From Propionibacteriales bacterium (GTDB lineage: Bacteria > Actinomycetota > Actinomycetes > Propionibacteriales > Nocardioidaceae): DNA of 64,000 nt. A program made the position numbers and the translations under genes. This document shows positions 1-64,000 of the stretch, piece by piece; within the stretch, counting starts at the first letter, position 1; every line of letters begins with the position of its first letter. The notes under the pieces are model-generated. The model had not been told where the DNA came from and did not search any database. It worked only from the letters and a program-made list of their open reading frames with translations. The stretch covers positions 124,001 to 188,000 of the forward strand of contig JAPLCB010000011.1 of NCBI GenBank assembly GCA_026392455.1, read 5' to 3'.

Positions 1-1339
1 AGATCCGGGTCGGCGCCGCGATCGTCGGGTCCGCGGTGTAGGTCATCGTGAACTTCCCGGTGAGCGAGTCGTAGGCGTACTTCAGGTCGGTTCCCGCGGT
101 GGCCTGCGGGTAGGTCCGGACGAGCTCGCCGAGCTTGGGCTTGGTGCTCGACAGGTCGGCGTCGTCGAAGAACAGTCCCTGCTTGGTGTCGGCCGTGGTC
201 GGGTCGTTCCAGTACTTGTAGGCCCAGTAGAGCCAGCCCATCGCGTTGGCGTCGGCGGCCTGGGCGTCGATCTGCACCGCCCGGACGTTGTCGCTGGCGC
301 CCCACTCCGTCATCAGCGGAACCGCGTTCATCCGGGCGGCCTGGTCGACTGCGTGGTTCTGCCGGTTGGCCGTGAAGCCCTTGCAGCTCTCGGTGGCGTT
401 GAGCGGGAGCCCGGTCGACTCCACGAACGTCGCGCTGCAGTAGTTGTGCCACGAGAGCCCGAGGTTCTGCTCACCGGGGACCGACTTCAGGTAGGTCTGC
501 AGCAGCAGGCCGCTGGAGAGCTGCTGCGGCTCGTACCAGACGATGCTCTTCGGATCCACGCTCCGGATCCCGGCCAGCGCCTTGTCCTGGGCAGGTTGGA
601 GCTCCTGGTAGTAGGTCTGGCTGCACCCCAGGGTGCAGAACGGCCACTCGGTGCCGGCCCAGGGCTCGTTGATCAGGTCGTACCCCATCGAGTACGGCTG
701 GTCCTTGTAGTGCTGGGCCACCTGCTTCCAGTAGGTCACCCAGTGGTCGAGCAGCTTGCCCTTGTTCGCCCAGAAGTTGTCGAAGACCGTCGAGACCTCG
801 GGGGTCCAGTAGCCGAACGGGAACGGCACCTTGCTGTACGGGAACAGCGAGTACGGCGCCGGTCGCTTGACCGCCCAGTCCGGGACGCCTTCGCCGCCGT
901 AGGTCTCGTGCCACATGTCCTGGTGCATGTCGAACTGCATCCAGATGCCCTTGTCGGCCATCAGGTCGACGATCCGGTCCCACTTGTCGAAGTAGCTCTG
1001 GTCGACGACCCCCGGAGCCGTCGGGTTCACCCCGGGCCAGAGGATCCCGAGCCGGGCGCCGTTGAAGCCGTGGTCGTAGAGCCACTGGGCGTCGGTGGCC
1101 ATGAAGCCCTCCGGCGTGTTCGGCGGGACGTAGGGGGCCTTCTTCCAGACGAAGTTGAGGCCGTGCACGATCACGATCCGACCGAACTCGTCGACCAGGA
1201 AGCGGCCGTCGCGCTGGAGCTGCGGCGGTTCACCCACCGGGTCGGCCGAAGCGGTCGGCGCGGATCCGGCGGTGACGGCCAGGGCGACCAGGACCAGCGC
1301 ACTGAGCGCAGCGAACAGGCGAGAGCGGTGAGACCTCAT
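1..1339 (-). CDS. secreted glycoside hydrolase family 5, endoglycoceramidase-like (3' end cut by the window edge)
   Basis: An open frame runs from an ATG at 1339 to the left window edge (446 codons visible, no stop). The N-terminus is a signal peptide (Arg/His-rich start, about 20 hydrophobic residues, cleavage near TASA-DP). The mature protein opens with HGLNFVWKKAPYVPP, then FDMHQDMWHE, GYDLINEPW and LMTEWG, the order seen in GH5 endoglycoceramidases; E225 in NEP would be the acid/base and E345 in TEWG the nucleophile. The visible C-terminus (KFTMTYTADPT) looks like the start of the beta-sandwich domain of that subfamily. It would cleave the glycan from a glycolipid or a related beta-glycoside outside the cell. 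GH5 is well supported; the exact substrate is inference. No clear Shine-Dalgarno precedes the ATG, and an inverted repeat lies directly upstream. Confidence 0.85.
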   Translation of the reverse strand, partial: MRSHRSRLFAALSALVLVALAVTAGSAPTASADPVGEPPQLQRDGRFLVDEFGRIVIVHGLNFVWKKAPYVPPNTPEGFMATDAQWLYDHGFNGARLGILWPGVNPTAPGVVDQSYFDKWDRIVDLMADKGIWMQFDMHQDMWHETYGGEGVPDWAVKRPAPYSLFPYSKVPFPFGYWTPEVSTVFDNFWANKGKLLDHWVTYWKQVAQHYKDQPYSMGYDLINEPWAGTEWPFCTLGCSQTYYQELQPAQDKALAGIRSVDPKSIVWYEPQQLSSGLLLQTYLKSVPGEQNLGLSWHNYCSATFVESTGLPLNATESCKGFTANRQNHAVDQAARMNAVPLMTEWGASDNVRAVQIDAQAADANAMGWLYWAYKYWNDPTTADTKQGLFFDDADLSSTKPKLGELVRTYPQATAGTDLKYAYDSLTGKFTMTYTADPTIAAPTRI

Positions 1340-1341
1340 GT

Positions 1342-1359
1342 GAACTGAAACGAGTTCTA
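1342..1359. promoter_or_regulatory. candidate operator between divergent genes
   Basis: GAACT (1342-1346) and AGTTC (1353-1357) form a perfect 5-bp inverted repeat 2-3 nt upstream of the GH5 ATG. The overlapping 14-mer 1346-1359 fits TnnAACnnGTTnnA, the pattern described for the TetR regulator KstR. The position would block the GH5 start; the regulator is not known. Confidence 0.35.
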
Positions 1360-1379
1360 GGCCTTGGGGTTACCCCCCG

Positions 1380-2033
1380 GTGGACCGACCTGAACCGGCG
1401 ATGTCGGATGATCTACCGGTGAACGACGCCGCCGAGCAGCCCGTATCGATCGGTTACGACGAGTTCGGGATGCGGTTCATGGACCTGGTCCTGCACCGCG
1501 ACCGGGTGATGGAGTCGATCAACCGGGTGCTCGGCGCAGAGTTCCTGCTCGGACCGATCGGGGCCGGACCGGGCCGCAAGGTCGCCAAGGTCACGGCCAA
1601 CGGAACCTTCGGGAAGGCCTACGGCGAAGCGCTGACCGATGTCGTGGGCTACCAGGTCAACCTGCCGGTCGACGTCGCCTTCCACCTCGACCTCGGGGTC
1701 GACATGCTCCGGTTCAACGCCGAGCTCCTGCTCCCCCTGCGACTGACCATGGACCTGGTCGAGCCGTTGACCATCCTGTGGCACATCACGCCTCCGGACC
1801 CCGACGACGTCGTGATGACGATTGCCTCGGACAGCCGACGGGCCACCGTGCTGCAGAAGCTCACCGGTCTCGACGGCGAGCTGCGACGGTTCATCGTCCG
1901 GTTCGTCGACCGGGAGCTGGAGAAGCCGCACGTGCAGAAGGCGATGAAGATCGACCTGGTGACGTTGATCGACAACGCCTGGGAGCACATCGCCGTCCAG
2001 TTCATGCCGACCGGACCCGACGACCGTCGCTGA
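1380..2033 (+). CDS. conserved hypothetical protein, 217 aa (or 210 aa)
   Basis: I do not recognise a named family. The protein is soluble, mixed alpha/beta, with no signal peptide or membrane segment. The middle has alternating hydrophobic residues (VNLPVDVAFHLDLGVDML, then LLLPLRLTMDL) suggesting a beta-rich sheet, and the end is helical. It could belong to the lipid-binding-like or SRPBCC-like group of actinobacterial hypotheticals, but that is a guess. Two starts are possible: GTG at 1380 or ATG at 1401 (MSDDLP); neither has a strong ribosome site. It is divergent from the GH5 gene with only 40 bp between them, so the two may share control through the inverted repeat at 1342-1359. Confidence 0.7.
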   Translation: MDRPEPAMSDDLPVNDAAEQPVSIGYDEFGMRFMDLVLHRDRVMESINRVLGAEFLLGPIGAGPGRKVAKVTANGTFGKAYGEALTDVVGYQVNLPVDVAFHLDLGVDMLRFNAELLLPLRLTMDLVEPLTILWHITPPDPDDVVMTIASDSRRATVLQKLTGLDGELRRFIVRFVDRELEKPHVQKAMKIDLVTLIDNAWEHIAVQFMPTGPDDRR

Positions 2034-2052
2034 GGACCGTCGCTGGGTTCCG

Positions 2053-2316
2053 TCAGCCTGAGAGCGGGCTCCAGCCGGCCAGGGCCAGGGCCAGACCGGC
2101 GAGGACCGCGGCGATCGCACCGAGCAGGATCCCGAAGCCGAGCGCACCCCTCGGCGTGAGCAGCAGGCCGATGCCGACGATCGTGGAGGCGAACAGCAGC
2201 AACAGGATCCGGTGGTCGCCCGGGGCGATCAGCAGGTAGCCGAAGTTGACCAGCAACGACGGTCCGGCGCCCTTGACCAGCTCGACCCGGTCGCTGCTCG
2301 GTGTCTCCATCTCCAT
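2053..2316 (-). CDS. small membrane protein, 87 aa
   Basis: An ATG at 2316 (a second ATG lies at 2310) opens an 87-aa protein with a charged N-terminus (EMETPSSDRVELVKG) and two hydrophobic segments, roughly residues 33-53 and 58-80, joined by a short TPRG turn. It therefore looks like a two-helix inner-membrane protein, N-terminus probably cytoplasmic. No family name is recognised. TATCGT at 2324-2329, 7 nt upstream of the ATG, looks like a -10 box of a leaderless promoter. The gene is divergent from the adenine methylase and convergent with the preceding hypothetical gene. Longer readings through this frame upstream overlap the methylase on the other strand and are not credible. Confidence 0.7.
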   Translation of the reverse strand: MEMETPSSDRVELVKGAGPSLLVNFGYLLIAPGDHRILLLLFASTIVGIGLLLTPRGALGFGILLGAIAAVLAGLALALAGWSPLSG

Positions 2317-2323
2317 GACCGCC

Positions 2324-2329
2324 ACGATA
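2324..2329 (-). promoter_or_regulatory. -10 box, leaderless promoter of the small membrane protein
   Basis: TATCGT on the minus strand, 7 nt before the ATG at 2316. No convincing -35 box is seen. Confidence 0.45.
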
Positions 2330-2364
2330 GGCGACCAACGACAACCGCCGGGATCCGGGCCCGT

Positions 2365-2370
2365 TACGGT
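2365..2370 (+). promoter_or_regulatory. -10 box, leaderless promoter of the D12 methylase
   Basis: TACGGT lies 6 nt before the ATG at 2377, and no Shine-Dalgarno is present. Transcription would begin at or next to the start codon. Confidence 0.5.
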
Positions 2371-2376
2371 GCAGCC

Positions 2377-3450
2377 ATGATCAAGTACCTGGGCTCCAAG
2401 CGCACGCTGGTCCCGGTACTCGGTGACGTCGCCGCGAGCATCGGGGCGCGGACCGCGGTCGACCTCTTCACCGGGACCACCCGGGTAGCCCAGGAGTTCA
2501 AGCGCCGCGGCGTGACCGTCACCGCGACCGACATCGCGACCTACAGCGCGGTGCTCAGCGACTGCTACATCGCGACCGATGCCGCTGCGATCGACCTCGA
2601 CGAGCTCGACGACGTGCTGGCCCGGCTCGCGGCGCTGCCACCCCGGGCCGGCTACTTCACCGAGACGTTCTGCGTCCAGTCCCGGTTCTTCCACCCCAAG
2701 AACGGCGCCCGGGTGGACGCGGTCCGCGACGCCCTCGAGGCGGAGTACCGGGACTCCCCGCTCTACCCGATCCTGCTGACCAGCCTGCTGCTCGGCGCGG
2801 ACCGGGTCGACTCGACGACCGGGGTGCAGATGGCGTACCTCAAGCAGTGGGCGCCGCGGGCCAGCAACGACCTCGAGCTCCGTCGTCCCGAGCTGCTGGT
2901 CGGCAGCGGTCGCACCCTCCTGGGCGATGCGACCGAGACGGTCGACCTCCTCGAGCCGGTCGACCTGATGTACCTCGACCCGCCCTACAACCAGCACCGG
3001 TACTTCACCAACTACCACATCTGGGAGACCCTGGTCCGCTGGGACGAGCCCGAGGCCTACGGCGTCGCGCGCAAGCGGATCGACGCCCGTGACGAGGCGA
3101 GCAAGAGCGTCTTCAACTCCAAGCGGGAGATGGCGCCGGCCTTCGCCGACCTGCTCCGACGGGCCCGGGCCGAGGTGGTGGTGGTCTCGTACAACGACGA
3201 GTCCTGGATCACCGCAGACGAGATGATGACCGCGCTGCGGGACGCCGGCCACGCCGACGTCCGGATGCTCGCGTTCGACTCCAAGCGGTACGTCGGCGCC
3301 CAGATCGGCATCTTCAGCCCGGCCGGCAAGAAGGTCGGCGAGGTCAAGCGCCTGCGCAACCTGGAATACGTGTTCGTCGCCGGGCCGACCGAGAAGGTCG
3401 ACGCCGCGATCAGTACGGCGTCGTCGACGCGACCGCCAGTGCCCGGTTGA
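2377..3450 (+). CDS. DNA adenine methylase, D12 class (solitary)
   Basis: 357 aa. The protein begins MIKYLGSKR, typical of D12-class N6-adenine methyltransferases, followed by the SAM-binding motif DLFTGTTRVA (from residue 29) and the catalytic motif DPPY at residues 201-204. It would methylate adenine in a specific DNA site using S-adenosylmethionine. No restriction endonuclease gene lies nearby, so it is probably a solitary (orphan) methylase acting in regulation or protection, or the remnant of a system. The ATG at 2377 is chosen because the homology starts there and a TAnnnT box sits 6 nt upstream. Its 3' end overlaps the convergent GH6 gene by 41 bp. Confidence 0.88.
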   Translation: MIKYLGSKRTLVPVLGDVAASIGARTAVDLFTGTTRVAQEFKRRGVTVTATDIATYSAVLSDCYIATDAAAIDLDELDDVLARLAALPPRAGYFTETFCVQSRFFHPKNGARVDAVRDALEAEYRDSPLYPILLTSLLLGADRVDSTTGVQMAYLKQWAPRASNDLELRRPELLVGSGRTLLGDATETVDLLEPVDLMYLDPPYNQHRYFTNYHIWETLVRWDEPEAYGVARKRIDARDEASKSVFNSKREMAPAFADLLRRARAEVVVVSYNDESWITADEMMTALRDAGHADVRMLAFDSKRYVGAQIGIFSPAGKKVGEVKRLRNLEYVFVAGPTEKVDAAISTASSTRPPVPG

Positions 3451-4480
3451 GCCGGAACGGTGCCGCCTGGTTGTAGAGCCACGGCCGTCCGAACCAGAGG
3501 TAGGCGTCGACGTACCGGGCCGCCAGGGCCCGGTCGGACTCGCTGAGGCGCCAACGGGCGTTCGTGACGTCGGTGGTCGGGGGGATGCCGAGCGTCACGC
3601 ACTTGGTCTCCGTCTTCGTCCGGCAGAGGTTGGCGTTGCCGATCCACCCGTTCGGGTAGCGCTGGTAGAACTCCTGGGGCGTGAACGGTCGGGCGTTGTC
3701 GGCGGTGTCGACGACCACCGTCTTCCCCGGGACACCGAGGGCACCGAGCCGCTTGACCAGGTCAGCGCCGTACCGGATGTTGCCGGCGGTGCTGGAGTAG
3801 TGGGTCGAGCCGAGTGCGATCCCGTCGACGTACCGGATCCCGGCCTTGAGCAGCATCGTGACGGCCTTCTCGGGCTTCAACCAGTCCGCGTCGCTGCCGT
3901 CGAGGTAGATGGTGGTGTTCGGCAGCGCGCTCAGCTTCCTCGCGGCGTACGCGGTGAGCGCGAAGCGCACGTCCGGGCGCCAGCCGCCCCAGGCAACGGC
4001 GAGGTCGGGTTCGAGCACCATGATCACCTTCGACGAGCCGATCCCGACCGCGATCTGGTCGATCCACCGGCGGTACGTCTGCTGCTGGGTGAGCGGGATC
4101 GGGTCGGTGCGGTTCTTCTCGCCGGTCGGGTAGAGGCCGAAGAGGGCGAGCTGGGCGTACGCCTTCGGGTTGCCGCGCTGGAAGTCAGCGATCCGCATCC
4201 GGACCACGTCGGTGGCGTTCCGCTTCTGGGTCCCCGAGGTGAACCAGAAGACCCGGGGTCGCAACGCGATCTTGCCGAGCAGCGTCTTCTCCGTCCCGGT
4301 CGCCCCGGTGTAGGCCTGCCACGGGCCGTCCCAGCGGGCCGTGAACGGGACCCATGGACCGTCGTCGATCACCGGGGTGCCGGCGACCGCCGGGTTCCCG
4401 GCTCCCGGGACCACGGCCAGCGGGACCACCAGCAGGAGGGCGGTCACAACGAGCAGGCGCAGTCGAGCAGTCCGAGTCAT
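3410..4480 (-). CDS. secreted glycoside hydrolase family 6 (endoglucanase/cellobiohydrolase)
   Basis: 356 aa from the ATG at 4480. A signal peptide (MTRTARLRLL plus a long hydrophobic run) precedes the GH6 catalytic domain. The GH6 signature is clear in VIMVLEPDLAV (E157-P-D159) and the second conserved region in YLDGSDADWL; GIALGSTHYSS follows, as in bacterial GH6 enzymes. GH6 enzymes hydrolyse beta-1,4-glucan with inversion. No carbohydrate-binding module is visible, so it is a single-domain enzyme. An in-frame upstream extension of 25 codons is possible but would place sequence before the signal peptide, so the ATG at 4480 is preferred. It is divergent from a GH16 gene, suggesting a small glucan-degrading locus. 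Its last 41 bp overlap the 3' end of the D12 methylase. Confidence 0.9.
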   Translation of the reverse strand: MTRTARLRLLVVTALLLVVPLAVVPGAGNPAVAGTPVIDDGPWVPFTARWDGPWQAYTGATGTEKTLLGKIALRPRVFWFTSGTQKRNATDVVRMRIADFQRGNPKAYAQLALFGLYPTGEKNRTDPIPLTQQQTYRRWIDQIAVGIGSSKVIMVLEPDLAVAWGGWRPDVRFALTAYAARKLSALPNTTIYLDGSDADWLKPEKAVTMLLKAGIRYVDGIALGSTHYSSTAGNIRYGADLVKRLGALGVPGKTVVVDTADNARPFTPQEFYQRYPNGWIGNANLCRTKTETKCVTLGIPPTTDVTNARWRLSESDRALAARYVDAYLWFGRPWLYNQAAPFRLNRALAVASTTPY

Positions 4481-4661
4481 GACGGTTCCGATCGGCCAGC
4501 CGCGCCCGTACCTGAGCGGAACGGATTTGGACACCTGACCAGACCAGTTGGCCATCGGCCGTCACGGACCGCGCCGCGGTTCGTTGAGCCAGCGCGCGGG
4601 TCTCGTTCCGGGTCGGCGCACACCCGAGCCCCTCATCGTCGAGGTACGCCAAGGAGAGCCC

Positions 4662-5897
4662 ATGGACCGCATCCGCACGCTCAGCACGACCGGCTCGGCG
4701 GTGCTCCTCGCACTGGTGTGCAGCGTCGGCGCGAGCCAGGCGGTCCAGCTCGCCGCGGACGGCACCTCGGACGTGTCCGACGTCGCCCGGAAGCCCGAGG
4801 TCGTGATCCACGACGCGCCGACCTCCCTGACGTTGCGCGAGGACGGCCGGGTCCGGGTCAAGGCGAGTCCCCCGGCAGCTCCCGGCGACCCGGTGGTCCT
4901 GAACACCGCAGGCTCGTACAACGCCGGCTACGTCCGGGTCGACGAGACCGTCCTCGACGAGAACCTGACCGCCACCTTGAAGGTGCCCGGCCGCAAGTAC
5001 CTGGGCTCCTACAACTACTGGGCGTCGGTCCCGGGCTCCGCCGACTACCAAGAGGGTTCCAGCGGGTCCTTCCCGATCGAGATCGTCTCGCCGGCCCCGC
5101 AGGACCGGCCGGCGTGCGGTGGCGTCACCCCGGTCAAGGCGGACGGCACCCCGTGGGTGTGCACCTTCAGCGACGAGTTCAACGGGCCCGAGCTCGACCG
5201 CCGCTACTGGGTCCCCCAGGAAAGCTTCACCACCGGGACCAAGATCAAGTACGCCTGTGCCCTCGACTCCCCCTCGACGATCGACGTCCAGAACGGCAAC
5301 CTGCTGCTGTCCCTGGTCGACCTCGGCGAGTCGCGCGACTGCGGCAAGAACCGGTCCTCGCAGTTCGCCTTCGGCCAGGTCATGCACTACCAGACCTACG
5401 CGCAGACCTACGGCAAGTACGTCGTTCGGGCGAAGGTCCCCGACCTGCGGGTGCCCGGTTCGCAGCAGTCGTTCTGGCTCTGGCCGGAGTCGAACACCTA
5501 CGGGCCGTGGCCGGCCTCCGGCGAGATCGACTTCGCCGAGCTGTACAGCTCGAACCCCGGCATCGACAAGCCGTACCTGCACTACCTGCCCGGCGACTCA
5601 CCGGACGGCACCAACGAGAACCGCACCCACACGGAGTGCCCGATCAAGGTCGGCGAGTACAACACCTACGGGGTGATCTGGGAGCCCGGGACCATCACGA
5701 TCCTGCTCAACGGTCGCGTCTGCATGGTGAACGACTACTCCTCGGTGGTCGCCGGCGAGGAGTCCACGGCACCGTTCGACCACCCGTTCTACCTGTCCTT
5801 GAACCAGGCGATGGGCAACCTCGGCAACGAGTACGACGCCGACCTGGTGCCCGACGTCCTGACCACGCAGATCGACTACGTCCGGGTGTGGCGCTGA
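4662..5897 (+). CDS. secreted glycoside hydrolase family 16 (beta-glucanase/laminarinase-like)
   Basis: 411 aa, ATG at 4662 with AAGGAGA 5 nt upstream. A signal peptide is followed by an N-terminal beta-sandwich-like domain (about residues 40-140, Pro/Val/Thr-rich) and a C-terminal GH16 jelly-roll domain. The catalytic motif EIDFAE gives nucleophile E288, helper D290 and acid/base E293. GH16 enzymes cleave beta-1,3 or mixed-linkage beta-glucans and galactans with retention. The catalytic domain resembles the protein encoded at 37493-38593 (shared CG-x-V-x-KADGT-x-W-x-CT, DSPSTI/DDPSTI and Cys spacing), so the two are paralogs. It is divergent from GH6 and nearly abuts the convergent NlpC/P60 gene (9 bp). 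Confidence 0.9.
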   Translation: MDRIRTLSTTGSAVLLALVCSVGASQAVQLAADGTSDVSDVARKPEVVIHDAPTSLTLREDGRVRVKASPPAAPGDPVVLNTAGSYNAGYVRVDETVLDENLTATLKVPGRKYLGSYNYWASVPGSADYQEGSSGSFPIEIVSPAPQDRPACGGVTPVKADGTPWVCTFSDEFNGPELDRRYWVPQESFTTGTKIKYACALDSPSTIDVQNGNLLLSLVDLGESRDCGKNRSSQFAFGQVMHYQTYAQTYGKYVVRAKVPDLRVPGSQQSFWLWPESNTYGPWPASGEIDFAELYSSNPGIDKPYLHYLPGDSPDGTNENRTHTECPIKVGEYNTYGVIWEPGTITILLNGRVCMVNDYSSVVAGEESTAPFDHPFYLSLNQAMGNLGNEYDADLVPDVLTTQIDYVRVWR

Positions 5898-5906
5898 CGG
5901 CCTGAG

Positions 5907-6452
5907 TCAGCGGACCCGGCCGTACCAGACCGCGCTGGTCCAGATCCGCTCCTTGCGGACCCGGGCACCGGGGTACGGCGCGTGCCAGATCGTGTTCCGC
6001 CCGGCGTAGATCCCGACGTGGTAGATGCCGCCACCGTCGTGGAAGAAGACCAGGTCGCCGACCTTGCGGTACTTCGCACGGACGTGCTGGGTCCGGCCGT
6101 ACTGGGCCGACGACGAGTGCGGCAGCCGGCGGCCGAGCTTCTTGAAGGTCCACAGGGTCAACCCGGAGCAGTCGAACCGGGTCGGCCCGGCGGCACCGTA
6201 GACGTAGGGCATGCCACGACGGGTCGCAGCCGTCGAGACCACCCGGGAGCCGAACGACGGGGCGGTGCTCGCGGTCGTGCTGGTCCGGGCCGTGGTGGTC
6301 GTCCGGGACACTCCCTGGAACGGGGTCGAGACCTCGGCCAGGGTCAGCGCCCGGGCCGGCGGGGTCGACACGCTGAACAGGGTGGTGGCGAAGACGAGGG
6401 CGACGGCCAAGGTGAAGGCGCGCGCCAGAGAACGACGGATCGTCGTGGTCAT
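5907..6452 (-). CDS. secreted NlpC/P60 cell-wall endopeptidase
   Basis: 181 aa from the ATG at 6452; a TTG two codons upstream is less likely. A signal peptide (TTTIRRSLARAFTLAVALVF) leads into a Ser/Thr-rich linker and a C-terminal NlpC/P60 domain. The catalytic cysteine is in FDCSG (C95), the His in GGIYHVGIY, with the polar third residue downstream. Such proteins hydrolyse D-gamma-glutamyl-meso-diaminopimelate bonds in peptidoglycan peptides. The leader carries a c-di-AMP riboswitch, a known pairing in Actinobacteria, so expression is probably lowered when c-di-AMP is high. An AGG 8-10 nt before the ATG is the only ribosome-site candidate. Confidence 0.9.
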   Translation of the reverse strand: MTTTIRRSLARAFTLAVALVFATTLFSVSTPPARALTLAEVSTPFQGVSRTTTTARTSTTASTAPSFGSRVVSTAATRRGMPYVYGAAGPTRFDCSGLTLWTFKKLGRRLPHSSSAQYGRTQHVRAKYRKVGDLVFFHDGGGIYHVGIYAGRNTIWHAPYPGARVRKERIWTSAVWYGRVR

Positions 6453-6467
6453 GGTCAAACCTGTGCG

Positions 6468-6658
6468 GTCACGCTTACGACGGTTTACCTGTCGGATTCG
6501 GGCTACCGTTGCCCGGCCACCGTGGTGGCTTCACCCCAAGTCCCACTCGGCAGCTCGGTCAAGACACTGCGTGGAACGTCGTGCTGGTTCCTCCGCGCCC
6601 GCCAATCCACTCGCTCTCGCGTCGTGTTCATCTGGCTCATGGCGGGCCTCAGCGTGAG
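6468..6658 (-). ncRNA. c-di-AMP riboswitch (ydaO/yuaA leader) for the NlpC/P60 gene
   Basis: On the minus strand the leader shows the conserved blocks of this class in order: GGGCGCGGAGGAACCAGC, then TTGGGGTGAAGCC, then GCCCGAATCCGACAGG and CGTAAGCGTGA. The closing helix is perfect: TCACGCT (RNA 5' side, plus-strand 6651-6657) pairs with AGCGTGA (6469-6475). A second 7-bp helix joins plus-strand 6641-6647 and 6597-6603. The aptamer ends 16 nt before the ATG and no terminator with a T-run is visible, so control may be at translation or by an alternative fold; AAACC just after the aptamer core can pair with GGTTT near the start. The remaining 6659-6816 holds no gene I can support. Confidence 0.9.
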
Positions 6659-6816
6659 CTGCAGATGGCACCCCGGGTAGTGGGGGCACGTTCCAGTAGA
6701 TCGGCCGTCGTGGCCCGTTCCTGACCTCTCCCCCGGGAAATGTGAGTCAGCGCACCTGGTTGACCTGGGTCACACCAGACCCGAAAAGGGCCTCTGACCT
6801 GCGGTAATCACATCAG

Positions 6817-6890
6817 TGCCCCGGGTGGGGTTCGAACCCACACTGAACGGTTTTTAAGACCGCTTCCTCTGCCGGTTGGGATACCGGGGC
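6817..6890 (-). tRNA. tRNA with anticodon UAA (Leu codon UUA), class I fold
   Basis: A 74-nt cloverleaf: 7-bp acceptor GCCCCGG/CCGGGGC, D arm with GG in the loop, anticodon stem GCGGT/ACCGT with loop CTTAAAA, a 5-nt variable loop TCAGT, T arm GTGGG-TTCGAAC-CCCAC, and discriminator A. No CCA is encoded. The anticodon reads UUA, a leucine codon, but bacterial tRNA-Leu normally has a long variable arm (class II). The amino acid is therefore uncertain. It lies just downstream of def on the same strand. Confidence 0.85.
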
Positions 6891-6903
6891 GCGAGGGGAT
6901 CGA

Positions 6904-7416
6904 TCATAAGTAGGTCTTGCGCGCGTGCAGCGCGTGCGCGTCCGCGACCCGGTCGAGGAAGAGCAGCCCGTCGCAGTGGTCGATCTCGTGCTGCAACGCC
7001 CGAGCCTCGAAGGCATCGGTCTCGATGACGACCTCGGCACCGGTCCCCGGCTCCTGGCCGCGCACGACGAGCCGGGAGGCGCGCTTCACGTCTCCGGTCA
7101 GGTCCGGGACGCTCATGCAGCCCTCGCGCGCCTTCTCGTTGCGCGACGCGCTGACCACCTCGGCGTTGCAGAGCACGAAGGTCCCGTGCTTCGTCCGGGC
7201 CTTGGGGTGCTCGGAGACGTCGACGCAGAAGACCTTGACGCTGACCCCGACCTGCGGCGCGGCCAGACCGACGCAGCCGGGCGAGACCCGCATCGTGGCC
7301 ACCAGGTCCGCCGCGAGCTGCACGATCTCCGGGTCGGTGGGATCGACGACCGCACCCGGCTTCGACAGCACCTGGGCCGGCGCGCGGACGACCTCGAGGA
7401 CCTTCCCGACGATCAC
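6904..7416 (-). CDS. def: peptide deformylase
   Basis: 170 aa. It removes the formyl group from the N-terminal methionine of new proteins. The three family motifs are present: GCVGLAAPQVG (GxGxAAPQ type), EGCMSVP with metal ligand C100, and QHEIDH with H143, E144 and H147. The start is GTG at 7416, which overlaps the stop of the upstream ACT-domain gene by 4 nt (GTGA), so the pair is translationally coupled. The tRNA follows 13 bp after the stop. Length and motifs are normal. EGCMS in place of EGCLS is a common actinobacterial variation of this loop. Confidence 0.96.
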   Translation of the reverse strand: MIVGKVLEVVRAPAQVLSKPGAVVDPTDPEIVQLAADLVATMRVSPGCVGLAAPQVGVSVKVFCVDVSEHPKARTKHGTFVLCNAEVVSASRNEKAREGCMSVPDLTGDVKRASRLVVRGQEPGTGAEVVIETDAFEARALQHEIDHCDGLLFLDRVADAHALHARKTYL

Positions 7417-7928
7417 AGATCGTCGCTCTCCAGGACCCGCAGGGTGACGTCGACCCCGACCGTCGCCGCGGCGGCACCGAGAGCTGTCTGGAGCGTCGCC
7501 GGGTCGGCCGAGGCCGGCAGGTCCACCTCAGCGATCAGGACGTAGAGATCTCCGGCCAGCCGGGTGGTGAGGTCGGTGATGTTGCCGCCGACCTTCGCGA
7601 CCTCGGCGACCACGGCGGAGACGATGCCGGGGCGGTCACCGCCGTGCACGCTGAGCAGGTAGGCCGACCCGCGGGACACGACCTGCTCGGCGGGCACCAC
7701 CCGGACCGAGGCCGACAACGAACCGTCCGCGGTCAGCCCGCCGAGGGCTTCTTCGACCGTCGCCGCGTCCGCATCCCCGTCGGTGATCAGCATCATCGCG
7801 AAATGACCCCGCAGCAGGGTCATCGTGGAGTCCTCGATGTTCAACCCGACGGCGGCCAGGACCCCGGTGGTCTCGGCGATGATTCCGGGTCGGTCGTGTC
7901 CGAGGACGGTGATGGCGAGCAGGGGCAT
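7413..7928 (-). CDS. tandem ACT-domain protein (GcvR-like)
   Basis: 171 aa with two ACT domains, the first from about residue 4 (LAITVLGHDRPGIIAETTGVL) and the second from about residue 91 (LLSVHGGDRPGIVSAVVAEV). This matches the glycine-cleavage repressor (GcvR)-like group, which binds small ligands such as amino acids and has no DNA-binding domain. In Actinobacteria the role is not established. It is the first gene of a two-gene unit with def (4-nt overlap). No catalytic domain is present, so a regulatory or ligand-sensing role is most likely. Confidence 0.85.
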   Translation of the reverse strand: MPLLAITVLGHDRPGIIAETTGVLAAVGLNIEDSTMTLLRGHFAMMLITDGDADAATVEEALGGLTADGSLSASVRVVPAEQVVSRGSAYLLSVHGGDRPGIVSAVVAEVAKVGGNITDLTTRLAGDLYVLIAEVDLPASADPATLQTALGAAAATVGVDVTLRVLESDDL

Positions 7929-7972
7929 GGGGTGAGTCTTCCACCTTCACCACCACCCCGCACCCGCCTGCC

Positions 7973-8019
7973 GTTGGTTGAGGAAGGCGCCCCGGCGCTT
8001 GTCACGAAACCCGGTGACC
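7973..8019. repeat. REP-like intergenic repeat, copy A
   Basis: The segment starts GTTGGTTGAGGAAGG and ends CACGAAACCCGGTGACC with a GC-rich centre containing GGCGCC-type complementarity. The ends match the repeat at 57731-57803 (GGTTGAG ... CGAAACCGGGTGAC). This looks like a dispersed palindromic repeat. It lies just upstream of the HNH gene. Confidence 0.5.
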
Positions 8020-8089
8020 CGAGCGACAATCTGGACCCCTGTTGTTGCGCAGACTGTCGCTGGGCCCGGTTGTTGTCGGTGGGCGTTCC

Positions 8090-8095
8090 TAGCGT
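8090..8095 (+). promoter_or_regulatory. -10 box, leaderless promoter of the HNH gene
   Basis: TAGCGT, 7 nt before the ATG at 8103; no Shine-Dalgarno is present. Confidence 0.4.
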
Positions 8096-8102
8096 TGTTC
8101 CC

Positions 8103-9386
8103 ATGCTCAGCAACGACCTGCATCTCCCTCCAACGGCTCGGCGGCGTAAGCCGAAGCGGTCGTTGGAGGCTGCCGAGGTGCTCGCCGCAGCCCGGGCCGC
8201 GCAGGTCGACGGCCACGCTGCTGAGGCCCGGAAGCTCGCCGCGGCGGTCGCCTGGGCCGGGCTGTTCACCGTCGATGATCCGGACCTGGCCGAGACCTGG
8301 GGTGACACCCCCGTCGCGTTGACCGGGCCCGGCGCCCCGTTGATCGGACGCGGTTGCATCGCCGAGTTCGCGGCCGTCGTCGGGACCACCACCAACGGCG
8401 GCCGCGCCTACCTCGCCGACGCCGTCGAGCTTGCCCACCGGCTCCCCGAGGTCTACGCCCGGATCCAGGCCGGCACCCTGCCCACGTTCAAGGGCCGCCG
8501 GATCGCGAGGGAAACCGTCATCCTCCCCGCCGATGCTGTCGCGGACCTAGATACCAGGATCGCACCCCTGGCAGGGAAGCTCAGTGCTTCGGCGACGCAG
8601 AAGATGATCGACGAAACCATTGCCACGGTGATGCCGCAGTACGCCCAGGACATCGCAGACAACGTCTCGACGCCCCGGATCGTGGTCGACCACCGGCAGG
8701 TGTCGTTCCAAGGGACCAGCAGCATCTACGGATCCCTCGACCTGGCTGATGCATTGGACCTCGACACCCGGTTGGACCACGAAGCGCAGGTACTGAAGGA
8801 CGAAGGGTGCGACGCCAGCCACGACGCCCGGCGTGCGATGGCACTCGGCCGGCTCGCCCGCGGCGAAACCACGACCAACACCGCCGGCAGGGCGGTGACG
8901 CTCTACGTCCACCTGCCCGCCGACACCACCAACCCCACCGCCCTGGTCGAGAACGGTGGCGGGCACCTGCTCACCCAGACCCAGGTCGCGGGCTGGTGCG
9001 CCCAACCCGGCGTGAAGGTCACCATCAAGCCGGTCATCGATCTGGCGGAACGGGTCACGGCGACCAGCTACGTCGTCCCCGACAACCTCAAGGAGCACCT
9101 CGAGCTGCGCGACCGGACGTGTGTGTTCCCGCACTGCGACAAACCCGCGAGGGGTTGCCAGAAGGACCACACCCAGCCCTACGACCAGGGCGGACCGACA
9201 ACCACGGAGAACCTCGGGAACCTCTGCCAGCACCACCACAACCTCAAGACCCACGGCGGCTGGACCTACACCCAGATCACCACCGGCACCTTCCTGTGGC
9301 GATCACCCCACGGCTACCACTTCCTCCGCGACCACCACGGCACCCACGACCTCACCCCCAAACCACCAGAACCACCCGGCAGCTAG
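8103..9386 (+). CDS. DUF222/HNH endonuclease (13E12-repeat family)
   Basis: 427 aa. The N-terminal two thirds is the helical DUF222 domain (LAAAVAWAGLFTVDDPD, GRRIARETVIL), and the C-terminus an HNH nuclease with zinc-type cysteines: CVFPHCDKP, then the catalytic region KDHTQPYDQGGPTTTENL and CQHHHNLKTHGGW. This is the family of Mycobacterium REP13E12 proteins, which occur in many copies in actinomycete genomes and behave like mobile or selfish elements. The substrate is unknown. The gene stands alone on the plus strand between minus-strand housekeeping genes and is preceded by a REP-like repeat, consistent with insertion. No terminal repeats of an IS are seen. Confidence 0.9.
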   Translation: MLSNDLHLPPTARRRKPKRSLEAAEVLAAARAAQVDGHAAEARKLAAAVAWAGLFTVDDPDLAETWGDTPVALTGPGAPLIGRGCIAEFAAVVGTTTNGGRAYLADAVELAHRLPEVYARIQAGTLPTFKGRRIARETVILPADAVADLDTRIAPLAGKLSASATQKMIDETIATVMPQYAQDIADNVSTPRIVVDHRQVSFQGTSSIYGSLDLADALDLDTRLDHEAQVLKDEGCDASHDARRAMALGRLARGETTTNTAGRAVTLYVHLPADTTNPTALVENGGGHLLTQTQVAGWCAQPGVKVTIKPVIDLAERVTATSYVVPDNLKEHLELRDRTCVFPHCDKPARGCQKDHTQPYDQGGPTTTENLGNLCQHHHNLKTHGGWTYTQITTGTFLWRSPHGYHFLRDHHGTHDLTPKPPEPPGS

Positions 9387-9389
9387 GGC

Positions 9390-10343
9390 TCAGTCTTCGT
9401 GCGGGACCGGCTGCGGCTGCGGCCCGTAGACCGGGGTGCCGGGGGCGTGCGGGAACATCCCGTCGGCCTCGCTGGCGGTCTTGCCGTTCACCTTCACCTT
9501 GGGCGGCGCGGCCGCGATCCGGGCGTCCCGGACCGCGTCGAGCTCGGCACCGAAGAGCAGCGCGACGTTCGTCAGCCAGATCCAGAGCAGCGCGATGATC
9601 ACCGCCGCCACCGACCCGTAGGTCTTGTTGTACGACGAGAAGTTGGCGACGTAGAACGCGAACCCGGTCGACAGCACCGCCCAGATCAGCAACGCCGTGA
9701 AGGCACCCGGTGACAGCAGCCTGACCCGGCCGCTGCGCACGTTCGGAGTGGCGTGGAAGAGCAGCGCCACCACGACGACCGCAATCAGGGCGAGCCCCGG
9801 CCACTTCGCGACGTCCCAGAGATCGACCGCCGACTTCTCGACGCCGAGCTTGTCCCCGACCGAGGCCGCGATCGGCCCGCTCACGGTGATGATGACCAGG
9901 CCGACAGCGTTGAGGACCACCGCCACCAGCGTGATCAGCAGCATCAGCGGGCGCAGCTTCCAGAACGGCCGGGTCTCCTCGACCTCGCGGACCGTGTTCA
10001 TCGCGCGCGAGAACCCGCCGACGTACGCCGACGCCGAGTACAGCGCCCCGGCCGCTCCGGCAGCGAGGGTCCACCCGGCGCCGTTCGCCCGGGAGAGCTT
10101 CTCCAGGACCGGTTCGACGTCAGCCAGACGGTCCGCCGACATCAGCGGCCGGAGCACGTCGAGCACCGTCGCGATGGTGTCGTCCGGGTTGCCGATCACG
10201 GCGAGCAGCGAGAGCAGCGCCAGCACGGCGGGCAGGATCGCGAAGACCGCGTAGTAGGTCAGCGCGGCTGCGAGGTCGGTGTCGTTGTGACGCAGGAAGT
10301 TCTTCGTCGTGACGACGAGAAGATTCTGGCGCGGGCGTTTCAT
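9390..10343 (-). CDS. YihY/BrkB family membrane protein
   Basis: 317 aa from the ATG at 10343, which overlaps the ppx stop by 4 nt; an upstream in-frame TTG is less likely. Six hydrophobic segments are visible, in the YihY/UPF0761 pattern, with the N-terminal block DTDLAAALTYYAVFAILPAVLAL and the later LWIWLTNVALLFGAELDA block. The last about 45 residues are a charged, Pro-rich cytoplasmic tail. The family was once called ribonuclease BN, but membrane transport or lipid export is now thought more likely; the function is not established. It is the last gene of the eno-ftsB-DUF501-ppx run. Confidence 0.9.
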   Translation of the reverse strand: MKRPRQNLLVVTTKNFLRHNDTDLAAALTYYAVFAILPAVLALLSLLAVIGNPDDTIATVLDVLRPLMSADRLADVEPVLEKLSRANGAGWTLAAGAAGALYSASAYVGGFSRAMNTVREVEETRPFWKLRPLMLLITLVAVVLNAVGLVIITVSGPIAASVGDKLGVEKSAVDLWDVAKWPGLALIAVVVVALLFHATPNVRSGRVRLLSPGAFTALLIWAVLSTGFAFYVANFSSYNKTYGSVAAVIIALLWIWLTNVALLFGAELDAVRDARIAAAPPKVKVNGKTASEADGMFPHAPGTPVYGPQPQPVPHED

Positions 10344-11281
10344 GGGACACAGCTCCAAGCGATGCCGTCGAGGATGTCGGACTCGGACACGGTCACGGTA
10401 CCCACTTCGGTCCGCAGCATGATCCGCTCGAGGATCAGGGCCCCGGCCACGATCACGTCGGCGCGTCCCGGATGCATGTACCCGAGACCGCGGCGCTCGG
10501 CGACCGTCATCGCGACCAGGTCGTCGATCGTGACCCGGACGGCAGCGCGGTCGAGAACCGCCAGGTGGACCCGGTTCCGGTCGTAGGTCGCCAGACCGAG
10601 GACCCCCGCCGCGACGGTCGTGACGGTCCCGGCGACCCCGACCACGGTGCCGGCGAGCGACGGGTCGACCGTGCAGCCGTCCAGCGCCGCGTCGATGTCG
10701 GCCCGGACAGCGGCAACCTGCTCGGCGGTGGGTGGATCCGCGCGCAGGTGCCGCTCGGTCAGCCGCACCGACCCGATGTCCAGCGACTGCGCCGCCGTGA
10801 CGACCCCGTCGGCACCGCCGAGGACCAGCTCGGTGGACCCTCCCCCGATGTCGAGCACCAGGATCGGCGGAACCACGGCGCTGTCGGCCACCAGGGCCCG
10901 GGTGGCGCCGTCGTACGACGCACGCGCCTCGACGTCACCGGCGATCACCTCGACCTCGACCCCGATCCGGTCCCGTACGGCCGCGGTGAACTCGGCGGCG
11001 TTCTCGGCGTCGCGGGCGGCCGAGGTGGCGCAGAACCGGATCACCTCCGGCGAGTACCGACCGACGAGCGCCGCAAACTCGTCGAGGGCGACGAAGGCCC
11101 GCGCCATCGACTCGGCCGAGATCCGCCCGGTCCGGTCGACCCCTTCACCGAGCCTGACGACCCGCATCTCCCGGACGTGCTCGACCGCAGTCCCGGTCGC
11201 CGGGTCGAGGTCGGCGATCAGCAGCCGCAGCGAGTTGGTGCCGCAGTCGAAGGCAGCGACCCGGACGCCCTGCTCAGCCAA
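10340..11281 (-). CDS. Ppx/GppA family exopolyphosphatase
   Basis: 313 aa. The ASKHA phosphate-binding motifs are present: FDCGTNSLRLL at the N-terminus and ILVLDIGGGSTELV at about residues 141-154. These enzymes release phosphate from polyphosphate or hydrolyse pppGpp; the short version (no C-terminal HD domain) is the actinobacterial Ppx1/2 type. The start is TTG at 11281, overlapping the DUF501 stop by 8 nt; there is no other start near the conserved N-terminus. Genes on both sides overlap it by 4-8 nt, so it is made from the eno operon. Confidence 0.93.
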   Translation of the reverse strand: MAEQGVRVAAFDCGTNSLRLLIADLDPATGTAVEHVREMRVVRLGEGVDRTGRISAESMARAFVALDEFAALVGRYSPEVIRFCATSAARDAENAAEFTAAVRDRIGVEVEVIAGDVEARASYDGATRALVADSAVVPPILVLDIGGGSTELVLGGADGVVTAAQSLDIGSVRLTERHLRADPPTAEQVAAVRADIDAALDGCTVDPSLAGTVVGVAGTVTTVAAGVLGLATYDRNRVHLAVLDRAAVRVTIDDLVAMTVAERRGLGYMHPGRADVIVAGALILERIMLRTEVGTVTVSESDILDGIAWSCVP

Positions 11282-11789
11282 CCGAGGGCTCCACGCAGGG
11301 GCCGGCGGCCCACCACGGTCCGAGCAGGTCGAGGACCTCGTCGCCGAGCGGATTCACGCCCCTTCCCTGGGCGAGCGACTGGCCCGCCAGGACGTGCAGG
11401 CACTTCACCCGGTCCGGCATCCCCCCGGCAGAGATGCCGTCGATCTCGGGAACGTCCAACCCGGCCGCCGAGGCGATCTCGCCGCGAGCAGCCAGGTAGG
11501 CGTCGTGCGCCGCCCGGTACGCCTCGGCGAGCTCGGGGTCGTGCTCCAACCGTTCGGACATCTCCTTCATCAGTCCCGAGGACTCCAGGGTCCCGATCCG
11601 GGAAGCGGCCCGCGGACACGTCAGGTAGAAGGTCGTCGGGAACGGAACGCCGTTGTCCAACCGGGGCTGGGTGCTGACGACGTCCGGGTTCCCGCAGGGG
11701 CAGCGGTGCCCGATCTCGTGGATCGAGCGCGGCAGCCGCCCGAGCTGCGCCTGGACCGCGGCAACGTCCTGATGGTCGATCGTGCTCAC
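11274..11789 (-). CDS. DUF501 domain protein
   Basis: 171 aa from a GTG at 11789 (VSTIDHQD) with GGGAG about 8 nt upstream; longer frames overlap ftsB and are not needed. The family signature is present: LGRLPRSIHEIGHRCPCG and PFPTTFYLTCPRA, then GMPDRVKCLHVLAGQSLAQG near the end. The Cys and His residues (CPCG, H of HEIGH) suggest a metal site. The function is unknown. In Actinobacteria this gene nearly always lies between ftsB and ppx, as here. Confidence 0.92.
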   Translation of the reverse strand: MSTIDHQDVAAVQAQLGRLPRSIHEIGHRCPCGNPDVVSTQPRLDNGVPFPTTFYLTCPRAASRIGTLESSGLMKEMSERLEHDPELAEAYRAAHDAYLAARGEIASAAGLDVPEIDGISAGGMPDRVKCLHVLAGQSLAQGRGVNPLGDEVLDLLGPWWAAGPCVEPSVG

Positions 11790-11799
11790 CTGGTCTCCC

Positions 11800-12366
11800 T
11801 CATCGAGGCCGGCCGTCCGGTCCGAGCTGGGTGGCCGGCGGCGGCTTCGCCGGAGCCGCCGGCGGGGGCTGGTCGGCACCCTTGACCGACGAGCCGATCT
11901 TCGACCACCAGGCTTCGTGGGGTGCGTCCGCCCGAGCGATCGTGCTCGGGTCGGCGAGCTTGTCCTTGCCGGTCAGCGGGTTCCCGTTGCCGTCGAGGAC
12001 CTGGTACGCCGTCTCCCCGGGCATCACCCAACCGAACCGCGCACGGGCCTGCTGCTCGACGTACCCGGTGCTCTTCCACCGCTCGCTCTCCTCCTGGGCC
12101 GACGCGATGTCCAGGTTGTAGCCGGCGATCTTCGCGTTGAGCTCACGGATGTGTGCCCGCTGGTGCAGGTAGGCCCGCATCGACGAGGCGTACGAGACCA
12201 CCAGCAAGGCGAAGACCACCAGCAGGATGGCGGCCCGGTTGGTGAACTTCGCCTTCGGGGCAGGCGCCCTCGCAGCCGACCGCGGACGCGCCGTACCGCC
12301 CCGCTGGGCGGGTCGGTTGTTACGCGGAGGGCGACCTCCACGTGGCGGCGTACGACGGTTCGGCAA
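11800..12366 (-). CDS. ftsB: septum formation initiator FtsB/DivIC family
   Basis: 188 aa. A basic, Pro/Arg-rich cytoplasmic N-terminus (about 45 residues) is followed by one membrane helix (AAILLVVFALLVVSYASSM) and a coiled coil (HQRAHIRELNAKIAGYNLD), then ARARFGWVMPGETAY, the DivIC-family end motif. It acts in the divisome with FtsL and FtsQ. The C-terminal 55 residues are Pro/Ala-rich. The start is TTG at 12366; no ATG or GTG gives a complete N-terminus. It follows eno by 15 bp, as in most Actinobacteria. Confidence 0.92.
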   Translation of the reverse strand: MPNRRTPPRGGRPPRNNRPAQRGGTARPRSAARAPAPKAKFTNRAAILLVVFALLVVSYASSMRAYLHQRAHIRELNAKIAGYNLDIASAQEESERWKSTGYVEQQARARFGWVMPGETAYQVLDGNGNPLTGKDKLADPSTIARADAPHEAWWSKIGSSVKGADQPPPAAPAKPPPATQLGPDGRPR

Positions 12367-12381
12367 CGGCTAGGCCGTCCC

Positions 12382-13779
<1,398 letters not shown>

Positions 13780-14370
13780 TCAGCCCCGGGCCAACGTCCG
13801 CACGGCCGCCCGCAGCTCCTGCTCGGGATCCAGACCGTCGCGGCGGGCCTCGGCGACCAGGGCCAGGAGCCGGTCACCGAGCGCCGTCGGCTCGGCCGGG
13901 AGCTCCGGCAGCAGGCCCGCACGCTCCAACCGGTCCAGTGCCTTGACCGCGCGCAGCAACGCCGGCAGCTCGTCGGGCACGCCGGCCATCACCGCGTCCC
14001 GGGGCTTCTCGGTCGCCTTGATCCGTTCCCACTGCTCGTTGATAACCTCCGGGTCGCTGGCCGTGGCCCCGCCGAACACGTGCGGGTTGCGTCGCACCAG
14101 CTTGTCGATCAGGTCACCGGCGACGTCCTCGATGCCGAAGGCGCCCGACTCGGTAGCGATCGCCGCGTGGAAGTAGATCTGGAGCAGCAGGTCCCCGAGC
14201 TCCTCACGCAGGTCGTCGACCGTCCCGGCCTCGATGGCCTCGGTGACCTCGTAGGTCTCCTCCAGCAGGTAGCGCACCAGCGAGGAGTGCGTCTGACCAG
14301 CCTTCCAGGCGCACTCCCGCCGGAGCTGCGCCATCACCGCCGTCAGCTCGACCAACCGCGACCCGACCAT
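13780..14370 (-). CDS. mazG: MazG family nucleoside triphosphate pyrophosphohydrolase
   Basis: 196 aa. The two acidic motifs are LLEETYEVTEAI and DDLREELGDLLLQI, the EExxE...ExxD pattern that binds Mg ions. MazG hydrolyses nucleoside triphosphates to monophosphates and cleans up damaged or excess nucleotides. The protein covers one MazG domain plus a C-terminal helical part, the actinobacterial form. It starts 7 bp after the SurA-like gene and probably belongs to the mfd run. Confidence 0.93.
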   Translation of the reverse strand: MVGSRLVELTAVMAQLRRECAWKAGQTHSSLVRYLLEETYEVTEAIEAGTVDDLREELGDLLLQIYFHAAIATESGAFGIEDVAGDLIDKLVRRNPHVFGGATASDPEVINEQWERIKATEKPRDAVMAGVPDELPALLRAVKALDRLERAGLLPELPAEPTALGDRLLALVAEARRDGLDPEQELRAAVRTLARG

Positions 14371-14377
14371 GCTGGGA

Positions 14378-15073
14378 TCAGCCGCAGGTCTGGCTCGCCG
14401 GAAGGCCGGTGATCCATTCCGCCGGCGCCGGGGTCGTCGCTGCGTCCTTGGCGAAGGTCGAGACTGCTTGGGACAACGAGGCCTTGTTCGCGTTCGGCGC
14501 CTGGCCGTCCTCGCTGAGCCCGTAGACCGGGTCCAGCTCGACGTCGGCGCTCTGGACGACCTCGTCCTTGAGCTTCTGGGCGGCCGCCAGGATCCCAGCC
14601 TGGTCCAGCTGGCCCAGGGCCTCCTCGCCGTAGGCCTTCACGAACGCGGTCTCGAAGACGGAGGCCGAGACGTAGGTCTCGGTGATCAGCGCGACCACCC
14701 GGGCCCGGTCGGCTGCCGGCACGGTCCGGTCGACGACGTCCTGCAGTCCGGCGAGCTGGGTCTTGACCGCTGCGAGATCAGGCTCGACCCCGGCTTTCGC
14801 CGCCACCTCGGCGAAGACCGCCGAGTCGAAGAGCCGACCGGCCATCTCCGAACGCGCCTGGGCGCGGGAGACGACCGTGGGGGCCGCGTTCTGCGGGTCC
14901 TGCGGCTGGGCAGCGGTCGCGGCGCACTGGAAGTCGACCAGGGCGTCGATGTCGTGGTGCGTGTAGGTGCGGTCGTCGACCTTGATCGCGACGTCACCGA
15001 CCGGGGCGCACCCGCTGAAGGCGAACAGGGAGACGCCGGAAACGGCGAGCAGGAGCAGACGGGGCGGCTTCAC
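14378..15073 (-). CDS. SurA N-terminal-like lipoprotein
   Basis: 231 aa. A lipobox (SLFAFSGC, lipid on C22) shows it is exported and anchored outside the membrane. The first part of the mature protein (VAIKVDDRTYTHHDID and the following helices) resembles the SurA_N chaperone region; no PPIase (parvulin) domain follows. It probably acts as an envelope chaperone, but this is inferred from the fold. It starts 15 bp after mfd and is followed closely by mazG. The mfd-lipoprotein-mazG-eno order is common in Nocardioidaceae-type genomes. Confidence 0.8.
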   Translation of the reverse strand: MKPPRLLLLAVSGVSLFAFSGCAPVGDVAIKVDDRTYTHHDIDALVDFQCAATAAQPQDPQNAAPTVVSRAQARSEMAGRLFDSAVFAEVAAKAGVEPDLAAVKTQLAGLQDVVDRTVPAADRARVVALITETYVSASVFETAFVKAYGEEALGQLDQAGILAAAQKLKDEVVQSADVELDPVYGLSEDGQAPNANKASLSQAVSTFAKDAATTPAPAEWITGLPASQTCG

Positions 15074-15088
15074 GGGTATGTCTCCCTA

Positions 15089-18000
15089 TCACTTGTCTTC
15101 GACAGCCACGGCGGGCGGGTCGATCACAGCATCAATGAGTCGCGTCGCCCACGCCAACAGCTCCTCGTCCCGAGCGCCGTGCGGACGCGGCACCAGCATC
15201 GTACGCACAGCGCCCTTGATCAGGGTGCCGGGGTAGATCCGGTTGACCCGGACGACCTTGGAGTCCGGAAGCTCGACCGGAGCGAACCGGACGTGCTTGC
15301 CGGCCAGGGTCACCTCGGAGATCCCCGCTGCCCGGCACCGGGCCCGGAAGCGGGCGACCTCGAAGAGCCGCTCGACGGGGGCCGGCGGAGCGCCGTACCG
15401 GTCCACCATCTCGTCACGCAGTACGGCGACATCGGCATCGGCGCGGACCTCGGAGAGCCGCTTGTACATCTCCAGGCGAAGTCGCTCGCTGGTCACGTAG
15501 TCGTGCGGCAGGTTCGCGTCGATCGGGAGCTCGATCCGGACCTCGACCAGCTCCTCGGGAGCCTGGCCGTCCTGGCGGAACTCGCTCACGGCCTCGCCGA
15601 CCAGCCGGACGTACAGGTCGAACCCGACGTCGGCGATGTGGCCGGACTGCTCGCCGCCGAGCAGGTTGCCGGCCCCGCGGATCTCCAGGTCCTTCATCGC
15701 GATCGCCATGCCGCCGCCGAGGTCGGAGTGCTGCGCCAGCGTCGCCAACCGCTCGTGGGCGGTCTCGGTCAAGGGCTTGTCGGTCGGGTAGAGGAAGTAC
15801 GCGTAGGCACGCTCCCGGCTCCGGCCGACCCGGCCGCGGAGCTGGTGCAGCTGGGACAGACCGAGGGTGTCGGAGCGTTCGATGATCATCGTGTTGGCGT
15901 TGGAGACGTCGAGGCCGGACTCGACGATCGTGGTGCAGACCAGCACGTCGAACTGGCGCTCCCAGAAGTCCAGCATCACCTGCTCGAGCTGGTGCTCCCC
16001 CATCTGGCCGTGGGCGGTGGCGACCCGGGCCTCGGGGACGAGCTCGCGGATCTTCGCCGCCGCCTTGTCGATCGACCCGACCCGGTTGTGGATGAAGAAG
16101 ACCTGTCCCTCGCGGAGCAGCTCGCGCCGGATCGCCGCGATCACCTGGCGGTCCTCGTAGGCGCCGACGTAGGTCAGCACCGGGTGCCGCTCCTCGGGCG
16201 GGGTGGTGATCGTCGACATCTCCCGGATACCGGTGATCGCCATCTCCAGGGTCCGCGGGATCGGCGTGGCACTCATCGCCAGGACGTCCACGCTGGTCCG
16301 CATCCGCTTCATCAGCTCTTTGTGCTCGACCCCGAACCGCTGCTCCTCGTCGACGATGATCAGTCCGAGGTCCTTGAACCTGATGTCGGGGTTGAGCAGC
16401 CGGTGGGTCCCGATCACGATGTCCACCGAACCGTTCTCGATGCCCTCGATCACCTCCCGGGCCTCCTTGTCGGTCTGGAACCGACTGAGCTGCGCCAGGA
16501 CGACCGGGAACCCGCTCATCCGCTCGGCGAACGTCGAGTGGTGCTGGGTGACCAGCAGCGTGGTCGGCACCAGCACGGCCACCTGCTTGCCGTCCTGGAC
16601 GGCCTTGAAGGCAGCCCGGACGGCGATCTCGGTCTTGCCGTAACCGACGTCCCCGCAGACCAGGCGGTCCATCGGCACCGTACGGCGCATGTCGGCCTTG
16701 ACCTCGTCGACCGTGGTCAGCTGGTCGGGGGTCTCGTGGAACGGGAACGCATCCTCGAGCTCGCGCTGCCACGGGGTGTCCTCGCCGAACGCGTGCCCCT
16801 TGGTCGCCTGGCGGGCGGCGTACAGCTTGATCAGCTCGGCGGCGATCTGCCGGACAGCCTTGCGGGCCTTGCCCTTGCGCTTGGCCCAGTCGGCGCCGCC
16901 GAGCCGGTCCAGGCTCGGCTGCTCACCGCCGACGTACCGAGTGACCTGGTCGAGCGCATCGGCCGGCACGAACAACTTGTCGGGCGGGTGGCCGCGCTTC
17001 GAGGAGCCGTACTCCAGGACCAGGTACTCGCGCATCGCGCCGTGCACCTCGCGCTGCTTCATCTCCAGGAACTGGCCGACCCCGTGCTGCTCGTGCACCA
17101 CGAAGTCGCCAGGCTTCAGCTCCAGCGGGTCGATCTGCTTCTTGCGCCGGGTCGGCATCGCGCGCATGTCGCGGGTGGAGGCCTTCTGCCCGGAGATGTC
17201 CTCTCCGGTCAGGACGACCACGTCGGGCCGGGTCAGGGTCAGCCCACTGGTCAGGGCCCCCTGGGCCACCAGGACGACGCCGTCGCTGCCGTCGGACAGG
17301 GCGCCCGGCTCGATGCTCTCCACCAGCCGGGCCGCGATGTCGTGCTCGCTGAGCACCTCGACCATCCGCTGCGCCAGCCCGTGTCCCTGCTGGACGACCA
17401 CGACGGCGCGGCCGGCCCGGACGTGGGCGGTGATGTCCCGCACCGCGGCCTCGATGTCCCCCCGGTACGGCTCGACGGCGGTCGCGCCGACGACGCCGGA
17501 CTCGTCGTCGCTGTCGATCCCGAACGGGCTCAGGCCCCACCAGGCCTTGCCCTGGGCGAGCGCGGCTTCGCGAACCTCGGCGAGCGAACGCAGGGAGGCA
17601 GCGCCCAGGTCGATCGGCGCCTGCCCGCCCGACGCAGCCGCCGCCCAGCTGGCCCCCAGGAACTCGTCACTGGTGGCAACCAGGTCGTGGGCCCGGGTCC
17701 GGATCCGCTCGGGGTCCAGCAGCAGCACGTGGCTCTGCGCAGGGAGCAGGTCGATGAGCAGCTCCATCTCGTCGACCAGGGCCGGTGTCAGCGACTCCAT
17801 CCCCTCGACCGCGATGCCCTCGGCGAGCTTGTCGGTGATCTCGCGCAGCGTCGGGTGCGCCTGCCCGAGGGCGGCGGCTCGGGAGCGGACCTCCTCGGTC
17901 AGCAGCAGCTCGCGGCACGGGGGCGCCCAGAGCCGGTCCACCCGCTCCACGGTGCGCTGGTCGGCGACCGCGAAGCTCCGGAGCTCGTCGACCTCGTCGC

Positions 18001-18613
18001 CGAAGAACTCCACCCGGACGGGGTGCTCCTCGGTCGGCGGGAAGACGTCGACGATGCCGCCACGAACCGCGAACTCACCGCGCTTCTCCACCAGGTCCAC
18101 GCGCGAGTACGCCGCGTTCACCAGGCTCAGCACCACGTCGTCCAGGTCGATCTGCTGACCCTTGACCAGCTCGACCGGGACCAGGTCCGCGAGTCCCCGG
18201 ACCTGGGGCTGCAGCAACGAGCGGACCGGCGCGACCAGGACCTGGACCGGCCCGTTGCTGGCCTCCGTCCCGGGGTGGACCAGTCGGCGGAGGACGGCCA
18301 GCCGGCGCCCGACGGTGTCGCTGCGCGGGCTGAGGCGTTCGTGCGGCAGCGTCTCCCACGCCGGGTAGAGCGCCAACGACTCGGCCGGGACCAGGTCGGC
18401 CAGCTCGGTGACCAGGTCCTCGGCCTCCCGGACGGTCGCGGTGACCACCAGGACGGTGCGACCGGTACGGGCCAGCCCGGCGATCGCGAAGGGTCGCAAC
18501 GACGTCGGGCCGATCAGGTCGAGGACCGCTGTGTCCGGGTTGCCCGCGCGGGCCAGTGCCGAGGCGAGCACCGGGGTGGTGAGGACGACATCGGCTAGGC
18601 CGGCGAGACGCAA
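15089..18613 (-). CDS. mfd: transcription-repair coupling factor
   Basis: 1174 aa. Mfd removes RNA polymerase stalled at DNA lesions and recruits the UvrA/B excision system. Visible parts: UvrB-homology N-terminus (LVVTATVREAEDLVTEL), RNA-polymerase-interaction domain (GDFVVHEQHGVGQF), Walker A in CGDVGYGKTEIA, DEEQRFG box, SATPIPRT motif, helicase motif VI (QLRGRVGRS) and the TRCF C-terminal domain. Length is normal. The start is TTG at 18613 with AGGAG 5-6 nt upstream. A very long open frame on the opposite strand is only a codon-bias shadow of this gene. Confidence 0.98.
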   Translation of the reverse strand: MRLAGLADVVLTTPVLASALARAGNPDTAVLDLIGPTSLRPFAIAGLARTGRTVLVVTATVREAEDLVTELADLVPAESLALYPAWETLPHERLSPRSDTVGRRLAVLRRLVHPGTEASNGPVQVLVAPVRSLLQPQVRGLADLVPVELVKGQQIDLDDVVLSLVNAAYSRVDLVEKRGEFAVRGGIVDVFPPTEEHPVRVEFFGDEVDELRSFAVADQRTVERVDRLWAPPCRELLLTEEVRSRAAALGQAHPTLREITDKLAEGIAVEGMESLTPALVDEMELLIDLLPAQSHVLLLDPERIRTRAHDLVATSDEFLGASWAAAASGGQAPIDLGAASLRSLAEVREAALAQGKAWWGLSPFGIDSDDESGVVGATAVEPYRGDIEAAVRDITAHVRAGRAVVVVQQGHGLAQRMVEVLSEHDIAARLVESIEPGALSDGSDGVVLVAQGALTSGLTLTRPDVVVLTGEDISGQKASTRDMRAMPTRRKKQIDPLELKPGDFVVHEQHGVGQFLEMKQREVHGAMREYLVLEYGSSKRGHPPDKLFVPADALDQVTRYVGGEQPSLDRLGGADWAKRKGKARKAVRQIAAELIKLYAARQATKGHAFGEDTPWQRELEDAFPFHETPDQLTTVDEVKADMRRTVPMDRLVCGDVGYGKTEIAVRAAFKAVQDGKQVAVLVPTTLLVTQHHSTFAERMSGFPVVLAQLSRFQTDKEAREVIEGIENGSVDIVIGTHRLLNPDIRFKDLGLIIVDEEQRFGVEHKELMKRMRTSVDVLAMSATPIPRTLEMAITGIREMSTITTPPEERHPVLTYVGAYEDRQVIAAIRRELLREGQVFFIHNRVGSIDKAAAKIRELVPEARVATAHGQMGEHQLEQVMLDFWERQFDVLVCTTIVESGLDVSNANTMIIERSDTLGLSQLHQLRGRVGRSRERAYAYFLYPTDKPLTETAHERLATLAQHSDLGGGMAIAMKDLEIRGAGNLLGGEQSGHIADVGFDLYVRLVGEAVSEFRQDGQAPEELVEVRIELPIDANLPHDYVTSERLRLEMYKRLSEVRADADVAVLRDEMVDRYGAPPAPVERLFEVARFRARCRAAGISEVTLAGKHVRFAPVELPDSKVVRVNRIYPGTLIKGAVRTMLVPRPHGARDEELLAWATRLIDAVIDPPAVAVEDK

Positions 18614-18668
18614 CGGAACTCCTGGGGGAAGCCCCCACCTCGGGAACGATCGGGGGTGCGCGCCCAGT

Positions 18669-19451
18669 CTAGGACGCGCGCTGGGCGTACGCGTTGGCGG
18701 CAGCAGCCACGTTGAGCACGTAGGCGTTGTCGTGGTTGTAGGAGTGCACAGCCGCGCTCCAACCGGCGTTGGTGCTCAGGTCGTGGGAGTCGGCGCACAG
18801 GTAGCGGGCGGCGGTCCAGGCAGCATCGTCGAGGTCGAGGGGATCCGCGGTCCCATCGGCATCACCGTCCGAGCCCCAGGTCGCCCAGGTGCTCCGGATG
18901 AACTGCAGTGGTCCGACCGCGTGCTCCCAGACCCGGTCGCCGTGCCAGCGCGCCGACGCCGGCGTGGACCGGATGGCGGCGAAGGCGGTCCCGTCCAGGG
19001 CCGGGCCGATCACCGGCGGCACCGAGGTGCCGTCCGGTTGCAGGGCCCGGTCGTCGATGGTCCCGTGGTGCGACTCGACCCAGCCGATCCCAGCCAGGGT
19101 GTTCCAGGAGAGGTGGCACCCCGGTCGGGTCCGGTCCATCCGCAGAGCGGCGGCGCCGTAGGACGCCATCGCGGAGGCAGGAATCCCTGCGGCAGCGCCG
19201 ATCCGGGCGGCCCAGGCCGGGTCGACCACCGGGGACGCAGCCGGGACACGCTCACCGCTGCGGCTCACCGCATCCGCCGCTGCCACCGCCGGGGCCACCG
19301 GCTCGGCCGACGGCTCGGTGGCCGGGTAGGACAGCGACGTCGGGACCCGGGCACCACCACCGGCTGTCACGATCAGTCCACCCAGGGCGGCGAGGGCCAG
19401 GAAGACCCCACCGATCACGGCGAACCCCAGCCAACGGTGGCGTCCGATCAC
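18669..19451 (-). CDS. lytic murein transglycosylase (SLT/MltB-like)
   Basis: 260 aa. The GTG at 19451 overlaps the pstB stop (GTGA), which fixes the start and implies coupled translation; a longer frame reading into pstB is rejected. The N-terminus is a membrane anchor or signal ([21 protein letters not shown]), then an Ala/Pro-rich linker. The catalytic domain carries [13 protein letters not shown] with the catalytic Glu, [16 protein letters not shown] and AARYLCADS. Such enzymes cut the beta-1,4 bond between MurNAc and GlcNAc and leave 1,6-anhydroMurNAc. Coupling to a phosphate-transport ATPase gene is unusual. Confidence 0.88.
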
Positions 19452-20365
19452 CCGAAACGTCCGTTGACGTAGTCGCTGGTCCGCTGGTCCTGCGGGTTGT
19501 CGAACATGGCCCGGGTGTCGCCGTGCTCGACGATCACGCCCGGGGTCCCGTGCGAGGCCAGGAAGAAGGCGCACTCGTCCGAGACGCGCGCAGCCTGCTG
19601 CATGTTGTGGGTCACGATCACGATGGTGACCTCGGCGGCCAGCTCGAGCATGGTTTCCTCGATGACCCGGGTCGACGTCGGGTCCAGCGCCGAGCAGGGT
19701 TCGTCCATCAGCAGCACCTTCGGCTTGATCGCCAGGGAGCGCGCGATGCAGAGCCGCTGCTGCTGACCACCGGAGAGACCGCCACCGGGAGCGTCGAGCC
19801 GGTCCTTGACCTCGTTCCAGAGGCCGGCCTTGCGCAGGCAGGACTCGATAAGGTCGTCGCGCTCCTCGCGCGAGGCCTTCGTGCCGGTCAGCTTCAGGCC
19901 GGCCAGGACGTTGTCGCCGATCGACATCGCCGGGAACGGGTTCGGCTTCTGGAAGACCATCCCGATCGAGCGTCGGGCGTCGGTCAGCTTCCGCTCGGGG
20001 CTGTAGATGTCCTCGCCGTCCAGGAGCACCTCACCGGCCAGCTGGGCCGACGGGACCAGCTCGTGCATCCGGTTCAGGATCCGCAGGAAGGTGGACTTTC
20101 CGCAGCCGGACGGACCGATCAGGGCCGTGATCCCGCCTGCAGGCATGGTCAGCGAGACCCGGTCGAGGACCAGGCGGTCGCCGAACCACGCCGAGACGTT
20201 GCGGGCCTCGAGCTCGGCCAAGGGACCGGCGCTGGCCGGACCGACGAACGGGTCCCGCACGTCGGGCAGCAACGACGGCGCGTCCGGTCGCTGGACCTGG
20301 TGCGGGATCGGGGCACCGAAGGCGTCGACCTGGGGCAGGACGCTGGTGTGCTCGTCTAACGTCAT
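19448..20365 (-). CDS. pstB: phosphate ABC transporter ATP-binding protein (orphan PstB)
   Basis: 305 aa. ABC ATPase with Walker A GPSGCGKS (84-91), signature LSGGQQQRL, Walker B VLLMDEP and the PstB-type block [13 protein letters not shown]-like ([18 protein letters not shown]). PstB energises high-affinity phosphate uptake by PstCA. The protein has a about 50-residue N-terminal extension before the ABC domain (usual PstB is about 255 aa). No pstS, pstC, pstA or phoU lies in the window, so it must work with subunits elsewhere or do another job. The downstream lytic transglycosylase overlaps its stop. Confidence 0.9.
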
Positions 20366-20501
20366 CGCAGTCTCGTTTCTCCCGGTCGGACCGGTGCCGC
20401 GGCGCGCGGGACCGACAGCCGTGGCCGGCCGGGATCAGAGTGCGTGGGGCGGGAGACCGGTCGGCAGCCGCCGGGTGAACGGAAGGCGAACAACCCCCGC
20501 C

Positions 20502-22211
20502 TCATCCCGCCCAGGGGCCTTCGGGGGCCTGCACCCGCGCCTCGTCGGCCTCCTGGTCGGTCAGCTTCTCCTGGCTCTGGCGCTCGGCCTCGACGCGACG
20601 CAGGTAGTGATCGACCTCCTCGACCATCCTTGCCTCGTCCCACCCCAGGACACCGCCCATCAGCTCGGCGACCTGCTCGGCCGCGAGGGTTCCGCGGTCG
20701 AAGGTCTCGATCGAGATCCGGGTACGTCGGCACAGGACGTCGTCGAGGTGCCTGCCACCCTCGTGGGTGACCGCGTAGACCACCTCGGCTGCCAGGTAGT
20801 CCTCGGCGTGGATCAGTGGCTCTGCCAGGGTCGGGTCGTCGATCAGCAGGTCGAGCACCTCGTCGATCATCCCGCCGTACCGACCGAGGAGGTGGTCGAT
20901 GCGCGAGATGTGCAGGCCCGACGTACGGGCCAGGGTCGCCCGCTGGTTGGTCCGGGTCTCGAACCCGTGCGCCCCCAGCAGCGGCACCCGGTCGGTGATG
21001 CTGGGCCGGGTGCCACCGTCCAGCGACGCAGCCGCTGCGTCGACCGCGTCCTTGGCCATCACCCGGTAGGTGGTGAGCTTGCCGCCGGCGATCATCACCA
21101 GACCCGGGACCGGCGCGACCACGGTGTGCTCGCGGGAGATCCGCGAGGTCGGCTCGGTCTCGCCCTTGAGCAGGGGCCGCAGCCCGGCGTAGACGCCCTC
21201 GACGTCGTCGTGGTCCAGAGGGTCCTTGAGCAGCATGTTCAGGTGGCCGAGCACGTAGTCGATGTCGGCCCGGGAGGCAGCCGGATGCGCCTTGTCCAGG
21301 TCCCACGGCGTGTCGGTGGTGCCGATGATCCAGTGCCGGCCCCAGGGGATCACGAAGAGCACCGACTTCTCGGTCTTGGTGATGAACCCGGACTCGGAGC
21401 GGATCCGGTCCCGCGGCACCACCAGGTGGATGCCCTTGCTGGCCTCGACCCGCAGGGCTCCCTTGCCGCCGACCAGCGACTGGATCCCGTCGGTCCAGAC
21501 CCCGGCGGCGTTGATGACCACGCGGGCCCGGACCTCGTAGGTGACGTCGTTCTCCAGGTCGCGGACGGTCGCACCGACCACCCGCTCCCCCTCGCGCAGG
21601 AAACCGACGACCTGGGTCCGCGAGGCCACGTGGGCCCCGTACGCCGCCGCGGTGCGCGCGATGTTCATCACCAGCCGGGCGTCGTCGACCTGGCAGTCGT
21701 AGTACTGGATCGCGCCGGTGAGCTGGTCGGTGCGCAGGTCGGGCGCGATCCGGGCGACCTGGCGGCGGAACAGGTGCTTGTGCTTGGGCACGCCCATGTC
21801 GTACTTGCCGGCCATCGCCATGCCGTCGTAGAGCACCAGACCGGCGCCGACGTAGGGACGCTCCCAGGTCTTGTGCAGCGGGTAGAGGAACGGGACCGGG
21901 CGGACCAGGTGCGGCGCGAGCCGGGTCAGCAGCAGGCCGCGCTCCTGGAGGGCTTCGCGGACCAGGCCGAAGTCGAACATCTCCAGGTAGCGCAGACCGC
22001 CGTGGACGAGCTTGCTGCTGCGCGAGCTGGTGCCGCTGGCGAAGTCGCGCTGCTCGACGATGGCCGTGGAGAGTCCCCGGGAGACCGCGTCCAGGGCGAC
22101 CCCGGCACCGACGACGCCGCCCCCGACGACCAGCACGTCGAGCTCCGAGGTGGACATCCCGTGCAGCGCCGCCGCACGGGAACCGGGTCCGAGGTCTGCG
22201 GTCAGGGCCAT
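20502..22211 (-). CDS. glpD: aerobic glycerol-3-phosphate dehydrogenase
   Basis: 569 aa from the ATG at 22211, preceded by GGGAGG; longer upstream readings overlap arsI. FAD-binding N-terminus VLVVGGGVVGAGVALDA, then SGTSSRSSKLVHGGLRYLE typical of GlpD, and a C-terminal DAO_C domain. It oxidises sn-glycerol 3-phosphate to dihydroxyacetone phosphate and feeds electrons to the quinone pool at the membrane. It stands between pstB and the ars genes, with 136 bp of non-coding sequence after it. Confidence 0.96.
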   Translation of the reverse strand: MALTADLGPGSRAAALHGMSTSELDVLVVGGGVVGAGVALDAVSRGLSTAIVEQRDFASGTSSRSSKLVHGGLRYLEMFDFGLVREALQERGLLLTRLAPHLVRPVPFLYPLHKTWERPYVGAGLVLYDGMAMAGKYDMGVPKHKHLFRRQVARIAPDLRTDQLTGAIQYYDCQVDDARLVMNIARTAAAYGAHVASRTQVVGFLREGERVVGATVRDLENDVTYEVRARVVINAAGVWTDGIQSLVGGKGALRVEASKGIHLVVPRDRIRSESGFITKTEKSVLFVIPWGRHWIIGTTDTPWDLDKAHPAASRADIDYVLGHLNMLLKDPLDHDDVEGVYAGLRPLLKGETEPTSRISREHTVVAPVPGLVMIAGGKLTTYRVMAKDAVDAAAASLDGGTRPSITDRVPLLGAHGFETRTNQRATLARTSGLHISRIDHLLGRYGGMIDEVLDLLIDDPTLAEPLIHAEDYLAAEVVYAVTHEGGRHLDDVLCRRTRISIETFDRGTLAAEQVAELMGGVLGWDEARMVEEVDHYLRRVEAERQSQEKLTDQEADEARVQAPEGPWAG

Positions 22212-22251
22212 GGCCCCATCCTCCCAGACCTGTGGGTGCCGCCGGTCCGGT

Positions 22252-22710
22252 TCAGCAGCAGGCCGACGCGCTGGGCTCCGGCTCGGCAGTGACGGCGTGA
22301 CCGCAGCAGCCGTCGGAGTCGGAGACCTCCGCACTGAAGGTCTCACTGTCGGCCAGCACCGTGTAGACCTCCCAGCGCTCGCCGTTCGGCGCGTTCTCGA
22401 CCCAGAACTTGTCCTGCTTGGCGTAGCAGCAGGTGGTGTCGCGCTCCTCGGTGGCCGCGAAGCCCGCGCGGCCGAGGCGGAGGTGCTCGGCGTCGACCGA
22501 CGCGGAGTCCTCGACCTCGACACCGAGGTGGTTGACCGAGCCGCCCTGACCGGGGTTCTCGATCAGGACCAGCTTGAGCGGCGGGTCGGCGATGGCGAAG
22601 TTCGCGTAGCCGGGCTTCCGCTTGGCGGGCTCGGCGCCGAAGAGGGTCGAGTAGAAGGCGATGGACTCCTCGAGGTCGTTGACGTTGAGGGCGAGCTGCA
22701 GACGGGACAT
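22252..22710 (-). CDS. arsI: ArsI-type C-As lyase (VOC family, CadI-like)
   Basis: 152 aa, ATG at 22710 with AGGAG 5 nt upstream. Two VOC half-domains. It matches the actinobacterial ArsI pattern: LQLALNV with Q5, NHLGVEVE with H61 and ERWEVYTV with E114 as likely Fe(II) ligands, and the vicinal pair TTCC (C94-C95) that binds trivalent organoarsenic. ArsI splits methyl- or aryl-arsenite to arsenite. The tail has further Cys (GCCGH, ACC). It is divergent from arsR, from which it is separated by a 77-bp control region. The old name CadI (cadmium-induced) belongs to the same family. Confidence 0.9.
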   Translation of the reverse strand: MSRLQLALNVNDLEESIAFYSTLFGAEPAKRKPGYANFAIADPPLKLVLIENPGQGGSVNHLGVEVEDSASVDAEHLRLGRAGFAATEERDTTCCYAKQDKFWVENAPNGERWEVYTVLADSETFSAEVSDSDGCCGHAVTAEPEPSASACC

Positions 22711-22724
22711 GGTCACTCCTAGAC

Positions 22725-22740
22725 ATAGATGAACATCGAT
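22725..22740. promoter_or_regulatory. candidate ArsR operator
   Basis: An imperfect 16-bp inverted repeat, ATnGATG-AA-CATCnAT, in the AT-rich interval between arsI and arsR. A further CATCGAT half-site lies about 30 bp nearer arsR. The position would let ArsR control both directions. Confidence 0.5.
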
Positions 22741-22787
22741 ATAGACACCAGGTTGCCGGACACATCGATCTCTGTCAATATTTATTC

Positions 22788-23144
22788 ATGTCGAAGTCTC
22801 AGCTGACCCTCACGCCGGTGCAGACGGTCGCGTGCTGCTCACCGTTGGTCTCCGCGCCGCTCAGCGAGGAGACCGCCGAGCGGATCGCACCGCTGCTCAA
22901 GGCGATCGCCGACCCCGTCCGGTTGCGCCTGCTGTCCCTGGTGGCCGCTCACGACGGCGGCGAAGCCTGCGTGTGCGACCTGAACGACGCCTTCGACCTG
23001 TCCCAGCCGACCATCAGCCACCACCTCAAGGTGCTGCACGAGTCGGGCCTGCTCGACCGGAGCAAGCGGGGCGTCTGGGTCTACTACCGGGTGCGTGGCG
23101 AGGCACTGAGCGACCTGGCGGCCCTGATCGGCGGCGGGCTGTGA
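22788..23144 (+). CDS. arsR: ArsR-family metalloregulator
   Basis: 118 aa. A winged-helix repressor: KAIADPVRLRLLSLV then LSQPTISHHLKVLHESGLL (recognition helix). Cysteines C16-C17 near the N-terminus and C61/C63 (ACVCDL) match the As(III) site type of Corynebacterium glutamicum ArsR, which uses C15, C16 and C55. It would release its operator on binding As(III). No Shine-Dalgarno is seen and the sequence just upstream is AT-rich, so the message may be leaderless. Its stop overlaps the aquaporin GTG by 4 nt (GTGA). Confidence 0.93.
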   Translation: MSKSQLTLTPVQTVACCSPLVSAPLSEETAERIAPLLKAIADPVRLRLLSLVAAHDGGEACVCDLNDAFDLSQPTISHHLKVLHESGLLDRSKRGVWVYYRVRGEALSDLAALIGGGL

Positions 23145-23824
23145 GTCTCGGGCGCCGCCTGGGCGCCGAGCTCGTCGGCACCGCCTTCCTGGTGATGGCC
23201 GTGGTCGGCTCCGGGATCGCCGCCTCGCGGCTCTCCCCCGACGACGTCGGTCTCCAGCTCCTGGAGAACAGCCTGATCACCGGCGCCGCCCTGGTCGCGC
23301 TGATCCTCACGCTGCAGCCGGTCTCCGCCGCCTTCAATCCGGTCGTCAGCGCCGTGGAGGCCGCCCTCGGCCTGATCCGGTGGAGCGAGGCGGGCCTGCT
23401 GGCGATCGCGCAGGTCACCGGAGGGATCCTCGGCACCGTCGTCGCCAACCTGATGTTCGACCTCGACGCGGTCACCTGGTCGACCCACGAACGCAGTGGT
23501 GGCGGGCTCTGGCTGGCCGAGGTGGTGGCCACCCTGGGCCTGGTGGTCGTGATCTTCGGCGCGGTCCGTTCCGGGCGCACCGAGACCATCGCGTACGCCG
23601 TCGGCGGCTACATCACCGCGGCCTACTGGTTCACGTCGTCGACCAGCTTCGCCAACCCCGCCGTGACCGTCGCGCGGATGTTCACCGACACCTTCGCCGG
23701 GATCGACCCGTCGTCGGTCGCGATGTTCGTGCTGATGCAGGTCGTCGGCGGCGTGCTCGCCCTGGGCCTGGTCCGCCTGCTGTTCCCCCATCCGACCCAT
23801 CTTCCAGACAGCGGGACCGCATGA
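23141..23824 (+). CDS. MIP/aquaporin family channel (AqpS-like)
   Basis: 227 aa, GTG at 23141 overlapping the arsR stop. Six membrane helices with two half-helix motifs: the first is NPV (66-68, AAFNPVVS) in place of NPA, the second NPA (172-174, ANPAVTVAR). In Sinorhizobium meliloti an aquaglyceroporin in the ars operon (AqpS) lets arsenite made by ArsC flow out; the same role is inferred here. The altered first motif widens the question of what it conducts (As(OH)3 or methylarsenicals). It is in the middle of arsR-aqp-arsC, with 4-nt overlaps on both sides. Confidence 0.85.
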   Translation: MSLGRRLGAELVGTAFLVMAVVGSGIAASRLSPDDVGLQLLENSLITGAALVALILTLQPVSAAFNPVVSAVEAALGLIRWSEAGLLAIAQVTGGILGTVVANLMFDLDAVTWSTHERSGGGLWLAEVVATLGLVVVIFGAVRSGRTETIAYAVGGYITAAYWFTSSTSFANPAVTVARMFTDTFAGIDPSSVAMFVLMQVVGGVLALGLVRLLFPHPTHLPDSGTA

Positions 23825-24453
23825 GCGACCACAGCCACCAGAGCGTCCACGAAGCCGCCTACGCCCACATCGTCGACGAGCTCACCTACAAGTACGACAG
23901 CGTCTTCAGCCCGGAGTCGATCCGCGAGGCCGTCGCGCAGGCCCGTCAGGAGCTCGAGCCGAGCGCGCGGGTGACCGAGTACCTCCCCCTCCTGGTGGCG
24001 CGTTTCGCGAAGGAACGCCTGATCGCCGGCGCGCAGGCGGACGGCCGGGTGGCCAAGGAGGTCCCCGAGCTCCTGTTCATCTGCGTCCACAACGCCGGGC
24101 GGTCCCAGCTCGCGGCCGCGATCGCCGAGCACCTCTCCGCGGGGCGGGTGCACGTGCGGACCGCCGGGTCGCAGCCCGACAGCGCCGTCAACCCGGACGT
24201 GGTCACGGTCCTGGCCGAGCGCGGGATCGACATCACCCACGCCTTCCCCAAGCCGCTCGCCGACGACGTCGTCATGGCCGCGGACGTGATCGTCACGATG
24301 GGCTGCGGCGACACCTGTCCGGTCTTCCCGGGCAAGCGCTACGAGGACTGGGACGTGCCCGACCCGGCCGGCCAGCCGCTGGACACCGTGCGCGACGTCC
24401 GCGACCAGATCCAGGCCCGCGTCACCACCCTGCTCCGCGAACTCAACCTCTGA
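23821..24453 (+). CDS. low-MW phosphatase-type arsenate reductase with N-terminal helical domain
   Basis: 210 aa, ATG at 23821 overlapping the aquaporin stop. Residues 1-80 form a helical domain (YAHIVDELTYKYDSVFSPES, VTEYLPLLVARFAKERL), found fused to some actinobacterial ArsC proteins. The catalytic domain follows: P-loop CVHNAGRS with C88, and C162/C166 in MGCGDTCPVFPGK. It reduces arsenate to arsenite. The reductant (mycothiol or thioredoxin) cannot be settled by eye; the two extra Cys favour an intramolecular disulfide relay. The next gene is a second copy without the N-terminal domain. Confidence 0.9.
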   Translation: MSDHSHQSVHEAAYAHIVDELTYKYDSVFSPESIREAVAQARQELEPSARVTEYLPLLVARFAKERLIAGAQADGRVAKEVPELLFICVHNAGRSQLAAAIAEHLSAGRVHVRTAGSQPDSAVNPDVVTVLAERGIDITHAFPKPLADDVVMAADVIVTMGCGDTCPVFPGKRYEDWDVPDPAGQPLDTVRDVRDQIQARVTTLLRELNL

Positions 24454-24466
24454 CCAGGAGACCCCC

Positions 24467-24874
24467 ATGACCCAGAAGCCCACCGTGCTCTTCGTGTGCG
24501 TCCACAACGCCGGCCGTTCGCAGATGGCCGCCGGCTTCCTGCAGCACCTCGCCGGCGACCGGATCGAGGTCCTCTCCGCGGGCTCGCAACCGGCCGACCA
24601 GATCAACCCGGCCGCGGTCGCCGCGATGGCCGAGGTCGGGATCGACATCGCCGGCGCCCAGCCGAAGGTGCTCACCACCGAGTCGGTGCAGGCCTCCGAC
24701 GTGGTGATCACGATGGGCTGCGGCGACGCCTGCCCGTTCTTCCCCGGCAAGCGGTACGAGGACTGGAAGCTCGACGACCCGGCCGGTCAGGGGCTCGATT
24801 CGGTGCGCGTGATCCGCGACGACATCCTGGCGAGGATCGAGGGGCTCATCGACGAGCTCGACGCAGCGCGCTGA
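24467..24874 (+). CDS. arsC: arsenate reductase, low-MW phosphatase type
   Basis: 135 aa, ATG at 24467 with GGAG upstream. P-loop CVHNAGRSQMA (C11) and C85/C89 in MGCGDACPFFPGK, very similar to the catalytic half of the preceding gene, so the two arose by duplication. It lies 13 bp after the first. Both copies conserve all Cys, so both are probably active; differing electron donors are possible. The following 141 bp to the permease hold no gene. Confidence 0.93.
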   Translation: MTQKPTVLFVCVHNAGRSQMAAGFLQHLAGDRIEVLSAGSQPADQINPAAVAAMAEVGIDIAGAQPKVLTTESVQASDVVITMGCGDACPFFPGKRYEDWKLDDPAGQGLDSVRVIRDDILARIEGLIDELDAAR

Positions 24875-25003
24875 GCCCGCTCGCGATCTCCCTCGACGCC
24901 CTGCTGCTGGTTCCGGTCACCTGGGTCGTCGTGCGAGCCGTCGGGGACCGTTCGTCCCGGGGATCAGTGCCGTTCGACCCGGGTCAGCGGATCGGCTGAC
25001 TCA

Positions 25004-25009
25004 TAGCCT
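25004..25009 (+). promoter_or_regulatory. -10 box, leaderless promoter of the permease
   Basis: TAGCCT, 6 nt before the ATG at 25016. It would start a second transcript in the ars island. Confidence 0.5.
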
Positions 25010-25015
25010 CGGACC

Positions 25016-26083
25016 ATGGCACCCGCCACCCGCGCCCTGCTCGCCAACAGGATGCCGACGACGAGGTCCGGGCGCTGGACGATGCTGACCGCACTCGCGG
25101 TCGGGTGGGTGCTGGCGTACGGGGTGAACGGCTGGTTCTGGGACCGGGTCTTCGTCGATCTGCTGGCGCTGGACCCGTCGACCCGGGGGACCTCGGCCGC
25201 ACACTTCTTCTGCTACGACCTCGTGAAGATCGCTCTGCTCCTCTCCGGCATCATCTTCGTGGTCACGATCCTGCGGTCGTTCATGAGCATCGAGCGGACC
25301 CGGGCCCTACTCGGAGGCCGTCGGGAGGGAGTGGGCAACGTCGCGGCCGGGGCGCTGGGCGTGGTCACCCCCTTCTGCTCCTGCAGCGCGGTCCCCGCAT
25401 TCATCGGGTTCGTCTCCGCAGGGATCCCCCTGGGCGTCACCCTGAGCTTCCTGATCGCCAGCCCGCTGGTCAACGAGGTCGCCATCGGCCTGCTCCTCAG
25501 CCTCTTCGGGCTGAAGGTCACCGCGCTCTACGTGGGCTCCGGACTGCTGATCGCGATCGGCGCCGGCTGGGTGCTCGGCCGGATGCGCCTCGAGCGCTGG
25601 GTCGAGCCCTTCGTCTTCGAGACCAGGCTCGACGGGCAGGTGATCGACGCGACGGCCGGACTGACCTTCGAGCAGCGGATCCGGATGGGTTTCGAGGAAG
25701 TAGGAAGCGTCCTGCGCCGGATCGGCCCGTACCTGGTCGTCGGGATCGGGATCGGCGCCGCCATCCACGGCTGGGCACCGGAGGACCTGTTCACCCGGTA
25801 CGCCGGACCGGGTGCGGTGCTCGGCGTCCCGATCGCCGTCCTGATCGGTATCCCGCTCTACTCCAACGCCGCCGGGATCCTGCCGCTGGTCGAGTCCTTG
25901 CACGACAAGGGCATGCCGATGGGCACCCTGCTGGCCTTCATGATGGCCGTGGTCGCCCTCTCCCTGCCCGAGATGATCCTGCTGCGGCAGGTGCTCAAGG
26001 TCCAGCTCCTGGCCATCTACGTCGGGGTGGTCGCGCTCGGCATCATCGGCGTCGGCTACCTGTTCAACGTCGTCCTCGCCTGA
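25016..26083 (+). CDS. permease, ArsP/YraQ (UPF0718) family
   Basis: 355 aa with eight to ten membrane helices in two repeated halves. The first half has the family motif VVTPFCSCSAVPAFIGF; the second half has the matching GIPLYSNAAGILPLV. ArsP members export trivalent methyl- and aryl-arsenicals, and the Cys in the TPFCSCS motif is implicated. Being beside arsI, arsC and a small thioredoxin-like gene supports an arsenical role, although some YraQ members have other substrates. ATG at 25016 with a TAnnnT box 6 nt upstream suggests its own leaderless promoter. Confidence 0.82.
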   Translation: MAPATRALLANRMPTTRSGRWTMLTALAVGWVLAYGVNGWFWDRVFVDLLALDPSTRGTSAAHFFCYDLVKIALLLSGIIFVVTILRSFMSIERTRALLGGRREGVGNVAAGALGVVTPFCSCSAVPAFIGFVSAGIPLGVTLSFLIASPLVNEVAIGLLLSLFGLKVTALYVGSGLLIAIGAGWVLGRMRLERWVEPFVFETRLDGQVIDATAGLTFEQRIRMGFEEVGSVLRRIGPYLVVGIGIGAAIHGWAPEDLFTRYAGPGAVLGVPIAVLIGIPLYSNAAGILPLVESLHDKGMPMGTLLAFMMAVVALSLPEMILLRQVLKVQLLAIYVGVVALGIIGVGYLFNVVLA

Positions 26084-26113
26084 GCACGTCCACCCATCCA
26101 TCGGAGGTTGTCC

Positions 26114-26365
26114 ATGATCATCAAGGTGCTCGGCCCGGGTTGCCGAAACTGCCGCGACCTCGAAGCCGCTACCCGCAGGGCACTCGACGAGCTCGGGACC
26201 AGCGCCGAGCTCGAGAAGGTGACCGACTACCCCACCATCGCGCGCTACGGCGTGATGGCGACACCGGCTCTGGTCATCGACGAGCGCGTCGTGTGCAGCG
26301 GACGGGTTCCGGGCGCGGACGAGATCACGGCATTCCTGCTCAGCGCATCCCCGCCCCCCACGTGA
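26114..26365 (+). CDS. small thioredoxin-like redox protein (TM0996/MM0592 type)
   Basis: 83 aa, ATG at 26114 with GGAGG 6 nt upstream. A compact thioredoxin fold with CRNC (C10-C13) directly after the first strand (MIIKVLGPGC) and a cis-Pro region MATPALVIDE. Small proteins of this family are commonly encoded beside ArsP/YraQ permeases. It may reduce a disulfide in the permease or act with the arsenate reductases; the partner is inferred from position only. It is followed after 3 bp by the convergent guaB3. Confidence 0.85.
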   Translation: MIIKVLGPGCRNCRDLEAATRRALDELGTSAELEKVTDYPTIARYGVMATPALVIDERVVCSGRVPGADEITAFLLSASPPPT

Positions 26366-26368
26366 GCC

Positions 26369-27475
26369 CTACTGGACGACGACCTCGATGCGCTGGAACT
26401 CCTTGACCTCGGTGTACCCCGTGGTCGCCATCGCCCGCTTCAGGGCCCCGACCAGGTTCATCGTCCCGTCGGCCACCCGCGAGGGCCCGAAGAGGATCTC
26501 CTCCAAGGTGCCGACGGTGCCGATCCCGACGCGCTCACCGCGAGGCAGGTCAGCGTGGTGCGCCTCGGCACCCCAGTGGAAGCCCTGCCCGGGAGCGTCC
26601 GTCGCGCGCGCCAACGGCGACCCGATCATCACGGCGTCCGCGCCGCAGGCGATCGCCTTCGCGATGTCACCGCTGCGCCCGATCGACCCGTCGGCGATGA
26701 CGTGCACGTACCGACCACCGGACTCGTCCATGTAGTCGCGGCGCGCGGCGGCGACATCGGCGACGGCACTGGCCATCGGGACCGAGACCCCGAGAACCGC
26801 GTGCGTGGTGTGCGCCGCGCCACCACCGAAACCGACCAGAACCCCGGCAGCACCGGTGCGCATCAGGTGCAGGGCAGCCTGGTGGGTGGCACATCCGCCG
26901 ACGATCACCGGGACGTCGAGCTCGTAGATGAATTCCTTGAGGTTCAGTGGTTCGGACTGCCCGGAGACGTGCTCGGCACTGACGGTGGTCCCGCGGATCA
27001 CGAACATGTCCACACCCGCGTCGACCACCGCCTTGGCGAACTCCTTGGTCCGCTGCGGCGACAGAGCGCCGGCAACCGTGACTCCGGCGTCGCGGACCTC
27101 GCGCAACCGGGCCGTGATCAGCTCGGCCTGGATCGGAGCCGCGTAGACCTCCTGCATCCGGCGGACAGCAGCATCGGCGTCCAGCCCGGCGATCTCCTCG
27201 AGCAACGGGGCCGGATCCTCGTAGCGGGTCCAGAGGCCTTCGAGGTTCAGCACTCCGAGACCACCGAACTTCCCGAACGCGATCGCGCTCGCCGGCGACA
27301 TCACCGAGTCCATCGGCGCCGCCAGGATCGGGAGGTCGAAGCGGTAGGCGTCGATCTGCCAGGCCGTGGACACCTCTTCGGGATCACGCGTCCGCCGACT
27401 CGGCACGATGGCGATGTCGTCGAAGGAATAGGCCCGGCGTCCGCGCTTGGCGCGGCCGATCTCGATCTCAGTCAC
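26369..27475 (-). CDS. guaB3: GuaB3 family IMP dehydrogenase-related protein
   Basis: 368 aa. A TIM-barrel of the IMPDH/GMPR family with no CBS domains. It follows the GuaB3 pattern: RRAYSFDDIAIVPSRRTRD, LPILAAPMDSVMSP and HVIADGSIGRSGDIAKAIACGADAV. The active loop reads GFGGGAAHTTHAVLG, without the catalytic Cys of IMPDH (GPGSICTT in the neighbouring guaB), so normal IMP oxidation is unlikely by this protein. Cyanobacterial GuaB3 was reported as a GMP reductase; the actinobacterial role is unproved. Start GTG at 27475. The pair guaB-guaB3 is typical in Actinobacteria. Confidence 0.9.
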   Translation of the reverse strand: MTEIEIGRAKRGRRAYSFDDIAIVPSRRTRDPEEVSTAWQIDAYRFDLPILAAPMDSVMSPASAIAFGKFGGLGVLNLEGLWTRYEDPAPLLEEIAGLDADAAVRRMQEVYAAPIQAELITARLREVRDAGVTVAGALSPQRTKEFAKAVVDAGVDMFVIRGTTVSAEHVSGQSEPLNLKEFIYELDVPVIVGGCATHQAALHLMRTGAAGVLVGFGGGAAHTTHAVLGVSVPMASAVADVAAARRDYMDESGGRYVHVIADGSIGRSGDIAKAIACGADAVMIGSPLARATDAPGQGFHWGAEAHHADLPRGERVGIGTVGTLEEILFGPSRVADGTMNLVGALKRAMATTGYTEVKEFQRIEVVVQ

Positions 27476-27503
27476 CGGAGAAGGCTACAAGGTTCCAGCG
27501 CGT

Positions 27504-27640
27504 ACGAGCGTCGTCCTACGTGGTGCATGGCAAGGCGGAGGAGCGAAGGAGTCCTTCGGCGGAGCGCAGCGGAGCGGACTTCGAGCGACACGCCACGAAA
27601 CCGGGATGGCGCCGCCAGGTGCCGCGTAGGACGGCGCTCG

Positions 27641-27641
<1 letters not shown>
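27504..27641. repeat. 138-bp inverted-repeat element (MITE/REP-like) between guaB and guaB3
   Basis: The outer 28 bp (27504-27531 and 27614-27641) are complementary at 23 positions, with 4 more G-T pairs and one mismatch. Inside is a 7-bp hairpin CGAAGGA-g-TCCTTCG (27544-27558) and the block CCACGAAACCGGGATGG related to the ends of the repeats at 7973 and 57731. The right end touches the guaB stop codon. It has no coding potential. The structure could act as a terminator or RNA end for guaB. Confidence 0.7.
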
Positions 27642-29988
<2,347 letters not shown>

Positions 29989-30083
29989 GACCCAAGAGTG
30001 CCGAGGTGATGTTGCGCGTCGGCTGCGCGTTGGTTACAGCCGCGTCAACAAGTGCTCACGGAGCGAGGCAAGCGAGCTACGGC

Positions 30084-31025
30084 TCAGGCGGCCGGGCGGA
30101 TCGGCTGCAGATCCGGGTCGCTCGGGTGACTGGGAGGCTCCCAGCCCGGCGGCCCGAACACGTACCCGAGCTTGTCGCGCCACGTCGCCGCCGCTCGTAC
30201 GTTGCGTCCGATCTGGGCGTAGTCGCCGTACTGGAGCTTGATCAGGTTGTAGGTGTTCACCGGCTTGGTGAGTCCGTACGTCGGCCGCTTGGTCTCCTCG
30301 ACGAAGGTCCCGAACATCCGGTCCCAGATGATCAGCATCCCGGCGTAGTTCTTGTCCAGGTACTCCGGGTCGGAGCCGTGGTGGACCCGGTGGTGGGAGG
30401 GCGTGTTGAAGACGTACTCGACGGGGCGCGGGAGCTTGCCGATGGTCTCGGTGTGCGTGAAGAACTGCCAGATCAGGTTGATCCCGAACGCGACGTAGAT
30501 CGTCCACGGGTCGAAGCCGAGGAACGGCAGCGGCAGCCAGAACAGGAACTCGAACCAGGGGTTCCACTTCTGCCGCAGAGCGGTCGCGAAGTTCATGTAC
30601 TCGCTCGAGTGGTGCGCCTGGTGGGCGGCCCAGCCGACGTTGACCCGGTGCACGAAGCGGTGCGAGGCGTAGAAGGAGACGTCGACGGCGAGGATCAGGA
30701 GCACCCAGTACCACCAGCTGTCCGTGGGCATCTTGATCGCGTCCGGGGTGACGTAGGTGAAGACCGCGATGAAGACGAAGAACGAGCCGACCTTGAGAGC
30801 GAGGCTGAACGCCAGGCTGATCAGACCCATGGTCATGCTGGTGCGGGCGTCCGGGCCGAGGTAGCCGGTGCGAGGCTTGCCTGCGCCCCCCTCGTCGACC
30901 GGAGCGTGGTCGTCGTCGAGGAACTTCAGCGCGGCCAGCTCGATCGCGATGGTGATCAGGAAGAACGGGACCGCATAGGTCACCGGGTTCTTCAGCGGAT
31001 CGAGCAGCTCGTTCAGGTCGGTCAT
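30084..31025 (-). CDS. sterol desaturase/fatty acid hydroxylase family membrane protein
   Basis: 313 aa from the ATG at 31025 with GGAGG 8 nt upstream. Four or so membrane helices and the di-iron His motifs of the family: ASHRFVHR, AAHQAHHSS and SHHRVHHG, with further His (FTHTETIG). It would hydroxylate or desaturate a lipid using O2. The substrate is unknown; sterols are rare in bacteria, so a fatty-acid, carotenoid or hopanoid-type substrate is likelier. A TetR gene is divergent from it and probably regulates it. Confidence 0.88.
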   Translation of the reverse strand: MTDLNELLDPLKNPVTYAVPFFLITIAIELAALKFLDDDHAPVDEGGAGKPRTGYLGPDARTSMTMGLISLAFSLALKVGSFFVFIAVFTYVTPDAIKMPTDSWWYWVLLILAVDVSFYASHRFVHRVNVGWAAHQAHHSSEYMNFATALRQKWNPWFEFLFWLPLPFLGFDPWTIYVAFGINLIWQFFTHTETIGKLPRPVEYVFNTPSHHRVHHGSDPEYLDKNYAGMLIIWDRMFGTFVEETKRPTYGLTKPVNTYNLIKLQYGDYAQIGRNVRAAATWRDKLGYVFGPPGWEPPSHPSDPDLQPIRPAA

Positions 31026-31052
31026 CGATTTTCCTCCGGGCAGTTCTCCGTC

Positions 31053-31089
31053 GATATGACTCACGAGTAAGTTACCACATGTTCATATC
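31053..31089. promoter_or_regulatory. candidate TetR operator region
   Basis: GATATGA (31053-31059) and TCATATC (31083-31089) are perfect inverted repeats 23 nt apart. Inside them ACTcACgaGTaAGT (31059-31072) is a second, imperfect palindrome (5 of 7 pairs). The interval separates the hydroxylase and TetR genes. Confidence 0.5.
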
Positions 31090-31095
31090 TTCGAC

Positions 31096-31101
31096 TAGAG
31101 T
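31096..31101 (+). promoter_or_regulatory. -10 box, leaderless promoter of tetR
   Basis: TAGAGT, 6 nt before the ATG at 31108, next to the putative operator at 31083-31089. Confidence 0.5.
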
Positions 31102-31107
31102 CGGGGA

Positions 31108-31767
31108 ATGACCTCGACCGCCGCCCCCGGGTCCAATGCCGGCACCAAGGGAGTGGCCCGTGCGGACCGCGAGGCCCAGATCGTCGACGTCGCCTGCCGG
31201 GTCTTCGGAGAGTCCGGGTTCGCCGGGACGTCCGTGGCCGACATCGCCGAGGCAGCCGGCATCTCCAAGCCGCTGATCTACAACTACTTCGGCTCCAAGG
31301 AAGGCCTCTACGCCGTCTGCGTCCGGTACGCCGCCTCGACCCTGGTCGACGAGATCGAGCGGACCGCGCAGACCGGCGAGGTCGGCCTGGCCCGTGCCGT
31401 CGTCACCCTCGACGGGATGTTCCGGGTCCTGGCACCGCAGCCGTGGATCTGGCGGCTGGTCTTCGACCCGACGTCGCCGCCTGACGGCGAGGTTGCCGAG
31501 ATCCTGGCCGACCACGAGCAGCGCATCCTCACCTTCGGTCTCGAGGGGGTCGCCGAGCTGCTCCGCCAGGTCGGCAACACCGACGAGCGCGACACCTCCG
31601 CGATGCGGGCCGTCTGGGAGAACGTGTTCCGGACGCTGGTCACCTGGTGGCTGGAGAACCCGGACTCCCCCGAGGAGATGACCCAGCGGTGCATCCGGCT
31701 GTTCGACTCGGTCTTCGGCGACGGGACGCAGCCCCTGGGAACGGTCAGCGGTTCTAGAGGAGCGTGA
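31108..31767 (+). CDS. TetR family regulator
   Basis: 219 aa. N-terminal helix-turn-helix: REAQIVDVACRVFGESGF then SVADIAEAAGISKPLIYNYF; the remainder is a ligand/dimer domain of helices. It is divergent from the lipid hydroxylase and most likely represses it and itself through the inverted repeats at 31053-31089. The ligand is unknown; a fatty acid or its CoA ester would fit the neighbour. The 3' end overlaps the convergent flippase gene by 14 bp. Confidence 0.93.
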   Translation: MTSTAAPGSNAGTKGVARADREAQIVDVACRVFGESGFAGTSVADIAEAAGISKPLIYNYFGSKEGLYAVCVRYAASTLVDEIERTAQTGEVGLARAVVTLDGMFRVLAPQPWIWRLVFDPTSPPDGEVAEILADHEQRILTFGLEGVAELLRQVGNTDERDTSAMRAVWENVFRTLVTWWLENPDSPEEMTQRCIRLFDSVFGDGTQPLGTVSGSRGA

Positions 31768-33040
31768 TCTTCTCTCCCGAGCGGGAGCGACGCACCGAGA
31801 ACACGAGCCAGGGCACGATCTGGATGGTCATCCCGACCACCAGCAAGGAGACCAACGGGCCGCGCGCACCCCAGGCGTCCGCGAGCAGCACGGAGACGAC
31901 CAGGTTCACCGGCACCGTGATCACGGTGGTGGCCGCGACCAGTCGGGCACCGACCGGGTCGACCAAGGTCATCGCGACCGGCATGGCGATCGCCTGGACC
32001 AGGGTGGCGCCGGCGGCGAGCGCCGGGAGCTGGTAGCCCAGCGAGATGTCGCCTCCGCTGATCCAGCGGCCGATCGGGTCCGCCACCACGACCAGGACCG
32101 AGCTGATGGCGAAGGTACCGGCCAGGAATCCGAGGACGATCAGCCTGAGACCCGGTCCGGTGCCGCCTCGGGCACGGGCCGAGGTGACCATCGGCCAGAT
32201 CGGCTGCGACGTCACCACGATCAGGCTGGTGACCGGCGCGAACAGCTGCAGCACCAGTGCGTACCGGGCGAGCTCGACGTCGGTGGAGACCTGGCTGAGC
32301 ACGATCCGGTCCGACAGGTAGGCCACGGGCAGGGCCAGGGACGTGATCAGCATCGGGATCGCGACCGCGCGGATCCGGGCACCCGGGAACCGCGCCCGGA
32401 ACGGAGCCCGACGGACCGCTCCGACCCAGGAGAAGCCGGTGGTCCGCTGACTGATCACCAGGCCGATGACGTTGAGCAGCAGGATCGCGCAGGAGGGCAC
32501 CAGGAGCAGGTAGTTCGCTGCGAGGTCGCCGAGCTGGACGAACCAGACCAGGACAGCCGCCAGCACCGTGGCGAGCACCTGCAACGTCACGGTGAGGTGG
32601 TTGCGCCCGGTCGCCAGGAGCACCGTCGCGCCCAGACCGGGGATGAAGCTCAGGCCGTAGAGGATCACCGCGATCGCGATGAAACCGTTGGTCCCGGCGT
32701 CCTCGCCGAGCAGGACCGGCCAGGCCCCGGTCACCCACAGGATCGCCGAGACGACCACGACGAACGTGCTGGAGACGGCGAGCACCCGCACCGCGGTGGT
32801 GCCGGTGCGCTGGCTGAGCTCGTCATCGACGCCGTGGGCGGCGACCACCTGGGTCATCGACGCGCCGGCGCCCAGGTTGTTCAGCGGGATCAGCATCAGC
32901 ACGCCGATGATCAGCGCGTAGCTGCTGAAGGCCGCGACCCCGTAGTGGGAGATGATCAGGTGGCTGGCGAGCAGCTGGGCGATCCCCTGCGGGACGAAGC
33001 CCAGGATCCTGACGACAGCGCTGTAGACGATCGATCTCAT
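31754..33040 (-). CDS. polysaccharide flippase-like membrane protein (MATE/Wzx superfamily)
   Basis: 428 aa with about twelve membrane helices. The fold and the N-terminus (MRSIVYSAVVRILGFVPQGIAQLLASHLI) resemble O-antigen/oligosaccharide flippases of the MOP superfamily. Such proteins move lipid-linked sugars across the inner membrane. The substrate is unknown. It starts 24 bp after the acyltransferase-like gene and is probably in one transcript with it. No glycosyltransferases lie nearby, so the pathway cannot be assigned. Confidence 0.82.
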   Translation of the reverse strand: MRSIVYSAVVRILGFVPQGIAQLLASHLIISHYGVAAFSSYALIIGVLMLIPLNNLGAGASMTQVVAAHGVDDELSQRTGTTAVRVLAVSSTFVVVVSAILWVTGAWPVLLGEDAGTNGFIAIAVILYGLSFIPGLGATVLLATGRNHLTVTLQVLATVLAAVLVWFVQLGDLAANYLLLVPSCAILLLNVIGLVISQRTTGFSWVGAVRRAPFRARFPGARIRAVAIPMLITSLALPVAYLSDRIVLSQVSTDVELARYALVLQLFAPVTSLIVVTSQPIWPMVTSARARGGTGPGLRLIVLGFLAGTFAISSVLVVVADPIGRWISGGDISLGYQLPALAAGATLVQAIAMPVAMTLVDPVGARLVAATTVITVPVNLVVSVLLADAWGARGPLVSLLVVGMTIQIVPWLVFSVRRSRSGEKITLL

Positions 33041-33064
33041 CGGGAGACCGGCCCCGCGACGGGG

Positions 33065-33901
33065 TCAGTCATCGAGCGCACCGAAGCGGGTCAGCGGCGT
33101 GTCGTACGCCTCCGGCCAGGCCAGGATGGCCTCGCCGTGGATGCGCAGCATCTCGTCGAGGAGCGCCTCGGGACTGGCGAAGTCTGCCGGCTCGAGCGGT
33201 TCGTGGATCCGCAGGTGGTGGCTGTCCTCACCGTCGCGGACCACGGTCACGATGATGACCGGGCTGTTGGTGTCGGTCGCCAGCCGCGGCGCACCGGACG
33301 AGCCGAGAACCTTCTTGCCCAGGAACTCGACCGGGGTGCGGCTCGCGACGTCGGAGGCGATCCCGAGGATGACGCCCGGCTGGAGGAGCTCCTTCAGGCC
33401 GGCACTGCCCACGGCGGTCGAGACCAGCGGCCCTCCCCTGCTGATCACGTTGGTGTGCTGCCGGACCTCGATCGGCAGGCTGCGGTCCTTCACGAGGATG
33501 TCGGCCAGAGCGAGCGCGTGGACCTCGACGCCAGCCGCCTTCAGCGACCCCCACATGCCGTCGTAGCGGTGGTGGTGGGTGAAGCTCAGGATCGCCGGCC
33601 GGCTGGTGTCCCGCCGGGTCGTCAGCCACTCGAGCCCCTCGAACCGCTGGCGGGTGATCGCACGCGGATGGAAACGCATCCACTTGCGCAGCAGCGCCTG
33701 CTCGGCGTACGCCCGGGCGAGCTGCGGGATCTCATCGGCCCGCGAGCTGCCCTCGAGCAGGAAACGCATCTCCTGCTCCTGACGGGCGAGGAAAGCCGGG
33801 TCCTCGAGCAGTACCTCGACCCGCTTGGCCACCATCCCGGGGATCCTGCTGACGGGTACGAAACGGCGTGCGTTCTGCACGAGGTCATTCAGGAGCGGCA
33901 C
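33065..33901 (-). CDS. LPLAT-like acyltransferase (LpxL/HtrB superfamily), uncertain
   Basis: 278 aa. The segment AILSFTHHHRYDGMWG contains an H(x)4D arrangement like the catalytic motif of lysophospholipid/lipid A acyltransferases, followed by GGPLVSTAVGSAGLKELL and GVILGIASDVASRTPVEFLG, which resembles the substrate region of that superfamily. No membrane helix is strong. It may acylate a cell-envelope lipid or glycolipid flipped by the next gene, but this is inference. The start is GTG at 33901, with TAACCT 6 nt upstream. Confidence 0.65.
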   Translation of the reverse strand: MPLLNDLVQNARRFVPVSRIPGMVAKRVEVLLEDPAFLARQEQEMRFLLEGSSRADEIPQLARAYAEQALLRKWMRFHPRAITRQRFEGLEWLTTRRDTSRPAILSFTHHHRYDGMWGSLKAAGVEVHALALADILVKDRSLPIEVRQHTNVISRGGPLVSTAVGSAGLKELLQPGVILGIASDVASRTPVEFLGKKVLGSSGAPRLATDTNSPVIIVTVVRDGEDSHHLRIHEPLEPADFASPEALLDEMLRIHGEAILAWPEAYDTPLTRFGALDD

Positions 33902-33907
33902 CGGCGT

Positions 33908-33913
33908 AGGTTA
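33908..33913 (-). promoter_or_regulatory. -10 box, leaderless promoter of the acyltransferase-like gene
   Basis: TAACCT on the minus strand, 6 nt before the GTG at 33901, just beyond the groEL terminator. Confidence 0.45.
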
Positions 33914-33942
33914 TCAAAGCGCGGACGCCGCACCGGCCGGAA

Positions 33943-33993
33943 AACGACGGCGGCGCCGCCCGGGTACGAGTCCCGGACGGCGCCAGCGTCGTT
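33943..33993 (-). terminator. rho-independent terminator after groEL
   Basis: On the minus strand AACGACG pairs with CGTCGTT (33987-33993 and 33943-33949), extended by GGCGCCG/CGGCGCC and CCGGG/CCCGG inside, a stem of about 20 bp, ending in TTTT. It starts 15 bp after the groEL stop. Confidence 0.8.
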
Positions 33994-34007
33994 GGTCTGG
34001 CTGGTGA

Positions 34008-35740
<1,733 letters not shown>

Positions 35741-35752
35741 GTCTCGAGATCC

Positions 35753-36049
35753 TCAGGAGACGATGGCGAGGATGTCGCGGGCCGAGAGGAGCAGGTACTC
35801 CTCGCCGGCGTACTTCACCTCGGTGCCGCCGTACTTGCTGTAGATGACCTTGTCGCCGACGGCGACGTCCATCGGGACACGCTCGTCGCCGTCCTCGTTG
35901 AAGCGCCCGGGACCGGTCGCAACGACCAGACACTCCTGGGGCTTCTCCTTGGCGGTGTCCGGGATGACCAGGCCAGAAGCGGTGGTCTGCTCGGCTTCGA
36001 GGGGCGAGACGAGGACACGGTCCTCGAGGGGCTTGATGTTGACCGACAC
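35753..36049 (-). CDS. groES: co-chaperonin GroES
   Basis: 98 aa from a GTG at 36049 ([12 protein letters not shown]) with GGAGG 8 nt upstream. The GroES fold shows [24 protein letters not shown], and the C-terminal [17 protein letters not shown]. It caps GroEL. An upstream frame extends further but is the tandem-repeat leader, not protein. CIRCE lies about 210 bp upstream, so the mRNA would have a long leader. Confidence 0.97.
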
Positions 36050-36075
36050 GGTGTCGACCTCCACTTTCACACTTC

Positions 36076-36139
36076 GTTGGATTGGTGCAGCGTTGGATGG
36101 GTACAGCGTTGGATCAGCACAGCGTTGAATCAGTGCCGC
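36076..36139. repeat. four 16-bp tandem repeats in the groES leader
   Basis: Four consecutive degenerate copies of GTTGGATcaGtacAGC (36076-36091, 36092-36107, 36108-36123, 36124-36139), with the start of a fifth (ATTGGGG) after them. The period is exactly 16. They lie between CIRCE and the groES start, inside the presumed leader. Confidence 0.8.
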
Positions 36140-36157
36140 ATTGGGGTGAATCACGCT

Positions 36158-36180
36158 GTGACAAGTTCTGCGCCTGTCAC
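36158..36180. promoter_or_regulatory. GTGACA inverted repeat upstream of groES
   Basis: GTGACA (36158-36163) and TGTCAC (36175-36180) flank an 11-nt spacer. It may be a protein site or a hairpin; no regulator is known to me for it. Confidence 0.35.
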
Positions 36181-36257
36181 ATCAGGTACGCCGTCGCGGG
36201 GGTCGCACCTGGGTCACAAGCGCTGGCACACTCACCAGGAGAGTGCCAGTTCTGAAC

Positions 36258-36284
36258 TTAGCACTCTACCCAAGGGAGTGCCAA
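36258..36284. promoter_or_regulatory. CIRCE operator (HrcA site)
   Basis: TTAGCACTC, nine nucleotides, GAGTGCCAA: one mismatch from the CIRCE consensus TTAGCACTC-N9-GAGTGCTAA. HrcA would repress groES-groEL from here. Extra half-sites GAGTGCCAG (36241-36249) and a CTGGCAC/GTGCCAG repeat lie beside it. The divergent methyltransferase starts 38 bp away and could be affected. Confidence 0.92.
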
Positions 36285-36321
36285 CGCCCGGTCCCGAGCG
36301 GCGGTACGTGATGATGGGTCC

Positions 36322-37509
36322 GTGGACCTCGACGCCTTTCGCTGGCTCCTGACTCCTGCGGGGCAGGACCTTCTCGAGCGAGCCGCATCGGCGCCGGTCG
36401 ACCCGTTGCGGGCCAGCAGCGCCCTGCGGCGGGAGGCTGCCGCCGAGCACGTCGCCGCGGCCCTGACCCAGACCGACCTGCGCCGCCGCGCCGCCGCGAA
36501 GTTCGGCGAGGACGCTGCCGCGATGTACTTCACGCCCGAGGGCCTCGAGCAGGCGACCCGCGCACCGGTGGCCCGGCACCGCGCCGCCCGGCTCGCGGCA
36601 GCCCAGGTGGGGACCGCGATCGACCTCGGCTGCGGTATCGGCGGCGACCTGATCGCGACCGCTGCCGCCGGCATCACCGCAGCGGGCATCGACCTGGACC
36701 CCCTCCGGGTGGAGGTCGCCCGGGCGAACCTGGATGCGCTCGGCCTACCGGGCGCGACCAGCGTCGCCGACGCGACCGAGGTGGACGTCAGCGGTTTCGA
36801 CGTCGCGTTCGCCGATCCGGCCCGTCGTACCGCACGGGGGCGCACCTTCTCCGTGGACGACTGGACTCCCCCGTGGGCGTTCGTGGTCGCGCTCCTCACC
36901 GGCACCGCCTGCGTCAAGGTCGCCCCCGGGATCCCGCACGAGCTGGTCCCCGAGGGTGTCGAGGCGGAGTGGGTGAGCGACCACGGCGAGGTCAAGGAGG
37001 CGGCCCTGTGGTCCGGCCCGCTCGCCACCACCCGCCGCCGCGCCACCGTGATCGGCAACGGCGGGTTGGCGACCCTGACCGACGAGGACGACCTCGACCC
37101 CGGAGCACGGGAGGTCCGCGAGGTCGGCGAATTCCTCTACGAGCCCGACGGCGCCGTGATCCGCGCTGGGCTGGTCACCGCCGTGTCCGCCGGGGTCGGC
37201 GGCGGGCTCCTCGACGAGCACATCGCCTACGTCACCGCGGACCGCCCGTACCTGACTCCCTTCGCCCGGTCCTACCGCGTCGTCGAGGAGCTCCCGTTCA
37301 AGGAGAAGCAGCTGCGCGCAGCCTTGCGCGAACGCAGCATCGGTCGGCTGACCATCAAGAAGCGCGGAGTCGCCATCGTCCCCGAGGAGCTCCGCAAGCG
37401 ACTCGCTCTCGCCGGCGATGCCGAGGGCACGATCGTGCTGACCCGGGTCGCGGGCAAGGGCGTCTGCCTGCTGGTGGAGCCGTTGCCGACCGCTACTTCC
37501 AGACCTTGA
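36322..37509 (+). CDS. class I SAM-dependent methyltransferase with THUMP-like domain
   Basis: 395 aa, GTG at 36322. SAM motif TAIDLGCGIGGDLIA at about residues 97-111 and acidic motif GIDLDPLRVEVARANL; FADPARRTARGR fits an RNA/rRNA-type methyltransferase core. The C-terminal about 100 residues resemble the THUMP-like domain of actinobacterial proteins. The substrate is unknown; an rRNA or tRNA base is likely by analogy. Divergent from groES, with CIRCE between them. Its stop overlaps the convergent GH16 gene by 17 bp. Confidence 0.85.
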   Translation: MDLDAFRWLLTPAGQDLLERAASAPVDPLRASSALRREAAAEHVAAALTQTDLRRRAAAKFGEDAAAMYFTPEGLEQATRAPVARHRAARLAAAQVGTAIDLGCGIGGDLIATAAAGITAAGIDLDPLRVEVARANLDALGLPGATSVADATEVDVSGFDVAFADPARRTARGRTFSVDDWTPPWAFVVALLTGTACVKVAPGIPHELVPEGVEAEWVSDHGEVKEAALWSGPLATTRRRATVIGNGGLATLTDEDDLDPGAREVREVGEFLYEPDGAVIRAGLVTAVSAGVGGGLLDEHIAYVTADRPYLTPFARSYRVVEELPFKEKQLRAALRERSIGRLTIKKRGVAIVPEELRKRLALAGDAEGTIVLTRVAGKGVCLLVEPLPTATSRP

Positions 37510-38593
37510 CGTAGTCCACGCTCATGGTGGCCGGGAGCGGGGCCCGCCCGTCGTAGACGTTGCCGGTGGCCCCCATGCCCTGGGTGAGAGCCATGATGTA
37601 CGGCTTGGCGAAGGCAGGATCCCCGGACGTGTTCGTCAGGCAGCGCCGGCCGTTCACGAAGATCTCCACCTTCTTGGCGGACCACTCGAGCGTGTAGGTG
37701 GTCCAGCTTCCGCGGATCGCCGAGCAGTTCCAGGCCGTGTTCGTCCCCAGCAGGGTGCCGAAGACGTCCGCGCTGTAGTGCAGGAACGGGATCGTCAACG
37801 TCGGGTAGGCGGAGTAGGTCTCGCTGATGTCGATCTCGCCGGCGTACGGCCAGACGGTGCCGTCGGAGTAGCGGTCGTCGGGCCAGAGCCAGAACGCTTC
37901 GTGCAGGCCGGGGGCGGTGGTGGCGGTGTTCTTGATCCGGGCCTCGAAGCGTCCGTACTGCTGGCTGAAGAGCCGGTAGCTCATCACGCCGCCGCTGACG
38001 TAGTCGGTGGGGCCGGACATGCCGCCGAAGGTGCAGGAGACCGGGGTGGCGACCTTGCGCATGGTCAGGTTCAGGGCGCCGTTCGCGACCGAGATGGTGG
38101 ACGGGTCGTCGGCGTAGCAGGTGTGTGCGGCCTGGGTCCCCATCGCGAACTTGGTCTGCGGGGTCCAGGTCCCACGGTTCAGGGCGCTCCCGCTGAAGTC
38201 GTCCCGCAGGGTGCAGGACCAGGCGGTCCCGTCGGCCTTCTTCACCACGGTGCCGCAGGCGTCGGTCGCGACGACCGTCGGAGCGACGACGACGCTGCGG
38301 CTCACCCGTCCGGGAACACTGACCCGCAGGGTGGCCCGGCCGGGAGCCGAGGCCCGAGCCCGGTAGGCGCCCGCCCGGACGGTGGCCTTGCGCACGACGA
38401 CCCAGCGGCCGCCCTTGCGCTGCTCGATCCGGACCGTCTTGGCCCGACCGTGGAAGGTGCCGGAGACCACGACGGCCTTGCCCACCCGGTGGGCCGACGG
38501 CGTGGACAGCGTGACACTGCTCCGCGCCTCGGCTGGCGCTGCCAGGACCAAGGTCCCGGCCACGGCGACGATCAACGCGACGAGCTGCTTCAT
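37493..38593 (-). CDS. secreted glycoside hydrolase family 16, second copy
   Basis: 366 aa, ATG at 38593. Signal peptide (MKQLVALIVAVAGTLVLAAPAEA), an N-terminal Ig-like domain (about 25-110) and a GH16 domain. The catalytic motif EIDISE gives E253, D255 and E258. It shares Cys spacing and several blocks with the GH16 protein of 4662-5897, so the two are paralogs, but the N-terminal domains differ. An AT-rich 215-bp region with two AAGATCTT palindromes lies upstream and probably holds its control sites. Confidence 0.9.
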   Translation of the reverse strand: MKQLVALIVAVAGTLVLAAPAEARSSVTLSTPSAHRVGKAVVVSGTFHGRAKTVRIEQRKGGRWVVVRKATVRAGAYRARASAPGRATLRVSVPGRVSRSVVVAPTVVATDACGTVVKKADGTAWSCTLRDDFSGSALNRGTWTPQTKFAMGTQAAHTCYADDPSTISVANGALNLTMRKVATPVSCTFGGMSGPTDYVSGGVMSYRLFSQQYGRFEARIKNTATTAPGLHEAFWLWPDDRYSDGTVWPYAGEIDISETYSAYPTLTIPFLHYSADVFGTLLGTNTAWNCSAIRGSWTTYTLEWSAKKVEIFVNGRRCLTNTSGDPAFAKPYIMALTQGMGATGNVYDGRAPLPATMSVDYVKVWK

Positions 38594-38622
38594 TTCGACT
38601 CCTCCGCGGGAGGAAGCCAGAA

Positions 38623-38649
38623 AAGATCTTCTCAGCGACTCAAGATCTT
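38623..38649. promoter_or_regulatory. paired AAGATCTT palindromes upstream of GH16
   Basis: AAGATCTT occurs at 38623-38630 and 38642-38649, 19 bp apart, in a segment that is AT-rich by the standards of this window (38594-38808, no gene). Two dyads two helical turns apart are typical of operator pairs. Confidence 0.45.
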
Positions 38650-38808
38650 TCGACCCGTCCGTGGGTCATGATCGGCTTCCTGCCCAATCGATGACTCAAC
38701 CTTAGGTCGATATGTCCGAATTGTCACTATCTAGAGTTAAGAAAATTTTGCGAAGTTTGCGTAAATTGTCGCTTTCGGTCTAGACCGGCTTCAGACCCAC
38801 GGCGTCGG

Positions 38809-39303
38809 TCAGGACGTCGGGACCTCGGTCCCGACGGCTGCGGAGCCCAGAACCTCGTCGAGCTTCTCGTAGCCCTCGACGATGCCGTGCTCCATGCCGC
38901 TGGCGACCATGGCGTCGCGCCCCTCGACACTCGACCCGATGCTGCGGCTCACCAACCGGGAACGACCGGCCGGCAGTGGTTGGAACTCCACGATCTCCAG
39001 GGCGACACCGTCCGGCGACCCGCGATAGGTGAACGTCTGCACGATCCGTTCGTTCTCCCGGACCTCGTGGAAGGAGCCGTAGAACTCGAAGACGTCCTCC
39101 CCCCGACCCGACGAGTACGCCCAGGAGCCCCCGGTCCGCGGATCCCACTCGCCCAGCGAGAAGGCCAGGTCCCGCGGCCCGATCCACCGGGCGAACAGGT
39201 CGGGATCGACGTGCGCACGGAAGACGAGCTCTGCCGGCGCGTCGAACTCGCGGACGATGTCGATCCACGGCAGGCCCGCGGGGGCGACGATCTGAGTCCT
39301 CAT
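38809..39303 (-). CDS. SRPBCC (AHSA1-like) domain protein
   Basis: 164 aa. Begins with IDIVREFDAPAELVFRAHVDPDLFARWIGP and includes WDPRTGGSWAY and GSFHEVRENERIVQTFTY, which define the AHSA1/START-like family; these fold round a hydrophobic ligand pocket. The ligand is unknown. The ATG at 39303 overlaps the stop of the ArsR gene (4 nt), the classical ArsR-SRPBCC gene pair, in which the regulator controls its partner. Confidence 0.9.
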   Translation of the reverse strand: MRTQIVAPAGLPWIDIVREFDAPAELVFRAHVDPDLFARWIGPRDLAFSLGEWDPRTGGSWAYSSGRGEDVFEFYGSFHEVRENERIVQTFTYRGSPDGVALEIVEFQPLPAGRSRLVSRSIGSSVEGRDAMVASGMEHGIVEGYEKLDEVLGSAAVGTEVPTS

Positions 39304-39659
39304 GACGCTCCTTCGACAGCACGGTCAGGGCCCAGGGCGGCGAGCACGCCGTCCAGGCGGCGGTAGCGCTCCTCAGCCTGCTGGCGGTAGCGCTCGATCC
39401 ACCTGGTCATCAGGTCGAACACCTCGGCCTCCAGGTGCACCGGACGGCGTTGCGCCTCCCGGGTGCGGGTGACCAGGCCAGCGTCCTCGAGCACCTTGAG
39501 GTGCTTGGAGACGGCCTGCACCGACACCTCGTACGACGCGCTGAGGTCGCTCAGCGTGGTGTCGCCAGCGGTCAGCCGCGCCACGATGTCGCGGCGCGTC
39601 GGGTCCGCCAGGGCGCTGAAGACCCGGGAGAGCTGATCCTCGGACGTGGCTGGTGGCAT
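39300..39659 (-). CDS. ArsR-family regulator (ArsR-SRPBCC pair)
   Basis: 119 aa from the ATG at 39659 with AAGGAG 5 nt upstream. Winged helix: FSALADPTRRDIVARLTAGD and SVQAVSKHLKVLEDAGLV. There is no Cys pair, so it does not sense metals; the group usually pairs with SRPBCC proteins. A perfect 13-bp inverted repeat (39667-39694) overlaps its upstream region, suggesting autorepression. Its partner gene is translationally coupled downstream. Confidence 0.9.
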   Translation of the reverse strand: MPPATSEDQLSRVFSALADPTRRDIVARLTAGDTTLSDLSASYEVSVQAVSKHLKVLEDAGLVTRTREAQRRPVHLEAEVFDLMTRWIERYRQQAEERYRRLDGVLAALGPDRAVEGAS

Positions 39660-39666
39660 CGTGGCT

Positions 39667-39694
39667 CCTTGTTCAACCATGTGGTTGAACAAGG
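39667..39694. promoter_or_regulatory. operator, 13-bp perfect inverted repeat
   Basis: Arms CCTTGTTCAACCA and TGGTTGAACAAGG are perfect complements around TG. It overlaps the ribosome site of the ArsR gene. A second TCAAC...GTTGA pair lies at 39718-39733. Confidence 0.75.
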
Positions 39695-39717
39695 ATGACC
39701 GGACGCCCGCCGCGTTG

Positions 39718-39733
39718 TCAACCGCTGAGTTGA
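39718..39733. promoter_or_regulatory. second, weaker operator copy
   Basis: TCAAC (39718-39722) and GTTGA (39729-39733) repeat the core of the palindrome at 39667-39694, just upstream of it in the reading direction of the ArsR gene. Confidence 0.45.
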
Positions 39734-39740
39734 AGAGAAC

Positions 39741-40352
39741 CTAGTGAAGAAGGTTGGCCTTCTCGGCCGCGATGCTGGTGTCCTCGCCGTGACCGGTGTG
39801 GACGACGGTCTCGTCGGGGAGCGCGAACAGTCGCGCCCTGATCGACGCGACGATGAGGTCCGGGTCGCTGAAGGAGCGGCCGGTGGCGCCCGGCCCGCCG
39901 TGGAACAGGGTGTCACCGGTGAAGACGCAGCCCAGGTCGGCGGCGTACAGGCAGACCGCGCCGGGAGCGTGGCCCGGGGTGTGCAGAACCGTCAGCGTCG
40001 TGCCCGCCACCGTGATCTCCTGGCCGTCGGCGAGGTCGACGTCCCAGAGCTCGTCGGTGTGGGTCAGGTCCCAGACCGGCCTGTCATCGGGGTGCAACAG
40101 GATCGGGGCGGTGGTGGCGACCCGAAGCGCCGGCGCCACCCGGACGTGGTCGTCGTGGGCGTGGGTGCAGATGATCGCCTTGACCTTCCGGTCCCCCACG
40201 ATCGCCAGGATGTCCGCGACGCTGTGCGGCGCATCGATGACGACGCACTCGTCGTCGTCGCCGACGACCCACACGTTGTTGTCGACGTCGAACGTCTCGC
40301 CGTCCAGGCTGAAGGTGCCGCTGGTGGTGCCGTGATCCACCCGAGCGGCCAT
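39741..40352 (-). CDS. MBL-fold metallo-hydrolase (linked to mycothiol formaldehyde pathway)
   Basis: 203 aa. The metal motif THAHDDH (HxHxDH), then LHTPGHAPGAV, FTGDTLF and HTGHGEDT are those of glyoxalase-II-like hydrolases. It overlaps the dehydrogenase stop (TGATG). In Actinobacteria this gene regularly follows S-(hydroxymethyl)mycothiol dehydrogenase, and is thought to hydrolyse the S-formylmycothiol product; that substrate is inferred from the pairing. Confidence 0.88.
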   Translation of the reverse strand: MAARVDHGTTSGTFSLDGETFDVDNNVWVVGDDDECVVIDAPHSVADILAIVGDRKVKAIICTHAHDDHVRVAPALRVATTAPILLHPDDRPVWDLTHTDELWDVDLADGQEITVAGTTLTVLHTPGHAPGAVCLYAADLGCVFTGDTLFHGGPGATGRSFSDPDLIVASIRARLFALPDETVVHTGHGEDTSIAAEKANLLH

Positions 40353-41452
40353 CAGGAGCCGGCCTCGGAGAACACGACCACCGAACGCAGTACGTCGCCG
40401 TGGTGCATCTTCTCGAAGGCGGCCTCGATCCCGTCGATCCCGATCTCCTCGGACACGAACGCATCCAGGTCCAGGCGCCCCTGCCGGTAGAGGTCGACCA
40501 GCAGCGGGAAGTCGCGCGACGGCAGGCAGTCGCCGTACCAGCTGGACTTCAGCGATCCGCCGCGACCGAAGACGTCGATCAGCGGGATGTCAGGAACCTT
40601 CATCTCCGGCGTCGGTACGCCGACCAGGACCACGGTGCCGGCCAGGTCGCGGGCGTAGAACGCCTGCTTCCAGGTCTCGGGCCGACCGACGGCGTCGATG
40701 ACGACGTCGGCCCCGTTGCCGTCGGTGAGCGCCTGGACCGCCTCGACGAGGTCGATCCCGGTGGAGTTGATGGTGTGGGTGGCGCCGAGGTTCTTGGCCC
40801 ACTCCAGCTTCCGGTCGTCAAGATCCACGGCGATGATCGTGCTCGCACCGGCGAGCGCGCTCCCCGCGACCGCGGCCGCGCCGACACCGCCGCAACCGAT
40901 CACGGCCACCGACATGCCCCGCCCGACGTTGCCGGTGTTGATGGCGGCGCCGAGGCCGGCCATCACGCCGCACCCGAGCAGGCCGACCGCAGCCGGACGA
41001 GCCTGGGGGTCGACCTTGGTGCACTGGCCAGCGGCGACCAGGGTCTTCTCGATGAAGGCGCCCACGCCGAGCGCCGGGGACAGCTCGGTACCGTCCTCCA
41101 ACGTCATCTTCTGGGTGGCGTTGTGGGTGGCGAAGCAGTACCAGGGCTCGCCCCGGTTGCAGGCCCGGCAGTTCCCGCAGACAGCACGCCAGTTGAGGAT
41201 CACGAAGTCCCCGGGAGCTACCTCGGTGACCCCCTCCCCGACGGACTCCACGATGCCAGCAGCCTCGTGCCCGAGCAGGAACGGGAACTCGTCGTTGATC
41301 CCACCCTCGCGGTAGTGCAGGTCCGTGTGGCAGACGCCGCACGCCTGGACCGTCACCACGGCCTCACCCGGACCGGGGTCGGGGACGTTGATGGTGACCA
41401 GCTCGACCGGCGCGCCCTTGGCGCGTGCAATGACTCCCTTGACCTGTTGCAT
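40352..41452 (-). CDS. S-(hydroxymethyl)mycothiol dehydrogenase
   Basis: 366 aa. Zinc-dependent alcohol dehydrogenase: [29 protein letters not shown], structural zinc cysteines [15 protein letters not shown], and [14 protein letters not shown] for NAD. This matches the MscR/mycothiol-dependent formaldehyde dehydrogenase group, which oxidises the formaldehyde-mycothiol adduct. ATG at 41452 with a GGGAGG site upstream. It fits an organism that uses mycothiol, and its product would pass to the MBL hydrolase that overlaps its 3' end. Confidence 0.93.
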
Positions 41453-41496
41453 GCGACGACCTTCTCACCTCCCAAAAAATTGTCCAGCCCCGGTGC

Positions 41497-41520
41497 AACC
41501 TTTCCGCGTTTCGCCTCGTC
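41497..41520 (+). promoter_or_regulatory. candidate ECF-type promoter of the sigma factor gene
   Basis: AAC (41497-41499, in TGCAACC), 17 nt, then CGTC (41517-41520), the AAC/CGTC spacing of ECF sigma promoters. The start codon is 25 nt on and GGAGG is between, so the sigma gene may activate itself. Confidence 0.55.
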
Positions 41521-41544
41521 TGGTCAGGGTGAAGGAGGTGCAGG

Positions 41545-42135
41545 ATGCTTACGTCGACCCTCGACACGGCCCCGGACGAGACCCCGATGACGACACCCAC
41601 CGAGCTGCAGACCTCCCGCGACACCGAGTTCGCCGAGTGGATGGACGCGCGCCAGCGCAAGCTGCTGCGCACGGCGTACCTGCTCACCGGCAACGTCCAC
41701 GAGGCCGAGGACCTGGTCCAGACGGCGCTGGCCAAGGTGTACCTGGCCTGGGACCGGGTCTCGAAGGCGCAGTCCGTGGACGCCTACGCCCGAAAGATCC
41801 TGGTCAACGAGCACACCTCGATGTGGCGACGCCTCTGGCGCCAGCGCGAGACCGTGAGCGACACCAGCAGCTACGACGTGCCGGTCGCGTCCGCCGAGTA
41901 CGACGGGGTCGGCACGGCGCTGTGGACCGCGGTCCGGTCCCTGCCCGAGCGGCAGCGGGCCGTGATCGTGCTGCGCTACTACGAGCAGCTCTGCGAGAAG
42001 GAGACCGCCGAGGCCCTCGGGGTCACGATCGGCACCGTCAAGTCCCAGTCCAGCCGAGCGCTGGACAGCCTGAGAACCGGACTGGGCAACCAGTTCGACC
42101 CACCGACCGACCTTGCCGGATGGGAGGCCACCTGA
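41545..42135 (+). CDS. ECF RNA polymerase sigma factor (SigE-type)
   Basis: 196 aa, ATG at 41545 with GGAGG 6 nt upstream. Region 2: RTAYLLTGNVHEAEDLVQTAL; region 4: LPERQRAVIVLRYYEQLCEKETAEALGVTIGTVKSQSSRAL. It is a SigE/SigM-type extracytoplasmic-function sigma factor of the actinobacterial group. The stop overlaps the start of a membrane protein gene (TGATG), which is probably its anti-sigma factor. A possible autoregulated promoter is at 41497-41520. Confidence 0.93.
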   Translation: MLTSTLDTAPDETPMTTPTELQTSRDTEFAEWMDARQRKLLRTAYLLTGNVHEAEDLVQTALAKVYLAWDRVSKAQSVDAYARKILVNEHTSMWRRLWRQRETVSDTSSYDVPVASAEYDGVGTALWTAVRSLPERQRAVIVLRYYEQLCEKETAEALGVTIGTVKSQSSRALDSLRTGLGNQFDPPTDLAGWEAT

Positions 42136-43364
42136 TGACCCCGGCCCCGCACAACCCCGAGAAAGACCTCGAGCAGACCCTGGCCCGACACGCCGAACGC
42201 CTCGCCCACCAGGGCAGCCCGCTGGAGCTGGACCAGGTACTCGGTCGCGCCGGCGAGATCCGCCGCGGACGCCGGATGCGGGCCACCATGGCCATGGCCG
42301 CCGTCGTCCTGGCGGTAGCCGTTCCGGTCGGAATCACGACCCTGAACGCGCCCACCGACGACCGACCGGACTTCGCGAACACCCCGTCGGCGATCCCCAC
42401 ACCGGACGACACCCGACCGGTCGGTCTCGGTGAGTACCGGTCCGGTGGCGCTCCGAGCACGGGGTACGTCCAGGACGGCACGTTGTACTACAACGGCACC
42501 GAACGCTCGGTCGGCTCCAACGTCAACTACCTGGAGCGGTTGAACGGCGGCTTCCTGATCGGCCAGTACGACGGCGGCGGCAACGTCACCGTCCGCTTCC
42601 TCGCCGACGCCGGCGACAGCCCCGACACGACCTGGACCCTCGCCGGCGGCATCGCGGTCTCGCCCTCGGGCAGCAACGGCGCCTTCGTGGAGACCAACGG
42701 GACGGTGATCCTGGTGCAGGACGGCGGGGCCACCGTCCTCGAGATCGGCACCCTGCCCACGGGGTCCGACTACAGCTACGAGGCCGTGGCCGTCAGCGAC
42801 GGAAACTGCGCGCCGAGCTCGGACACCTCGTGCTCGGTCTGGGCCGTCACCACCGGCCCGAAGCAGACGGCCTGGGAGATCCCCACGGACGGTTCTCCGA
42901 AGAAGGTGCCGAGCCTGGACGGCCTGGTGGCCGTGGACCAGTTCAACAACGTCGTCCGGCGGATCGCCGTCGACGACAGCACCGGCGGGACCTACGCCCT
43001 GTACGACCTGGACGGCCGGAGGATCTGGACGACCTCCGAGTTCACCCCCAGGGCGTTCTCCCCCGACGGGAAGTACCTGATCGCCGATCCGGCGTACGTC
43101 GACGGCAACACCCAGCAGATCACCATCCTGGACAGCGCCACAGGTCGGCCGGTGACGAACCTGAAGACGGCCACGAGCTCGCTGCCGGGCGGTGTCGTCA
43201 GCGTGTTCGAGACGGTGTGGGAGGACGACACCCACGTCCTGTCGACGGTGACCGAGGGCGACCAGTACGCCGTCGTCCGGGTGGACCTCAACGGCAACCG
43301 GGAGTACGCCGTGCCGACGCGAGGGGGCGCCGACCCGTACTCCCTGTCGATCCGCCTCGGCTAG
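42135..43364 (+). CDS. membrane protein with beta-propeller-like extracytoplasmic domain, probable anti-sigma factor
   Basis: 409 aa, ATG at 42135 overlapping the sigma stop, GGAGG 7 nt upstream. A 50-residue cytoplasmic N-terminus, one helix (about 51-69, [18 protein letters not shown]) and about 340 residues outside with repeated beta strands ([39 protein letters not shown]) as in propeller sensor domains. The neighbouring sigma gene suggests it binds the sigma factor. No zinc anti-sigma (HxxxCxxC) motif is present. Its stop overlaps the tsaD stop by 4 bp (convergent). Confidence 0.8.
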
Positions 43365-44416
43365 CTCAGGATCTGGTCCACCGGCATCGACGAGTCGGCC
43401 GGGAGGTCGAGCGCCGACGGCGCTCGACCTCGCGCCACCATCTCCGCACCCAGCGCGGCGACCATCGCTCCGTTGTCGGTGCAGAGCCCGGGACGCGGGA
43501 CCCGCACCCGGATGCCCTTCGCATTAGCCCGCTCGGTCGCGACGAAACGCAACCGGGAGTTCGCAGCCACTCCCCCGCCGATCAAGATGTCCTCGATGCC
43601 CTGGTCGACTGCGGCATCGACCGCCTTGCGGGTCAGGACGTCGACGACCGCCTCCTGGAACGCCGCGGCGACGTCAGCCACCGGGACCGGCTCTCCGCTG
43701 GCCTCCCGGGCCTCGACCCAGCGGGCGACCGCGGTCTTCAACCCGGAGAAAGAGAAGTCGAAGCGGTGCCGCTCGAGGTCCTTGCGGGCGGTGAGCCCGC
43801 GGGGGAAGTCGAAGAAGACGGCATTGCCCTCGCGGGCCACCCGGTCGATGTGCGGGCCCCCGGGGAAAGGAAGTCCGAGCAGCCGGGCCACCTTGTCGAA
43901 GGCTTCACCGGCCGCGTCGTCGATGGTGGCGCCGAGCGGGGTGACCGAGCGGGTCACGTCGTCGACCCGGAGCAGCGAGGAGTGGCCCCCGGAGACCAGC
44001 AGGGCCAGGCAGGGGTCCGGCAGTGCGCCGTGCTCGAGCTGGTCGACCGCGACGTGCGCGGCCAGGTGGTTCACGCCGTACAGGGGCTTCTCCAGCGAGA
44101 TCGCCAGCGCCTTCGCAGCCGCGACGCCGACCAGGAGCGCTCCGGCCAGTCCCGGCCCGGAGGTCACCGCGATCGCGTCGACGTCGGTCAGCGCGATCCC
44201 CGCTGTCTCGCAGGCGCGTTCGAGGGTCGGCACCATGGCTTCGAGGTGCGCCCGGGACGCCACCTCGGGGACCACGCCCCCGAACCGCGCGTGCTCCTCG
44301 ACGCTGCTCGCGACCGCGTCCGCCAGCAGGGTGTGTCCGCGGACGACACCGATCCCGGTCTCGTCGCAGGACGTCTCGATCCCCAGGACCAGGGGTTCGC
44401 TCGTCGCTCGGCTCAT
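43361..44416 (-). CDS. tsaD: tRNA N6-adenosine threonylcarbamoyltransferase TsaD
   Basis: 351 aa, ATG at 44416 overlapping the rimI stop by 4 nt; a start 6 codons upstream is possible. Motifs: [11 protein letters not shown], the metal His in [30 protein letters not shown] and [12 protein letters not shown]. It forms the t6A37 modification in tRNAs reading ANN codons, together with TsaB and TsaE, which are encoded in the same run. Length is normal. Confidence 0.97.
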
Positions 44417-44889
44417 CTCGGGCGGCCTCCGCAACCAGTGATCAGGGGCAGTCGCATCACCACGGCGTCGACGCCGTCCTTGTAGTACCGCGCACGACGG
44501 TCGATCTCGACGAAGTTCCGGGCGGCGTAGAACGAGAGCGCCCCGCGGTTGTCGGCGCGGACCTCGAGCAGCATCCGGTCGGCACCCGTGCTCGGCGCGT
44601 GCGCGACCACCGCGTCGAGCAGCGCGGTGGCGACCCCGGTGCGGCGGGCACCGGTCGCGACCCCGATCCGCTGCAGCTCGGCGATGTCGCCGGCGTACGA
44701 GGCGACGGCGTAGCCGACCACGGCAGACCCCGCGGCCGTGTCGTCCTGGGCCACCAGGTACTGGATGGTCGGCAGGTCTCCGGTGACGCCGTCACGGACG
44801 AGGTTGGCGCTCCAGGCGTCGTCGCCCTGGCACTCGGCCTCGAGGACCGCGATGGTCCCGGCGTCATCAGCAGTGGCGGGGCGGATCAT
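44413..44889 (-). CDS. rimI: ribosomal protein S18-alanine N-acetyltransferase RimI
   Basis: 158 aa GNAT-fold protein. Acetyl-CoA-binding region [20 protein letters not shown]. In Actinobacteria rimI lies between tsaB and tsaD, as here, which is the main reason for the name; the catalytic fold is clear but the substrate (S18 N-terminus) is by context. The ends overlap neighbouring genes by 4 nt on both sides. Confidence 0.88.
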
Positions 44890-45530
44890 GCGGGCACCTC
44901 TCCGCCGGGCGCCTTCCGCGCCGCGGTCTCGACCGCGTCCGGACGTCGTAGGTAGAGCGGGTCGGGGTCGAGGAGCTCGAACCGCTCACGGACCACCACG
45001 TCGGCGAGCACCGCCGCATCCGGGTGCTCGGGGCCGGCCGAGTTCGGGAACGCTTCGGGGTACATCAGCGCACCCCGCCCGATCACGAGCTGATCGGTGG
45101 CAACGTCGGCAGGCTTCACGACCTCGGGACCTCCGACCCGGTGCCGGCTCGCGTACGAGGCCAGGTAGACCTCCTTGCGCCGGGCATCGGTGGCGATCAG
45201 GAAGTCGTCGTGGCCGGCATCCATCGCCTCGGCCGCCAGGACGTCGAGCGAGCAGACCCCGTAGACCCCGATGCCCAGCGCGAGCGCCATCGTCCGGGCG
45301 GTGACCAGACCGACGCGAAGACCGGTGAACGGGCCGGGACCGACGCCGACCGCGATCGCCGTGACGTCCCGGCTGGACGCCTCGGCCCGCGCCAGTACCG
45401 CAGCGATGCCGGGCGCCAGCATCTCGCCGTGCTTCATCGAGTCGGTGGAGACGTACTCGGCGACGACCCGCTCACCGTCGTGGAGGGCGACGGTGACGAA
45501 CGGGGTGGCGGTGTCGAAGGCGAGCAGCAT
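44886..45530 (-). CDS. tsaB: tRNA threonylcarbamoyladenosine biosynthesis protein TsaB
   Basis: 214 aa, ATG at 45530 overlapping the tsaE stop by one base (TAATG). MLLAFDTATPFVTVALHDG and VGPGPFTGLRVGLVTA are the TsaB motifs. TsaB is the non-catalytic partner that holds TsaD and TsaE together in the t6A machine. Longer readings upstream overlap the next gene and are rejected. Confidence 0.95.
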   Translation of the reverse strand: MLLAFDTATPFVTVALHDGERVVAEYVSTDSMKHGEMLAPGIAAVLARAEASSRDVTAIAVGVGPGPFTGLRVGLVTARTMALALGIGVYGVCSLDVLAAEAMDAGHDDFLIATDARRKEVYLASYASRHRVGGPEVVKPADVATDQLVIGRGALMYPEAFPNSAGPEHPDAAVLADVVVRERFELLDPDPLYLRRPDAVETAARKAPGGEVPA

Positions 45531-46441
45531 TAGCCCGAGGCTACTGCGGACAGGTCGGCGGCGAGCCACCGGAGCCCGACCGGGGTGATCGTCAGGGTCC
45601 GTACGTCGTCCGCCGCGCGTTCCAGCGTCAGCTCCAGCCGTTCGCTGCTCAGCGCCTCGGCCAGCCCCGAGCCCCACTCGACCACGGTGACGGCCTCGTC
45701 GAGGTCGGTGTCCAGGTCCAGGTCGTCGAGCTCGGCGGAGTCACCCAGCCGGTAGGCGTCGACGTGCACCAGGGCCGGCCCGTCGGCCAGCGACGGGTGC
45801 ACCCGGGCGATCACGAACGTCGGCGACGTGATCGGGCCGCGGACGCCGAGCCCTTCGCCGAGCCCCTGGGTGAAGGTGGTCTTGCCTGCGCCCAGGTCAC
45901 CGGTGAGGATCAGCAGGTCGCCGGCCGCCAGGACCGCGCCGAGCCTCCGGCCGACCGACCGGGTGTCCGAGGGGGTCGGCAGTGCGACCTGGACCGGGAG
46001 CAGCCGCAACAGGTCCAGGCGCGGGCCGTCGCGGCCCACCTCGACGTACCCGTTCTGCTGCCAGAACCGCACCGTGGCCGGGAGCTCTGCCCGCGCCTCC
46101 AGGCTGAGGCCGACCTTGCCACGCCCCGCCGCCACCAGCGCGGCCCGGTACGCCAGCAACCCGGCGAGGCCGTGGCCGCGAGCGTCCGGGACGACCCCGA
46201 ACCGGCGCACACCGAGCAGCCGGCCGCGGTCCTGGAACAGGAGGGTCCCGATCGGCTCGCCGTCGTGGAAGGCCAGCAGCCCGCCATCACTGGCCAGGGC
46301 TGCCGAGACCGAGGCCGCAGTCTCGGACATCGCCGTGGCCGGCGGGTCCAGCGCCGGGCGGTCGGCGAAGGCGCGGTGGATCATCGCCAGCACCTCGTCG
46401 GCACGTTCGGCGCCGACCTCGTGGATCTCGGTCACCGCCAT
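45530..46441 (-). CDS. tsaE: GNAT acetyltransferase - TsaE fusion
   Basis: 303 aa from the ATG at 46441 (a TTG one codon upstream is less likely). Residues 1-145 are a GNAT domain (RRFGVVPDARGHGLAGLLAY, ARAELPATVRFWQQNGYVEV); residues 155-303 are TsaE, the ATPase of the t6A system: Walker A LTGDLGAGKTTFTQGL, then ITSPTFVIARVH, and VVEWGSG. Fusion of an N-terminal acetyltransferase to TsaE is known in Nocardioidaceae. The GNAT substrate is unknown. Its start overlaps the alr stop (TGATG). Confidence 0.93.
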   Translation of the reverse strand: MAVTEIHEVGAERADEVLAMIHRAFADRPALDPPATAMSETAASVSAALASDGGLLAFHDGEPIGTLLFQDRGRLLGVRRFGVVPDARGHGLAGLLAYRAALVAAGRGKVGLSLEARAELPATVRFWQQNGYVEVGRDGPRLDLLRLLPVQVALPTPSDTRSVGRRLGAVLAAGDLLILTGDLGAGKTTFTQGLGEGLGVRGPITSPTFVIARVHPSLADGPALVHVDAYRLGDSAELDDLDLDTDLDEAVTVVEWGSGLAEALSSERLELTLERAADDVRTLTITPVGLRWLAADLSAVASG

Positions 46442-47616
46442 CAAACAAGTGACCCGTCGTCGTCGGTCCAGCGCCGCTCGGCCCGTCCCGCGTTACCACC
46501 GATCCGGGTGACAATCTCGTACGAGATGGTGCCGCACCACTCGGCCCAGTGCTGAGCCGTCGGCTCACCGTTCTCACCGGGCCCGAACAGGACGATCTCG
46601 TCGCCGGCGAGGGTGCCGCGGGGTACCTCGGCCACGAACTGGTCCATGCACACCCGGCCCAGCACGGCACCGGACTTGCCACGGGACTGGATCTTGGCGG
46701 TCGAGGACGCGTGCCGCGGGATGCCGTCGCCGTACCCGAGGGGGACCAGCGCGACCCGCATCGGCCGGTCCGCGGTGAAGGTGTGGCCGTAGGAGACGGA
46801 GTCGCCGATGGCCAGGTCCTTGGTGAGCGCGGCCCGGGCGCGGACGGTCATCGCCGGGACCAGCCCGAGCCCCTCGGAGGAGACCACCCCCGGTGCCGGC
46901 GTCAGTCCGTACGCCGCGATCCCGACCCGGACCAGGTCGTACCAGGCGCTCGGCCGCAGCAGGGCCGCGGCCGAGTTCGCGAGGTGCCGGACCTCCGGTT
47001 CCAGGCCAGCCTCCGCAGCGACCGCCAGGGCCTCTTCGAACGCTTCCTCCTGCTCGTCGTTCGCCGGATGGTCGGGCTCGTCGGCGCAGGCCAGGTGCGA
47101 CCAGATGCCGGCCACCACCACGTGCCCGTCGACCTCGCCGGTGCGGGCTGCCGTGACCAGGTCGGCCCAGCCGCTCATCGGCACGCCGCCGCGGGACAGC
47201 CCGGTGTCGACCTTGAGGTGCACCCGCGCCGGACGTCCCAGGGCCTTCGCCGCCGCGATGATCTCGGCCAGCTGAGCCGTCGAGTAGGCAGCGACATCGA
47301 CATCGCCTTCGATCAACGGCCCGAAGTCCTCGCCCGGCATCGCCAACCAGGCCAGGATCCGGCCGGTGTCGCCGTCCTCGCGCAGGTCCAGCGCCTCGTC
47401 GCGGTGCGCCACCCCCAACCAGGTGGCACCTCCGGCCCGAGCTGCCCGGGCGCTTCCGAAGAGGCCGTGGCCGTAGCCGTCGGCCTTCACCACCACCATC
47501 ACCGCAGGTCCGTCGCTGTGCGCTGCCACTGCTTCGCAGAGCTGCTCGACGTTGCGCCGCACGACGCTCAGGTCGACGACGATCTCGGCACGCTGGTAGT
47601 CCTCGTGGTTGCTCAT
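46441..47616 (-). CDS. alr: alanine racemase
   Basis: 391 aa, ATG at 47616 (14 codons after an upstream in-frame start). PLP lysine K44 in VVVKADGYGHG; VDTGLSRGG; LGRVCMDQF, near the C-terminal domain. It makes D-alanine for peptidoglycan. The catalytic tyrosine is likely in DSVSYGHTFTA. Length is normal. It is followed by the tsaE fusion and preceded by nnr, all on one strand. Confidence 0.97.
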   Translation of the reverse strand: MSNHEDYQRAEIVVDLSVVRRNVEQLCEAVAAHSDGPAVMVVVKADGYGHGLFGSARAARAGGATWLGVAHRDEALDLREDGDTGRILAWLAMPGEDFGPLIEGDVDVAAYSTAQLAEIIAAAKALGRPARVHLKVDTGLSRGGVPMSGWADLVTAARTGEVDGHVVVAGIWSHLACADEPDHPANDEQEEAFEEALAVAAEAGLEPEVRHLANSAAALLRPSAWYDLVRVGIAAYGLTPAPGVVSSEGLGLVPAMTVRARAALTKDLAIGDSVSYGHTFTADRPMRVALVPLGYGDGIPRHASSTAKIQSRGKSGAVLGRVCMDQFVAEVPRGTLAGDEIVLFGPGENGEPTAQHWAEWCGTISYEIVTRIGGNAGRAERRWTDDDGSLV

Positions 47617-47623
47617 GATGCCC

Positions 47624-49003
47624 TCATCCTTGCAGGAGGTCGCGCACCACCGGAGCAAGGGAGTCGGCCACCCCTTCGGGTGTCACCGGACCACCCCGGC
47701 CGGCGTGCACGGCCGCGGCGCCGTGCAGCCACGAGCCGACCGAAGCCGCGTCGTACGGGTCAAGACCGCAGGCGAGCAGCGCGCCGATCACCCCGGCGAG
47801 GACGTCACCCGCGCCGGCCACGGCGAGCCACGGCAGCCCGCTGGTGGTGACCCGGACGGCACCGTCGGGTCGTGCGGTCAGCGAGTGCCTGCCCTTGAGC
47901 AGCACCACAGCGCCGTAGTGCGCGGCCGCCCGCCGGGCGTGGGCCAGCTGGTCGGCCTCGACCTCGGCCCGGTCGGTCCCGAGCATCGCCGCCAGCTCGC
48001 CGGCGTGGGGGGTGAGGACCAGACCCGGGACGGCGCCGGGACGTAGGTGGATCAGCGCGTCGGCGTCGACGACCGTGGGAACTCCGGCCGCGATCGCCGC
48101 GGCAAGCGCGTTCTCAGCCTGGTCGTGCCCCCCGGAACCGACCACCCAGGCCTGGACGCGACCGTCACCGACCACGATGCCCGGGTGCCGCGCCCGGACC
48201 GCGTCCGCGGCCGGCCCGACGTACCGGACCATGCCTGCCAGACCACTCGCTGCGCCCGAGGTGCAGAGGACCGCCGCGCCCGGGTACTGCTCGGACCCGG
48301 CGCTGACCCCGACGACACCGCGGGTGTACTTGTGGGCGACGTCGCTGGGACGCGGCAGCAGCCGGGCCACGTCGTGGGCCTGGAGTGCCTCCACCGGCGC
48401 CGGGGGCAGCCCGAGGTCCAGGTCGATCAGGGTGACGACGCCGCAGGCCAGTGCAGCCGGGTCGACCAGGTGACAGGTCTTGTGGGTGCCGAAGGTAACC
48501 GTCACGTCGGCGCGGACGTGGGCCCCGTCGACCCGTCCGGTGTCGACGTCGACCCCGGACGGCACGTCGACCGCGACCACCGGCACGTCGGCGAAGAGGG
48601 TGGCAGCGGCCGCGGCGGCAGGCCGGAGCCCACCCCGACCGCCGATCCCGACGATGCCGTCGAGGACGACGTCGGGCCGGGTGGCCCGGTCCGGTCCGAC
48701 GACGGCTCCGTACTGCGCCCGGAAGGCGGCCAGCGCGGCGGGGTGGACCTCGTCGGCCAGCAGGATCGCCTCGACGCTGGCGCCACGCCGGGCCAGCATC
48801 GCGCCCGCGTAGAGAGCGTCGCCGCCGTTGTGTCCCGGGCCGACCAGCAGCAGCACCCGGCGTCCGTAGACCCCGCCCAGCAGGTCGGCGACCACGACGG
48901 TCAGGCCGGCCGCCGCGCGCTGCATCAGCGCACCGTCGGGGACCTGGGCCAGGACGACAGCCTCAGCTGCCCGCACCTGATCGACGGTGTGCGCCTGCCT
49001 CAT
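47624..49003 (-). CDS. nnr: bifunctional NAD(P)H-hydrate epimerase / dehydratase
   Basis: 459 aa, ATG at 49003 overlapping the acpS stop. The N-terminal half is the epimerase ([28 protein letters not shown]), the C-terminal half the ADP-dependent dehydratase ([40 protein letters not shown]). The two together repair hydrated NADH and NADPH. The fused form is usual in Actinobacteria. It lies in a long chain of coupled genes with alr and acpS. Confidence 0.96.
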
Positions 49004-49356
49004 GACGTGGAGAGGATCAGGACGGCGGTCGCGATGCCGCCGTCGTGGCTGAGCGAGAGGTGCGTAGTGGTGCCGCCGAGCTCGGTGGCCCGGGCCAGGC
49101 AGGTGCCGCGCAGCACCATCGTGGGTTGGCCCGACTCCAGCGAGACCACCTCGGCGTCGTGCCACGCCAGGTTGCCCGGAGCCCCCAGTGCCTTGGCGAG
49201 CGCTTCCTTCGCGGCGAACCGGGCCGCCAACGACTGCAGGTTGAGAGCCGCCTCGGCCGGGGTGAAGAGCTTCGCCCGGAGGGCCGGCGTCCTGGTCAAC
49301 GCAGCCTCGAAGCGCTCGATGTCGACCACGTCGATCCCGACACCGACGGTGCTCAC
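49000..49356 (-). CDS. acpS: holo-[acyl-carrier-protein] synthase
   Basis: 118 aa, GTG at 49356 overlapping the glmS stop. Family motifs: [17 protein letters not shown] and [17 protein letters not shown]; metal-binding D and E are in these two. It transfers 4'-phosphopantetheine from CoA to apo-ACP. It overlaps nnr by 4 nt. Confidence 0.96.
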
Positions 49357-51212
49357 TCGACCGTGACCGACTTCGCGAGGTTGCGGGGCTGGTCGACGTC
49401 GTGGCCCATCAGGGTCGCCAGCTCGCAGGCGAAGAGCTGCAACGGCACCGTGGCCACCAGGGGCTGGAGCAGCGTCGGCACGGTGGGGAGCGGGATGAAC
49501 ACGTCGGCGTACGGCGTCACCTCGTCGTCGTCGGCCTCGGCCAGCACGATGGTCAGGGCCCCCCGCGCCCGGATCTCCTGGATGGCGCTGATCATCTTGT
49601 CGTGGAGCTGGTCGCGCCCCCGCGGCGGTACGACGCAGAAGACCGGCAGCCCCGGCTCGATCAAGGCGATCGGCCCGTGCTTGAGCTCGCCGGCGGCGAA
49701 CCCCTCGGCGTGGATGTACGCGAGCTCCTTGAGCTTGAGCGCGCCCTCCAGGGCCACCGGGAAGCCGGCGTGGCGACCGATGAAGAGCACCGAGGTGGTG
49801 TCCTTGAACCGCTCGGCGAGCGCGTAGACCCGGTCGGCGTCGTCGAGGACCTGCTGCACCCGGTCCGACATCGCAGCCAGCTCCCCGACGACCGCGGCGA
49901 TCTCGTCGCCGTACTTCGTGCCGCGCACCTGGGCCAGGTACAGACCCAGCAGGTAGCAGGCCACCAGCTGGGTCAGGAAGCCCTTGGTGGAGGCGACCCC
50001 GATCTCGGGACCGGCGTGGGTGTAGATCACCGCATCCGACTCGCGCGGGATGGTCGAGCCGTTGGTGTTGCAGATCGCGAGCACCTTGGCCTTCTGCTTC
50101 TTCGCGTGCCGGATCGCCATCAGGGTGTCGGCGGTCTCGCCGGACTGGCTGATCGCCACCACCAGCGTGTTCCGGGTCAGGATCGGGTCGCGGTAGCGGA
50201 ACTCGTGGGAGAGCTCGATCTCGCACGGGATCCGGGTCCAGTGCTCGATCGCGTACTTGGCGACCATAGCCGCGTAGTTCGAGGTGCCGCAGGCGATGAT
50301 CACGATCTTGTCGATGTCGCGGAGCTCGTCGTCGCTGATCCGGACCTCGTCGAGCTGGAGCTGCCCGTTCTCGTCGTGGCGGCCCAGCAGCGCATCGGCG
50401 ATCGCGCGGGGCTGCTCGAAGATCTCCTTGCGCATGAACCAGTCGTAGCCGTCCTTCTCGGCCGCCGCGAGGTCCCAGTCGACGTGGTACTGCCGACCCT
50501 GGGCCTCGTTGCCGTCGAAGTCGGAGACGGCTACCGCGTCGCGGGTGATCGTGACCACCTGGTCCTGACCCAGCTCGAGGGCCTCGCGGGTGTGCTCGAT
50601 GAAGGCGGCGACGTCGGAGCCGATGAAGTTCTCGCCGACCCCCAGCCCCACCACCAGCGGGGAGTTGCGCCGCGCGGCGACCACCCGGGACGGGTCGTGC
50701 GCGTCGATCGCGACCAGGGTGAACGCGCCTTCGAGCCGGCGGCAGACGTTCTGCATCGCCGTGGTCAGGTCGGCGCCGGCGAGTACCTCGTTCTCGATCA
50801 GGTGCGCCGCGACCTCGGTGTCGGTCTCCGAGAGCAGGTCGTGGCCGGCCCGCTCGAGCTCGTCACGCAGCCGGGCGAAGTTCTCCAGGATGCCGTTGTG
50901 CACGACGGCGACCCGGCGCTGTGGGCCCAGGTGCGGGTGCGCGTTGACGTCGTTGGGCGCGCCGTGGGTGGCCCAGCGGGTGTGCCCGATGCCCGTTGTC
51001 GCAGCGGGGAGGGCGTCCTCGGCGATCGCCTTCTCCAGGTTCGCCAGCTTGCCGGCGCGCTTGTCCGAGACCAGCACCGTCTGGCCCAGCTCGCCGCCGG
51101 CCACCAGCGCGATCCCCGCCGAGTCGTAACCGCGGTACTCCAGGAGCCGCAGTCCTTCGACCACGACGTCCCGGGCCTGCTTCTCCCCGACGTATCCGAC
51201 GATTCCGCACAT
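49353..51212 (-). CDS. glmS: glutamine-fructose-6-phosphate aminotransferase (isomerizing)
   Basis: 619 aa, starting MCGIVGYVG so that C2 becomes the N-terminal nucleophile of the glutaminase domain; a start 3 codons upstream would bury it and is rejected. [11 protein letters not shown] is the second glutaminase motif; two SIS domains follow ([26 protein letters not shown]). It makes glucosamine-6-phosphate for peptidoglycan. TAGGAT (51220-51225) is a -10 box 7 nt upstream. There is no room for a glmS ribozyme in the 70-bp gap. Confidence 0.97.
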
Positions 51213-51219
51213 GCGGGCC

Positions 51220-51225
51220 ATCCTA
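51220..51225 (-). promoter_or_regulatory. -10 box, leaderless promoter of glmS
   Basis: TAGGAT on the minus strand, 7 nt before the ATG at 51212. Confidence 0.45.
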
Positions 51226-51282
51226 GTCTCGCCGGGGCCCCTGCCCCTGCGCCCAGCGACCGCGACTGGAACAATCGCTGGC

Positions 51283-52235
51283 ATGGCGAACGCCGGGCAC
51301 ATCAGCGAGACCACGCCGTACGTCGAACTCGACCGTGCCGCGTGGGCCGAGCTGGGCTCCCACACCGACCAACCGTTGTCGACGGAGGAGATCGAGCGGG
51401 TCCGCGGCCTCGGTGAGCAGCTCGACCTCGACGAGGTGCAGGAGGTCTACCTCCCGCTGTCGCGGCTGCTGAGCCTGTACGTCGAGGCCGCCGGCGCCCT
51501 GCACCGCTCCCAGGAGGACTTCCTGGACCGCCCGACGCCCCCGCGCACACCGTTCGTGATCGGTCTGGCCGGATCGGTCGCGGTCGGCAAGTCCACGACG
51601 GCCCGGGTGCTGCAGCAGATGCTCGCGCACTGGCCGGCGCACCCGAAGGTGGCCCTGGTCACCACCGACGGCTTCCTCTACCCGAACGCCGAGCTGGAGC
51701 GCCGAGGCATCCTGCACCGCAAGGGCTTCCCGGAGTCCTACGACCGCAAGGCGCTGCTCAAGTTCGTCATCGACATCAAGTCAGGTCGTGACGAGGTCGA
51801 GGCCCCGGTCTACTCGCACCTGGTCTACGACGTGACCGACGAGAAGGTCGTCATCCAGCGACCCGACATCGTGATCGTCGAGGGCCTCAACGTCCTGCAG
51901 CCGGCCCTGGTCCGCCCCGACGGACGTACCGGGCTGGCGGTCAGCGACTTCTTCGACTTCACCATCTACGTCGACGCGGCCACCAACGACATCAAGCAGT
52001 GGTACACCGAGCGCTTCCTGCGTCTGCGTGAGACCGCGTTCCGCGACCCGCAGTCGTACTTCGCCAAGTACGCCGGGCTCAGCCACGACGAGTCCGTCGT
52101 CGAGGCCGGTCGGATCTGGGAGGAGATCAACGGCCCCAACCTGTCCCAGAACGTGGCCCCGAGCCGGTCCCGCGCCACCCTGGTTCTCCGCAAGGGCGGC
52201 GACCACTCGGTGCGCTGGATCAGGTTGCGCAAGCT

Positions 52236-52239
<4 letters not shown>
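51283..52239 (+). CDS. coaA: pantothenate kinase type I
   Basis: 318 aa, ATG at 51283. P-loop GSVAVGKS (97-104) and the type I block [14 protein letters not shown], then [16 protein letters not shown] and [10 protein letters not shown]. It phosphorylates pantothenate, the first and controlled step in CoA synthesis. Divergent from glmS. AACAAT, 7 nt before the ATG, is a weak -10 candidate. Its stop overlaps the following methyltransferase GTG by 4 nt. Confidence 0.96.
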
Positions 52240-53030
<791 letters not shown>

Positions 53031-53043
<13 letters not shown>

Positions 53044-53429
53044 ACTGGCACAGACGATTCGGGAAGGTTCAAGGCGCACCCCTGCTCCACGAAATGGGTG
53101 AAGCTGACGAGCTGCCTGAGCGAACGCGGCTCAAGGTCCTCTCCGGCCTCGTACCGGTGGACCACGTCGGCCAGAAACTCTTGCCACTGCGGGGGAGCTT
53201 CCTGGAGAAGCCCGTTCAGGCCACGAGACCGTTCATCGACCGTGAGTTCCCGAGAGCCCACCGCGAAGAGGGCAGCCGTTCGACAGAATGCACCCCCAAC
53301 GGACTCTGCTGGTGGCGCTGTCGAGGGTGGCCCCATCCTCGCGTCCGCACGAGTCGTGCAACCGCTCACCAGAACCGCTACGACCAAGCACCCGAGGAAG
53401 GTCTCCACCCAACCGGAGCGCTCAGACAT
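53031..53429 (-). CDS. small lipoprotein, 132 aa
   Basis: ATG at 53429, signal peptide and lipobox VLVSGC (lipid on C24). The mature part is helical with two further Cys (FCRTAALFA, EQGCALN). I recognise no family. It is the last of a three-gene minus-strand unit with the metzincin gene (8-bp overlap) and an upstream lipoprotein gene. Its 3' end reaches the rearranged bluB/methyltransferase scar. Confidence 0.72.
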
Positions 53430-53970
53430 GATCGTTGATCGAGTTGATGTCGTGGACATCGAAGAGCAACGGCCAGATGTCGGAACGCATGCAGGAATTG
53501 TCGTCCGCGTCCGTGGAATGGGAGCGGTGCCCCAGGCCTGCAGTGTGTCCGAACTCGTGGCACCCCAGAGACCTCCAGTAGTTGATGCCGTAGCCAAACA
53601 TGGTCGTCTGGTTGAACCGGACTCGGAACACGTCGCAGTTGCCGTTCAACCAGTTGTACCCGGACGCACAGTTCGTCATGCCAGCCCAGTCGGTCTCGCC
53701 GTAATAGTCGTCGTAGACCTCGACGTCACCCGAGCCGTCGAGCGTCGCGTTCATGTACGTCTGGTTCAGCTCCCAGATCCCCCACTGCGTTGCCGCGTCG
53801 CCATTCGCCGTCACGCTGTTGCGGTCGATGTAGTGGTCCCGGTTGTCCGGATCGCCGGCCGACGAGTCGCTGCCGTGACCGGCGTAGGAGGTCGGTGCGA
53901 CAGCGACCGACGCACCCAGGAGGATCACAACCAGGCCAAGGCGCCATCGAGGTGCGCGGAACCTGATCAT
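53422..53970 (-). CDS. secreted metzincin-type zinc protease (matrixin-like)
   Basis: 182 aa. Signal peptide ending near TSYAG, then a short catalytic domain of about 150 residues. The zinc motif HEFGHTAGLGH (138-148; H138, E139, H142, H148) is a full metzincin motif HExxHxxGxxH, and SCMRS provides a Met-turn (M161). Two Cys pairs (C101/C112, C137/C160) could form disulfides. No propeptide cysteine switch is evident. The substrate is unknown; the adjoining lipoproteins may be inhibitors, targets or partners. The ATG overlaps the upstream lipoprotein stop by 4 nt. Confidence 0.82.
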   Translation of the reverse strand: MIRFRAPRWRLGLVVILLGASVAVAPTSYAGHGSDSSAGDPDNRDHYIDRNSVTANGDAATQWGIWELNQTYMNATLDGSGDVEVYDDYYGETDWAGMTNCASGYNWLNGNCDVFRVRFNQTTMFGYGINYWRSLGCHEFGHTAGLGHRSHSTDADDNSCMRSDIWPLLFDVHDINSINDHV

Positions 53971-54587
53971 CGGACAGCCTTCCGAGCAAGGGCGCGCACC
54001 ACCTCGGACACGGCCATCCGATCAGAGAGGACCGTCGCCGACTCAGGCGCCCACGGACCCTCATCGGCTGGCTCCAGTCCGCTCGGCCCCTCGTCCTTCC
54101 CGACCAGTGTGTAACGACCGAACGACGAGGTCAGACGGTACGAGCCGTCGCGTGTACGACGCAGGAAGAACCAGGCTTCTTCGCCGGGACGGCTCCAGAG
54201 CACCCCATTCATCACGTACCCGCGACCGTCTCCCTGCCACCCCTCCTCCTCGAAGGTGAGCGTGTCGGGAACACCTTCGACGTCGACACCTTTCACCACC
54301 TCGATCGGGTCCAGAACCACAAGGCGGGTAATCACCTGGTCCTCAACTGAGTCGCCGTACGTCTTCCCGACCCGTACGTCGGTGACCTTCGCGCGCAGGA
54401 TCCAATCGCTCCCGGCGGCCATCTCGGCGAGGTCGTCGTAATGTCGGACCTCTTTGCCCTGGCTGGTCAGCTCAGGCTCGACCGCATACTTTCGCGAACT
54501 GGGATCACCGCGGTCGGCGCCACAGCTGGTCACCACGACCAGCGCCGCGATCAGGAACAGTCGGACCGGCCTCGTTGTTGTCTCCAT
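53967..54587 (-). CDS. lipoprotein, 206 aa
   Basis: ATG at 54587 (METTTRPVRL), signal peptide with lipobox VVTSC (C22). The mature part has beta-rich stretches (VITRLVVLDPIEVVKG, EEGWQGDGRGYVMNGVLW) and no recognised domain. It is the first gene of the lipoprotein-metzincin-lipoprotein unit. By eye, codon third positions here are less GC-rich than in neighbours, suggesting transfer. Confidence 0.72.
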   Translation of the reverse strand: METTTRPVRLFLIAALVVVTSCGADRGDPSSRKYAVEPELTSQGKEVRHYDDLAEMAAGSDWILRAKVTDVRVGKTYGDSVEDQVITRLVVLDPIEVVKGVDVEGVPDTLTFEEEGWQGDGRGYVMNGVLWSRPGEEAWFFLRRTRDGSYRLTSSFGRYTLVGKDEGPSGLEPADEGPWAPESATVLSDRMAVSEVVRALARKAVR

Positions 54588-54656
54588 AGCGTGAAGGACA
54601 CCGCCAGACGACATCGATCACGCGGCACAGCCGAAATGCATTGCCTCAGGTGCGGC

Positions 54657-55469
54657 TTACCGGGTGTCGCTGAACTTCGCCGGCCGACCTTCCTTGCGCG
54701 CCAGGGTCGCTTCCTCGAAGTTGTCGGTGAGGATCCGCAGGTAGAGCTGACCGAGTCCCTCGGCAGCCATGTGCCCCTCCAGGGAGGACGCGTCCAGGCC
54801 GTTGACCAGGGTGCGCTTGGTGAGCTCGACCCCGGGCTGGGACCAGCCTGCGATCCGCTGGCCGATCTCGACGGCCCGGGCGACCAGTGCCGTCGGGTCC
54901 TCGACGACCTCGCTGACCAGGCCGATCCGCTCCGCCTCGGCGGCCCCGACGTCGCGCCCGGTCAGCATGATCTCGGCGGCCCGGGACGAACCGATCGCCC
55001 GCGGGAGCAGGTAGGAGAGCCCGAGCTCGCTGGCGGTCAGGCCGTTGTTGATCCCGGCCGCGCGGAAGTAGGCGCTCGGGGCAGCCACCCGGATGTCGCA
55101 GGCCAGGGTCAGGCAGAGGCCGCCTCCGATCGCGGCTCCGTTGATCGCGGCGATCACCGGCTGGTGCAGCTTGCGCAGGGTCAGGGTGATGTCCTCGAGC
55201 ATCTCCATCGAACGCAGTGCGTACGTCGGGCGGGTGAGCCCGTCGACGTACGGCGGGGTGCCGGCGGACTCCTGGTCGGCACCGGAGCAGAAGCCGGTGC
55301 CGGCTCCGGTGATCACGACCGCGCGGACCGCGTTGTCGTGGCTCAGGTCGACGAGCTGGTCGCGGAACGGCACCATCACGTCGAACGCCATCGCGTTCAT
55401 GCGCTCCGGTCGGTTGAGGGTCACCACGGCGACCTCGGGAACGGGACGATCGACCAGGACGAAAGACAT
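54657..55469 (-). CDS. enoyl-CoA hydratase/isomerase family protein
   Basis: 270 aa crotonase fold. Oxyanion-hole regions TGFCSGADQES and AINGAAIGGGLCLTLACDIR; the catalytic Glu region is INNGLTASELGLSYLLPR. It would hydrate enoyl-CoA or catalyse a related reaction in fatty-acid breakdown. The specific substrate is not known. TAGGTT (55476-55481) is a -10 box 6 nt before the ATG. Confidence 0.9.
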   Translation of the reverse strand: MSFVLVDRPVPEVAVVTLNRPERMNAMAFDVMVPFRDQLVDLSHDNAVRAVVITGAGTGFCSGADQESAGTPPYVDGLTRPTYALRSMEMLEDITLTLRKLHQPVIAAINGAAIGGGLCLTLACDIRVAAPSAYFRAAGINNGLTASELGLSYLLPRAIGSSRAAEIMLTGRDVGAAEAERIGLVSEVVEDPTALVARAVEIGQRIAGWSQPGVELTKRTLVNGLDASSLEGHMAAEGLGQLYLRILTDNFEEATLARKEGRPAKFSDTR

Positions 55470-55475
55470 GCGCCG

Positions 55476-55481
55476 AACCTA
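55476..55481 (-). promoter_or_regulatory. -10 box, leaderless promoter of the enoyl-CoA hydratase gene
   Basis: TAGGTT on the minus strand, 6 nt before the ATG at 55469. Confidence 0.5.
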
Positions 55482-55548
55482 GCGCCCAGTGGCCCGGAAG
55501 TGACCGAGAGCACGCTCCTGAGATTCGCCTGGACAGGTGTCCAGCCCC

Positions 55549-55554
55549 TACCCT
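55549..55554 (+). promoter_or_regulatory. -10 box, leaderless promoter of the MMPL gene
   Basis: TACCCT, 6 nt before the ATG at 55561. No Shine-Dalgarno precedes the start. Confidence 0.5.
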
Positions 55555-55560
55555 TGATCC

Positions 55561-57705
55561 ATGTTTGCTGCCCTTGGCCGTTTCGTAACTCGCTTCCCCT
55601 GGTACGTCGTCGGCGCCTGGGTGGCCGCGGCCGTGGTGGTCACCGCCTTCGCGCCCGCCCTGACCTCGACGTCGGACAACGCTTCGTTCCTGCCGAAGAA
55701 CTACGAGTCCATCCGGGCCGCGGACATCAAGTCCGCGAACTTCCCGGGCCAGGGACAGCCGGGCGCGATCCTGGTCTTCGACAAGACTGACGGCAGCGCC
55801 CTCGGCGCCAACGACGCCCAGAAGGTCACCGCGATCGTCGCGGACCTGGTCCCGAAGCTGGACCCGGGTGTCTTCAACACCACCTACAACCCGGCACAGG
55901 TCCAGCCGGTCTCGCCCGACGGCTTGATCCAGCTCGCGGTGGTCGACCTGAACAAGGACGCCTCCGGCTTCGACCAGGCAGCCTCGGACGCCGCCAAGGA
56001 ACTCCGCGCCGAGGCCGCGCCGCTGCTCGACGGCACCGGATTGCGCCTGCAGGCGACCGGCACAGCACCTCAGCAGCTCGACAACACCGAGTCCAGCGAG
56101 TCGACACTGCTGATCGTCGGGATCGCGACCATCGTCCTGATCGTGGTCCTGCTCGGTCTGATCTTCCGCAGCGTGCTGATCTGCCTGCTGCCGGTCGTCA
56201 CCGTCGGTGTCTTCCTGTCCCCGATCGCCACCGGTCTGATCGCCTGGGCCAACGAGGCGTTCAACCTCAAGGCCGACAGCTCGGTCGAGCAGATCCTGGT
56301 CGTGGTGCTCTTCGGGATCGGCACCGACTACATCCTGTTCCTGCTGTTCCGCTACCGCGAGGCGCTGCGTTCGGGCCTGGACGTCAAGGAAGCCGTGGTC
56401 GACGCGATGGAACGGGCTGGCGAGGCCATCGCGTCCGCCGGTGGCGCCGTCATCGTCGCCTTCATGGCGCTGATCCTCTCCTCCCTGAGCATCTTCCGGT
56501 CGATCGGGCCGGCCCTGGCGATCGCTGTAGCGGTCACCCTGCTGGCCGCGCTGACCCTGGTCCCGGCCCTGATGACCCTGCTCGGCAAGGCCCTGTTCTG
56601 GCCCTCCAAGCGCTGGGCCGACGAGCCGAAGGGCGCACGCTTCGGGAACATCGGGACCAGCCTGGGCAAGCGCCCCGGCATCTTCGCCCTTGCCTCGGGC
56701 GGCGCCCTGGCCCTGCTCGCGATCTTCGCGTTGAGCTTCAACCCGACGTTCGACTTCACCGCGAGCCTGCCCAAGGACGCCGAGTCCACCAAGGCACTGG
56801 TCACCCTGCAGAAGAGCCTTCCGTCGGGTTCCACGGACCCGGCCACGGTGATGCTGGTCGCCAAGGACGGCAGCGACGTCACCGCCGAGCAGGTCGCCGC
56901 GTTCCAGACCGAGCTCGGCACCCCGAAGGGTGTGGCCACCGTGATTCCCGGCGGCGTCTCGGAGTCGGGCAAGGCTGGGGCTCTGGCTCTCGTGCTGGCG
57001 GACGACCCCGGCTCGGACACGGCGATCTCGAACATCAAGGGGCCCATCCGGAACGCGGTCCACGCAGCAACCCCCGAGGGCCTCAAGGCCTACGTCGGCG
57101 GAAACACCTCGGTCTTCGTCGACATGGACAAGGCGATGGCCCGGGACTACTCGGTGGTGTTCCCGGTCGCGGCCGGCGTCATCCTGGTGATCCTGGCGCT
57201 GCTGCTGCGCAGCCTGGTCGCACCGCTGTACCTGATGGCGTCGGTGGGCCTCGGTTTCGCCGCCACCGTCGGTGCCACGGCTCTGCTGTTCCAGAACATC
57301 AAGGGCGACGACGGCCTGTTCTTCCTGCTGCCGATCTACATCTACTTGTTCGTGGTGGCCCTCGGGACCGACTACAACATCCTGATGATCGCGCGCCTGC
57401 GCGAGGAGGCCAAGGCGGGCAAGAACTCCCGCGACGCCGCCGCCGAGGCCGTCAAGCACGCCGGACCCACGATCGCCGCTGCCGGCATCATCCTCTCGGG
57501 TACGTTCGCCTCCCTGATGCTGGGCGGCAACAGCCTGATCGTCTCGATGGGCTTCGCGCTCTCGTTCGGCATCTTCGTGGCGGCGTTCGTGATGTCGATG
57601 TTCTTCACGCCCGCGATCACGGCCCTGATCGGCCACGCCGCTTGGTGGCCCGGCCACGGCGACGAGACCGACGAACAACACCTGGCGCGGACCGGTCACC
57701 ACTGA
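55561..57705 (+). CDS. MMPL family RND-type transporter
   Basis: 714 aa, two RND-like halves each with a periplasmic loop and about six helices. First TM at residues 12-35; the paired conserved motifs are FGIGTDYILFLLFRYREAL and ALGTDYNILMIARLREEA, the GTDYxxF/L proton-relay motif with Asp-Tyr. MMPL proteins export lipids or small molecules with the proton motive force. The substrate is unknown. The stop codon lies at the edge of a terminator hairpin. Confidence 0.93.
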   Translation: MFAALGRFVTRFPWYVVGAWVAAAVVVTAFAPALTSTSDNASFLPKNYESIRAADIKSANFPGQGQPGAILVFDKTDGSALGANDAQKVTAIVADLVPKLDPGVFNTTYNPAQVQPVSPDGLIQLAVVDLNKDASGFDQAASDAAKELRAEAAPLLDGTGLRLQATGTAPQQLDNTESSESTLLIVGIATIVLIVVLLGLIFRSVLICLLPVVTVGVFLSPIATGLIAWANEAFNLKADSSVEQILVVVLFGIGTDYILFLLFRYREALRSGLDVKEAVVDAMERAGEAIASAGGAVIVAFMALILSSLSIFRSIGPALAIAVAVTLLAALTLVPALMTLLGKALFWPSKRWADEPKGARFGNIGTSLGKRPGIFALASGGALALLAIFALSFNPTFDFTASLPKDAESTKALVTLQKSLPSGSTDPATVMLVAKDGSDVTAEQVAAFQTELGTPKGVATVIPGGVSESGKAGALALVLADDPGSDTAISNIKGPIRNAVHAATPEGLKAYVGGNTSVFVDMDKAMARDYSVVFPVAAGVILVILALLLRSLVAPLYLMASVGLGFAATVGATALLFQNIKGDDGLFFLLPIYIYLFVVALGTDYNILMIARLREEAKAGKNSRDAAAEAVKHAGPTIAAAGIILSGTFASLMLGGNSLIVSMGFALSFGIFVAAFVMSMFFTPAITALIGHAAWWPGHGDETDEQHLARTGHH

Positions 57706-57731
57706 TCAAGGGCGCGTCAGCGACCTTGATC
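57704..57731. terminator. bidirectional terminator-like hairpin between MMPL and glmM
   Basis: GATCAAGG (57704-57711) and CCTTGATC (57724-57731) are perfect 8-bp arms overlapping the MMPL stop. No T-run follows. Convergent genes suggest a shared terminator. Confidence 0.6.
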
Positions 57732-57803
57732 GTCGGTGGTTGAGCAGCGGGCGCCCGAACGAGGCACGAGTCGGGCGGCCGAGCGTGTCGAAACCGGGTG
57801 ACG
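57731..57803. repeat. REP-like intergenic repeat, copy B
   Basis: Contains GGTTGAGCAGCGGGCGCCC and ends GTGTCGAAACCGGGTGACG, with imperfect inverted symmetry GGGCGCCCGA/TCGGGCGGCC. Ends match the repeat at 7973-8019 and a block in 27504-27641. Confidence 0.55.
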
Positions 57804-57819
57804 TGCGCGCCGTGGCCCG

Positions 57820-59169
57820 TCAGAGACCCAACCGCTCGCGGACCACGTCGGCGAGCCGGTCTGCCACGGCCTTGGCCTGCTCGGCCGAAGCCGCCTCGAC
57901 CATCACCCGCACCAGGGGCTCCGTGCCCGAGGGTCGGAGCAGCACCCGGCCGGTGTCGCCCAGCTCGGCCTCGGCCTCGCCGACGGCGGCAGCCAGCACC
58001 TCGTCGGCGTGGGTGCGGGCCTTGTCGACGCCCGCCACGTTGACCAGCACCTGGGGCAGCCGGACCATCACCGAGGCGAGGTCGGCGATCGAGGACCCGG
58101 TGGTCGCCATCCGGTCGAGGACCTGCAGCGCGGTCAGAATGCCGTCACCGGTGGTGGCGTACTCGGAGAGGATGACGTGGCCGGACTGCTCACCGCCGAG
58201 GTTGTGGCCGGAGCTCTTCATCTCCTCCAGGACGTAGCGGTCGCCGACCGCCGTCTGGACGACCGTCACGCCGGCGGCGGTCAGCGCCTGGACGAACCCG
58301 AGGTTCGACATCACGGTGGCCACCACGGTGTCCTGGTGCAGCTTGCCCTGCTCGCGCAGGGACAGCGCCAGGATGGCGAGGATCTGGTCGCCGTCGACGA
58401 TCTGACCGGCAGCGTCGACGGCCAGGCAGCGGTCGGCGTCGCCGTCGAGGGCGAAGCCGACGTCGGCGCCGTGCTCGAGCACGGCAGCCTGCAGGACGTT
58501 GAGGTGCGTAGAACCGCAACCCTCGTTGATGTTGAGCCCGTCGGGCTCCGCGCAGATCGCGATCACCTCGGCCCCGGCGTTGCGCAGGGCCGTCGGTCCG
58601 GCCACCGACGCCGCGCCGTGGGCACAGTCGAGGACGACCTTGATGCCGGCGAGCGATCGGGTCCGGGTGCTGTCGAGGTGGGCGGCGTACTCGGCAATGG
58701 CTGTCCCGTGGGCACTGACCCGACCGACATCGCCGCCGACGGGTCGGTCCCAGGGCTCACGCAGCCGGGCCTCGATCGCGTCCTCGATGGCATCGTCGAG
58801 CTTGACGCCCCCGCGGGAGAGGAACTTGATGCCGTTGTCCGGCATCGCGTTGTGGGAGGCCGAGAGCATCACCCCGAGGTCCGCCCCCAACGAGCCGGTC
58901 AGGAAGGCGACACCCGGCGTCGGGATCTCGCCGAGCAGCAGCACGTCGACGCCCGCCGAAGCCAGGCCCGCGACCACGGCCGCCTCCAGGAACTGCCCGG
59001 AGATCCGGGTGTCCCGCCCGACCACCGCGAGCGGCCGGTGACCGGAGAAGGTGCCGCGCTCGGCCAGCACGTGCGCCGCGGAAACGGAAAGGTCCAGGGC
59101 CAGCTCCGCGGTCAGATGACCGTTCGCCAGACCCCGGACCCCGTCCGTGCCGAAAAGCTTCTGAGCCAA
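57820..59169 (-). CDS. glmM: phosphoglucosamine mutase
   Basis: 449 aa. Converts glucosamine-6-phosphate to glucosamine-1-phosphate for peptidoglycan. [12 protein letters not shown] at the N-terminus; phosphoserine loop [16 protein letters not shown] (S105); metal-binding [22 protein letters not shown] at the end. Start TTG at 59169 with AGGAG upstream. It follows rpsI by 17 bp, the typical rplM-rpsI-glmM order. Confidence 0.97.
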
Positions 59170-59186
59170 GGCTCGAAACTCCTAGA

Positions 59187-59696
59187 TCAACGCTTCGAGA
59201 ACTGCGGCGCCTTGCGGGCCTTCTTGAGACCAGCCTTCTTGCGCTCGATGACACGGGCGTCACGCGTGAGCAGCCCGGCCTTCTTCAGCGACGGCCGGTT
59301 GGCCTCGACGTCGATCTCGTTGAGGCAGCGGGCCACGCCGAGACGCAGGGCGCCGGCCTGACCGGTGATGCCACCGCCGTGGATCCGAGCGATCACGTCG
59401 AAGCGGCCCTCGAGCTGCAGGGTCGCGAACGGCTCGTTGACGACCTGCTGGTGCAGCTTGTTCGGGAAGTAGTTCTCCAGGGTGCGGCCGTTGACGGTCC
59501 ACACACCGGTGCCCGGGACGATCCGGACGCGGGCAACGGCTTCCTTGCGACGACCGGTGGCGCCGGCCGGCGCGATGGTTGCCGGGCGGGCCGGGGTCTC
59601 CAGGCTCGGAGCACTCTCGGAGGAGTACGCGACGCCGTCTTCGTTGACCTCGTAGGTCTCCTCGACTGCCTCGGTCTCGTTGATGTTCTCAGTCAC
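59187..59696 (-). CDS. rpsI: 30S ribosomal protein S9
   Basis: 169 aa, GTG at 59696. The S9 core begins at about residue 45 ([19 protein letters not shown]) and ends in the conserved [12 protein letters not shown], which contacts the P-site tRNA. Residues 1-44 are an acidic, low-complexity extension found in many Actinobacteria. It lies 27 bp after rplM. Confidence 0.97.
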
Positions 59697-59723
59697 TTCA
59701 GGTCCTCGATCTCGCTCTAAGTC

Positions 59724-60167
59724 TTACTGGGAGATCTGGGAGATCTCGAAGGGCTTGGCCTGCTGGGCCGCGTGCGGGTGCTCCGGGCCGGAGTACACCT
59801 TGAGCTTCTTCAGCATCTGGCGACCGAGGCGGTTCTTGGGGAGCATGCCCCAGACGGCCTTCTCGATGGCCTTGCGGGCGTCCTTCTCCAGCAGCTCACC
59901 GATCGGAGTCTGGCTGAGGCCACCGGGGTAACCCGAGTGGCTGTAGGACATCTTCTGGGTGGCCTTGTTGCCCGACAGCGACACCTTGGAGGCGTTGATG
60001 ATGATGACGAAGTCACCGGTGTCGACGTGGGGGGCGAAGATGGTCTTGTGCTTGCCTCGGAGCAGCGTCGCGGCCTGGACGGCGAGCCGACCCATAACCA
60101 CGTCGGTGGCGTCAATGATGAGCCACTCGCGCTTGATGTCACCGGGCTTGGGGCTGTACGTACGCAC
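59724..60167 (-). CDS. rplM: 50S ribosomal protein L13
   Basis: 147 aa, GTG at 60167. [31 protein letters not shown] and [13 protein letters not shown] are the L13 pattern. It is an early assembly protein of the large subunit. It is the first gene of rplM-rpsI-glmM. An AAGG 7 nt upstream is the only ribosome-site candidate. Confidence 0.97.
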
Positions 60168-60495
60168 GTGTATGCCTTAATCCTCGTTCGTAGCCGCACC
60201 GGGAAATCCCCCGTACGACGGTGGTACTCGACTTCTGACGAACACTGCCCGGCTTCCCACGCCCGCGAGGGCGTCGTATCCGGGTCTGCACCCAGCCCCG
60301 TGCGAGGGGCGTGGCGCGGCAGGAGTCGCGACCGGTAAGACTACCGGCGTACGACGGCAAGGGTCAAAACGAGAGACAGGTTGTCGACGGACGGGACCCA
60401 GGCAATAGGTTAGGGGTGGCATCTTGTGCCGCTCCACCACCCGCGAGCGGCACCGTGACTACGCAGAGCACGACACCGAGTGCGAAGGAGCCCTT
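60168..60495. other. 328-bp intergenic region between rplM and gltA
   Basis: No gene is supported. Hairpins seen: ACGCCC/GGGCGT type in the rplM leader (60258-60275 area), CCCCTCGCACGGGG just beyond it, and GTGCCGCT/AGCGGCAC (60426-60453) in the gltA leader. TAGGTT (60405-60410) with TTGTCG 19 nt upstream is a possible gltA promoter. Confidence 0.5.
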
Positions 60496-61790
<1,295 letters not shown>

Positions 61791-61794
<4 letters not shown>

Positions 61795-62426
61795 CCTCCC
61801 ACCTCAGACGCTTCCTCGCGGCCAGTGCTGTCCCGGTTCTCCTGGGCACGCTGGCCGCGTGCGGTTCCACGTCCCGGCCCGCCGCGGCCGACCCGGGACC
61901 CGACAGCGCCAAGACCTTCTTCGGACCCGAGGGGATGGCTGTCCAGGAAGGCAAGCTGCTGGCCGTGCCCAGCACGACCCGGATGCCGATCGGCGAGTTC
62001 ACCTGCAGCCGCCCGGACCTGACGTTCCACGCCCACGCCCACCTGTCGGTGTACGTCGACGGCAGGCTCCGAGCGGTCCCGTCGACGATCGGTACCTACG
62101 AGCCCGTCATCGAGGACACCCGGACGGGTCCCCTGGTCACCGAGGCCGAGTGCTTCTACAACCTGCACACCCACGCCCAGGACGGCGTGATCCACTTCGA
62201 GGCTCCCCAACCGCGGGAGTTCACCCTCGGCCAGTTCTTCGCCGTCTGGGGGCAGCCGCTCTCCGGCAGCCAGGTCGGCCGGTTCCGCGGCCCGGTGACC
62301 GTGTACGTCGACGGGCGCCGCGACCTCGGCGATCCCGCGGAGATCGTCCTGACCGAGAAGCGGACCATCCAGCTGGTCGTCGGCAAGGACGTGCAACCGG
62401 TCCCGGTCGACTGGTCGCACTTCTAG
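61791..62426 (+). CDS. conserved lipoprotein with His motifs, function unknown
   Basis: 211 aa, GTG at 61791 overlapping the gltA stop. Lipobox LAAC (C24). The mature part has two His-rich strands, FHAHAHLSVYVDG and FYNLHTHAQDGVIHFEAP, then FTLGQFFAVWGQPL, a pattern I have seen in unnamed bacterial exported proteins. HxHxH and HTHxxD suggest metal binding (copper or zinc). Function is not known. Coupling to gltA suggests co-transcription but no pathway link is evident. Confidence 0.72.
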
Positions 62427-62459
62427 CGCGGTTCGAGCGACGCCCCGGGCGAGGACGGC

Positions 62460-62465
62460 TACCCT
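62460..62465 (+). promoter_or_regulatory. -10 box, leaderless promoter of the 84-aa gene
   Basis: TACCCT, 6 nt before the ATG at 62472. Confidence 0.4.
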
Positions 62466-62471
62466 CGGGGG

Positions 62472-62726
62472 ATGCAGCCCAGCCAGGAACCCGACGGCAC
62501 CGAACCTGAGCTGATCACGCCCGAGGACTTCCTGCCGCCGAACCCGTTCCCGCCTGACGCCCAGCGGATGGGGTTCGACCGTTACACCGGAGGGGACGCC
62601 GGCTTCCTCGCGGTGGCGTCCGCACTGGACGGCAGCAAGGTCTCGCACCGGCTCTTCGCGTACGCGCTGCTCACCCTGGTGGTCGGCTGCTTCGCGCTCA
62701 CGTTGTGGGGCCAGTACCACTACTAG
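62472..62726 (+). CDS. small membrane protein, 84 aa
   Basis: The N-terminal 58 residues are acidic and Pro-rich (ITPEDFLPPNPFPPDAQ), cytoplasmic by charge, and one helix (LFAYALLTLVVGCFALTLW) closes the protein. No family is recognised. It starts just after the gltA-lipoprotein pair with a TAnnnT box 6 nt before the ATG. It ends 12 bp before the MOSC gene. Confidence 0.7.
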   Translation: MQPSQEPDGTEPELITPEDFLPPNPFPPDAQRMGFDRYTGGDAGFLAVASALDGSKVSHRLFAYALLTLVVGCFALTLWGQYHY

Positions 62727-62738
62727 GAGGGCCACCGC

Positions 62739-63701
62739 ATGGACGTAGGGACCGTCGCCGGACTGTGGCGCTACCCGGTGAAGTCGATGGGCGGCGAGCA
62801 GGTGGAGTCGTCGACCGTGGACGGTCGCGCCTTGCACGGGGATCGGATGTGGGCGGTGCGGGACCTCGAGCTCGACGCCGTCACCACGGCGCGACGGCTG
62901 CCGGCCCTGCTCGGGTGCACGGCCCGCTTCGTCGACGAGCCACCGGCCGGTGTCGGCCCCGGTGACGTCGCCGACGTGGTCGTCACCTTCCCCGACGGCA
63001 GCCGGACCACCAGCGCCGACCGCGACGAGATGGACGCCCGGCTGAGCGACCTGGTCGGCACCCGGGTCTCCCTGGTTCCGCTGCCACCCGTGCACGACAA
63101 GGCCGCCTACCGCGGCGTGCTCGCCTCGCAGAAGGACCTGCGCCAGCAGTTCGGGATCGCCGACGACGAGCCCCTGCCGGACCTGTCGATGTTCCCGCTG
63201 CGCAAGCTCGCGGCCCTGTCGATCTACGCGACCCCCGTCGGTATCTTCGCCGACGCCTACCCCCTGCACATCGTGACCACCGCGAGCCTGCGCTGGATGG
63301 CCGCCCACGGCGGCGACTTCGACGTACGTCGGTTCCGCCCCAACATCGTCGTCGACGGTCCGCCCGACGGTCTGGCCGAGCAGGAGTGGCTCGGCGGGAC
63401 CCTCCGTGCCGGAGGCCTGCAGGCCCGGATCGAGATCCCGACGATCCGGTGCACGGTGCCCCTGCGGCACCAGGCCGACCTCCCGGCGGATCCCGCGGTG
63501 ATGCGCACGGTGTCCCGCTACGGCGACCGCTGCCTCGGGGTCTACGCCGATGTCGCCGTTCCGGGAACCCTGGCGGTCGGGGATCCGGTGGACCTCGTGC
63601 CCGCAGCGGCCCGCAACCCCGCCGCCGCGTCGCTGGGGAGGCTGGCAGACCGGGTGAAGCGGAACGCGCTGCGAACCGGCAACCGGGTCCTGCCCCGCTG
63701 A
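62739..63701 (+). CDS. MOSC domain protein
   Basis: 320 aa, ATG at 62739 with GGAGG 9 nt upstream. N-terminal beta-barrel (VAGLWRYPVKSMGGEQVES) and C-terminal MOSC domain (RPNIVVDGP, IRCTVPLRHQ, RTVSRYGDRCLGVYADV); the conserved Cys in RCLG is near where MOSC proteins bind sulfur or the molybdenum cofactor. It may be a mARC-type reductase or a sulfur carrier. No Moco genes are adjacent, so the role is open. Confidence 0.88.
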   Translation: MDVGTVAGLWRYPVKSMGGEQVESSTVDGRALHGDRMWAVRDLELDAVTTARRLPALLGCTARFVDEPPAGVGPGDVADVVVTFPDGSRTTSADRDEMDARLSDLVGTRVSLVPLPPVHDKAAYRGVLASQKDLRQQFGIADDEPLPDLSMFPLRKLAALSIYATPVGIFADAYPLHIVTTASLRWMAAHGGDFDVRRFRPNIVVDGPPDGLAEQEWLGGTLRAGGLQARIEIPTIRCTVPLRHQADLPADPAVMRTVSRYGDRCLGVYADVAVPGTLAVGDPVDLVPAAARNPAAASLGRLADRVKRNALRTGNRVLPR

Positions 63702-63711
63702 GGGCCGCCGC

Positions 63712-63717
63712 TACGTT
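63712..63717 (+). promoter_or_regulatory. -10 box, leaderless promoter of the last gene
   Basis: TACGTT, 6 nt before the GTG at 63724. Confidence 0.4.
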
Positions 63718-63723
63718 GGCACC

Positions 63724-64000
63724 GTGAACTCCTCCCTGCGCACCCCCGGCCGCCGCCTGGGCCCGGTCCTCGGCGTGCACGTGGCCCTGCTGGCCGGCGG
63801 TGCCGTTGCTCTCTCCCTCGATGCGCCCGCCCAGGGCTGGGGGGTCTTCGTCTGCGTGGTGGCCTACGTCGTCGCCCTGCTGGCAGTCTGCCGGACCACC
63901 GGCCACCGCGAGCTCCGAGCACTGGCCGGGTTCCTGGCGCTGGTGTCGGTGTTCCAGGTCCTGCCGGACTGGGTGCTCGCCGACCTGGTCGGCACCCTGC
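63724..64000 (+). CDS. membrane protein, 3' part beyond the window
   Basis: GTG at 63724 opens a frame that runs to the window end (92 codons, no stop). It has three hydrophobic stretches (LGPVLGVHVALLAGGAVAL, WGVFVCVVAYVVALLAV, LAGFLALVSVFQVLP), so it is a membrane protein. The family is not recognised. TACGTT 6 nt upstream suggests a leaderless start. It is 22 bp after the MOSC gene on the same strand. Confidence 0.6.
   Translation, partial: MNSSLRTPGRRLGPVLGVHVALLAGGAVALSLDAPAQGWGVFVCVVAYVVALLAVCRTTGHRELRALAGFLALVSVFQVLPDWVLADLVGTL

Follow-up and report, generated by a model that had tools for sequence, protein, structure and literature searches.

The window analysed here, a 64,000-nt stretch of a Propionibacteriales genome, contains a single tRNA gene, which ARAGORN calls as tRNA-Leu(taa) at 6816-6890 on the minus strand and which Rfam family RF00005 matches over its full length (6817-6890, minus strand, 55.1 bits, E 4e-9). 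The gene (6817..6890, minus strand) is 74 nt long including the discriminator A and is conserved in relatives. Written as RNA, it reads GCCCCGG UA UCC CAACCGGCAGA GGA A GCGGU CUUAAAA ACCGU UCAGU GUGGG UUCGAAC CCCAC CCGGGGC A, giving a 7-bp acceptor stem (GCCCCGG/CCGGGGC), a 5-bp anticodon stem (GCGGT/ACCGT) and a 5-bp T-stem (GTGGG/CCCAC). The anticodon TAA (6854..6856, minus strand) lies in the 7-nt loop CTTAAAA, with ARAGORN placing it at position 35 of its call, and the variable loop TCAGT (6842..6846, minus strand) measures 5 nt, its last base being the equivalent of U48. The D-arm, TCC-CAACCGGCAGA-GGA (6865..6881, minus strand), has a 3-bp stem and an 11-nt loop with the motif AA..GG.AGA, and is of the tRNA-Leu type. 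The discriminator base A73 (6817, minus strand), the main leucine identity element, is also an A in the relatives that BLAST found without the use of any pattern. The bases 3' of the discriminator are CTG, so CCA is not encoded in this gene; it is encoded in some relatives' copies and is absent from many other tRNA genes of the host genome too. In a single-strand fold the D-arm is absent from the centroid structure, and the Rfam score is below that of most tRNAs of the genome. Upstream on the same strand lies def (6904..7416, minus strand), a peptide deformylase gene by its matches to deformylases in the PDB, which ends TTA TGA 13 nt before the tRNA. A TATGAT hexamer (6903..6908, minus strand) overlaps this last codon (TTA) and the stop (TGA) and, judging from its conservation upstream of the tRNA, is the probable -10 box of the tRNA gene. 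An earlier note on this DNA had described a complete class I cloverleaf with a UAA anticodon, a 5-nt variable loop and no CCA, positioned beside def, and all of these features are borne out by ARAGORN, Rfam, the deformylase matches and our own reading of the sequence.

The host genome is a 3.55-Mb assembly in 11 contigs that is 100% complete. It gives 44 tRNA matches, all above the Rfam cut-off, and reading all 44 revealed exactly one UAA tRNA, that of the window. A pattern for class II UAA tRNAs had no match anywhere in the host genome, so the check for a class II tRNA-Leu(UAA) elsewhere, which the earlier note had proposed, found none. Using ARAGORN on the fetched loci, we identified five tRNA-Leu genes, comprising the class I tRNA-Leu(UAA) of the window (6817-6890, minus strand), class I tRNA-Leu(CAA) (contig C2, position 273504), class I tRNA-Leu(UAG) (C3, 53896), class II tRNA-Leu(CAG) (C7, 119538) and class II tRNA-Leu(GAG) (C3, 749428). 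Because all tRNAs of the genome were read and only one has a UAA anticodon, the window tRNA is the only dedicated UUA reader, and three of the five leucine isoacceptors are short-armed. The earlier note was thus right that this gene departs from the textbook form of tRNA-Leu; its premise that bacterial tRNA-Leu is class II is wrong in this lineage. The genome has a single leucyl-tRNA synthetase (LeuRS) above the cut-off, an 849-aa frame scoring 903 bits. Elsewhere in the genome, a tRNA-Gln(UUG) (C8, 348094-348172) has an unusual 9-nt variable loop according to ARAGORN and the lowest tRNA score of the genome, 40.1 bits.

A BLAST-type search of the host and its relatives recovered a matching gene or a close relative of it in 36 of 39 genomes. 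Across 196 sampled genomes of the taxonomic class, a strict pattern for the 3' half of the molecule found class I tRNA-Leu(UAA) in 106, and a class II UAA pattern matched in 52, about 47 of which were left after the matches had been read for a paired T-stem; by these patterns, no genome among the 196 carries both. We re-searched the 43 genomes with neither UAA pattern using a relaxed pattern, and 28 of them also with a class II query, finding class II Leu(CAA) in several and, in one (genome G064), a class I Leu(UAA) that the strict pattern had missed, its 3' end being GGGGGTA with U72. The class I UAA pattern also extends beyond the class to several families in the rest of the phylum. In all 103 distinct class I UAA tRNAs the 13 pairs of the D-, anticodon and T-stems are complementary, and compensatory pairs occur with up to five pair types per stem position, indicating that the stem structure of class I tRNA-Leu(UAA) is under selection; most of these sequences were chosen by patterns that fix C72, A73 and G53-C61, and those positions were not counted as evidence. 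The 3-bp D-stem is present in 103 of 103 sequences, a U before the T-stem in 102 and the loop motif AA..GG.AG in 101. Most other class I tRNAs of the host genome have a 4-bp D-stem, the exceptions among those listed being Cys and Phe.

Only 2 of the 17,383 codons in the window are TTA, one of them the last codon of def, and to learn what UUA means we therefore turned to lower-GC relatives, aligning the IMPDH sequences of 15 such members of the class, each with a class I UAA tRNA as the only one found. In the 21 IMPDH columns that hold TTA, 198 of the 234 other cells contain leucine codons, and the remainder encode Ile or Val. Relative to Bacillus anthracis and Thermotoga maritima, the residues aligned with TTA are spread much like those aligned with CTT and CTC, with Leu the commonest or joint commonest. 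For UUG, the TTG codons of the window's own IMPDH, which in this host are the task of class I tRNAs, gave 11 comparisons, and in 8 of them the aligned residue is Leu. From these sequence comparisons we conclude that UUA and UUG mean leucine. Alignments of Mfd and enolase were left out of this comparison, since most of the sequences in them are from mycobacteria, which probably have this tRNA type themselves, as was an MmpL-like match that was too distant; a UAG-tRNA pattern run on the lower-GC relatives gave nothing useful. At about 380 aa, the IMPDH proteins of these lower-GC genomes are without the query region of about 100-231, where CBS domains are expected.

We consider it highly probable (roughly 93%) that the window tRNA works in elongation as a tRNA-Leu for UUA codons and is charged by the LeuRS of the genome without a long arm. 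This reading builds on direct observation of the gene, its structure, its conservation and its position as the sole UAA tRNA, and on the codon meaning established by comparison. The tRNA has the features expected of a tRNA-Leu, namely a leucine anticodon (NAG, UAA or CAA), A73, A14, A15-U48, G18G19 and an A20a-type D-loop with a 3-bp D-stem. Class II tRNAs have a long variable arm of more than 10 nt folded as a stem-loop, and the variable loop of the window tRNA has 5 nt; it is a tRNA-Leu, yet not a class II tRNA. For E. coli LeuRS, A73, the A15-U48 pair, G18G19 and A20a are important (summarized in PMC9976931), and the D-arm, the U before the T-stem and the discriminator A of the window tRNA match these published determinants, which supports its leucine identity. 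In E. coli, leucylation does not correlate with either the sequence or the fold of the long arm, and a truncated tRNA-Leu without the arm is still active (PMC9976931).

In the proposed mechanism, transcription would start from the -10 box that overlaps the end of def, and CCA would be added after transcription. The tRNA would read UUA and could wobble to UUG. It would keep the parts that LeuRS recognizes (A73, A14, A15-U48, the G18-G19/A20a arrangement of the D-loop and the 3-bp D-stem), so that one ordinary bacterial LeuRS would charge it together with the two other class I and the two class II tRNA-Leu. The genetic code is unchanged. More broadly, the window tRNA belongs to a short-armed tRNA-Leu type that very probably decodes UUA across much of the class and UUG in a good many genomes of the class, among them some that keep a class II UAA tRNA.

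The earlier note had raised the possibility that the tRNA takes no part in normal decoding, and had pointed to the Streptomyces bldA tRNA as a developmental regulator. On such a view the tRNA would regulate rare genes that contain UUA, much as bldA does, or be a non-decoding RNA. The extreme rarity of UUA in the window fits such a role, as does def, which ends in UUA in many relatives. Lower-GC relatives, however, carry the same class of tRNA and make free use of UUA, and the TATGAT box is a better explanation for the UUA that closes def. Of 18 loci, 12 have this hexamer in the 60 nt preceding the tRNA, where 0.006 occurrences per 60 nt would be expected, and its total in the 116,640 strand-bases of the 18 loci is 12, with 12 loci having the box at this place. 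In 27 loci, some of them from distant families, def precedes class I tRNA-Leu(UAA) on the same strand, and in the host's genus it frequently ends TTA TGA; TATGAT is kept at loci with a different upstream gene. A sigma-70 scan found no full promoter, and no good -35 hexamer is visible. TATGAT is probably the -10 box of the tRNA gene, on the strength of its positional conservation, and this is a simpler reading than a regulatory link to def. We had considered autoregulation of def through its terminal UUA, since a codon as rare as TTA closes the gene in many relatives, and dropped the idea because TATGAT accounts for the TTA better and persists where the upstream gene differs. The comparison with bldA also does not carry over, since bldA-type tRNAs are class II and take the place of the window's type in other genomes. 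Should the tRNA influence rare genes with UUA codons in this GC-rich host, it would do so through decoding. We therefore regard a role outside decoding as very improbable.

Still less likely, in our estimation, is that a UAA anticodon sits on another class I body (for example Lys, Asn or Trp) and that the corresponding amino acid is inserted at UUA, as with allo-tRNAs and tRNA-ProX; the earlier note had likewise suggested charging with another amino acid. The class I body is what such a missense tRNA would show, and sequence similarity offers it some room. Among the tRNAs of the genome, class I Leu(CAA) resembles the window tRNA most closely outside the variable region (85% identity); Lys(UUU) comes next at 72.5%, slightly over Leu(UAG) at 70.1%, so overall similarity alone cannot fix the isotype. 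The D-arm, however, is of the leucine type, with 3 bp and a long loop, in contrast to the 4-bp arms of the Lys, Asn and Trp tRNAs, and LysRS, AsnRS and TrpRS depend on the anticodon of their tRNAs, which further argues against this reading. The same holds for the nearest relative being a leucine tRNA, for the window tRNA being the genome's only UAA tRNA, and for the leucine codons that fill the UUA columns in relatives. Codon exchange and the leucine-type D-arm led us to reject the missense reading, and the tRNA is widely conserved as a known type, the outcome that the earlier note had named as speaking against its own interpretation. That the gene is a pseudogene or an assembly artefact, with the true UUA decoder elsewhere, is extremely improbable. 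The absence of an encoded CCA and the comparatively low Rfam score would fit this, but the gene is conserved and covarying, the 100%-complete genome has no second UAA tRNA, and many other tRNA genes there lack CCA too.

As a leucine tRNA without the long arm, the window tRNA can be set beside several known systems. With E. coli tRNA-Leu and Streptomyces bldA, both class II, it shares the leucine-type D-arm with its 3-bp stem, A15-U48, G18G19, A73 and the reading of leucine codons, and charging by LeuRS would be common to them as well; the difference lies in the variable arm, which has about 12 nt or more in class II tRNA-Leu and 5 nt here. Unlike a genome with a bldA-type tRNA, the host has as its one UAA tRNA a class I molecule. 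A developmental tRNA of the bldA type further goes with UUA codons limited to auxiliary genes and with a tRNA level that depends on the stage. Animal mitochondrial tRNA-Leu(UUR) is likewise class I, reads UUR codons and is leucylated without a long arm (PMC9976931), whereas the window gene is chromosomal and bacterial, would be served by a bacterial LeuRS, has fully paired arms and is probably of independent origin. Mobile tRNA arrays and phages contain class I Leu tRNAs with leucine-type D-arms like that of the window; there, short-loop tRNA-Leu are accessory copies, whereas the host genome has no UAA, CAA or UAG tRNAs other than the short forms. An unusual pairing of body and anticodon is shared with allo-tRNAs and tRNA-ProX. 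Allo-tRNAs, however, have an 8/4 or 9/3 acceptor branch, as opposed to the 7-bp acceptor stem and 5-bp T-stem seen here, and the window tRNA differs from both groups in having a leucine-type body, a leucine anticodon and no dual identity.

A 2023 review names animal mitochondria as the sole exception to the long arm of tRNA-Leu (PMC9976931). Other articles bear on mycobacterial tRNA-Leu. In PMC11541572, tRNA-Leu-2, -3 and -5 of Mycobacterium tuberculosis are listed as those with a long variable loop; by implication the remaining M. tuberculosis tRNA-Leu are short-armed, although the relevant passages neither state nor discuss this. A mycobacterial tRNA array contains one short-loop tRNA-Leu(TAG), with the long form called normal (PMC6582537), and some mycobacteriophages integrate into the host tRNA-Leu-CAA gene, one of them bringing its own copy (PMC10865867). 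In the literature searched, which covered few of the subscription journals, we found no paper describing a class-wide pattern of short-armed tRNA-Leu. The pattern thus appears to be a widespread exception to a textbook rule, hinted at and, in that literature, without description.

The exception is not confined to UAA tRNAs. A class I Leu(CAA), too, is frequent among genomes of the class, and in a genus with 6-11 Mb genomes, very probably Streptomyces, it occurs beside a class II bldA-like UAA tRNA in the same genomes. A large share of one bacterial class breaks the long-arm rule with chromosomal, often sole, isoacceptors, and mycobacteria and streptomycetes very probably belong to this group. 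A GTDB-wide search returned 110 stretches, mostly from actinobacteria by title, with a pattern that catches one variable-loop length only; many of the matches outside the phylum (Elusimicrobia, Acidobacteria, Bradyrhizobium) are in dense tRNA arrays. Short-armed, annotated tRNA-Leu also occur in phages of Mycobacterium, Rhodococcus and Lactobacillus. We tentatively suggest, as a possibility we hold to be the less likely case, that short-armed tRNA-Leu form a distinct lineage common to actinobacterial chromosomes, phages and mobile arrays, which might on several occasions have taken over from class II isoacceptors, in this genome for UAA, CAA and UAG. A possible reason would be that a leucine tRNA lacking the long arm escapes enzymes that grip it, such as SerRS or tRNA-targeting toxins.

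The interest of the window tRNA lies in an exception to a textbook rule and not in an altered code. With it, LeuRS recognition in the absence of the long arm can be tested on a natural molecule, and it bears on toxins and modification enzymes that select tRNAs by their variable arm. Where isotype models or tRNA-seq pipelines expect a long arm in tRNA-Leu, the short forms may be misassigned. In the dense tRNA arrays, most of which lie outside Actinomycetota, short-armed tRNA-Leu often occur with several leucine anticodons on one contig.
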